From positions 1 through 37,224 of the forward strand of contig JAPLKL010000037.1 in assembly GCA_026388095.1 (NCBI GenBank): a DNA stretch of 37,224 nt, given 5' to 3'. The DNA comes from Elusimicrobiota bacterium. Lineage in GTDB: Bacteria > Elusimicrobiota > Elusimicrobia > UBA1565 > UBA9628. Every line of letters starts with the position of its first letter. Positions within the stretch are counted from its first letter, which is position 1. The notes under the pieces are model-generated. The model was not told where the DNA came from. It was given only the letters and a program-made list of their open reading frames with translations, and searched no databases. The position numbers and the translations under genes are program-made. Of this stretch, positions 1-37,224 are shown in pieces.

Positions 1-105
1 TATCCCCTCCCCTCCTTCCCTGCTTGTCGACTAGAGCCTCGGATAGTATGCCAGATGAGCCGTGCATTATGAGAGAGCAAGTCATGGGCATTTTGTGAAT
101 TGAAA

Positions 106-528
106 TCATTGCGGCAGCAAGTCGTTTACGGCGTTGGCGGAGTTGGAGCTAAAGACCATGGTGAGCGAGTTGAAGGTGACCGTGTAGGCGCCGTAGTTGG
201 TCGGGGCGCCCGCGTTGCGGGTGATGGTGACTGTCCAGCCCGTGGTGGGAGACCCGCCTACCACGGACGCGGCATTGCTGAAGTACTTGAAGTTGGGCAC
301 GCCGGTATCCATGATGTTGGCGTCGCTGCCGTAGGCTCCCTTGAACAGGCAGTACCGGTCCTGGGCCCGTCTCAGGGTTCCCACATAGGCCACCGCTTCG
401 GCGACGCGGCCTTTTTCGACGACCTTGAAGTACTGCGGGACGCCGACCGCAGCGAGGATGCCGATGATGAGGACGACCACCAGCAACTCGATGAGCGTGA
501 AGCCTCGGCTCTGTCTCTTGACTCTCAT
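106..528 (-). CDS. Type IV pilin-like / pseudopilin protein
   Basis: A 140-residue prepilin of the PilA/GspG type, expected to be processed by prepilin peptidase and assembled into a type IV pilus or type II secretion pseudopilus. Visible: a short basic leader (MRVKRQSRG), cleavage expected between Gly9 and Phe10, Glu14 (Glu5 of the mature protein), and a hydrophobic helix at about residues 10-35 ending in VPQYFK. The globular part (40-140) is Gly/Ser/Thr/Asn-rich, as in short pseudopilins. The ATG at 528 is preceded by a Shine-Dalgarno-like GGGGAGA. No other pilus gene lies in the window, so which machine it serves is unknown. The family call is strong; the pilus versus secretion role is open. 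Confidence 0.93.
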   Translation of the reverse strand: MRVKRQSRGFTLIELLVVVLIIGILAAVGVPQYFKVVEKGRVAEAVAYVGTLRRAQDRYCLFKGAYGSDANIMDTGVPNFKYFSNAASVVGGSPTTGWTVTITRNAGAPTNYGAYTVTFNSLTMVFSSNSANAVNDLLPQ

Positions 529-560
529 GGCCGCTTTCTCCCCAGACTACGTCTAGTAGT

Positions 561-591
561 ATTATGCGTTAAACAGATGAATTATGTACAA
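561..591 (-). promoter_or_regulatory. Possible promoter of the pilin gene
   Basis: On the minus strand a CATAAT (561-566) lies about 30 nt before the pilin ATG, with TTGTAC (586-591) 19 nt further upstream. The spacing is long and the match only fair. The 529-731 stretch between the divergent pilin and ATPase genes is more AT-rich than its surroundings around 560-600, as expected for a promoter region. Confidence 0.35.
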
Positions 592-716
592 CCGAAATGT
601 GGGCGATTTGTGTGCAGGTCCGCGACCTCTCCATGGTCCGTTCGACCCAAGCGGCCAGGGGTCAAAAGGCGTGCTGGCCGTGGGCCATCCGACGCTGAAG
701 AAGAGGCCGTTCCCAT

Positions 717-725
717 TGATAGAAT
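717..725 (+). promoter_or_regulatory. Extended -10 element, leaderless start of the ATPase gene
   Basis: TG-A-TAGAAT: TG at 717-718 and the hexamer at 720-725. Exactly six bases separate it from the ATG at 732, so transcription would begin at or next to the start codon. There is no credible -35 box and no Shine-Dalgarno sequence. The same arrangement, with the same six-base spacing, precedes the AsmA-like gene at 15406. Confidence 0.55.
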
Positions 726-731
726 CTCTCC

Positions 732-3164
732 ATGCCGGGTCCCAACGCAGCCGGTCGTTTTTTCGCTGTCTTTTTGGGCTTGGCCCTGCTGTCTCCCCCG
801 GCCGCCCGCGCAGCGGTAAGGACGCAGACCCCTGGCCGGGCCGCATCCGGCTTGCCGGCCGTGGCGGGCCTCTCCTTGGCTCCAAGATTGCGGGCGGACG
901 CCGGGCCGGCAGCCCTCGGCGGAGGCTTGCGCCTGGACCTTTCGCCTGGCGTGGCCCTGCCGCAGCCCCCGGGCCTTTCGCTGCAGCCCGCCTCTGCCGG
1001 CATCCCCGTCCTGCCGACGCTCGCTGCGCCGGTTCTGTCCGCCGGCCTGCCGCAGCCCGCCCCCGTTGCCGGGCCCTCTCAAGACGCGAGCCTGCGCGCT
1101 GAATCGCCCTCCGAGCCGTCCGCCCGGCCGGAGTCTGGCCAGGGGCTCTTCACCCGCCTGGCCCGGCTTTTCGACGGGTCGCGGCCTGCGCAGGCCGCGG
1201 AGGAGTTCGCGGACTACCTCCAGAGCCCGCCGGAGGTCCCCTTGCCGGCCCCGCCCCGGATACCGGGCTGGGAGAGGCTCTCCGCCACCGGCGGGGATCG
1301 GGCGCCTGTCTCCTTCCACGCCGAAAAGAGCGAGACTTTGGGCGAAGGCCGTTCCATCCCCATCAGCAGGGACGATTCGGCTCCGGGGCCCTGGGAGAAG
1401 ACGGACGCGGCCTCGGGGGCGCGCGTCTGGGAGCCGCCTACCGGCTCGCGGGACGCCACGGCCTTCGGCGACAGCCTCTACTGGATCGACCCGCATGGCA
1501 GGTTCGTGGTCTACTCTCTCGAGAAAAAGACCGCCGCGGCCTACACCTGCCACGAGGGCCCGGTGACGCGCTTCGCCGTGGCGGGGCCGAACCGGGTCTT
1601 CGTCGTGGTCGGCAACGACCTGCGACGCTGGGACCTCGATGCCCTCTACGCCCGCACCTATCCCGCCCTGGGCCAGAACGCCGAGTCCATCACCAGCATG
1701 GCGCTGGCCGAGGACTCCGGGGTCGGCGACGCCATGACCTTCCACCTTCCGGGCCGGCGGCTGAAGAGCTCGGGCGGCGGCATCATCGTGGAGACCGGGG
1801 CTTTCGAGGCCGAAGCCGCGGTCCCGGCGGGCCGGGGGCTCTTCTACCGTCATGAGCAGGACGGGACCCGCGTATGGAGGGACGCGGACTACGGGAGCAT
1901 CCCGTTCCGCATCCTGGCCCTCGCCGCGGACCCAGCGCAAGACACCTTCTACGCCGCGGTGCCCGAAGGCCTGGTCGTGTGGGAGGTCCGCGGCGGCCGC
2001 TACCGCCTCGTCCCGGCGGCGGGCCTGGACGCCGAGGGAGTCAAGCCCACTCTGCACCTGGATGGCGACACGGTCTACCTCGGCGCGGGCTCGCGCGTGC
2101 TGCAATTCCAGCGTCAGGACCTGATGGGCCAGCGAGAGCCTCCCGACACGGTCCGGCTCTGGTCCGAGCGCAACCCCATGTTCGTCAAGGACGCGGCCCT
2201 GCATATCGGCGACCTGACCTTCCCCATCGCTGGCAGGCCCGCCCCGGCCCGGTCCTGGGCCGCCCGGGCCCGGGAGGCGCTGAGCCGGGTCCTGGGCCGT
2301 CCCGCCCCGCCGCGGGAGGTCCGGGACTTGGGCATCTCGGAAGATGACTGGCGCGCTCTCAACCTGCCTACCAACAAGCGTCTGATCTACGACACCCTGA
2401 AGGGGTTCACTTTAAACCAGCATGTCCTCTACATCGGCGAGACCGGAGGGGGCAAGACCTGGATCGCGACCATGCTGGCCAAGCTCACGGGCAACCAGCT
2501 GTGGATGGTGTCGATGAACGAGTACACGCGCAACAAAGACTTGATAGCGCGCGAGACCTTCGGCGAGGAGGGCAAGAACAAGACGGGCCTGACCATGTCC
2601 ACGGTGCTGCGCTGGATGCAGGAGGGGGGCATCCTGCTCCTTGACGAGATGCACAAGCCCCTGGAGGGAATCGCGGTCCTCAACAACATCCTGCAGAACG
2701 GCGAGTACCGCCTGCCCGACGGCAGGGTCATCAAGTACGACAAGCGCAAGTCCTGGATCATCGGGACCATGAACCCGGTCAAGCCCCCTTACAAGGGCGA
2801 GCCTCCGTCGGGCGAGCTCTCCAGCCGCTTCGGCCTGACTTTGGACGTCAAGTACCTGCCGCCCGAGGAGGAGCGGGCCCTTCTGGGCCTATTCTACCCG
2901 GAGGTCCCGTCCGAGCTCATCTCCAGGCTGGTCGCGGCGGCCGGCCGCCTGCGCCGGCTCTACCCGGAGGTGCTCCCCCTGCCCATCGCGCCCCGGACCC
3001 TCATGTACATCGCCCAGCACCTCAGCCGCTATCCGTCCGAGGACCCCGCCGACGTGTTCCGCAAGACCTACAACCCCGCCTCCATCGTGGAGGACCCCGC
3101 CATCGCCGAGGCCATCGCCCAGGTCCTCGCCGAGCTCTTCCCGGCCGCGGCGCCCGGCTCCTAG
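732..3164 (+). CDS. Signal-peptide protein with propeller-like region and C-terminal MoxR/AAA_5-type ATPase
   Basis: An 810-residue protein in three parts. Residues 1-28 look like a signal peptide (basic start, hydrophobic core FFAVFLGLALL, then PPAARAA). Residues 30-230 are Pro/Ala-rich and low complexity. Residues about 235-500 contain repeated short strand-like units with WD/YWID-type motifs, suggestive of a beta-propeller. The C-terminal part is a clear AAA+ ATPase: Walker A GETGGGKT (569-576), Walker B ILLLDE (634-639), sensor-1 Asn681 in GTMNP, and a likely arginine finger Arg699 in SSRFG. This resembles the AAA_5/MoxR branch, whose members remodel protein complexes. An ATPase behind an apparent signal peptide is odd: either the N-terminus acts as a membrane anchor with the ATPase cytosolic, or the start is misread. 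The stop shares CTAG with the convergent kinase gene. Confidence 0.8.
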   Translation: MPGPNAAGRFFAVFLGLALLSPPAARAAVRTQTPGRAASGLPAVAGLSLAPRLRADAGPAALGGGLRLDLSPGVALPQPPGLSLQPASAGIPVLPTLAAPVLSAGLPQPAPVAGPSQDASLRAESPSEPSARPESGQGLFTRLARLFDGSRPAQAAEEFADYLQSPPEVPLPAPPRIPGWERLSATGGDRAPVSFHAEKSETLGEGRSIPISRDDSAPGPWEKTDAASGARVWEPPTGSRDATAFGDSLYWIDPHGRFVVYSLEKKTAAAYTCHEGPVTRFAVAGPNRVFVVVGNDLRRWDLDALYARTYPALGQNAESITSMALAEDSGVGDAMTFHLPGRRLKSSGGGIIVETGAFEAEAAVPAGRGLFYRHEQDGTRVWRDADYGSIPFRILALAADPAQDTFYAAVPEGLVVWEVRGGRYRLVPAAGLDAEGVKPTLHLDGDTVYLGAGSRVLQFQRQDLMGQREPPDTVRLWSERNPMFVKDAALHIGDLTFPIAGRPAPARSWAARAREALSRVLGRPAPPREVRDLGISEDDWRALNLPTNKRLIYDTLKGFTLNQHVLYIGETGGGKTWIATMLAKLTGNQLWMVSMNEYTRNKDLIARETFGEEGKNKTGLTMSTVLRWMQEGGILLLDEMHKPLEGIAVLNNILQNGEYRLPDGRVIKYDKRKSWIIGTMNPVKPPYKGEPPSGELSSRFGLTLDVKYLPPEEERALLGLFYPEVPSELISRLVAAAGRLRRLYPEVLPLPIAPRTLMYIAQHLSRYPSEDPADVFRKTYNPASIVEDPAIAEAIAQVLAELFPAAAPGS

Positions 3165-4249
3165 CCGGGAAGCGAGATCCGGAAGGTGGTCCCTCGCCCG
3201 TTCTGGGGCAAGAGAGAGAGGCTGCCCCCGTGCGCCTCGACCAGGTTCTTCGCGATCGTGAGGCCCAGGCCGCTGCCGCTGCGCTTGCCGTGCGAGACGA
3301 AGGGTTCGAAGACGCGGCCGCGGATCGCGGCGGGGATCCCAGGGCCGTCGTCTTTGACCGTGATCTGGACGCGGCCTCGGTCCCGAGTCGCCTCGAGCCA
3401 CACGGTGCCGCCCTTGGGGGCGAGGGCGTCTGCGGAGTTGCCGACCAGGTTCTGGAGGACCCGCAGCAGCCGCGTCCGGTCCGCCCGGACATCCCCCTGC
3501 ACCGGGGCGATGTCCAGCGTCACATGGGAGTTCGCCAGGAACCCCTGGTTCAGGGCGCGGAACTCCTCGAAGAGGTCTCTCAGGGGCACGGGCTCGACCT
3601 TGAGGTCGGCCTGGCCTCGGGCGAAATCCAGCAACTCCTGCGCCATCCCGGCCATGCGCTCCGCCTGACACTGGATGATCTGGCAGCAGCGCTGGGTCTC
3701 CGCTTCCTTGTGCTCCTGCAGGATCACGGAGCCCGCCAGACGGATGCTGGTCAGCGGATTCTTGAAGTCGTGGATGATCGAGCCCGCCAGTTCCCCGATC
3801 AGATGGATCTTCTCCTTGCGCAGGGTTTCCACCACGAACTTCTCATCGATGGCTTGGAGATAATCGACGGCCCTGGCCGAGATGTCCCGCGTCACTTCCG
3901 GGGGCTCGCAGGCCAGGGCCTTCCGGAAATCCGCGCCGGGGATCTTGTAGATGAGCACGCGCCCCTTGGCGCGGGCCCCCGTGATCCGCGCTTTGCGGTA
4001 CATGACCCCGATCTCTCCGAAGTAGTCCCCGGGCCCGACTGTGGCGAGCACCACGGCGCGGCCCCGCGCCGAACCCTTGACGAGCTGGACTTCCCCTGAG
4101 GCGACGAGGCAGATCGACTCGGGGACGGAGGACTCATCGAAGATGTCGGCGCCGTCGCCATAGGACCGTCTCCCGGCGGCGGCGGCCAGGCTGCGTCGGG
4201 AATCCGCGCTGAACCTGCGGAAGAAAAGGTTGTCCTCCAATTTTACCAT
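3161..4249 (-). CDS. Soluble sensor histidine kinase with N-terminal cyclic-nucleotide-binding-like domain
   Basis: A 362-residue protein without membrane segments. Residues 1-120 form a cNMP-binding/CRP-like jelly roll (ICLVASGEVQLV, then GDYFGEIGVMY). Residues 145-215 are the HisKA dimerisation helix pair with the phosphorylatable His160 in IIHDFKNPLTS. Residues 255-362 are the HATPase_c domain, with Asn271 (N-box), DDGPGIP at 300-306 and GSGLGLTIAKN. No receiver domain is attached and no response regulator gene is adjacent, so its partner is unknown. The HDFKNPL form of the H-box is the variant seen in many stand-alone sensors. The ATG at 4249 has no Shine-Dalgarno but does have a close extended -10 box. 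The last four bases overlap the convergent ATPase gene. Confidence 0.93.
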   Translation of the reverse strand: MVKLEDNLFFRRFSADSRRSLAAAAGRRSYGDGADIFDESSVPESICLVASGEVQLVKGSARGRAVVLATVGPGDYFGEIGVMYRKARITGARAKGRVLIYKIPGADFRKALACEPPEVTRDISARAVDYLQAIDEKFVVETLRKEKIHLIGELAGSIIHDFKNPLTSIRLAGSVILQEHKEAETQRCCQIIQCQAERMAGMAQELLDFARGQADLKVEPVPLRDLFEEFRALNQGFLANSHVTLDIAPVQGDVRADRTRLLRVLQNLVGNSADALAPKGGTVWLEATRDRGRVQITVKDDGPGIPAAIRGRVFEPFVSHGKRSGSGLGLTIAKNLVEAHGGSLSLLPQNGRGTTFRISLPG

Positions 4250-4259
4250 AGCAGGGATA

Positions 4260-4268
4260 ATGATACCA
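4260..4268 (-). promoter_or_regulatory. Extended -10 element of the cNMP-domain kinase gene
   Basis: Read on the minus strand, TG-G-TATCAT ends 10 nt before the ATG at 4249. The predicted transcript leader is only a few bases long and no Shine-Dalgarno sequence is present. It belongs to the set of TGnTAnnAT boxes found directly before several genes here. Confidence 0.45.
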
Positions 4269-4275
4269 AAATGCC

Positions 4276-4306
4276 GCCCCGGCCCCTCACGCGAGGGGCT
4301 CGGGGC
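4276..4306 (-). terminator. Strong hairpin downstream of the 299-residue secreted protein gene
   Basis: GCCCCG-GCCCCTC (4276-4288), loop ACGC, then GAGGGGC-t-CGGGGC (4293-4306): 13 base pairs with one bulged base. Read on the minus strand it is followed by GGCATTTTGG, a short T run. It lies between the stop at 4341 and the promoter of the next minus-strand gene, which fits an intrinsic terminator insulating the two genes. Confidence 0.65.
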
Positions 4307-4340
4307 GTCCGTACGGGAAGCCGGGGCTGCCGCTACGGGA

Positions 4341-5240
4341 CTATTGCAGCGTTCCCTGATGCTCCCACAGCCAGGTCTTCTCCTGGATCGAGAACTCCGC
4401 GAACTCCTTCTGCGCGGCGTCTGCGGCCGCCGCGGTCTTCTGCGCCGCGGCCAGCGCGGCCTCGCTCTGCGCCAGCTCGGCGCGCAGCGACTCGGCGTTG
4501 GGGTCGTTGGGCACGGTCAGCATCTGCTCGATGGCGTACTTGAGGTTGACCAACCGGGTCGACTCGGCGGATTGCTTGGCGCGGACTTCCGCCAGCGTCG
4601 GCACTCCCTGCTTCTGCAGATAGGGGACGCCGCTGGACGGGTCGTGCTCGACCCAGAGGCGGATGGCCTGCGCAACGGCCGCGTCCTGGTGCCCGTCGAT
4701 GTCCTCCATGGTCATGCGGGTGCCCCCGAGCTCGAAGAAGGACTCGGCCATGCGGCTGGCCGCGATGTAGCGCTTCTCCGCGGACTCCGGGAAATCCTTG
4801 AGCATCAGCTCCGCCGTCTCCTTGGCCACGTACACGGCCAGGTACCGGTAGGACACGGGCTGGGCCAAAGCCGGGTCGAGGTACACCGCGGGGATGGCGC
4901 GCTCATCCGGCGCTCCGAGCCAGGCATGCGCGCTGCGGCCCCGGGCTTGGCCGCTGAACTCGACTACGGCCTGGTGCTCGCGCAGCCAGGTCACGAGTAG
5001 CTCTCCCGTGCCGGGAGCGTCGTTCATTGCCGTCAGCACGGACCCGATCAGGCGCTGCGGCTCGGGGGTCTCGGCGGCGCGCGCCTGCACGGCGGCGGCG
5101 AGCGTCTGGCCCGCGGACGCGGACTGGATGCGGATGCCCTGCAGCTGCGCGGCGAACTGCGCCTCGCTGAGCGGGGCCTGCGCCTGTGCGGACCCGCCCA
5201 AAGCGGCGAGCAGGGCCAGGATGGACAGCTTCTTCGTCAT
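4341..5240 (-). CDS. Secreted/periplasmic protein of unknown function
   Basis: A 299-residue protein that I cannot assign to a family. It opens with a signal peptide (MTKKLSILALLAALGG, then SAQAQA; cleavage around 21). The mature part is mostly predicted helix. A middle section (about 90-190) contains HAWLGAPDERAIPAVYLDP and a YLAVYVAKETAELMLKDFPESAEKR helix region, and reads like a small alpha/beta domain. The C-terminal 80 residues are Ala/Glu/Gln-rich heptad-like sequence, probably a coiled coil. The ATG at 5240 has a strong Shine-Dalgarno (GGGAGG, 5 nt upstream). It sits alone between two terminator-like hairpins, so it is probably transcribed as a single gene from the TATAAT at 5277-5282. 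Confidence 0.8.
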   Translation of the reverse strand: MTKKLSILALLAALGGSAQAQAPLSEAQFAAQLQGIRIQSASAGQTLAAAVQARAAETPEPQRLIGSVLTAMNDAPGTGELLVTWLREHQAVVEFSGQARGRSAHAWLGAPDERAIPAVYLDPALAQPVSYRYLAVYVAKETAELMLKDFPESAEKRYIAASRMAESFFELGGTRMTMEDIDGHQDAAVAQAIRLWVEHDPSSGVPYLQKQGVPTLAEVRAKQSAESTRLVNLKYAIEQMLTVPNDPNAESLRAELAQSEAALAAAQKTAAAADAAQKEFAEFSIQEKTWLWEHQGTLQ

Positions 5241-5245
5241 TGCGG

Positions 5246-5282
5246 CCTCCCGGGAGGACCGACCCCTCCCGCGAGGATTATA
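5246..5282 (-). promoter_or_regulatory. Promoter -10 and self-pairing 5' leader with sequestrable Shine-Dalgarno
   Basis: On the minus strand: TATAAT (5277-5282), then a leader containing CGGGAGG, a 7-nt loop, and CCTCCCG (5251-5271), directly followed by a second GGGAGG (5246-5251) that serves as the Shine-Dalgarno of the gene starting at 5240. The central CCTCCC can pair with the upstream GGGAGG or compete for the Shine-Dalgarno itself (CCTCCCGGGAGG is a 12-bp palindrome). This could tune translation; that part is inference. Confidence 0.45.
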
Positions 5283-5340
5283 GCGGCGAGCGGCCGATGC
5301 GGCCCTGGGCCTTGAGGGCTCGCCCGCGGCGGCAAAAGGC

Positions 5341-5360
5341 CTAGACCCTCCCGGGTCCAG
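5341..5360 (-). terminator. Probable intrinsic terminator of wrbA
   Basis: CTAGACCC-TCCC-GGGTCCAG forms an 8-bp stem with one imperfect pair and a 4-nt loop, 13 nt past the wrbA stop. Read in the direction of wrbA transcription it is followed by GCCTTTTGCC, a short T tract. Confidence 0.55.
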
Positions 5361-5372
5361 GCCGGGCCCGAA

Positions 5373-5996
5373 CTAGCTGACCTTCACCCCGGCCAGCCTT
5401 TCCGCGAGCCGCGCCACGTAGCGGCCCTGGAACTTGGCCCCGTCCAGTTCGTTCGCGCTGGGGACGCGCTCTCCCTTGCCTCCCGCGATGGTGGACGCTC
5501 CGTAAGGCGAGCCTCCGGTCATCTCAGCGATGGTCATCTGCCCGTGGTAGGCGTACGGAAGCCCGGCGACCACCATGCCGTGGTGCAGGAGCGTGATGTG
5601 GAAAGAGAGGAGCGTGGATTCCTGTCCGCCGTGCTGGGTGGCGGAGCTGGTCAGGACGCTGCCGACCTTCCCCACCATGGAGCCTTTCAGCCAGAGCCCG
5701 CCGGTGGAGTCGAGGAACTGGCGCATCTGGCCGCACATGTTGCCGAAGCGCGTGGGCGTTCCGAAGATGACGGCGTCGGCCGCGGCCAGGTCCTCGACCG
5801 CGCAGACCGGCACCGCCTCCTGCTCTTTCTGCGCGGCCAGCGCGCCCATCTTCTCGAGCGCTTCCTTGGCCAGGGTCTCGGGGATGCGCTTGAGCGAGAC
5901 CTCGGCGCCCGGGACTCCGCGGGCTCCTTCGGCCGCGGCCTGGGCCAGCTTGTAAACGTGCCCGTACATGGAATAATAAGCGACGAGGATCTTCAT
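5373..5996 (-). CDS. wrbA: NAD(P)H:quinone oxidoreductase, WrbA flavoprotein
   Basis: A 207-residue flavodoxin-fold protein of the WrbA family, which binds FMN and reduces quinones by two electrons, avoiding semiquinone radicals. Family signatures are visible: an N-terminal phosphate-binding loop after [17 protein letters not shown], then [28 protein letters not shown] (about 74-102), [11 protein letters not shown] (about 116-126), and [11 protein letters not shown] near 162-172. Length is typical (about 200). It has a strong Shine-Dalgarno (AAAGGAG) before the ATG at 5996 and its own -10 box upstream. It appears monocistronic, consistent with a general oxidative-stress enzyme. Confidence 0.96.
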
Positions 5997-6062
5997 GATA
6001 TTTCTCCTTTATGGTGGCATCGCTGCGTCGATGAGCTTTATGATGAGCCCGCCGTGGACCGT

Positions 6063-6068
6063 ATTATA
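6063..6068 (-). promoter_or_regulatory. -10 box of wrbA
   Basis: TATAAT on the minus strand, about 66 nt upstream of the wrbA ATG, giving a leader of roughly 60 nt. No clear -35 match at 17 nt. A divergent TATAAT for the small downstream reading frame lies only 30 bp away (6099-6104), so the two promoters are back to back. Confidence 0.45.
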
Positions 6069-6098
6069 TATCACTGCTTCGGCATCCCCGCACAATCG

Positions 6099-6104
6099 TA
6101 TAAT
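6099..6104 (+). promoter_or_regulatory. -10 box before the 49-residue reading frame
   Basis: A perfect TATAAT ending 11 nt before the ATG at 6116. This predicts a transcript with almost no leader. No Shine-Dalgarno lies in between. Confidence 0.45.
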
Positions 6105-6115
6105 AATCCCCGGCC

Positions 6116-6265
6116 ATGCCGCTCCCCCATGAGCAGTCCCCTCAGCCCGAGCCTCTGGCCAGGCCCCCGGCTCCCCGGCCCGGACCCGGCAAGGTCTACG
6201 AGATCCAGCCCCTGCCCTACACCATGTTCAAGCCCTGGGAACTCTTCGAGTTCTCAGGCCGCTGA
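6116..6265 (+). CDS. Possible small protein, 49 residues, unknown
   Basis: ATG at 6116, TGA at 6263-6265. The product has a Pro-rich first half (Ala/Arg/Pro/Gly, residues 9-25) and a distinct hydrophobic/aromatic second half containing KVYEIQPLPY and MFKPWELFEF (26-46). No signal peptide, cysteines or membrane segment. Support comes from the perfect TATAAT just upstream and the non-random C-terminal half; there is no Shine-Dalgarno. It fills the otherwise empty 416-bp gap between wrbA and the Ser/Thr kinase gene; bases 6266-6376 hold nothing I recognise. It may be a spurious frame. Confidence 0.45.
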   Translation: MPLPHEQSPQPEPLARPPAPRPGPGKVYEIQPLPYTMFKPWELFEFSGR

Positions 6266-6376
6266 AGTAGGAAGGCGGAGTACGAGACTCACACCTGAAC
6301 AGCTCAATTCGATGCCGTCTGACTGGACCCCGCTCAAGAATTATCAGATATCCTTGTTCTGCGATCGGATCCACCA

Positions 6377-6405
6377 TTGACAAGATGCGGCCTTGGCCGT
6401 ACACT
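6377..6405 (+). promoter_or_regulatory. Near-consensus sigma-70 promoter giving a leaderless kinase mRNA
   Basis: TTGACA (6377-6382), exactly 17 nt, then TACACT (6400-6405), and after seven bases the ATG at 6413. The -35 box is perfect and the spacing ideal, so transcription should start at or beside the ATG. The TTG of the -35 box is also an in-frame potential start codon, which can mislead gene callers into a 12-residue longer protein. Confidence 0.75.
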
Positions 6406-6412
6406 TCAATAT

Positions 6413-8848
6413 ATGCGGCGTGCTCCCCTCTTGGCATTAGGCCTGGCCCTCCTCGTTTCTCCCGCGCTGGTCGCCAAAGATAAAGAGAAGGGTAGTGTGC
6501 AGGAGGCGGGGGGCCCGGCTCTTTTGACCGGGAAAGCCAAGAGCGACGACGTGAAAGGCGACGGGTATAAGGCAAAGGGGGAGGATCCGGCCCAGTCCAC
6601 CTTAGGCTCTCTCGACCTTAAAACGGGTCTATTCACCCCGGCCGCCGCTAATAAGAAGGGCAATTTCCCCAGCATGTTCGAGAACGCCATCGGGGGGGGG
6701 AGAAACCTGGGGAGCATCGACCAGCTGACGCACAGCTTTTCCCTTGCGGCCCAGTCGGCGGCCCAGCTCACCGGGCAGAGCGGCCAGTCGGGAGCGGCAG
6801 GGAATCGGTATTCCCCGGAGTCCAACATCCCGCCCGAGGTGAAGAGCCAGGCGTCGGCCTACGGCCAGGTCATCGAGACGCAGATCCCGCAGCTCTCCGG
6901 CCCCGCCAGCGTCAACGCCTCGGCGCAGGCCGGAGATTACTTCCTGTTCGCGGGCCGGCCTGAGGACGCGGCGCGCAACTACCGGCGCGCGCTGGCCGCG
7001 CAGCCGGACAACGTGGCCGCCTTGCAGGGTTTGGCGCAATCCTTGTACCAGCAGGGCCGCGTCGAAGAGGCGCGGGCCGAGGCCCAGAAGGTGCTGGCCG
7101 TGGACCCGGAGAACAAGGTCGCTGGGCTCATGGCCGGCCCGAGCGCCGGGGTCAAGAGCGCCCAGGGCGTGGCTGACAAGTTCAAGAGGCTGACCCAAGG
7201 CTTCTTGCACGGGCCGTCCGAAGAGGAGCCCCTGGGGGGCTCGGCCGGGGCGGCCGGGGCCATGCCGGGCGTTTCCCTGCCGGGTGCCACTGCCCCGGGC
7301 TCGCGGCTGACGCCTCAGCAAGTGGCGGACCAGGCCCAGGCCTGGGCTCCCGCGCGCGAGCCGACGCATTTCGCGCCTTTGGTCGAGAAGGCGCTCTCCA
7401 AGCGCGAGCTGGGCGACTACACGGGCGCCCTGCTCGCTCTGAGCCAGTCGCTGGATGCGGATCCCAACGACCCCTCGGCCTGGACGGTGCGCGCCGAGGT
7501 GGACAATCAGCTCAAGAACTATCCCGCGGCCGTGACCGACGCCGGCCGGGCGCTCGACCTCAAGCCCGGCGCCCTGCTGGCGGCCCGCGCCTTGCGCGCC
7601 CGGATCTACGCGGAATTGGAGTCAGGCCAGGTCCAGCAGGCGTTGGCGGATGCGGCCCGCGCCATAGAGCTCGACCCTCGCAACGGACTGGGATTCCTCT
7701 ACCGGGCTATGGCCGAGGAACGGCTCGGCCTGGCCGACGCCTCGGCGCGCGACCTCCAGTCGGCGCTGAGCCTGGACCCCTCCCTGCGGCCCTTGGCCGA
7801 GGCCCTGGCGGGCAAGCTCGGCCTTTCCGCCACCGCTCCCCGAGCCGTCCGGCCGTCGTCCAAGCGGCTGGTGCGCGGAGGGATCATCGCCCTCTCGCTC
7901 CTGCTGGTCCTCGTGGGGCTCATGGGCACTCAGCGCGGCCGCGCTCTGACGCGCCGTCTGACCACGCGGCCGCGCGCCGCGGCCTCGGCCGAGGGCGCGC
8001 CGGCCGCGTCGGGGCCGGAGCTGCAGGAAGGGAGCCTCCTCGGCAACAACTACCGCATCGTCCGGGAGCTGGGCCGGGGCGGCATGGGCGTGGTCTACGA
8101 GGGCTTCGACCAGGCCCTGCAGCGCCGCGTGGCCATCAAGCGCCTGCAGAGCGGCGAGCAGACCTTGGCGGACGACCGCGAGCGTTTTCTGCGCGAGGCG
8201 CGTCTGGTGGCCCGGCTCAAGCATCCCCATGTGGCCGAGATCCACACGGTGCTCGACGATGGCGAGCTTTACCTCATCTTCGAGTACATCGAGGGACGGT
8301 CCCTGGACCAGGTCCTGGCCCTGGACCGGGCCCTGCCCATCGCGGCCGTGCGGCGCCTCGTGGGAGAGATGGCCTCGGCGCTCTCAGCCGCGCACGCGCA
8401 GGGCATCATCCACCGGGACCTCAAGCCCGGCAACGTGATGATCGGCGCAGACGGGGGTGCCAAGGTGATGGACTTCGGCATCGCGCACCAGTCGCGGGCC
8501 GCCGCCGCCCTGACGCAGACCATGGCGGCCGGCACGCCTCCCTACATGGCGCCGGAGCAGGGCCTGGGCAGCGTGTCCAAGGCCTCGGACCTCTACGCCT
8601 TGGCCGTGATGGCCTACGAGCTGCTCTGCGGGAGCCGGCCTTTCGCGGGGCCGGACTACCTGGACGCCAAGCTGCAGCGGCGCTATGAGCCGGTCACCTC
8701 GCGCTTGCAGTCCCTGCCGCCGGCGCTCGACGGGTTCTTCGCGCGCGCCCTGGACCCCGACCCCACCCGGCGCCATCGCGACGCCGCGGCTTTTGCCGCG
8801 GAATTCGCCTCGGCCTGCGCCGGGGCGGCCGCGGCCCGTCCGGCCTAG
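6413..8848 (+). CDS. Membrane Ser/Thr protein kinase with N-terminal exported TPR region
   Basis: An 811-residue protein from the ATG at 6413. A signal peptide (MRRAPLLALGLALLVSPALVA) is followed by a low-complexity stretch and TPR-like helical repeats in two blocks (about 165-240 and 320-475). A single membrane helix follows (about 489-508, IIALSLLLVLVGLMG), then a complete Hanks-type kinase: glycine loop GRGGMG (554-559), catalytic Lys576 in VAIKRL, HRDLKPGN with Asp669, DFG Asp687, and APEQG. All catalytic residues are present. The implied topology is exported TPRs outside and kinase inside at the C-terminus, opposite in order to PknB-type receptors. A run of nine G (6692-6700) lies in the coding sequence. 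The stop shares CTAG with the next, convergent gene. Confidence 0.92.
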   Translation: MRRAPLLALGLALLVSPALVAKDKEKGSVQEAGGPALLTGKAKSDDVKGDGYKAKGEDPAQSTLGSLDLKTGLFTPAAANKKGNFPSMFENAIGGGRNLGSIDQLTHSFSLAAQSAAQLTGQSGQSGAAGNRYSPESNIPPEVKSQASAYGQVIETQIPQLSGPASVNASAQAGDYFLFAGRPEDAARNYRRALAAQPDNVAALQGLAQSLYQQGRVEEARAEAQKVLAVDPENKVAGLMAGPSAGVKSAQGVADKFKRLTQGFLHGPSEEEPLGGSAGAAGAMPGVSLPGATAPGSRLTPQQVADQAQAWAPAREPTHFAPLVEKALSKRELGDYTGALLALSQSLDADPNDPSAWTVRAEVDNQLKNYPAAVTDAGRALDLKPGALLAARALRARIYAELESGQVQQALADAARAIELDPRNGLGFLYRAMAEERLGLADASARDLQSALSLDPSLRPLAEALAGKLGLSATAPRAVRPSSKRLVRGGIIALSLLLVLVGLMGTQRGRALTRRLTTRPRAAASAEGAPAASGPELQEGSLLGNNYRIVRELGRGGMGVVYEGFDQALQRRVAIKRLQSGEQTLADDRERFLREARLVARLKHPHVAEIHTVLDDGELYLIFEYIEGRSLDQVLALDRALPIAAVRRLVGEMASALSAAHAQGIIHRDLKPGNVMIGADGGAKVMDFGIAHQSRAAAALTQTMAAGTPPYMAPEQGLGSVSKASDLYALAVMAYELLCGSRPFAGPDYLDAKLQRRYEPVTSRLQSLPPALDGFFARALDPDPTRRHRDAAAFAAEFASACAGAAAARPA

Positions 8849-9201
8849 CCCGGCGCCGGCGCGGACGACTTCCTCCTGTCGCGCAGGAGGATACTGATGG
8901 CGGTCAGGATCGCATCGTCGCTGGCCAGGCGGTCCTGGATAGGCAGGCGGGCGAGCTCGGCTACGACCTTCTCGTCCTGATCGACGAGGAAACCCTTCAG
9001 GATGCGGTCGAGCGGATGGAGCACCTTTTCGGCTCTCGATCCAGGCAGGACCCCGGTCACGGCGAGGCTCCCGTCGGCCGAGTTGAACTGTCCCTCGACG
9101 CCCAAGGACACCCGCTCGCCCTCCAGGGTGTTTTTGATCTTGGCGTACTGTCTGTCGGTCCAGATGGCGCCCAACTCGGTTGTCTCCGGGTATGTTATCA
9201 T
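8845..9201 (-). CDS. Small protein of unknown function
   Basis: A 118-residue protein, no recognised family, probably soluble and cytosolic (no signal peptide or membrane helix). The first two thirds look like beta-rich sequence (ERVSLGVEGQFNS, SLAVTGVLPGSRAEKVLHPLDR); the last third is helical and basic (ILTAISILLRDRRK). It lies between two plus-strand genes, overlapping the kinase gene by a shared CTAG at its 3' end and starting about 24 bp from the divergent SGNH gene at its 5' end. A TAGAAG five bases before the ATG may be a -10 box of the leaderless type; no Shine-Dalgarno is seen. Confidence 0.7.
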   Translation of the reverse strand: MITYPETTELGAIWTDRQYAKIKNTLEGERVSLGVEGQFNSADGSLAVTGVLPGSRAEKVLHPLDRILKGFLVDQDEKVVAELARLPIQDRLASDDAILTAISILLRDRRKSSAPAPG

Positions 9202-9224
9202 AGCGGCTTCTAGGGGGGGCTGAC

Positions 9225-11204
9225 CTGAAAAGACGGCTGCTGGTGTTGGCTGCGGGGGCGTTGGCCGCTGGTCTTCTTCTGGAAGCGGGGATGCGGCTGG
9301 TGCTCTGGACGACGTCCGCGGCGGCGCAATGGCGCAACCGGGCCCGTGCCGAGCGTCCGGGAACGTATCGCGTGCTGTGCCTGGGAGACTCCCTGACCGC
9401 GGGCAGCTATCCCCGGCCGTTGGAGGAGCTCCTTAACGCATATAGCCCCAGCCCCGGGTTCAGCGTCATCGACGAAGGCCGCGGCGCCACCAACAGCAGC
9501 TACGTGCTCTCCCACCTGCAGGAGAACCTCGACCGCTACCGGCCTGATATCGTGGTGGCCATGATCGGCAACAACGACCAGGGTGTGGCCTACCTGGATG
9601 CGGCGCCGGGCCATGAGTCCTTCCTGTTCCGGCACTCGCGCGCGGTCCGATTCATCTCTCTCGCCTGGATGGGCGCGGCCCGGCGCCGGCAGGAGGCGGC
9701 CTGTCAAGAGGTGCCCCGTCTGGACTGGCAAGTCCATCCTCAGGCGGGACGGGCGCCCCTGCCGCAATGGCTGAATCATCTGCGCCGGGGAAACCGCTTG
9801 GTCCAGGACGGCAGGGTCGCAGCCGCGGAGACCCTTTTGCGCGAGGCGGCCCGGCTGTCTCCGCATGAGGTGCGCACTTTGCTGGCTCTGGCGGCGGTCG
9901 AGTCGGTCCAAGGCCGCCCAGCGCAGGCCCGGCTCCTCATCGAACGGGCCCGGTCTCTGGCGTCCGAGGCCCCGGAGTCGTTGACGGCCTGGGGGCAGTA
10001 CCATCTGCGGCGCCGGGACTGGGCCCTCGCCCAGGCCGCGTTCACCAAGGCGCTGGCCAAAGACCCAGCCGCGGTCGGCGCCCTAGAGGGGCTAGGCCAG
10101 GCCTGGACGCGGCAAGGCGAGGGCCTCCGGGCCGAGAAGCTGTTCCTGGGTTTGACGACACAACATCCGGACCGGCCGGATTACTGGTGGGTCTTGGGGA
10201 GTTTTTACCGCGGACAAGGCCGCGATGCTGAAGCTCAAGCGGCCTGGCGCCGCTGCCTGCGTCTCGACCCCGGCCAGGCGCGGGCTTTCATGGCCCTGGC
10301 TGACAGCTTCCTGATCGACCAACCGGCGGTGGCGGAGAGATTCTATCGGAAGCTGCTGGATGGCGGCGCGGAGAAGGCCTTCGTGCTCTGGAGGCTGGGA
10401 CGGGCCTGCCTGGAACAACACAAGGACGATGAGGCCTGGGCGGTCTATCAACAGGCCCTGCGTCTGGAACCGGACACACCCGACGCTGACCTGGCCCTGG
10501 CGACCTATCACTTGCGCCGCAGGGAGGTCTCTGAGGCCGAGGCTTTCGCGCGGCGGGCCATAGCCTCCGCCCCGAAGGACCCCAGGGGCTATGACATCCT
10601 GGCCAACTTGCTGACGGGGCTGGGGCGGGGGCATTACCTCGCCGCAGAGCGCGCTTCCCGGCAGTTCGCCGCCGTAGACCCCGACAACGCCCAGGCGCAT
10701 CTCTATCTGGGCCTGACGCTCAAGCTCCAGCATCGCCCGGCCGACGCGGAGTCCGAACTGCTCCGGGCAGCCGCGCTCAAGCCGAGGGATGTCCGCGCCG
10801 TGGCGGCCTTGGCCGCGCTCTATTCGGAGACTGGCCGGCCGGAGCGCTCCCGGGAATTCGCCGAGCGGCGCGACGCCTTGCTGATGCGGCAGTACAGCCC
10901 GGTGACCCGCGAGAACTACCGCGCCATCAAGGCCGCCCTGGACCGACGGAGGGCGACTTTGGTCAGCGTGCAGTACCCTATGCGCAGCGTGGCGCCGCTC
11001 AAACGCCTGCTGGCCGGGCAGGACGGGGTCATCTTCGTCGACAACCAGAGCTCGTTCGCGCAGGCCGTGGCCCGGGAAGGCTTCTCGGCCTACTTCAGCG
11101 ACAACTTCGCCGGCGACTTCGGCCACGGCGCGCCCAAGGGGCACCGGCTCCTGGCCGAGAACATCGCCGCCGCCATCCTAGCCCATCTGCGCCGGTCCCG
11201 CTGA
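9225..11204 (+). CDS. Membrane-anchored SGNH/GDSL hydrolase with a large TPR insertion
   Basis: About 659 residues if initiated at CTG 9225. That start gives a proper basic n-region (KRRLLVLAAGALAAG) and sits 5 nt after an AGGGGGGG Shine-Dalgarno; the first conventional start is GTG 9243, which loses the basic residues. After the signal anchor, SGNH hydrolase block I (GDSL, catalytic Ser56), block II (GATN region) and block III (GNND, 115-118) follow. Residues about 165-550 are TPR repeats (ALAAVESVQGRPAQA, LEGLGQAWTRQGEG and similar). The hydrolase then resumes, with the C-terminal Asp631-x-x-His634 block V before GAPKGHRLLAENIA. All catalytic blocks survive, so an active esterase or acyl hydrolase acting on cell-envelope glycans or lipids is plausible; the substrate is unknown. 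Confidence 0.88.
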   Translation: MKRRLLVLAAGALAAGLLLEAGMRLVLWTTSAAAQWRNRARAERPGTYRVLCLGDSLTAGSYPRPLEELLNAYSPSPGFSVIDEGRGATNSSYVLSHLQENLDRYRPDIVVAMIGNNDQGVAYLDAAPGHESFLFRHSRAVRFISLAWMGAARRRQEAACQEVPRLDWQVHPQAGRAPLPQWLNHLRRGNRLVQDGRVAAAETLLREAARLSPHEVRTLLALAAVESVQGRPAQARLLIERARSLASEAPESLTAWGQYHLRRRDWALAQAAFTKALAKDPAAVGALEGLGQAWTRQGEGLRAEKLFLGLTTQHPDRPDYWWVLGSFYRGQGRDAEAQAAWRRCLRLDPGQARAFMALADSFLIDQPAVAERFYRKLLDGGAEKAFVLWRLGRACLEQHKDDEAWAVYQQALRLEPDTPDADLALATYHLRRREVSEAEAFARRAIASAPKDPRGYDILANLLTGLGRGHYLAAERASRQFAAVDPDNAQAHLYLGLTLKLQHRPADAESELLRAAALKPRDVRAVAALAALYSETGRPERSREFAERRDALLMRQYSPVTRENYRAIKAALDRRRATLVSVQYPMRSVAPLKRLLAGQDGVIFVDNQSSFAQAVAREGFSAYFSDNFAGDFGHGAPKGHRLLAENIAAAILAHLRRSR

Positions 11205-11217
11205 GTCCGCCCGACAA

Positions 11218-11775
11218 TCAGGATGATTCCGGCGGCTTCCAAGGGGTGGTCTTGATCCGGCGCGGCTGCGTGAGGCTCTTTTGGATATCCCGGCTGTTGT
11301 TGCCGTCATCGATGGCGTTGCAGCGCAGGCAGCCATAGGCATGCTTGTAGATCGCGTGCATGGGACAGAGCTCGAACGACGCCGGCTTGGGCCAGTCGAG
11401 CTTGTCCGCGGGGGCGGCATGCGCGAGCGCGAACGACTGGACCATCGTCGAGAGTCGATCCAGAAAATCGGTCAGCCTTTCGTCATGGAGAAAGCGCTCT
11501 CGCGCGGCGGCTATCGTCTTCAGGAAGAAATCCCGGTCCGGCTCGAACGAATCATGGGACCAGGGCAGCTCGCTGAGATCGAAGCCGCACAGGCCCATGC
11601 CGTGCACGGTGTAGTCGTGGCCGGCGATCCAGCAGGCCAACTCCTTCTCGCGCTCCGTCGCCGCCAGCCGGGCCGCCGCCGCCGACCAGTCTTCCATGAG
11701 GATGCTGGTCAGCATGTTGTTGAGCCAGAGCGTCTCGATGTCGCGGCGCGCGTCGTAGCTGAAGGGATTCGACAT
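11218..11775 (-). CDS. Unknown protein with a C-terminal Cys/His cluster
   Basis: A 185-residue protein from the ATG at 11775 (MSNPFSYDARRD); an in-frame ATG at 11799 adds eight residues and would overlap the upstream gene. Neither start has a good Shine-Dalgarno, and the gene is probably translationally coupled to the large membrane protein gene ending at 11789. The protein is soluble and mostly helical, with HDYTVHGMGLCGFD around 53-66. A metal-ligand-like set lies near the C-terminus: Cys137, His140, His145, Cys149 and Cys152 (ELCPMH, then YGCLRCNA). I do not recognise the family; zinc or Fe-S binding is only suggested by the spacing. Confidence 0.75.
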   Translation of the reverse strand: MSNPFSYDARRDIETLWLNNMLTSILMEDWSAAAARLAATEREKELACWIAGHDYTVHGMGLCGFDLSELPWSHDSFEPDRDFFLKTIAAARERFLHDERLTDFLDRLSTMVQSFALAHAAPADKLDWPKPASFELCPMHAIYKHAYGCLRCNAIDDGNNSRDIQKSLTQPRRIKTTPWKPPESS

Positions 11776-11788
11776 GCTCAGCGTCCGC

Positions 11789-14593
11789 TCAAGGCCCATC
11801 CTGGGAGTCGAGTTTCTGCGCGACCGAGTCCTTGAGCTTGACCAAGGAGTCGCTCTTGAACTCGAACATCCCGCCCAGCCCCACCAGCGTCAGGCCGCCC
11901 ACCGCCAGATAGGCCCAGCGCGGGATCGCGTAGAACATCTGGCGCGACTGCACCCCCGCGTTGACCAGCATCACCAGCAGGCTCAGCGTGGTCAAGGCTT
12001 TCTTCTTGCAGGTCATGCCCCAGAGCACCAAGGCCAGGCTCGCCATGCCCACGAAGACCCCATGCAGCTGCCAGGTCTCGTCCAGCGCCTGGGCGAAGGA
12101 GGGCAGATAGAGCACCAGCTGGCCCGCCACCAAGAGCGCGTCCTGCTGCTCGCGGCGCTGCTTGGTCTCGCCCTCGAGCAGGTGCCCGCAGACCAGCAAG
12201 AACAGCGCCGGCGGCACCGTGTAGGCCTCGGTCTGGGTCACGTGGGAGGCGGAGAGGAAGAACTCGTAGCCGCACAGCAGCAGCGCAGCCCCGCCCCACA
12301 GATGCTTCCCATCGTAGTGGACCAGGCTCACCACCAAGGCCAGCACGCCGTAGGCGCTGTAGAGCTGCCAGGCCGTGTCCGCGTCCGTCACCACCAGCAG
12401 CAAGCTCAGCGCCGAGAACACCGGCACCAAGGCGCGGAAGGGCTCCACCGAGGCCGTGGGCCGCACGGCGGAGACCAGCGTGCGCGCCGCCACCATCACG
12501 CAGTTGACCAGCAGCAGATGCAGGGCGTAGTCCGAGGCCTTGCCGTGCCCGGTCTTGTCGAACCAGAGCCAATGCAGGAGGTAGCCCCCGATGACCGCGC
12601 CCGCCACCAGGTCCATGCGCCCGACCCACAGGCCGGGCAGGAACGCCAGCAGGCAGACCGTGGCCGCGGGCAGGGCCGTGGCCGCCGGCGAGCTCAGGCT
12701 CCAGATGGCGACCAAGGCCGCGAAGACCTCGCCCCAGACCGCGAAGCAGCGCGAGGGCTTCTCCCAGTCGAGTATGTCCAGGACGTAGCAGGCGCCCAAA
12801 GCCGCGGCCACCACCCAGGAGACGGTCAGCGGGTCCACGCCGCCGCCGAGCTTCTCCAAGATGAAGACATAGGCCAAAGTGGCGCTGGCCAAGGCCGGGT
12901 AGAGGAACTCCGTCCTCTTCCTGGCCCAGCCTACGGCGGCGTAGGCCGCAGCGCCGAGCAGGGCTACGGTCAGGGCCGTGGTGAGCTGTTCCGGGGGCAG
13001 GCCGGAATGCGCGGTCTTCCCGGTGAGGATCGGCTCGGCCCAGCGGCCCGCGGTGACGGCCAAGGACAGCGACATCGTGCCCAGACCTACGGCGGTCAGG
13101 GGCGTGCCCAGCTGCTCCTGCCGCTTCTCCCCGCCCAGCAAAGCCGCGGCCAGCAGCACGTAGGCCGCGGCCGTGAACTCCAGAGCGCCCATGGTGAAGC
13201 TGTGTCCCCCGTTCTGCACCGCGGCGCCTAAGGCGGCCAGGAGCATCAGGCTCGATGCGTAGGTGTAGGCCGGGGCGCCGTACATGGCGCCCATGGACCC
13301 GTAGGCCAGGGCCGCCAGCATCAGCACCATCATCATGGAGGCGAAGCCGTCATGGACGTAGGAGGACCAGGCGGGCATCAGCATGGCGATGGAGAAGCCG
13401 GCCGCGGCCTGGCCGAGCACGAAATAGGGCTCGGCCAGCTTCTTGCGGCCCGCGCGCTCGAAGGTCCAGGCCCGCAGGGTCGAGAGCAGGCCGCAGGGGA
13501 CCAGGAGCAGCCCGTAGCGGTAGGGGGGGACATGCTTGTGATGCAGGAGCACGGCCGCGCCTCCCATGAAGCACAGCCCGGCCGCGTAGGCGAAGAGCGG
13601 GTTGAAGAGCCGGGCCTGCACCGCGAAGGTGATGCCTAAGAGGACCAGCGTCAGGCCGGCGAGCAGATGTTGAGGCTGGTTCATGAAGAAGCCGTGCATG
13701 GCCAGGAGGGCTCCGGCGGCCAAAGCGCCGGTGTTGAGCCCCGCGGTGAGGCCTTTGCGCAGGCGCTCGTCCATCGGGACGGCGCAGGCCGCGGCCAGCA
13801 GGGCCAAAGCCGCGCAGGCCAGGGCCAAGGCCTGGGACTGGGGGTCCAACGCGCTGCTCAGGCAGGCCAGGTAGACCGCGCCGTGGCAGCCCACGGCCAG
13901 GATGATGCCCATGGACAGCGTGGGCACGCCGGCGGCGCTGGCCAAAGCGGCCAAGGCCATGCCCGCGCAGCCGAAGCCCCAGGCCGACGCGTAGGTCAAG
14001 GTCTTGCCCAGGATGAGGACGTCGGCCGCGAAGAAGACGAAGGGGACCAAGGCGACCCCCAGGTCCATCAAGGTTTCCGCGGTGCTGGGGGTCCTGCCCT
14101 TGCCGTGCAGGAGCCGGCCCCCGCCGTAGATTCCCGCGGTCATGAGCACCAGGAACAGGAACTTCATCTCGGGGGGGATGACCTCCCAGTAGGTGCGCAC
14201 GAAGATGTAGGCCGAGAGCACGAAGAGCGTGGAGCCCGAGATGAGCAAGGTCTTGATGTCGCTCGAGATGCCGCCCGCGGCGTGCGGGGCCGCCTGCGGT
14301 ATCGGAAGTTCCGCAGGTGCCGGCCGGACGGATATCCCTACGGCCGGCGGCGGCGGCAAAGCGGGGGCCGGCCCGGGCAGGCGCAAAGCGGCCCAGAGCT
14401 CGGCCGCGGTCTTGCTGTCGAGTCTTCCGCTCTTGAGGAGGTCTTCGAACTTCCGGCGGGCCCCGCCGGCTTGCGCCGGGGCCGCCGGGCTTTTGGCTCC
14501 CCGGAGTTGGTCCAAGAACCATCGCACCATGGTCCCGACCCCTACCACGCACACAGTGGTAAAGACGAGGTAGAACAGGATGTCATCTTTCAT
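11789..14593 (-). CDS. Very large polytopic membrane protein, DUF2157-like N-terminal section
   Basis: A 934-residue protein dominated by hydrophobic segments, over 20 by eye. Order: one membrane helix (about 5-25), a cytosolic stretch with a short helical domain (45-75, RRKFEDLLKSGRLDSKTAAELW) and a Pro-rich linker (75-110), then continuous membrane helices to the C-terminus with a charged tail. The section starting LLISGSTLFVLSAYIFVRTYWEVIPPEMK resembles predicted membrane proteins of the DUF2157 / SCO7613 type; that match is from memory and only moderate. No transport motif is recognisable. It has a GGAG/GAGAGG Shine-Dalgarno at 14593 and shares a 103-bp divergent control region with the M50B-like gene. 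The 185-residue gene follows in the same transcript. Function unknown. Confidence 0.82.
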   Translation of the reverse strand: MKDDILFYLVFTTVCVVGVGTMVRWFLDQLRGAKSPAAPAQAGGARRKFEDLLKSGRLDSKTAAELWAALRLPGPAPALPPPPAVGISVRPAPAELPIPQAAPHAAGGISSDIKTLLISGSTLFVLSAYIFVRTYWEVIPPEMKFLFLVLMTAGIYGGGRLLHGKGRTPSTAETLMDLGVALVPFVFFAADVLILGKTLTYASAWGFGCAGMALAALASAAGVPTLSMGIILAVGCHGAVYLACLSSALDPQSQALALACAALALLAAACAVPMDERLRKGLTAGLNTGALAAGALLAMHGFFMNQPQHLLAGLTLVLLGITFAVQARLFNPLFAYAAGLCFMGGAAVLLHHKHVPPYRYGLLLVPCGLLSTLRAWTFERAGRKKLAEPYFVLGQAAAGFSIAMLMPAWSSYVHDGFASMMMVLMLAALAYGSMGAMYGAPAYTYASSLMLLAALGAAVQNGGHSFTMGALEFTAAAYVLLAAALLGGEKRQEQLGTPLTAVGLGTMSLSLAVTAGRWAEPILTGKTAHSGLPPEQLTTALTVALLGAAAYAAVGWARKRTEFLYPALASATLAYVFILEKLGGGVDPLTVSWVVAAALGACYVLDILDWEKPSRCFAVWGEVFAALVAIWSLSSPAATALPAATVCLLAFLPGLWVGRMDLVAGAVIGGYLLHWLWFDKTGHGKASDYALHLLLVNCVMVAARTLVSAVRPTASVEPFRALVPVFSALSLLLVVTDADTAWQLYSAYGVLALVVSLVHYDGKHLWGGAALLLCGYEFFLSASHVTQTEAYTVPPALFLLVCGHLLEGETKQRREQQDALLVAGQLVLYLPSFAQALDETWQLHGVFVGMASLALVLWGMTCKKKALTTLSLLVMLVNAGVQSRQMFYAIPRWAYLAVGGLTLVGLGGMFEFKSDSLVKLKDSVAQKLDSQDGP

Positions 14594-14637
14594 GGATGCC
14601 TCTCTCCGACGGGGTCAGACCCTCATAAACTTCACAA

Positions 14638-14666
14638 AGTATACACCCTTATTGCTCCTGGGGAAA
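14638..14666 (-). promoter_or_regulatory. Possible promoter of the large membrane protein gene
   Basis: TATACT on the minus strand (14638-14643), with a weak -35 TTTCCC (14661-14666) at 17-nt spacing, in the 103-bp gap between divergent genes. The leader would be about 38 nt and contains the Shine-Dalgarno. Confidence 0.4.
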
Positions 14667-14696
14667 TATGGTAGGTTCTCTGCGGCCGGAGATGCC

Positions 14697-15371
14697 ATGG
14701 CACTACCTTCCCCATCGCCCCTGAGACGGCTGCTGGGCTTGGCCGCGGTGCTCGTCGCGCTCTGGTTCCTGTGGAACACCCGGGTGGTCTATCCCATCCG
14801 CATCCTCGTGACCTTCCTCCACGAGAGCAGCCACGGCCTGGCCGCGGTGCTCACGGGCGGCCATATCGACAGGATCACCGTCGAATCCAACGGCAGCGGA
14901 CTGTGCTGGACCCGCGGCGGCTGGCGCTGGGTGATCCTGCCGGCCGGCTACCTGGGCTCCATGTTCTGGGGCGGCGTCATCCTCATACTCGCCTGCCGGA
15001 CCCGCTGGGACAAGTACATCTCCCTCGTCCTGGGCCTGGGGCTCATGGTCGTCACTTGCCTCTATGTGCGATCCTGGTTCGGCTTCGCTGCAGGGCTTCT
15101 GCTGGGCGCGGCCCTGGCCTCGGCGGGCCGCTGGCTCCCGGAGGGCGCCAACGACGCGCTCCTGACCTGCATCGGCAGCGCCAGCTGCCTTTACGCGCTC
15201 TTCGATATCCGCGACCTGACGAAGGTCTCCGGCCCCACCGACGCGACCATGTTCTCCCGCGAGATCCTGCCCCTGCCGGCAGCGGTCTGGGCCGCGCTCT
15301 GGGGCATCCTGGCGCTGTTCTGCCTAGCCGCGGCGCTCAAAGTCGCGCTGGCTCCTGGCCGTCCGCGATAA
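14697..15371 (+). CDS. M50B-like membrane metallopeptidase family protein
   Basis: A 224-residue polytopic membrane protein with the zinc metalloprotease motif HESSH at 42-46 (FLHESSHGLAAVLTGG) at the end of the first membrane helix. Later helices contain WVILPAGYLGSMFWGGVILILA, and a C-terminal DLTKVSGPTDATMFS segment may supply the third ligand region. This matches the Peptidase_M50B-like group, related to site-2 proteases, though many members have no proven proteolytic role. The start was chosen at ATG 14697 because GGAG precedes it by 5 nt and the upstream in-frame extension to 14580 overlaps the divergent gene. It is followed 34 nt later by the AsmA-like gene. Confidence 0.85.
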   Translation: MALPSPSPLRRLLGLAAVLVALWFLWNTRVVYPIRILVTFLHESSHGLAAVLTGGHIDRITVESNGSGLCWTRGGWRWVILPAGYLGSMFWGGVILILACRTRWDKYISLVLGLGLMVVTCLYVRSWFGFAAGLLLGAALASAGRWLPEGANDALLTCIGSASCLYALFDIRDLTKVSGPTDATMFSREILPLPAAVWAALWGILALFCLAAALKVALAPGRPR

Positions 15372-15390
15372 GCCGGTTCGCCCGGTCATT

Positions 15391-15399
15391 TGGTAGAAT
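15391..15399 (+). promoter_or_regulatory. Extended -10 element, leaderless start of the AsmA-like gene
   Basis: TG-G-TAGAAT with the hexamer at 15394-15399, then six bases and the ATG at 15406. Same hexamer and same spacing as at 717-732. No -35 match at 16-18 nt and no Shine-Dalgarno. Confidence 0.55.
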
Positions 15400-15405
15400 C
15401 CCTTC

Positions 15406-17037
15406 ATGCCCCAGGGAATGCCTACCATCTATAAGATCCTCGCCGCCGTCGTGATCGCCGCCTTGGCCGGCGTCGCGGCGCTGACCATCGCGCTCAAGAT
15501 CTGGCTGCCCCCGCAGAAAGTCCAGCAGCTCATCGTCGAGCAGGCCGGCAAGTACCTCCACCGCGAGGTCAGGCTCAAGTCCGTGGAACTCGGGGTGATC
15601 AAAGGCTTGGTCGTGGAGGGCCTGGAGGTCTCGGAGAAGCCGGATTTCAAGGCCGGGGTCTTCGCGGGCGTGGAGACCTTCCGCTTCCGCATCCGGCTGC
15701 TGCCGCTGCTGCGCAAGACCGTGGTCATCGATGAGATCACCGTGGCGGGCCCGAGTCTGGCCGTGGTCCAGCTCAAGCCCGGCGTCTTCAACTTCTCGGA
15801 CCTCCTGGCGGCTCCGGCCAAGGCTCCCGAAGCCAAGCCCACGATCGCGTCGGCCGGGCTATCCTTGCCCTTCGCCCTGCAGGCGTCGGTCGTCGCGCTC
15901 AAGGACGGGCGCATCACCTATCAGGACAAGGTCACAGGCGCGCAGTGGCGCGTCGGCAAGCTCCAGGGCGTCATCAAGGACCTGAGCCTGGCCAAGCCTT
16001 TCGGCGTCGAGGCGGGGCTGCAGGCCGAGCAGGTCGCGCCGGGCAGCCTCAAGGCCAAGCTGGACTTCGACGGCCAGGTGGACCTCTCCTGGTTGTCCTC
16101 GGGCAAGCTCTCCCTCGACATCAAGAAGCTCTCCGCGGACCTCTCCGGCCTGGCCCTGTCTTTGGCCGGCCCCGTGCACCTGGACGGAGAGACCCTCAAA
16201 GCCGAGGACCTCAAGGGCAGGCTCGGCAGCGGCAAGCTCTCGATCAAAGCCGTCATCCGGGACTTCAACAAAGCGCCGGACGCCCAGCTGGAAGCCAGCC
16301 TGAGCGAACTCGATGCGGCCAAGCTCCTCGAGGTCAAAGACCTCATGGCCGGGCCGCAGCCGGCGGCGGGCAAGGGCGCGCCGGCCCCGGTCGCCAAGAC
16401 GGTTGCCAAGCCGGCCAAGCCCGCCGCGGCCGCCCCCGTCTCCGCGGGTCCGCCCATGAAGACCAGCGGCAAGGTCGCGGTGGACAAGATCCTCTACCGC
16501 ACCTTCAAGGCCGAGAAGCTGCTCATGACCTGGGACCTCAAGGGCATCACCCCGGACCTGCGCGGGCTTTCCGGCGCCGCCAAGCTCAGCGTGGGCGGCG
16601 GCACCTTCCAATCCGAGGAGGGGGCCGGCGGGCGCTCCAATCTCATGAAGGCCCTGCTCATCCCCCTGACCGTGCTCAAGCAGATCGGACGCCTGGGCTC
16701 GGCCCTGCGCCTGCTGCCCTCCTTCGACCAGCTCGCTTTCTCCGAGATCAAGGGCGACTACCTCTTCGAACGCGGGCTCATGACCATCAAGGAATTCCAC
16801 ATGACCAGCGCGGCGGCCAAGGTCACGGCGGGCGGCACCATCGACCTGCCCGCGCAGAAGCTCAACCTCCAGGTCACGATAGCCCTGGCCAACGTGGCGC
16901 CCATCGGCGTGGACGTGGGGGGGACCTTCGACGAGCCCAAGCCCAAGCTGCGCCTGACCAAAGCCCTGGCCGAGCCGGTCCAGAAGCTCGCCCAGCCCGC
17001 CCTGAACCTCTTGAAGGGCCTGTTCAGGAAGAGATAG
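15406..17037 (+). CDS. AsmA-like envelope protein
   Basis: A 543-residue protein with one N-terminal membrane anchor (about 7-30, IYKILAAVVIAALAGVAALTIALKIWL) and a long exported beta-rich domain. It shows AsmA-family hallmarks: an N-terminal YLHREVRLKSVELGVIKGLVVEGLEVSE region, then FRIRLLPLLRKTVVIDEITVAGPSL, a low-complexity Ala/Pro/Lys linker around 320-350, and a C-terminal AsmA_2-like section (GDYLFERGLMTIKEFHM, AKVTAGGTIDLPAQKLNLQVTI) at about 445-500. Proteins of this repeating-beta-groove class act in outer-membrane homeostasis and inter-membrane lipid transport. That fits a didermic cell; the specific role here is inferred. Confidence 0.85.
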   Translation: MPQGMPTIYKILAAVVIAALAGVAALTIALKIWLPPQKVQQLIVEQAGKYLHREVRLKSVELGVIKGLVVEGLEVSEKPDFKAGVFAGVETFRFRIRLLPLLRKTVVIDEITVAGPSLAVVQLKPGVFNFSDLLAAPAKAPEAKPTIASAGLSLPFALQASVVALKDGRITYQDKVTGAQWRVGKLQGVIKDLSLAKPFGVEAGLQAEQVAPGSLKAKLDFDGQVDLSWLSSGKLSLDIKKLSADLSGLALSLAGPVHLDGETLKAEDLKGRLGSGKLSIKAVIRDFNKAPDAQLEASLSELDAAKLLEVKDLMAGPQPAAGKGAPAPVAKTVAKPAKPAAAAPVSAGPPMKTSGKVAVDKILYRTFKAEKLLMTWDLKGITPDLRGLSGAAKLSVGGGTFQSEEGAGGRSNLMKALLIPLTVLKQIGRLGSALRLLPSFDQLAFSEIKGDYLFERGLMTIKEFHMTSAAAKVTAGGTIDLPAQKLNLQVTIALANVAPIGVDVGGTFDEPKPKLRLTKALAEPVQKLAQPALNLLKGLFRKR

Positions 17038-17054
17038 GCGGGCGGCGGATCCTC

Positions 17055-17774
17055 ATGAACATCTCATACCGCTTCCGGCTCCAGGGCGGGGCGGAGATCC
17101 GCTTCGCGCTGAGGCTCGACCCCGAGACCTTGGGACTCATCCCCGCCGAAGACGGGCCGCCGCCGGAGTGGACCCGCCTGGGCAACCGGCAATGTCCGCA
17201 CTGCCCGCTCTCGGAGGACCGGCACCCCTATTGCCCCATCGCGCGCAACCTCGCGGGGGTCATCCGGGAGTTCGCGCCGCGCATCTCCTTCGAGGAGGCG
17301 GACATCTCGATCGCGACCGACGCCCGCCAATTCCGGCGCCGCGCGCCGCTGGATAACGGGATCAGCGGCCTCATCGGCATCGTGATGGTCACCAGCGGCT
17401 GTCCCCACCTGGACAAACTCCGGCCCATGGTCTACTCCCACCTACCCTTCGCCTCGACCAGCGAGACCTCCTATCGGGCCATCTCCATGTACCTGCTGGC
17501 CCAGTATCTGCGCCGCCAGAGGGGGCTGGAGCCCGACTGGAGCCTGGCCGGCTTGGTGCGCATCTACGAAGCGGTCAGCCTGGTGAACAGGCATTTCGTG
17601 GAGAGGCTCAGGACCATCAAGATGCTGGACGCTTCGCTCAACGCCATCGTCAAGCTCGACTGCTTCGCCACCCTGACCGCCGGCATCATCACCGCGCAGA
17701 GCCTGGCGGGCGTGGAGCGCCTTTTCCAGGGCTATCTCGGCGGCCCTGAGACAGACCCCGTCCGCCGGCCGTAG
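17055..17774 (+). CDS. Cysteine-containing protein of unknown function
   Basis: A 239-residue soluble protein starting at ATG 17055, 17 nt after the AsmA-like gene and probably cotranscribed with it. The N-terminal 40 residues look like a beta-hairpin domain (YRFRLQGGAEIRFALRLDPETL), followed by a conserved-looking Cys cluster (CPHCPLSEDRHPYCPIA, about 57-73) and GCPHLDKLRPMVYSHLPFA near 115-133. The C-terminal half is helical. It resembles the small family named DUF6901, from memory and uncertain. Metal or cofactor binding by the cysteines is possible. The TAG stop (17772-17774) is also the first three bases of the inverted-repeat element that follows, so the natural C-terminus may have been replaced. 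Confidence 0.75.
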   Translation: MNISYRFRLQGGAEIRFALRLDPETLGLIPAEDGPPPEWTRLGNRQCPHCPLSEDRHPYCPIARNLAGVIREFAPRISFEEADISIATDARQFRRRAPLDNGISGLIGIVMVTSGCPHLDKLRPMVYSHLPFASTSETSYRAISMYLLAQYLRRQRGLEPDWSLAGLVRIYEAVSLVNRHFVERLRTIKMLDASLNAIVKLDCFATLTAGIITAQSLAGVERLFQGYLGGPETDPVRRP

Positions 17775-18009
17775 CAGGCTGCTGATAAACCCTCCAGCGG
17801 AAAGGACTGTGTCCGTCCGGACACAGGCCTTTCGGTAGCGGGCAACAGTCCGTCCCCGAACTGGCGCGCCGAAGGCTCGCCAGTCGCGCCGAAGGCGCCA
17901 TCCTTCGTGCAACCTATCGGATGGGTTCTGCCGCCCCGCTTCGCGGGTCGGTGCGCCCGGCAGACGGCCGCCGGGCGCTCGCAGAACGGACTTCATCAGC
18001 AGCCTGCTA
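17772..18009. repeat. 238-bp hairpin-rich element with 15-bp terminal inverted repeats (MITE/REP-like)
   Basis: The ends are perfect inverted repeats: TAGCAGGCTGCTGAT (17772-17786) and its complement at 17995-18009. Inside is a chain of hairpins: 17800-17833 (GAAAGG-a-CTGTGTCC, loop GTCC, complement with one mismatch); 17860-17884 (7-bp stem ACTGGCG/CGCCAGT); 17886-17898 (GCGCC-GAA-GGCGC); and a branched unit closed by GTTCTGC/GCAGAAC (17925-17931/17981-17987) enclosing CCCGC-TTC-GCGGG (17935-17947) and a 9-bp stem GCGCCCGGC/GCCGGGCGC (17953-17978). There is no reading frame and no transposase. It could be a non-autonomous mobile element, a REP-type cluster, or a structured RNA/terminator for the upstream genes. 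Confidence 0.8.
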
Positions 18010-18050
18010 GCCCCCCGGCCCCGCGAGTTGGCTTCCGCTGGATTTATTTG

Positions 18051-18074
18051 TTACCATATAATTAGGTAGCTAAG
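18051..18074 (+). promoter_or_regulatory. Promoter and likely MarR operator of the efflux operon
   Basis: A -10 TATAAT at 18057-18062 lies inside an AT-rich patch with two inverted repeats: TACC-N9-GGTA spanning the -10, and TTAG-GTAG-CTAA just downstream. A weak -35 (TTCCGC) sits 18 nt upstream. Palindromes over the -10 of a marR-headed operon are the usual site of autorepression; that is inference from family habit. No Shine-Dalgarno precedes the ATG at 18078. Confidence 0.5.
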
Positions 18075-18077
18075 TAA

Positions 18078-18596
18078 ATGCATTCCAGCTTCATCCTCAA
18101 GAACATATCGCGGCGGGACATCCTGGAGTCCTTGGCGCGGCGCTATCCCGAGTGCGACCGGAGCGCCCAGGAGGTCTTCCTGGCGCTGCTGAGCGTGGCC
18201 GGCGCGGTCATGGAGTCCATCGAGTCCCATCTCTGGGAGCATAAGACCTCGCAGGGCCGCCTTCGGATACTCCTGGAGCTGGATCAGGCGGCGGGCCATG
18301 CCCTGGCCGCCGGGGAGTTGGCCCAGAACCTCGGGATCACGCCGGCTACCGTCACGGGCCTTCTGGACGGGCTGGAGCGTTCGGGCCAAGTCCGCCGGGA
18401 GCGGCGGCGCGAGGACCGGCGCGGCGTCACCGCCCGGATGACCCCGCGCGGCGCGAAGTTCCTGGCCGAGGTGATGCCGGAGCGCTTCCGCCGCAACGCC
18501 CGGCTCATGGCGGGGCTCTCGCGCTCGGACAGGCGCGAGCTGGTCCGGCTCCTGGAGACCGTCTCGCGGGGGCTGGAGGGGACCTCCCGGCCATGA
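18078..18596 (+). CDS. MarR-family transcriptional regulator
   Basis: A 172-residue winged-helix regulator. After an N-terminal helical dimerisation part (1-60), the DNA-binding region follows (about 75-125): LAAGELAQNLGITPATVTGLLDGLERSGQVRRERRREDRRGVTARMT, the classic MarR recognition helix and basic wing with the DRR motif. The C-terminal helices (130-165) complete the dimer. It heads the operon and its stop overlaps the tolC-like start as ATGA, so it is almost surely the local repressor of the pump, relieved by an efflux substrate. The N-terminus is somewhat longer than the usual 140-150 residues. Confidence 0.92.
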   Translation: MHSSFILKNISRRDILESLARRYPECDRSAQEVFLALLSVAGAVMESIESHLWEHKTSQGRLRILLELDQAAGHALAAGELAQNLGITPATVTGLLDGLERSGQVRRERRREDRRGVTARMTPRGAKFLAEVMPERFRRNARLMAGLSRSDRRELVRLLETVSRGLEGTSRP

Positions 18597-19921
18597 GGCC
18601 CCGCTCGCTGCTCCGGGCCGCGGCCTGCCTTCTGCTGCCCGCGGCCCTCTGGGCCGCGCCGCCGGCTGCGATGCCTCCGCTCGACCTGAGCCTGCAGGAG
18701 TGCGTGGCGCTGGCCGTGCAGAACAACCTGTCCGTGCGCCTGGCCAAGGCCGGCACCGCGGCCGCGCGGGGCCGGGTCCTGCAGTCCTCCGCCGCGCTCC
18801 TCCCGCGCCTGACCGGGTCCATGAGCGAAGTGCGCACCTACAAGGAAAACCTGGCGGCCATGGGCTTCAGCGGAGGAGGCTTCCCCGAGCTCATAGGGCC
18901 TTTCAACACCTTTGACGCGCGCATCCGAGCCGTGGCCGAGGTCTTCGATCTGCCTTCCATCCTGCGCCTGAAGTCCTCGGGCGCCGACGACCGCGCCGCG
19001 GCGCTGGAGGAGCGCCTCGCCGTAGAGCAGGTGGCCGCGGCCGCGGCCCTGGCCTACGTGGAGCTCTTCCGCGCCCGGCAGGCCATCGCCTCGGCGGAGG
19101 CGGACGTGGGACTGTCCCTGAGCCTGCGCCAGCTCGCGGAGGACAAGAAGCACGCGGGCACCGCGGCCGGCATCGACGTGGCGCGGGCCAAGACCCGCGA
19201 GGCGGAGGAGAAGCTGGCCCTGCTCGAGGCCCGCAACGTGGCCCAAGAGGCCGAGGTCCGGCTGCTGCGCGTCGTGTGCCTCCCCTTGGACCGGAGCGTG
19301 GTTCTCAAGGACGCGCCGAGCTTCGCGCCGTCCGAGCCGCTGCAGACCGAAGCGGCGCTCCAGGCCGCGCGCGCGGATCGCTGGGAGCTGCGCATCGCCG
19401 AAGAGCGTTTCTCTTCGGCCCGGTCGCAGTGGCGGGCCGAGCAGTCCCAGCGGCTGCCCTCCGTCGTCTTGACCGGCGACGTGGGCTTGAGCGGCCCGGA
19501 CCCGGACTATCGGGCCCGGACCACGGGCAGCGCGGGCGCGGCCCTGCAGCTGCCGATCTTCGCCGGAGGCGCCATCACGGGGCGCGTGCGCGAGGCGGAC
19601 AGCCGCAAGGCCGCGGCCGAAGCGCGCCTAGACTCCCTGCGGGCCCAGGTCGATGAGGACGTGCGCCTGGCCATCATCGACCTCGGCGCCGCGGTCGAGC
19701 GCGTGGACACCGCTTCCGAAGTGGCGCGCCTCGCCGAAGACGAGCTGGCCATGGCCCGGGACCGCTTCGCGGCCGGCGTGGCGGACAACGTGGAGCTCCT
19801 CAACTCCCAGACCGCGTTGACCCACGCGCGCGACGTCCGGGTCTCGTCCCTGGCCCGCTACCAGGCGGCCCGCATCAGCCTGGCCTTGGCTTTGGGCCGG
19901 ATGAAGGATTTCGCTTTCTAA
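18593..19921 (+). CDS. TolC-family outer-membrane efflux protein
   Basis: A 442-residue OEP/TolC-type channel protein. A signal peptide (MRPRSLLRAAACLLLPAALWAA) precedes the family opening LSLQECVALAVQNNLSVRLAKAGTAAARGRV. Two long helical-hairpin repeats follow: QVAAAAALAYVELFRARQAI (about 145) with its mate EEKLALLEARNVAQEAEV, and RLDSLRAQVDEDVRLAIIDL (about 345) with LAEDELAMARDRFAAGVADNVELLNSQTAL (about 385). Length is typical. It starts within the marR stop (ATGA) and ends directly before emrA, so it is the outer-membrane part of the tripartite pump encoded here. Confidence 0.94.
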   Translation: MRPRSLLRAAACLLLPAALWAAPPAAMPPLDLSLQECVALAVQNNLSVRLAKAGTAAARGRVLQSSAALLPRLTGSMSEVRTYKENLAAMGFSGGGFPELIGPFNTFDARIRAVAEVFDLPSILRLKSSGADDRAAALEERLAVEQVAAAAALAYVELFRARQAIASAEADVGLSLSLRQLAEDKKHAGTAAGIDVARAKTREAEEKLALLEARNVAQEAEVRLLRVVCLPLDRSVVLKDAPSFAPSEPLQTEAALQAARADRWELRIAEERFSSARSQWRAEQSQRLPSVVLTGDVGLSGPDPDYRARTTGSAGAALQLPIFAGGAITGRVREADSRKAAAEARLDSLRAQVDEDVRLAIIDLGAAVERVDTASEVARLAEDELAMARDRFAAGVADNVELLNSQTALTHARDVRVSSLARYQAARISLALALGRMKDFAF

Positions 19922-19933
19922 ATGGGGGAAGTC

Positions 19934-20887
19934 ATGGATTCCGCTAAAGACGCAGCAGCGCCTGGCCATGAGGGGCCGGTCCACGCCGCGGCGGGGCATC
20001 CGCCGGCAGGCCACGTGACCCACCCGCACCGGCCGCGCACTCGGCACCGCATAGCCCTGGCCGTCGCCATCCTGGCCGGGATCGCGGGCGGGGCGTTCGG
20101 CCTGCGCTACTACCTTTGGTCGCTCAACCACGAGGACACGGACGACGCCTTCATCGACACCCACGTGGTCATGATCTCGCCCAAGATCGAAGGGCAGGCG
20201 CTCAAGGTCTACGTGGACGACAACCAGCGGGTCAAGCAGGGCGACCCGCTGGTGGACATCGACCCGGCCGACTATCAGGTCAAGCTCGGGCAGGCGCGCG
20301 CCGCGGTGGGCGCGGCCGAGGCCGAGGCGCGCAAGGCGGCGGGCGACGCGGCCAGCGCCAAGGAGCTCTTCGCCAAGGACCGCGTCTCCCGGCAGTCCTA
20401 CGACCACGCGGCGGCGGAGGCCGAGGCGGCCAAGGCCCAGGCCGAGCTGGCGCGCAAGAAGCTCGACGCGGCCCGGCTCGACCTTTCCTACGCCCGCATC
20501 GTTTCCCCGAGCGCGGGCAAGGTGACCCGCAAGTCGGTGGAGATCCGCTCCTACGTCCGGGTCGGCCAGCCGCTGATGGCCATCGTCCCCGATCAGGTCT
20601 GGGTGACGGCCAACTTCAAGGAGACCCAGCTCACCCGGATGCGGCCGGGCCAGAAGGCCGTCATCCGCGTCGACGCCTATCCCGGCCGGACCTTCCCGGG
20701 GCACGTGGACAGCATCCAGGCCGGGACCGGGGCGCGCTTCAGCCTGCTGCCCGCGGAGAACGCCACGGGCAACTACGTCAAGGTGGTCCAGCGCGTCCCC
20801 GTCAAGATCGCGTTCGACGATCCTTCCGAAGCCCTGCCGGCCCTGTCCCCCGGCATGTCCGTCGTGCCCGCCGTCGACCTCCGCTAG
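19934..20887 (+). CDS. emrA: HlyD/EmrA-type membrane fusion protein
   Basis: A 317-residue periplasmic adaptor. The N-terminal cytosolic tail is His/Pro-rich, followed by one membrane helix (about 40-57), then the EmrA signature NHEDTDDAFIDTHVVMISPKIEG, the biotinyl-lipoyl-like halves (VYVDDNQRVKQGDPLVDID, and IVSPSAGKVTRKSVEI near 190) around an Ala/Glu-rich coiled-coil hairpin (110-180), and a beta-barrel domain with FKETQLTRMRPGQKAVIRVDAYPG. ATG 19922 is also possible, but GGGGGA lies well placed before ATG 19934. The gene lies between tolC-like and emrB-like genes, bridging the inner-membrane transporter to the outer channel. Confidence 0.94.
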   Translation: MDSAKDAAAPGHEGPVHAAAGHPPAGHVTHPHRPRTRHRIALAVAILAGIAGGAFGLRYYLWSLNHEDTDDAFIDTHVVMISPKIEGQALKVYVDDNQRVKQGDPLVDIDPADYQVKLGQARAAVGAAEAEARKAAGDAASAKELFAKDRVSRQSYDHAAAEAEAAKAQAELARKKLDAARLDLSYARIVSPSAGKVTRKSVEIRSYVRVGQPLMAIVPDQVWVTANFKETQLTRMRPGQKAVIRVDAYPGRTFPGHVDSIQAGTGARFSLLPAENATGNYVKVVQRVPVKIAFDDPSEALPALSPGMSVVPAVDLR

Positions 20888-20897
20888 AGCACCGGCC

Positions 20898-22502
20898 ATG
20901 GCGCAGGCACCGGCGGCGGAGTGGCGTCCCAGCCATAATCCCTGGCTGGTCACGATCTCGGTCTTGCTGGCCACCTTCATGGAGGTCCTGGACACCTCCA
21001 TCGCCAACGTGGCCTTGCCCCACATCGCGGGCAACCTCTCCGCCACGATCGACGAGTCCTCCTGGGTCCTGACCAGCTATCTGGTCTCCAACGCCATCAT
21101 CCTCGTCGCCGCGGGCTGGATGAGCAGCATCTTCGGCCGCAAGCGCTACCTGGCCTTCTCCGTGATCCTCTTCACGCTCGCCTCCGCGCTCTGCGGCATG
21201 GCCCAGACCTTGCCGCAGCTCGTGGTGGCGCGCATCCTGCAGGGCCTCGGCGGCGGGGGCCTGCAGCCCCTGGCCCAGGCGGTCCTGCTGGAGAGCTTCC
21301 CGGCCGAGGAGCGCGGCAAGGCCATGGCGGCCTACGGCATGGGCATCGTGGTGGCACCGATCATCGGGCCCACCTTGGGCGGCTGGATCACGGATGCCTA
21401 CTCCTGGCGCTGGCTCTTCTACATCAACATCCCCATCGGCATGCTGGGCCTGTTCATGCAGCAGATGTTCCTGGAGGAACCGCCCTACTTGAAGCGCGTG
21501 GCGGGCTCGCGCATCGATTACGTGGGGTTCGGCTTCATGGCGCTGGGCGTGGGGCTCCTGCAGATCGTGCTGGACAAGGGCCAGGAGCTCGACTGGTTCA
21601 GCTCGCTGTGGCTCCGCTGGGGGGCGCTGGGCTCGGTGGTGTTCCTGGCCCTCTTCGTGGCCTGGGAGCTTCGCCAGAAGCATCCCGTGGCCAACCTGCG
21701 CCTGCTGACCAACCGCAACTTCGGCCTGGGGACCGCCTTCATCGCGGTGTTGGGCGCGGTCCTTTACGGCACCACGGCGCTCCTGCCCATGCTCATGCAG
21801 AGCCTGATGGGCTATCCGGCCTTGCAGTGCGGCCTGGCCATGACCCCGCGCGGCCTGGGCTCCTTCGTCTCCATGTTCGTGGTGGGACGGCTCACGAAGA
21901 AAGTGGACAACCGGATCCTGCTCATGTTCGGCTTTTCAGGCCTTGCCGCGACCATGTGGGTCTTGAGCGGCCTCAATCTCGACGTCGCCCCGCGCAACAT
22001 CTCCTGGCCTTTGGTCCTCAATGGGTTCAGCATGGGCTTCGTCTTCGTGCCCCTGACCACGCTGACCATGGCGACCTTGCGCCAGGACGAGATCTACCAG
22101 GCCACGAGCATCTACGCTCTTCTGCGCAACATCGGGGGCAGCGTGGGGATCGCATCTTTGGTGGCCATGAACCTGCGCCGGGCCCAGGTCCACCAGGTGG
22201 CCTTGGTCTCGAACCTGACGCAGACCAGTCCGATGTTCCAGGACCGCCTGGCCGGCCTCTCCGCTACCCTGGGGAACCTGGGCGTGCCCGCCTCGCTGCA
22301 GGCCGCTTACGCGATGGTCTACGGGACGGTGCTGCGGCAAGCCCTGCTGCTGTCCTTCATGGACGTGTTCCGGTTCCTGGTCTTCATCTGCTTGGTCTGC
22401 GTTCCGCTGGCCTTCGTCTTCGAGCGCGGCCGGCGCCAGGCCTCGGGCCCTGACGAATTGAGGGAAAAGGGCGCGCCGATAGCCCCGCCGAGAGTGGTCT
22501 AG
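20898..22502 (+). CDS. emrB: DHA2-family (EmrB-type) MFS multidrug exporter
   Basis: A 534-residue inner-membrane drug:H+ antiporter with about 14 membrane helices. Signatures: LLATFMEVLDTSIANVALPHIAGNLSATIDESSWVLTSYLV at the first two helices (the DHA2 motif with LDTSIANVALP), WMSSIFGRKRYL in the first cytosolic loop, RILQGLGGGGLQPLAQAVLLESFP, and GPTLGGWITDAYSWRWLFYINIPIG (motif C region). It begins 10 nt after emrA. With the preceding genes it forms a complete EmrAB-TolC system; the substrate cannot be read from sequence. It closes the operon, with a hairpin 6 nt past its stop. Confidence 0.95.
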   Translation: MAQAPAAEWRPSHNPWLVTISVLLATFMEVLDTSIANVALPHIAGNLSATIDESSWVLTSYLVSNAIILVAAGWMSSIFGRKRYLAFSVILFTLASALCGMAQTLPQLVVARILQGLGGGGLQPLAQAVLLESFPAEERGKAMAAYGMGIVVAPIIGPTLGGWITDAYSWRWLFYINIPIGMLGLFMQQMFLEEPPYLKRVAGSRIDYVGFGFMALGVGLLQIVLDKGQELDWFSSLWLRWGALGSVVFLALFVAWELRQKHPVANLRLLTNRNFGLGTAFIAVLGAVLYGTTALLPMLMQSLMGYPALQCGLAMTPRGLGSFVSMFVVGRLTKKVDNRILLMFGFSGLAATMWVLSGLNLDVAPRNISWPLVLNGFSMGFVFVPLTTLTMATLRQDEIYQATSIYALLRNIGGSVGIASLVAMNLRRAQVHQVALVSNLTQTSPMFQDRLAGLSATLGNLGVPASLQAAYAMVYGTVLRQALLLSFMDVFRFLVFICLVCVPLAFVFERGRRQASGPDELREKGAPIAPPRVV

Positions 22503-22507
22503 ACGGC

Positions 22508-22529
22508 GGCCGCCTGCTTGAAGGCGGCC
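22508..22529 (+). terminator. Hairpin after the efflux operon
   Basis: GGCCGCCT-GCTTGA-AGGCGGCC: a perfect 8-bp GC stem with a 6-nt loop, starting 6 nt after the emrB stop. No T run follows, so termination would be weak or Rho-assisted. Confidence 0.45.
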
Positions 22530-22577
22530 TGGAGCCGTCCGAAGTGGAGGGCCCGGTCGTCGGAATCCAAGGAATTA

Positions 22578-22586
22578 TGGTAGCAT
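22578..22586 (+). promoter_or_regulatory. Extended -10 element of the hybrid kinase gene
   Basis: TG-G-TAGCAT with the hexamer at 22581-22586, nine bases before the ATG at 22596. No -35 box or Shine-Dalgarno. Same class as the boxes at 717, 4260, 15391 and 36075. Confidence 0.45.
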
Positions 22587-22595
22587 GTTGCCGGA

Positions 22596-24047
22596 ATGCC
22601 TTCCCGCATCTTCCTGCTCGAGGACGACCGCGGCATCGTTCGCGTCGTGCGCACGACTCTGGGGGACGAAGGCTGGGACGTCTGCGTGCACGGCCGGATC
22701 GCCGGCGCGCTCCAGGCCTTCGCCGCGTCCCGGGCCGACCTCGCCCTGCTCGACGTCGAGCTGCCCGACGGCGAAGGCTTCCAGGTCTGCGCGGAGATCC
22801 GCGCCGACTCGGCGTTCCGCGACGTCCCCATCATCTTCATGACCTCCCGTGGCGGCCTGGAAGACCGCCTGCACGGCTTCCGGGCCGGGGCGCAGGACTA
22901 CATCCAGAAGCCCTTCGAGGTGCCGGAGCTGGTGGCCCGGCTGCGAGCCCATCTGGCCCTGCGGGCCCGGGAGGACGGCCTCCGGCGCGAAGCCGAGGCG
23001 GCGACCGCGCGCGAAAGGATCCGCCAGGACGTCTTCGACATGATCATCCATGACCTGCGCACGCCCCTGACCAGCATCAAGGTCTCGCTGGGCATGCTGC
23101 GCGACGGCGACCTCATAGACACGGCGACCCACGCCCGCCTGCAGGACATCTCCAACCGCTCTCTGGACCAGGCCATGCTCATGATCGACGACCTGCTCGA
23201 CCTCAAGTCCAGGAAGCTGAACGCGCAGCGGCGGCCCGTGGATCTGGCGGCCCTCTTCGAGAAGCTGCGGCGCATGTTCCAGCCGCAGTTCGAGCGCCAC
23301 GGCGGGGCCTTCCGGAGCCTGTTGGCCGAGGACGCCCGGCAAGTCTGCTCGGACCCCAGCCTGCTCTTCCGCATCCTGGTGAACCTGATCAACAACGCGC
23401 ACAAATACTCTCCCAAGGGCAAAGCCATCGAGCTGCGCGCCAGCCGCAGCGGACCGGCGCTGCTCTGCGAGGTCCTCGACGAGGGGCCGGGCATACCGGA
23501 CGCCGAGAAGGAATTGATCTTCGAGAAGTTCTACCGGACGCAGGAGGTCCAGACCAAGGCGGTGCCGGGCAGCGGCATCGGGCTGGCCTTCTGCCGCCTG
23601 GCCGCGCAGGCCTTGGGCGGCCGCGTCAGCGTCCGGGACCGGGAGGGCGGCGGCAGTTGCTTTGTGGTGGAGGTCCCGGCCGAGGAAACCCCGGCGCCGG
23701 CGCCCGCCGTCGCGCCCGTCTCGGACGCCGCGGCCCTGCTCGGGCCGGAGCTCATACGCGAGTTCCTGGCGGACTGCGCGGACCAGCTGCGCAAGCTGCA
23801 GGACGGGCTCCGGGCCGGCCAGGGGCCTCTGAGTCTTGATGAGATCCGCGCCTTGGCGCGGGCCGCGCACCAGTTCGCAGGCACGACCGGGACCTACGGC
23901 TTCCCCCAGGCCGGGGCCGCAGCCGCCCGGCTGGAGTCTTTGCTGCGTAACTACATGAGCGGCCAAGCGACCGACGCCGGGGGCCTGCGCGCAGAGGCGC
24001 TGCAGGCCTTCGATGCCGTGCGCGCTCAGCTCAAGCGGCCGGCTTGA
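22596..24047 (+). CDS. Soluble REC-HisKA-HATPase-Hpt hybrid histidine kinase
   Basis: A 483-residue signalling protein with no membrane segment. Domain order: receiver (1-120; acidic Glu9-Asp10-Asp11, phospho-acceptor Asp53, Lys105 in QKPF); a coiled linker (125-145); HisKA with His152 in IIHDLRTPLTS; HATPase_c (about 255-365; NLINNAHKY N-box, DEGPGIP, GSGIGLAFCR); a Pro/Ala linker; and a C-terminal Hpt helical bundle (385-480) with His425 in AAHQFAGTTG. The kinase can therefore run a multi-step phosphorelay but needs an external receiver as the output. The convergent gene 24031-24447 encodes exactly such a stand-alone receiver. The last 17 bp overlap that gene within a large palindrome. Confidence 0.93.
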   Translation: MPSRIFLLEDDRGIVRVVRTTLGDEGWDVCVHGRIAGALQAFAASRADLALLDVELPDGEGFQVCAEIRADSAFRDVPIIFMTSRGGLEDRLHGFRAGAQDYIQKPFEVPELVARLRAHLALRAREDGLRREAEAATARERIRQDVFDMIIHDLRTPLTSIKVSLGMLRDGDLIDTATHARLQDISNRSLDQAMLMIDDLLDLKSRKLNAQRRPVDLAALFEKLRRMFQPQFERHGGAFRSLLAEDARQVCSDPSLLFRILVNLINNAHKYSPKGKAIELRASRSGPALLCEVLDEGPGIPDAEKELIFEKFYRTQEVQTKAVPGSGIGLAFCRLAAQALGGRVSVRDREGGGSCFVVEVPAEETPAPAPAVAPVSDAAALLGPELIREFLADCADQLRKLQDGLRAGQGPLSLDEIRALARAAHQFAGTTGTYGFPQAGAAAARLESLLRNYMSGQATDAGGLRAEALQAFDAVRAQLKRPA

Positions 24048-24057
24048 GCTGAGCGCG
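24021..24057. repeat. 16-bp perfect inverted repeat spanning the overlapping ends of two convergent genes
   Basis: CGCGCTCAGCTCAAGC (24021-24036), spacer GGCCG, then the exact complement (24042-24057). It would form a very stable hairpin in either transcript and could act as a bidirectional terminator, although no T run follows on either strand. Both proteins read through it, giving near-identical C-termini (RAQLKRPA and RAQLKPAA). Confidence 0.8.
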
Positions 24058-24447
24058 GCCCCACTTCTCGATGCAGGACTTGAGCGCCGCCGAGGCGACC
24101 GGCTTGGTCAGGACCTCGTCCATGCCCGAGGCCAGGCACTTCTCCCTATCTTCCGCGGAAGCGGTGAGCGCGATGACCGGAAGGCGTTTGCCTCCGGCTT
24201 CCCGCTTGCGGATCTCGGCCGTAGCCTCGAAGCCGTCCATCTCCGGCATCTGGCAGTCCATCAGCACGAGGTCGTAAGCCGCGCGGGGCAGGGCTTCCAG
24301 GGCCTCCAGGCCGTTGTCCACGGCGTCCACCTGCACGCCCGCGATCTGGGCGAGCTGGCGCAGCGCCGCCACCTTGAGGAACTTGTTGTCTTCCACGAGC
24401 AGGATGCGGAGGTCCCGGACGGCGCCGCCTTGGGCTTCTTCGGTCAT
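24031..24447 (-). CDS. Stand-alone receiver (CheY-like) response regulator, last gene of the chemotaxis-hydrogenase operon
   Basis: A 138-residue single REC domain with a short N-terminal extension. Visible: the acidic pocket Glu19-Asp20, phospho-acceptor Asp64 in [13 protein letters not shown], Thr95 in VIALTAS and Lys116 in LTKPV. The sequence style ([21 protein letters not shown]) is that of receivers fed by hybrid kinases and Hpt domains, not of CheY. Its ATG overlaps the protease stop as ATGA, so it is cotranscribed with the hydrogenase genes, and it converges on the REC-HK-Hpt gene. It is the natural candidate to take phosphate from His425 of that kinase. There is no output domain, so the effect must be by protein contact. 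Confidence 0.93.
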
Positions 24448-24896
24448 GACAATCTGAGGCGGATCCGTTCCGCGACCCGGGGCACGGCCTCGGCCACGGC
24501 CGGAGTCAGGCCTTCGCCGAACTCGTCGAGCCGGGCGGCTTCCACGGCGAAGCAGAGCCCCTCGCGCGGCATGGGCAGGCCCAGCCGGACGCCCAGGGCC
24601 AGCAAGGCGGGCAGCTGCGCGTTGTGGGCGCAGTCAGCCCCCGGGCGCCCGACCAGCTCCGCGAGAGGGAACTCGTAGATGTCTCCCGGGCGTCCGCCCT
24701 CGGTGCGCACGGCATCGACCACGATGAGGCGCTGGCAGCCGGCCAGCAGGTCCAGCAGGGCCGGGCCAGCTTCGCAGGTCGGCTGGACTTCGACCCCCGC
24801 GGGCAGGGGCCCGGCGGCGAGTTGCCGAGCCACCGCCACCCCCACGCCGTCGTCGCAGCGGCTGGGGTTGCCCAGGCCCAGGACTAGGGACTTCAA
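24444..24896 (-). CDS. [NiFe]-hydrogenase maturation endopeptidase
   Basis: A 150-residue HycI/HupD-type (M52) protease that removes the C-terminal tail of the large subunit after Ni insertion. Visible: the N-terminal SLVLGLGNPSRCDDGVGVAVA (family GNxxxxDDGVG, with Asp15/Asp16 near the Ni-sensing site), LIVVDAVRTEGGRPGDIYEF in the middle, and CAHNAQLPALLALG with the family His. Length is normal. It starts at TTG 24896, whose last bases form the TGA of the upstream mvhA (TTGA overlap), indicating translational coupling. Its substrate is evidently the adjacent MvhA, which still carries a tail after DPCMACSTH. Confidence 0.93.
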   Translation of the reverse strand: MKSLVLGLGNPSRCDDGVGVAVARQLAAGPLPAGVEVQPTCEAGPALLDLLAGCQRLIVVDAVRTEGGRPGDIYEFPLAELVGRPGADCAHNAQLPALLALGVRLGLPMPREGLCFAVEAARLDEFGEGLTPAVAEAVPRVAERIRLRLS

Positions 24897-26356
24897 TGGC
24901 GCCTCAGCTCCCGGACCACCCGCCGGCCGGAGTCGAGCACCCGCACCACGAGGGGCGTCTCTCCCAGGGCGTGGGTGGAGCATGCCATGCACGGGTCGTA
25001 GGGCCGGAAGGCCATCTCCACCATGTTGAGCAGACCCTCCGAGACCTTGCCGCCCTTGATGAGGCCGGCGGCCGCCTTGGCGATGGACATGCTCATGGCG
25101 GCCTGGTTGTTCTGGGTGGCCACCAGGAGGTTCGCCTTGGTGATGATGCCCCGGCTGTCGGTCTGGTAGTGGTGGAACAAGGTCCCGCGCGGCGCCTCCA
25201 CCACACCGATGCCCTCTTTGGGCACGGCCGTGGGGATGTTGCGGACGTCGGGGTCGGTCAGCTCCGGGGCCTCGAGCAGCTCGCGCAAGCGCTCCGCCGC
25301 GTAGAGGGCCTCGATGAGCCTGGCCCAATGGTAGGCCAAAGTGTTGTGCGCGGGCTTGCCGCCTAGGGCGGCATACATCTTCTGGTATTCCTCCTGGGCC
25401 AGGGGGGTGGCCATGCCCTCGGCCGCGTTGAGCCGGGCCAGGGGCGCGACCCGGTACACGCCGCTCGACTTGCCGTCCACGAAGCCCTTCCAGCCGACCT
25501 TCTTCAGGTAGAGGAACTTCACGTAGGTCCAGGGCTCCACGCGCTCGGCCAGGTGCTGCAGGTAGTCTTGGCCCGCGAATTTGGCGAACTCCTTGCCGTC
25601 GGGGTCCACCACCCGGATGAGGCCGTCGTAGAAGTTCACGCGGTTGCGCTCGTCCACCATCCCCATGTAGTAGGTCTTGTGCTTGTAGATGTCGCCCAGG
25701 ATGAGGTCCAGGTATTCCTTGTTCCCCAGGACCAGGTCATGGAAGACCTTAAGCACGAACCGCACGAACTCGACGCCGAACTCGGCCGTGGGCTTGTAGC
25801 GCCGGCGTTCTTCCTCCGGGAAGGGCTTGGACACCCCTCCGGGGAGGCAGCCCACGGGATGGATGACCTTGCCCCCGATGAACTCGATGAGGGCGCGGCA
25901 TTCCCGGCGCAGCCGGATGAGCTTCCCGGCCGCTTCCAGGCCCACCTTGCCGATGACGCCGAGGATGTTGCGGCCGGCGGGCGCCGACTGCGGCCCCATG
26001 ATGAAGTCCGGGCCGCCCAGGAAGAAGAAGTGGAGCAGATGGTCCTCCAGCATGAAGGCGGAGTACATCAGCTCCCGGATGGCCTTGCCCGCCGCAGTCG
26101 GCGCGACCTGGTAGAGGGCGTCCAGGGCCTTGACCGAGGCCATATGGTGGGTGGTGGGGCAGACCCCGCAGATGCGGGGCGTTATGCGCGGCATCTCCTC
26201 GGCCGGCCGGCCCTCGGCGAACTTCTCGAAGCCGCGCAGCTCCGGGATCTGCAAAGCCGCCGTCGCCACGTCGCCCTTGTCGTCGAGGAAGATCTCGATC
26301 TTCCCGTGGCCCTCGAGCCTGGTGATCGGGTTTATGGTGATCCGCTGGCTGTTCAT
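24893..26356 (-). CDS. mvhA: [NiFe]-hydrogenase large subunit, group 3c MvhA-type
   Basis: A 487-residue catalytic subunit. The Ni-Fe ligands are all present: N-terminal [10 protein letters not shown] (Cys63, Cys66) and C-terminal DPCMACSTH (Cys456, Cys459, His462), followed by a 25-residue tail expected to be removed by the downstream protease. The opening [23 protein letters not shown] is typical. The neighbourhood (MvhG-like small subunit, HdrA with fused MvhD) marks it as a cytosolic methyl-viologen-reducing type hydrogenase that passes H2 electrons to HdrA. It has no Tat signal and no membrane anchor, as expected. The start lies one base after the mvhG stop. The sequence looks intact and functional. 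Confidence 0.95.
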
Positions 26357-26357
26357 G

Positions 26358-27326
26358 TCACGCCACCCCCTGTTTCCGGCGCAGGATGGAGGCCGGGAGG
26401 CTGAAGCGGTAGAGCGTCCCGCTCAGGTCCACGATCGAGTCGGCGAGCTTCTGGGCCTCGGCCTCGTCGCTGACGTCGTAGAGGGATGCCAGCGCCGATA
26501 GGAGCTTGGCCCCCTGGTCCTGGACCTCGTCCGTCGGGCCGAAGCAGCCCCGGCAGGGCATGTTGGCCTTGATGCACTTCTCACCGCAGCCCGAGCGGGT
26601 CGCGGGGCCCGCGCAGATGAGCCCCTGGTCCAAAAAGCACTTCTCCGGGTCGATCATGACCTGGTGCGGCCGCTTGATATCCTTGAGCACGGTCTTCTCG
26701 GGCTTGGAGTCCTTGCGCGGGCAGGTGTCGCAGAGCGTGGTCTTGGGCGCCAGCACCGAGCCCTTGGGCGGAAGCTCGCAGGTGAGGATCGCCTTGAGCG
26801 CCGCCAGGATGAGGTCCTTGGGCGGAGCGCAGCCCGGCAGGTAGTAGTCCACGTCTATGGTCTGGTCCAAGGTCTTGACCGTGTCGTAGAAGGAGGGCAG
26901 ATCGAGGGTGCCTTGCGGCGTAAGCGTCTGGTCCTGGGGGAAGATCCCGGCCGGGTTGTCCACGCTGGGGACCTCCCGGTAGACCCGCGCGAAGATGCTC
27001 TTGCGGTCCCAGAGGTTCGCCAGGCCGGGGATGCCGCCGAGGTGGGCGCAACTGCCGTGGGCCACGACCAACTGGGATTTGCGGCGCAGGAGCTTGACCG
27101 CCTCCTCCTGCTCGGACATGCGGATGGCTCCATTGATGAAGCTCACCGCGATCGAGCCGTCGGGCATGGCCTCCACGTCCTTGAGCTTGAAGTCCAGGGC
27201 CACGGGCCAGAAGACGATGTCCACGGCCTCCACGACCTTGAGGATGTCCTCGTGGAGGTCGACGATCGACTCCTCGCAGCCTCCGCAGCTCGAACACCAG
27301 TAGAACGCGACTTTCGGTTTGGGCAT
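26358..27326 (-). CDS. mvhG: [NiFe]-hydrogenase small subunit, MvhG-type
   Basis: A 322-residue Fe-S subunit that links the Ni-Fe site to MvhD/HdrA. It begins [24 protein letters not shown], with the proximal-cluster CxxC at Cys11/Cys14; further ligands are in HGSCAHLGG and LPGCAPP. Two Cys-rich stretches follow (LCDTCPRKD; then [18 protein letters not shown] near 245-262) for additional clusters. Start at ATG 27326, with GGGAG upstream; an in-frame ATG at 27347 would add seven unlikely residues. No Tat signal peptide, consistent with a cytosolic group 3 enzyme. Length is similar to other MvhG/FrhG-like subunits with the C-terminal Cys extension. Confidence 0.94.
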
Positions 27327-27347
27327 GGCGTCACTCTCCCTCGGCAT

Positions 27348-28232
27348 TCATCGGCCGACCGTCAGATTCAGGGGCCCCAGCTTCTTAAGCTCCTGGGCCA
27401 TGCCCGCGACCACTTGGGCGAACCGTTCGCCCTCGCTGGCCGAGACCCACTCGAGCCTGAAGCGCTCGGCCGCTATCCCCATCTCCTGCAGGGCTTTCTT
27501 GAGGAAGTGGTAGCGGCGCAGGGCCTTGTAGTTGCCTTCCTTGTAATGGCAGTCCCCGGGGTGGCAGCCCAGGATCAGGACCCCGTCGGCCCCCTTGCGG
27601 AAGGCGTCCAGGACGAACTGCGGGTCGACGCGTCCGCTGCACATGACCCGGATGATGTCCATGTTGGCCGGGAACGGCTTACGCGCGCCGGCGGCCTTGT
27701 CGCCCCCGGCGTAGGAGCACCAGTTGCACAGGAAGGCCACGAGCTTGGGCTCGGCGGCGTCCGCCACGAAGGGCTGAATCTCGGCCAGGAGCTCCCGGGT
27801 GGTGAAATGCCTGGCCACCGCGTGCCCGCTGGGGCAGGCCGCCACGCAGGTGCCGCAGGCCTGGCAGAGCATGTCGCTGAACACCGCGACCTTCTTGTCC
27901 TTGTCGTAGCTGATGGCCTTGTAGGGGCACAGGCCGATGCATATCTTGCAGCCGGCGCAGAGCTCCGGGTCCACGGTCGCGGCCATGGCCTCTAGCTCCA
28001 GTTTCTCCCCGGGGACCAGCGCCGAGAGGATGCCTCCCGCGGCTGCCCCGCCTTCGGCCGCCGCGGCCGGTATGTCCTGGGGAGACTGGCAGCACCCGGC
28101 GATGAACACGCCCTTGCGGGGGCTGGCCACCGGCTCCAAGGAGGCGTGCGCCGAGGTGAAGAACCCGTTTTTCTCGCGCGGGACCTCGAAGACGCGGCAG
28201 ACCTGGTCGGCGTCCGGCTGGGGCTCGAGCCC
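27348..28232 (-). pseudogene. hdrA-mvhD, C-terminal part (out of frame): HdrA end, 2[4Fe-4S] ferredoxin domain and MvhD
   Basis: The downstream part of the disrupted gene, readable from GLEPQPDADQ (28232) to the stop at 27348, about 294 residues. It contains the HdrA end (REKNGFFTSAH, GVFIAGCCQSPQDI), two ferredoxin motifs (CAGCKICIGLCPYKAI; CQACGTCVAACPSGHAV), then an MvhD/FlpD domain with FLCNWCSYAGGDKA, IRVMCSGRVDPQFVL and LGCHPGDCHYKEGN, the electron entry from the hydrogenase. No start codon with a Shine-Dalgarno precedes this frame, so it would be made only by frameshifting or if the break is an assembly error. The sequence itself is well preserved, arguing for a recent lesion or an artefact. 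A fused HdrA-MvhD is known from bacterial Hdr clusters. Confidence 0.8.
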
Positions 28233-29698
28233 CTGGCGGTCCGGCCGGCCTCGGTCTGGTAGCGCACGGCCAAGCGCTCGCCCTCGCGCTCGACGCGCGC
28301 GGCCGCGGGCCCCCGGGCGCGCAGGAACCTGGCGCCGTGGGACTTCACCTCGTCGCAGAGCTTCTGGGCGTCCCGGCCGGGCAAAGAGAGCTCCGAGTAC
28401 ACGGCGCTGACCTCGGCTTGGGGCAGCTGCTTCTGGATCATGTGGATGAAGCCCAAAGACGCCAGGCAGCAGACGCCCGAGCAGTACGGGTTGTACTCGG
28501 GCGTCCGGGAGCCCACGCAGTGGATGAGCGCCACGGCTTGCGGCGGCTGGCCGTCCTTTTTCAAGACCTTGCCGCCGGTGGGTCCGGTCTGGGACACCAG
28601 ACGCGCGAACTCCATGCCGGTCAGGACGTTGTCGAGCTTGCCGTAGCCGTACTGGGGGGCGCGCTTGGGGTCGAAGAGGGCGGAGCCCGTGGCCAGGACC
28701 ACCCCGCCGGCCCGGATCTCCAGCACCTCGTCCTGCTGGCTGTAGTCGATGGCGCCGAAGGGGCAGGCCTTCTGGCAGAGGTCGCAGCCGCGCTGCCCGG
28801 GCGCGGCGTCCTTTTTGAAGCGCAGGCAGGTCTCGCGGTCGATGACCGGGACGTTGGGCAGGCAGCCCGTGTAGGGGATGTAGATGGCCTTGCGCCGGCT
28901 CATGCCCTCGTCGTAGTCGTTGGGGACCTGCACGGGACAGGGCTCGTAGCAGGCCCCGCAGCCGATGCAGTTGTGCAGGTCCACGGAGCGAGCCTTGCGG
29001 CGAACCTTGATGATGTAGTTGCCGAAGCTGCCCAGGACCTCTTCCACCTCGCTGTAGGTCAGCACCTGGATGTTGTCCTGGTGCAGGACCTTGTCGAGCT
29101 TGGGCTCCAGCATGCACGAGGCGCATTCCGCGCGGGGGAAGGCGTCCTCGAAGCGCGCCACCCGGCCGCCCAGGCAGGGGGCGCGCTCCACCAAGTAGGC
29201 CTTGCGCCCCTTCTGGGCCAGGGCCGCGACGGCCGAGATGCCCGCGACCCCGCCGCCCACGACCAAGGCGTCCGGGTTGCTGTCCACGAACTTGCGCTCC
29301 AGGGGCTGGTGCAGGGCGACGCGGCGCACCGCGGCGGCCACGAAGGCCTTGGCCTTGGCGGTGGCCACGGCCGGCTCGCCCGTGACCCAGGCCGCGTGCT
29401 CGCGGATGTTGGCCATCTGCATGAGGAAGGGGTTGAGGCCCGACGCCTCGCTGACCCCCCGGAAGGTCGCCTCGTGTTCCCGGGGGGAGCAGGCGGCGAT
29501 GACCAGGCGGGTGAGGCCTTGCGCCTGGATCTCGCTCTTCAGGAAGGCTTTCCCTTCGTCGGAGCAGAGCAGCCGGTGGGACTTGGCCGCGGCCACGCCC
29601 GGGAGTCCGCCGGCGTGGCGGACCACGGCCTCCACGTCCAGGGCGTTCTTGATGTTGGGCCCGCACTCGCAGACGTACACTCCGATCTTCTCATCCAT
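27992..29698 (-). pseudogene. hdrA: hdrA-mvhD, N-terminal part: HdrA flavoprotein, frame lost near 28241
   Basis: ATG at 29698 with GAGAGG 5 nt upstream. Genuine HdrA sequence runs for about 486 residues: MDEKIGVYVCECGPNI (N-terminal HdrA domain), FAD-binding VVGGGVAGISAV (147-158), ECASCMLEPKLD (191-202), a [4Fe-4S] motif CIGCGACYEPCP (244-255), CDLCQKACPFGAIDY (305-319), and GGVVLATG (331-338). After RYQTEAGR the frame becomes meaningless Arg/Ser-rich sequence up to the stop at 27992. The correct continuation is in another frame from 28232. HdrA is the FAD-bifurcating subunit of heterodisulfide reductase complexes, here fed by MvhAG. It starts one base after the cheD stop, so it sits in the chemotaxis operon. 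No HdrB or HdrC gene is present in the window. Confidence 0.85.
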
Positions 29699-29699
29699 T

Positions 29700-30278
29700 T
29701 TAGCCTCTCTGGGACGTCCCCGGGTCAGCTCCGGGGGGGACCGCACGGCCGTTGCAGCGGAACTGCTGGGCTCCGTGCAGAGCCGTGGTGATGGTCAACA
29801 AGCCCGTGTTGACCGCGAACTGCACCCCCCGGCCGTAGTTCGCGCCGACTTGGCGCAGCACGATCGGGATCCGGCTCTCGGCGAGGAGCTGCTCGGCCTT
29901 GGCCACGTTGCGGTACCCGATCTTGGACTGGGGATCCTCGTCGCCCAGGGCGAACATGGCGGCCCCCCCGACCAGGCAGGCCTGCAGGTGGCGCGCGCTG
30001 CGGGCCTGGCATCGGCGCAGGATGCGCTCGATCATGTGCGGCAAGGCGGTGGCCACGCACTTGCCCGACCCGCCGGGGGGCGCCTCGTGCAGGCAGTCCA
30101 GGTCCGGCAGCATGCAGTGGGCCAGGCCGGCGAGCCGGCAGGCCTGGTCATAGAGGACTATGCCCACGCAGGAGCCCAGGCTGCAGGTGCTCAGGAGGGC
30201 CGAGCCGTGAGCGAGCCGGAACTCGCCGATGCCCACCACGACCTTGAGTTGGCGCGCGGCCTGGGGCTTGATCCCCAT
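29700..30278 (-). CDS. cheD: Chemoreceptor glutamine deamidase CheD
   Basis: A 192-residue CheD. The catalytic triad is visible at family spacing: Thr31, Cys37 (TCSLGSCVG) and His54 (AHCMLP), followed by ALPHMIERILRRCQARSARHLQACLVGGAAMF and IGYRNVAKAEQLLAESRIPIVLRQVGANYGRGVQF, the usual core. CheD deamidates receptor Gln residues and, with CheC, forms a CheY-P-dependent feedback loop; cheC is in the same operon. A roughly 20-residue Pro/Gly-rich tail is unusual. It starts 4 nt after cheA and ends one base before hdrA, joining the two halves of the operon. Confidence 0.95.
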   Translation of the reverse strand: MGIKPQAARQLKVVVGIGEFRLAHGSALLSTCSLGSCVGIVLYDQACRLAGLAHCMLPDLDCLHEAPPGGSGKCVATALPHMIERILRRCQARSARHLQACLVGGAAMFALGDEDPQSKIGYRNVAKAEQLLAESRIPIVLRQVGANYGRGVQFAVNTGLLTITTALHGAQQFRCNGRAVPPGADPGTSQRG

Positions 30279-30282
30279 GTTC

Positions 30283-31884
30283 CTACAGCAGTTCCTCGAT
30301 ATCCACGATCAGCGCCGCCCGGCCGTCGCCCAGGATGGTGGCCCCGCTGAAGCCTCTGACCTTGCGCATGAGGCCGGTGAGCGTCTTGATGACGACCTCT
30401 TGCTGGCCCACCAGGGCGTCCACCTGGAGGGCTATGCGCCGCTCGTGATCGAGCACGACGGCGTACGGTCCGGCCGCGGCCCCCGCGGCTTTGCCGAAGT
30501 ATAACTCCTCGAGGGCGAAGAGGGGGATGACCTCGTCGCGCAGGATGATGGCTCTGCGGCCCTCGATGGTGCGCAGGTTGTGCCTGCCGATGCCGACCAG
30601 CTCGCGCACGTTGCGCAAAGGGATGACGTAGACGTCCGGGCCGCTGCGCACCAGCAGAGTCCGGATGATGGCCAGGCTCAGGGGCAGCGAGATGCTCATG
30701 GAGGTGCCCTGGCCCTCGGTCGACTCGATCCTGAGCCTGCCGTTGTGCTTGTCGACCAGGGCCTTGACCGCGTCCATGCCCACCCCCCGGCCGGAGGTCT
30801 CGGAAAGCTTCTCGGCGGTGGAGAACCCCGGCTTGCAGATCAGCATGAAGGCTTCCTCGCGGGAGAGGCTCTCCGCCTCCGCCTCCGTCAGGAAGCCCTT
30901 GTCCACGGCCTTGCGCTTGATCCGCTCCGGCGACATGCCCCGGCCGTCGTCCGTCACCGTGATGCGCAGCTGTCCTTTCTCCTGCCGGGCGGCCAAGGAC
31001 ACGCGGCCGGCGGCGGGCTTGCCGGCCCGCCGCCGCTCCTCCGCGGACTCGATGCCGTGGTCGACCACGTTGCGCAGGATGTGGACCAAGGGCTGGTTGA
31101 GCTCCTCCAGGAGGATGCGGTCCGCCTCGATATCCTGTCCCGCGACCGCGAAATCGACGGGCTTGCCCTTGTCGCGCGCGAGATCCCGCACCATCCGGGG
31201 ATAGGTGTCCAGGAGCAAGGCGATGGGCACCATGCGCGTCTTGAGGACCCGGTCCTGCAGGGAGTGCGAGATGCGCTCGAACTCCTTGAGGGCCTCCCGC
31301 AGGTCCGGCACCTCGCGCCGCGCCGCGATGTTGAGCAGCCGGGCCTTGTTGAGGACCAGCTCCCCCACCAGGTTCATGAGGGCGTCGAGGTGCTCGATGT
31401 TGAGCCGGATGCTGGTGATCTTGGACGGGGCCGCGGCCTCGCCGCGCGCGGCCGGCGCCGCGCCGGCGAGAGGGGGGGAAGACGCCGGGCCCGCGAGGGC
31501 GGCCTGGACCTTGGCCAGGATCGGCCCGTTGTCCACACCCGTGTCGTCCCCCGCGGAGGCGATGGCGTCCACCAAGGCCTGCAGGGCGTCCCGGCACTCG
31601 AGCAGGAGGTCCACGACCTCGGGGGAGACCTTCGCGGTCCCCTCGCGCAGCCGGGCCAGGAGGTCCTCCATGGCGTGGGCCAGGTGGCTGGTGCGCTCGT
31701 AGCCCATCGTGCCCGCCATGCCCTTGAGCGAATGCGAGGCTCGGAAGATCTCGTTGAGGAGCTTGGGGTCCGGGGCCTTCTCCAGCTGGACCAAGGCCTT
31801 GTCCAGCTGCCGCAGGATCTCGCCGGACTCGGACAGGAAGAGCTCCTGCATCTCCGGCGTGCGGCTGTATTCTTCTGCGCTCAT
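30283..31884 (-). CDS. cheA: Chemotaxis histidine kinase CheA (P1-P3-P4-P5, no P2)
   Basis: A 533-residue CheA. P1/Hpt (1-110) carries phospho-acceptor His51 in RASHSLKGMAGTMG. The Ala/Pro linker (125-150) directly precedes P3 dimerisation helices (LDALMNLVGELVLNKARL), so the CheY-docking P2 domain is missing. P4 ATPase contains HILRNVVDHGIESAEER, TDDGRGM and SGRGVGMDAVKALV. P5 (about 395-533) is CheW-like (VYVIPLRNVRELVGI, ending TILGDGRAALIVDIEELL). CheA proteins without P2 are known and phosphorylate regulators less efficiently. It is cotranscribed with cheR upstream (25-nt gap) and cheD downstream. A G7 tract lies in the linker coding region, where length changes would be tolerated only in multiples of three. 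Confidence 0.95.
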   Translation of the reverse strand: MSAEEYSRTPEMQELFLSESGEILRQLDKALVQLEKAPDPKLLNEIFRASHSLKGMAGTMGYERTSHLAHAMEDLLARLREGTAKVSPEVVDLLLECRDALQALVDAIASAGDDTGVDNGPILAKVQAALAGPASSPPLAGAAPAARGEAAAPSKITSIRLNIEHLDALMNLVGELVLNKARLLNIAARREVPDLREALKEFERISHSLQDRVLKTRMVPIALLLDTYPRMVRDLARDKGKPVDFAVAGQDIEADRILLEELNQPLVHILRNVVDHGIESAEERRRAGKPAAGRVSLAARQEKGQLRITVTDDGRGMSPERIKRKAVDKGFLTEAEAESLSREEAFMLICKPGFSTAEKLSETSGRGVGMDAVKALVDKHNGRLRIESTEGQGTSMSISLPLSLAIIRTLLVRSGPDVYVIPLRNVRELVGIGRHNLRTIEGRRAIILRDEVIPLFALEELYFGKAAGAAAGPYAVVLDHERRIALQVDALVGQQEVVIKTLTGLMRKVRGFSGATILGDGRAALIVDIEELL

Positions 31885-31909
31885 CGGTTCATCGGCTCCC
31901 GCTTAAGGC

Positions 31910-32791
31910 TCACGCTTTCCGGTAGACATGCTCGTCCACGGAGAACTCCGCGTAGGCTTGGCTGCCCTGCGGCCCCAGGATCAGCTCGGACATCCCCAGC
32001 ACCAGGTAGCCGCCCGGGACCAAGGCGTGATGGAACTTGTCCAGCAGAGGCTTGCGGCGTCCGCTGTCGAGGTAGATGCCGGCGTTGCGGAAGAACACCA
32101 GGTCCACCGCCTTGAAGGGCTTTTCCTTCAGGAAATCATGCCTCTGGAAGATCACCATCCGGCGCAGTCGGGGCTTCACCTGGAAACGGTCATGGCCGCA
32201 GGGGACGAAGTACCGCTCTCGCCAGGCGGGCTTGACGCTCTCCAGCGCGGCGGCGGGATAGATGCCCGCGCGGCCGGTCGCCAGGGACTGCTCGTCGATG
32301 TCGCTGGCCACGATGGCCAGGTGGAACCCCGGAGGCGCCGCCTCCAGCCCCGGGCCGAGGATATCCGAAATGGTCATCGCGATGGAATAGGGCTCCTCGC
32401 CGCTGGCGCAGGCCGCCGACCATATGCGCAGGACCAGGACCTGGCGCGCCGCGGCGGAACTCGGCGGGCTCATGCGGGCCGCCAGGAATTTCCGGCGCAG
32501 CAGGTCCGGCAGCAGCCTCTCGCGCAGATAGGCCCAGAGCGGCGGGTCGCGGAAGAAGGAGGTGACGTTGATGCTGATGCAGCCGACGAGGCGGGAGAGC
32601 TCCTCGTCGTCGCGCGCGAGGATGTCGAGATAGTCCGCCCAGGCGTCGCGCGGCTTGCCCAGCGCCGCGAGACGGACGTTGATGCGGCGCTTGACGTAGC
32701 CGACGGTATAGGGCGCCAGGTCGAAGCCCCGCGCCTCCAGGACTCGGCGGCAGATGGCCGCGTAGACGGGGTCTTCCGTTTCCTCGCGCAC
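31910..32791 (-). CDS. cheR: Chemoreceptor methyltransferase CheR
   Basis: A 293-residue SAM-dependent glutamate O-methyltransferase. The N-terminal helical domain (1-75: YVKRRINVRLAALG, then SINVTSFFRDPPLW) is followed by the Rossmann catalytic domain with the SAM motif IWSAACASGEEPYSIAM (about 123-139), ASDIDEQSLATGRAGIYP and the C-terminal FHHALVPGGYLVLGMSE. The usual CRNVLIYF motif is altered to FRNAGIYLD. There is an insertion of about 15 residues before the SAM motif. The start is GTG at 32791, five bases after the MCP stop. No cheB gene is present to reverse its action in this cluster. Confidence 0.94.
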   Translation of the reverse strand: MREETEDPVYAAICRRVLEARGFDLAPYTVGYVKRRINVRLAALGKPRDAWADYLDILARDDEELSRLVGCISINVTSFFRDPPLWAYLRERLLPDLLRRKFLAARMSPPSSAAARQVLVLRIWSAACASGEEPYSIAMTISDILGPGLEAAPPGFHLAIVASDIDEQSLATGRAGIYPAAALESVKPAWRERYFVPCGHDRFQVKPRLRRMVIFQRHDFLKEKPFKAVDLVFFRNAGIYLDSGRRKPLLDKFHHALVPGGYLVLGMSELILGPQGSQAYAEFSVDEHVYRKA

Positions 32792-32796
32792 GACGC

Positions 32797-34002
32797 CTAG
32801 TTCAGCTTGAATTGCTTGGCCGCCTCGTCGAGCTTCTTCGCCACGGCGGCCAGGTTCCGGCCGGAGGAGGCGATCTCTTCCAAGGCGGCGTTCTGCTCCT
32901 GGGCTCCGGCCGAGGCCTCCTGCGAGGATGCGGCCGTCTCCTCGGTGCCCGCCGCGATCTGCTCGATCTCCTTGGCCACGTTCTGCACGGCCTTGGCGAT
33001 CTCCTTGAAGACCTCCTGGGTCGTGCCGGTCAGGATCCCTCCGGCCGAGACCTCCTCCGCCCCGCGCCGGACCAGCTCCACGCCGTGGCCGGTGTCCTTC
33101 TGCACCGACTGGATGATCTCCTGGATCTGCTTGGCCGAGTTCGAGGAGGTCTCCGCGAGCTTGCGCACCTCGTCGGCCACCACCGCGAAGCTCTTGCCCA
33201 CCTCTCCCGCCCGCGCCGCCTCGATGGCGGCGTTCAAGGACAGGAGGTTGGTCTGGTCCGCGATCTTGGTGATGACCTGGACGATCTCCCCGATCTGGGC
33301 GGAGCGCTGGTTGAGGCGCTCCATGGCGCCCAGGGCCTCGTGCATGGCCGCGTCTATGGTCTTCATCTTGAGGACGAGGTTCCTGACGGCCTCCTCGCCC
33401 TTCTGGGCCTGGGCGGCCGCCGAGTTCGACTCGGCGGAGGCGTGCTGGGCGGACTGGGCGATGGAGGTGGTGGAGCCGGATATCTGGGTGATGGTGCCGG
33501 CCAGCTGGCTCATGGTCTGGCTGGACTTCTCCGAGACATGGGCCATGTTCGCGGAGGCCTGGGCGATCGTGGCCGACGATTTCTGCACCTCGCCGATGAG
33601 ATTCTCGCGCAGGGCCGTCACCATCGCGTTGGTGATCTTGCCCAATTGCTCGATGAGCGGGTCGTCGGCGCGCTCCTCGGCCTTGACCGAGAGGTCGCCC
33701 TTGCTGATCTTCTGCATGATCTCGAAGTGCGAGCTCAATCCGATGGCGAGCGACATGGCGTTCTGGTGGATGGCGTCCTTCTCCGCCATGGTCTCCTGGA
33801 GCTTCTTGACCAGGAGATTGATGAACTTGGACATGCGGTTGACCGTCTCGTCCTCGGTGTCCTCCCGGGCCCGCACCGTCTGGTCGCCCTTGGCGATGCG
33901 CTCCAGGAGATCCATCCCCTCCTTCATCTCATACTCGAGCAGCTGTATCTTGGTCTCCTCTTCCGCGGCGAGGAAATGCTTCAAATAGCTCTTGATGCTC
34001 AT
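32797..34002 (-). CDS. Cytosolic methyl-accepting chemotaxis protein
   Basis: A 401-residue chemoreceptor without any membrane helix or signal peptide, so it should form cytosolic arrays. The N-terminal 140 residues contain two HAMP-like units, each ending in KGD(Q/L)-(T/S)V followed by an amphipathic helix ([14 protein letters not shown] and [14 protein letters not shown]). The rest is the MCP signalling coiled coil with the hairpin tip [35 protein letters not shown] (about 255-290), where the usual GxGFAVVA reads GKSFAVVA. No ligand-binding domain is present, so the input must come through a partner or a bound cofactor. The start at 34002 has GGAG 8 nt upstream. The 98-nt gap to tusA contains an AT patch that may be an internal promoter. 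Confidence 0.95.
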
Positions 34003-34100
34003 GTTCCCACTCCTGTTCCCTTATAAAGATTCAGCTGCGCGCGCCGCCCGGCCCGAGGCCGCGGACGCCACGCCCTCCCGGGGGGCCGCGAGTGACCGCG

Positions 34101-34325
34101 CTAGAACTGGATCTGCGCCCGGAACTTGCCTCCGCCCTCGTCGTTGCAGAACAGCAGGGTCCGCTTGGTGCGATCGCACCACTGCTTGACGTCCGCCGCG
34201 AAGGTCTGGCAGTCGGCGCTCACCTCGAGTACGTCTCCCGACTTGAGCTCAGCCGACTTCGCGGTGATCTTCAGGATCGGCTGCGGGCACTTCAAGCCTT
34301 TGCAGTCCAGTTGCACGTTGGCCAT
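34101..34325 (-). CDS. TusA/SirA-family sulfur-carrier protein
   Basis: A 74-residue TusA-fold protein (MANVQLDCKGLKCPQPILKI) with the family CPxP motif and likely persulfide-carrying Cys13, plus additional cysteines at 8 and later in SADCQTF, KQWCDR and LLFCND. Start taken at ATG 34325 because AAGGAG lies 8 nt upstream; the longer frame to 34373 overlaps cheW. TusA-like proteins relay sulfur for tRNA thiolation, molybdenum cofactor or sulfur oxidation. Sitting between cheW and the MCP gene in a chemotaxis operon that also carries hdrA, it may instead link sulfur or redox state to signalling. The role is inference; the family call is firm. Confidence 0.93.
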   Translation of the reverse strand: MANVQLDCKGLKCPQPILKITAKSAELKSGDVLEVSADCQTFAADVKQWCDRTKRTLLFCNDEGGGKFRAQIQF

Positions 34326-34353
34326 TTCTTGTTCTCCTTGACTCTGCGGCTGG

Positions 34354-34869
34354 TCATTGCTGCGTCTGCTCACGGGCCGGAGTTGCCTCCAGGTCCGTCT
34401 TCTTGAGCTGCGTCTGCTCCGTCTCCGACAAGATCCTCTCTGCGTTGAGCAGGATGATGATGCGGTCGCCCACCTTCCCGATGCCGTCGATGTACTCCTC
34501 GCCGATGCGGGACAGCGTCGGGGGTACGGTGTCTATCTGCTTGCGCGCCAGGCGGATGACTTCGCTGACGCCGTCGGCTATGAAGCCCACCGACTGGCGG
34601 GAGATGTCGGTGACCGCGATGCGCGTCTTGTCGTCCCAGGCCCTGGCGGGGAAGCCGAACCTCTTGCGCAGGTCGATGATGGGGATGATCCGGCCCCGGA
34701 GGTTGATGATGCCTTCGATGTAGGCGGGCATCCGCGGGACGCGCGTGATCTGGGGCATCCGGATGAGGGTCTCGATGTTCATGATCGGGATGCCGTACTC
34801 CTCGCCCGCCAACTGGATGACCACGAACTGGGAGGATTCCTCCCGCTTCGACTTGTCTTCTATGGACAT
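34354..34869 (-). CDS. cheW: Chemotaxis coupling protein CheW
   Basis: A 171-residue adaptor linking the MCP to CheA. The CheW fold is readable: FVVIQLAGEEYGIPIMNIETLIRMPQITRVPRMPAYIEGIINLRGRIIPIIDLRKRFGF (about 16-75), then RIAVTDISRQSVGFIADGVSEVIRL and a C-terminal YIDGIGKVGDRIIILLNAERILS. A charged, Gln-rich C-terminal tail of about 20 residues is extra. The ATG at 34869 has GAGGAG upstream; the gene starts 9 nt after cheY. Confidence 0.96.
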   Translation of the reverse strand: MSIEDKSKREESSQFVVIQLAGEEYGIPIMNIETLIRMPQITRVPRMPAYIEGIINLRGRIIPIIDLRKRFGFPARAWDDKTRIAVTDISRQSVGFIADGVSEVIRLARKQIDTVPPTLSRIGEEYIDGIGKVGDRIIILLNAERILSETEQTQLKKTDLEATPAREQTQQ

Positions 34870-34878
34870 GGGGACTCC

Positions 34879-35250
34879 TCAGGCGCCTTGGCGCAGCTTA
34901 CCGAGGGCCTCGGCGAGCTGCTCGGCCTTGACGGGCTTCTCCACGAAGCCCTTGGCCCCCAGGCGCAGGGCGTCGTCTATCATTTGCCGCTGGCCTAGAG
35001 CCGAGATGACCAGGACGCGGGCCTGGGGGTCGAGCGCGCGGAGCTGTTCGATGCCTTTGAGCCCCGAGTCGCCGGGCATCACTAGGTCCATGGTCACCAG
35101 GTCCGGCTTGAGTGCTTGGTATTTTTCGAGCGCCTGGGGGACGTTCTCCGCCTCTCCCACCACCTCCAGGCCCTGGCCGACGAGAAGGTTGCGCATCACC
35201 AGGCGCATGAACTTCGAATCATCCGTTATCAGTACTCTTTTGATTTCCAC
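34879..35250 (-). CDS. cheY: Chemotaxis response regulator CheY
   Basis: A single receiver domain of about 123 residues (from GTG 35250, spaced 5 nt from GGAG; a GTG two codons upstream overlaps that site). Active-site residues, numbered from the upstream GTG: Asp12-Asp13 (LITDDSKFMR), phospho-acceptor Asp57 (LVTMDLVMPG), Ser85 (VISALG) and Lys107 (FVEKPVK). The TDDSKFMR/VMPGDSG style is that of CheY proteins in chemotaxis operons of the CheC/CheD type. It would be phosphorylated by CheA and dephosphorylated by the adjacent CheC. Whether the target is a flagellar motor, a pilus motor or an enzyme is unknown; no motility genes are nearby apart from the distant pilin. Confidence 0.95.
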   Translation of the reverse strand: MEIKRVLITDDSKFMRLVMRNLLVGQGLEVVGEAENVPQALEKYQALKPDLVTMDLVMPGDSGLKGIEQLRALDPQARVLVISALGQRQMIDDALRLGAKGFVEKPVKAEQLAEALGKLRQGA

Positions 35251-35281
35251 ATACACTCCGATCCAGACCTATCTTTTCCGC

Positions 35282-35902
35282 CTAGCCGACCGAGGCCGTC
35301 AGGCGGTCCAAGAACATGCGGACGTTCTCCGCTCCGGGGAACAGCAGGAGCTGGCCCAGAACGGGCCGCTCCGCCACCGTGAAGCGCGCCTCGACCATGA
35401 GCAGGCTGTCTCCCTCCATGGCGGCCTCATTGAGGACGAAGTCGACCACGGACGCCAAAGAGTCCTCCGCAATGGTGGGGACGCTCAGGAAGGTGCTGGT
35501 CCCCAGGAGTTCGCTGAGCACGTTGACCACGCTCGAGATGACGATATTGCCCATCTCCTCCAGCGCGGAGGTCTCCATGTCGGGGGTGGGCTCGCCGCCC
35601 AAAAAGAGCGGGCTGAGTAGCAGGCTGGCGAGGCTGTGCGCGGTCTCCTTCTCGAAGCACAGCAGGACGCGCCCGGAGAGCCCGCCGATCATGCGCTGGT
35701 GGATGGCGCGGACCACGCGCTGAGCCCCGCCCAGAGCGGCGACGGCGTCCCGGAGCGGGACCCGTCGCACCTCCGGGACTTCGATGCCGATCTGCTGGCC
35801 GGTCATCTGCGCCAGCGATTTGGCGGCCTTGGCGCTGCCGATGCTGACCAGTTCCCGGAACGCGTCGATCTGGAGAGCGCCTAGGCCGCTGTCCTTCTTC
35901 AT
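35282..35902 (-). CDS. cheC: CheY-P phosphatase CheC
   Basis: A 206-residue CheC with the internal duplication typical of the family. The second phosphatase motif is intact (Ser112-x3-Glu116-x2-Asn119, with Pro142 at the expected distance; SALEEMGN). In the first, Asp13 and Glu17 and the distal Pro43 are kept but the Asn is replaced by Ser20 (DAFRELVS), so that site is probably inactive. CheC removes phosphate from CheY and binds CheD, which is also encoded here. It is the first gene of the operon, about 32 nt after the predicted transcription start; no clear Shine-Dalgarno precedes the ATG at 35902. Confidence 0.92.
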   Translation of the reverse strand: MKKDSGLGALQIDAFRELVSIGSAKAAKSLAQMTGQQIGIEVPEVRRVPLRDAVAALGGAQRVVRAIHQRMIGGLSGRVLLCFEKETAHSLASLLLSPLFLGGEPTPDMETSALEEMGNIVISSVVNVLSELLGTSTFLSVPTIAEDSLASVVDFVLNEAAMEGDSLLMVEARFTVAERPVLGQLLLFPGAENVRMFLDRLTASVG

Positions 35903-35940
35903 TAATAGGGGCTAATCCCGCATCGCTGAGTCCGAATCGT

Positions 35941-35968
35941 ATTGTACCAGTCTGGCCGGCGATGTCAA
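35941..35968 (-). promoter_or_regulatory. Sigma-70 promoter of the chemotaxis-hydrogenase operon
   Basis: Minus strand: a perfect -35 TTGACA (35963-35968), a 16-nt spacer ending in TGG, and -10 TACAAT (35941-35946); the TG gives an extended -10 as well. This is the best promoter match on this strand for the whole 24-36 kb block, and no comparable signal is seen between cheC and the terminal receiver gene, except an AT patch before the MCP gene. Confidence 0.75.
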
Positions 35969-36018
35969 GGAAAATTGGAGTCGGATGAGGACGCGCAACC
36001 CGCTCCGTCAGCCGCCCA

Positions 36019-36083
36019 TTCCCACAGGCGGAGATGATTGGTAGAATCTGATGCCGCTATTGGGCGATCAAGTATGGTATCCT
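36019..36083 (+). promoter_or_regulatory. Two candidate promoters of the degenerate-GGDEF/GAF gene
   Basis: First: TTCCCA (36019-36024), 17 nt, and extended -10 TG-G-TAGAAT (36039-36047), giving a leader of roughly 37 nt. Second: extended -10 TG-G-TATCCT (36075-36083), ending seven bases before the ATG at 36091, i.e. a leaderless start. No Shine-Dalgarno is visible before the ATG, which favours the second. Confidence 0.45.
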
Positions 36084-36090
36084 CGCGATC

Positions 36091-37224
36091 ATGAGCGAAC
36101 CGCCGGCCGTGGACCTGCGCCGCGACGTGAAATCCCTCTGCGCCGAGCTGCTTGCGGCGGGCGGCGCTCCCGAGGTGCGCATGCTGGCCGTCCTGGCCCG
36201 GGTCTTCCCGGCCCAAGCCTCCGCGCGCGGCATCCTGGATCCCAAGCTCGGCGTCTACAGCGAGGGATTCTTCCTGCGCCTCATCGAGTCCGAGCTCTCC
36301 GGCACGGCCGAGGCCGGCCTCATCGTGTTCCGCTCCGAACGCGTCGAGGAGATACGCCGGGAGAAGGGCGAGGATGTGGCCGCTCAGGTGCTGGGCCGCC
36401 TGGCCGAGTTCCTCCGGCCGCGGCAGGCCGTCGCGGAGTGGCTGGGCCGCGTCGGTCCGGACAGCCTGGGCCTGCTCCTGCCCCAGGTGGGGATACTGAC
36501 CGCGCAGGAACGGGCGCAGACCCTTTACGAGGCCCTGCGCCGGAGCTCGCGCTTCCCGACCAGCGCGGGCGTCTCCCACACCATGGACCTCTCCGGCGGA
36601 GCCCCCGAACTGGTGCGCCTGGCCCGGGAAGCGGCGCAGGCCACGCGGGACTCGGGCGGCCGCCAGCCGCGCACCTTGACCTCCCGCGGGCCGGTCGCGC
36701 CTCCGGTCGCCACCGCTCCCCCGGCCGCGGCCGCGCCCGCCGGGCCGACTTTGGCCGCGCGCTACCAGCGGCTGGTCCTGCTCAACCGGATGTCCCTGGA
36801 GCTTTTCGCCGACCAGCCCTTCAGCGAAGCCCTCTTGCAGGCCTGCAGCACGATCCTGGCCCTGACCCAGGCCAATTACGCGGCCGTCCATTTCTGCGAC
36901 GAGTTCGGCCAGCCCTTCTGCGCCGTGCGCCACGGAGAGGGCCCCGCCGCCCGGACCGAAGGGCATGCGGAAGAAGCCCGGCTGGTGGCGCGCGTCCTGG
37001 CCGAGCGCCGCATCCTCAGCGCGGGAGGCCGCCGGGGCTGGTCGGCGGCGCCGCTGCTGCAGAACCGCCCGGACGGGCCGGCCCCGCTCGGCGCCGTCGT
37101 GGTCGGCTTCCCCGAGCCCCGGCCGCCGGACCCGGAGCTCGACCAGACTCTGCTGGAGATCAGCCGCCTGCTGCGCAACGCGCGCCTGACGCAGCAGCAT
37201 CTGGAGCACCAGCAGGTCTTGGCC
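36091..37224 (+). CDS. Signalling protein with degenerate GGDEF and GAF domains (partial, runs off the window)
   Basis: An open frame from ATG 36091 to the window edge (378 residues, no stop). Residues about 45-195 have the shape of a GGDEF domain (LGVYSEGFFLRLIESEL, then LIVFRSERVEEIRREKGEDVAAQVLGRLAEFLRP), but the signature loop reads RVGPDSLGLLLP (GPDSL at 122-126), so diguanylate cyclase activity is not expected. After an Ala/Pro linker (205-225), residues 230-375 resemble a GAF domain (LVLLNRMSLELFADQPFSEALLQACSTIL; YAAVHFCDEFGQPF). A coiled linker begins at the end, so an output domain (kinase, GGDEF or other) probably follows beyond the window. It is divergent from the chemotaxis operon. 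Confidence 0.8.
   Translation, partial: MSEPPAVDLRRDVKSLCAELLAAGGAPEVRMLAVLARVFPAQASARGILDPKLGVYSEGFFLRLIESELSGTAEAGLIVFRSERVEEIRREKGEDVAAQVLGRLAEFLRPRQAVAEWLGRVGPDSLGLLLPQVGILTAQERAQTLYEALRRSSRFPTSAGVSHTMDLSGGAPELVRLAREAAQATRDSGGRQPRTLTSRGPVAPPVATAPPAAAAPAGPTLAARYQRLVLLNRMSLELFADQPFSEALLQACSTILALTQANYAAVHFCDEFGQPFCAVRHGEGPAARTEGHAEEARLVARVLAERRILSAGGRRGWSAAPLLQNRPDGPAPLGAVVVGFPEPRPPDPELDQTLLEISRLLRNARLTQQHLEHQQVLA

Follow-up and report, generated by a model that had tools for sequence, protein, structure and literature searches.

A CTAG-targeted MITE with a modular chain of hairpins, probably mobilised by an IS5/IS1182-type transposase, in an Elusimicrobiota genome

The repeat found just upstream of marR in the window (the whole 37,224 nt stretch of Elusimicrobiota DNA that was analysed) is, with a probability that we put at about 0.88, a MITE with IS5/IS1182-type terminal inverted repeats of 15-18 bp, inserted at a YTAR target with a 4-bp duplication by a transposase of this type. 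It is shorter than approximately 600 bp, present in multiple copies, free of any transposase gene, and bounded by terminal inverted repeats and a target duplication. The perfect 15-bp terminal repeats described in the initial annotation of 17772-18009 are indeed present: 17 of 18 positions are complementary between 17772-17789 and 17992-18009, the outermost 15 perfectly so (full pair TAGCAGGCTGCTGATAAA / TTCATCAGCAGCCTGCTA). As the 4-bp duplication occupies 17771-17774 and 18007-18010, the element itself extends from 17775 to 18006. Its boundaries are therefore as follows.

17775..18006, plus strand: the MITE proper, 232 bp, as defined by the copies and the analysis of the target duplication
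17771..17774, strand not applicable: left target-site duplication, GTAG here against CTAG in most copies
18007..18010, strand not applicable: right target-site duplication, CTAG
17775..17789, plus strand: left terminal inverted repeat, CAGGCTGCTGATAAA
17992..18006, minus strand: right terminal inverted repeat, reading CAGGCTGCTGATGAA on that strand

Inspection of the open reading frames within these 232 bp revealed nothing resembling a protein, in keeping with the earlier statement that there is no coding capacity, but that statement does not extend to the left flank, where the DUF6901 ORF upstream (15945-17774) uses the TAG as its stop codon. Carriage on a plasmid was considered and rejected, as no matching plasmid record was found.

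Approximately 30 copies of the element, full or broken and 71-100% identical, are present in the same genome, which disposes of the concern that it might be a single copy; across 57 relatives, matches are confined to members of the genus and are only partial. CTAG flanks both ends of 11 of the 17 full-length copies in the genome, and the remaining six differ by one base at one end; in the window copy this single base separates GTAG on the left from CTAG on the right. When all fetched elements are considered, the paired ends are CTAG/CTAG (n = 28), CTAA/CTAA (n = 3) and TTAG/TTAG (n = 1), the latter two combinations coming from other genomes. Because CTAA and TTAG are not palindromic, the duplicated unit must be 4 bp rather than TA. 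The target is YTAR, mainly CTAG, with a 4-bp duplication as in IS5-type elements. A TA target of the IS630 type was considered and rejected, both because that transposase family is absent and because the CTAA and TTAG duplications represent a 4-bp unit. At one locus in another member of the same family (L205, 1-165; G016:C35), two elements abut and share one CTAG, as if one had inserted into the target duplication of the other.

The element is missing from the orthologous site in a sister species of the same genus (G003): the alignment with the window follows the upstream gene as far as its stop, then resumes at 18047 and continues through marR, and the two parts are separated by 29 bases where the window has 274. 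In G003 the orthologue of the upstream gene stops at the same codon position, with TGA rather than TAG. This comparison also bears on the proposal that the hairpins act as a structured RNA that regulates the marR-efflux operon or forms its leader, a proposal for which the position of the element 68 bp upstream of marR and its strong fold might be taken as evidence. The region before marR that is conserved between species (from 18047), comprising a TATAAT-like box and a palindrome at the start of marR, is common to G003, a second genome of the genus (G004) and the window, and lies downstream of the element; hence the element is not part of the conserved leader of the efflux operon. Furthermore, G003 has the upstream gene, the conserved region and marR in common with the window while lacking the element, the approximately 30 copies adjoin unrelated genes, and a search of Rfam with the element identified no family at threshold (best score 15.5 bits, where 74 were needed). 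This placement of a structured RNA in the 5' region of the operon, put forward in the initial annotation, is thus extremely unlikely. Within 18044-18077, TTGTTACCATATAAT and the palindrome TTAGGTAGCTAAGTAA precede marR, are kept in G003 and G004 and have similar counterparts in G005; they probably represent a promoter and MarR operator.

The ends link the element to known transposases. An exact scan for both ends spaced 185-215 bases apart returned matches in Rhabdonatronobacter, Hankyongella, Cupriavidus, Roseococcus, a Myxococcales bin and one further bin, and the genomes found in this way carry between 3 and 57 ends each at no more than one mismatch. Hairpin-rich MITEs in Alphaproteobacteria and Myxococcales have the ends found here around interiors that are unrelated in sequence, most of which fold far below shuffled sequences (the exceptions being L074, L077 and L130). 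In another bacterium (L095), the same ends surround 1.36 kb encoding a 389-aa transposase that passes the NCBI IS5 model NF033581 (253.8 bits against a cut-off of 140), its IS1182 score being below the cut-off. Within the genus, G004 has the same end before the broken start of a transposase gene (L191), an IS1182-like remnant matching IS1182 at E 3e-9 and the L095 protein at E 8e-8. A number of contigs in G016 terminate roughly 125 bp inwards from such ends, beside a similar start codon, which is the pattern that a multicopy IS would be expected to give.

Neither the IS5-model search of the same genome and the genus nor a search of six genomes with the L095 protein, the latter run without a positive control, recovered a transposase with matching ends. 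The assembly searched for a partner is 97.6% complete in 79 contigs and has none with matching ends; it does contain an intact member of the IS1182 family that lies between copies of CTAG but whose repeat, GAGCCTGTCCGA, is different. The partner transposase may have been lost or may be hidden in assembly gaps. The non-autonomous element moved by a transposase elsewhere that was originally envisaged is supported by the multiple copies, the target duplication, the empty site and the occurrence of the ends on both a real IS and a remnant; the step in trans, by an IS5/IS1182-type transposase, is what we infer from these.

The ends had also been likened to those of insertion or REP-type repeats. 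The first likeness holds, the ends being IS5/IS1182-like, while the second is not supported. An origin as a REP/REPIN-type element, mobilised by a REP-associated Y1 (RAYT) transposase, would accord with the GTAG at the left flank, the small palindromic hairpins, the two Y1_Tnp genes in the genome (L215 and L216) and the lone single hairpin modules in the genus. This GTAG, however, is a one-base variant of the CTAG duplication, the non-palindromic CTAA and TTAG are duplicated as 4 bp for the element as a whole, and neither Y1 gene is flanked by this element; no hairpin pair with a GTAG tag was observed in association with a RAYT gene. Y1 elements are not known to make 4-bp YTAR duplications. 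Such an origin is consequently very improbable. Near the first Y1 gene (L215) there is a lone GGCCGTAAGGAAATCCGTCCGGCC hairpin, which also occurs in longer variants of the MITE.

Inside the MITE, hairpins follow one another in a chain. For the entire element, the predicted fold has an energy of -140 kcal/mol, compared with -99.9 ± 4.6 for 200 dinucleotide shuffles (z = -8.7), and a clear signal persists when the terminal repeats are excluded (z = -5.0), whereas the flanking stretches give z scores of 1.1 and 0.1. At least five internal stems had been reported, and five are present, none with an assigned strand.

17801..17832: hairpin 1, AAAGGACTGTGTCC / GGACACAGGCCTTT; its apex is the insertion point of a second repeat of ~0.4 kb in other copies
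17860..17884: hairpin 2, ACTGGCGCGCC / GGCTCGCCAGT; in other copies, longer stems of unrelated sequence take its place
17886..17898: hairpin 3, GCGCC / GGCGC around GAA; the best conserved stem
17935..17947: hairpin 6, CCCGC / GCGGG; its loop takes two extra hairpins in some copies
17953..17978: hairpin 7, GCGCCCGGC / GCCGGGCGC; also present as a lone module elsewhere in the genus, while other copies have unrelated stems in this position

The branched unit is the weakest part of the original description: its 7-bp closing stem, GTTCTGC/GCAGAAC at 17925-17931 / 17981-17987, does exist, but it competes over 2 bp with the outer stem AGTCCGT/ACGGACT and, according to the alignment, is not retained in divergent copies.

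One way in which the copies vary considerably is in the sequences of these stems. Hairpin 2 has three versions, each with full or nearly full pairing: ACTGGCGAGCCGAAGGCTCGCCAGT, a stem of 35 bases based on CCCAGACAGG/CCTGTCTGGG and, in G004, another of 35 bases that is unrelated to these. Hairpins 1, 6 and 7 also exhibit stem swaps in which pairing is kept, with up to 8 doubly changed pairs relative to the window copy; to count these changes, each stem was read from its base, as sequence alignment misplaces swapped stems. In L015, L017, L019, L020 and L026, the loop of hairpin 6 contains insertions of whole hairpins, and stems on CCCAGACA/TGTCTGGG occupy positions 2, 6 and 7 in different copies. 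Single hairpin modules without the ends of the element are present in sister genomes; a loose pattern for hairpin 7 variants retrieved mainly chance hairpins, and was used solely to read exact variants of the module.

This shows that the structure persists through turnover of the stem sequences, and the stems, whose lack of conservation had been named as an argument against the element, have remained paired despite swaps in hairpins 1, 2, 6 and 7. Such covariation is compatible with selection but can also arise through palindrome correction, and is no proof of function. Most likely, the hairpins are maintained either by structural selection or by repair in which one arm serves as template for its partner; putative roles are the damping of read-through transcription or assistance in the pairing of the ends, or there may be none.

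Other repeats are associated with these modules. A second repeat, of ~0.4 kb, is nested in the apex of hairpin 1 in L047 (C34) and L048 (C63); it has the ends CAGAGCTGTCCGGGGAAA / CACTCCTGTCCGGGGAAAATCC and an apparent 8-bp duplication, GTCCGGAC, and breaks many contigs, being found at the ends of C10, C16, C18, C22, C23, C30, C32 and C46. A second DUF772 transposase gene of the same genome is likewise preceded by a single module, and two copies of another DUF772 transposase gene (L059 in C15 and L160 in C58) each have a hairpin 7 module a short way ahead of their start, as though this IS targeted or carried such hairpins.

The insertions are also distributed unevenly with respect to open frames. 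In 19 of 24 copies, a frame from outside runs into the TAG of the target duplication, and in three it does so on both sides, such that the frames are convergent; the rule required a frame open over 120 codons or more and was based on frames rather than annotation. The same rule was satisfied by 77 of 171 control CTAG sites (45%) in 398 kb of stretches from the same genome, an excess at stop codons with a Fisher p of 0.0015 (0.009 when both ends are known). CTAG is about six-fold rarer in these 398 kb than base composition predicts. The excess is largely explained by the rarity of CTAG inside genes, together with the regeneration of the stop by the duplication; loss of harmful copies would explain the remainder.

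Alternatively, the MITE could have been domesticated, the copies at gene ends being kept as transcription barriers or protectors of 3' ends, and the hairpin chain being selected for a role in the host. The excess at stop codons, with its three insertions between convergent frames, and the maintenance of pairing through sequence replacement could both be read in this way. A pattern search, however, detected no intrinsic terminator in the element, which has no U-tract; the distribution of CTAG accounts in part for the siting; the element is absent from the one orthologous site compared; and the unrelated MITEs with the same ends are hairpin-rich too. Domestication consequently seems unlikely. 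More doubtful still is the fuller proposal that the chain is a selected modular structure, its stems exchanged from a genus-wide pool of hairpins with the architecture kept, which CTAG targeting installs at gene ends as a 3' boundary tolerated or used by the host.

The preferred reading, a MITE moved in trans, suggests a simple mechanism. An IS5/IS1182-type transposase would cut the element and insert it at YTAR, mostly CTAG, duplicating 4 bp; with CTAG being rare and largely found at TAG stops, and the stop being regenerated by the duplication, insertions at gene ends would be harmless, and copies there would be retained for this reason. The interior hairpins would meanwhile turn over in sequence while their pairing persists. 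The element clearly illustrates how the choice of target by itself can account for harmless multiplication of a mobile element: outside stop codons the target is rare, and the duplication rebuilds the stop. The paired stem swaps provide a natural data set for asking whether the hairpins of MITEs are under selection or simply result from palindrome repair.

The element is thus a MITE of a known kind, in a variant with an unusually modular hairpin interior. A search of open-access papers for the end sequence found no paper on mobile elements, subscription journals and ISfinder being outside its scope. The closest published case found is MITEPsy1 of Pseudomonas syringae, associated with ISPsy2 of the IS5 family; insertions in that system have been trapped experimentally (PMC3189936). 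Like the element described here, MITEPsy1 is small and non-coding, targets CTAG or YTAA with a 4-nt duplication, and has 18-nt terminal repeats, with ends related to an IS5-family element (PMC3189936). By contrast, it is 100 bp long with an unrelated terminal repeat sequence, and the part of the report consulted describes neither a chain of hairpins nor a stop-codon bias (PMC3189936). REP/REPIN sequences and GTAG-tagged palindromes share the small palindromic modules, some of them alone, but differ in ends, target and class of transposase (PMC3733652). Nearer in sequence are the IS5/IS1182-type ISs with CAGGCTGCTGA ends, such as L095, whose repeats are identical over at least 11 bp and whose target is the same CTAG, although they have a transposase and the element does not. 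Finally, the CTAG MITEs L073-L080, together with those of 116 bp in G016 and 157 bp in G031, have the same ends and 4-bp YTAR duplication around interiors that are unrelated to that of the element, most of which nonetheless fold well below shuffles.
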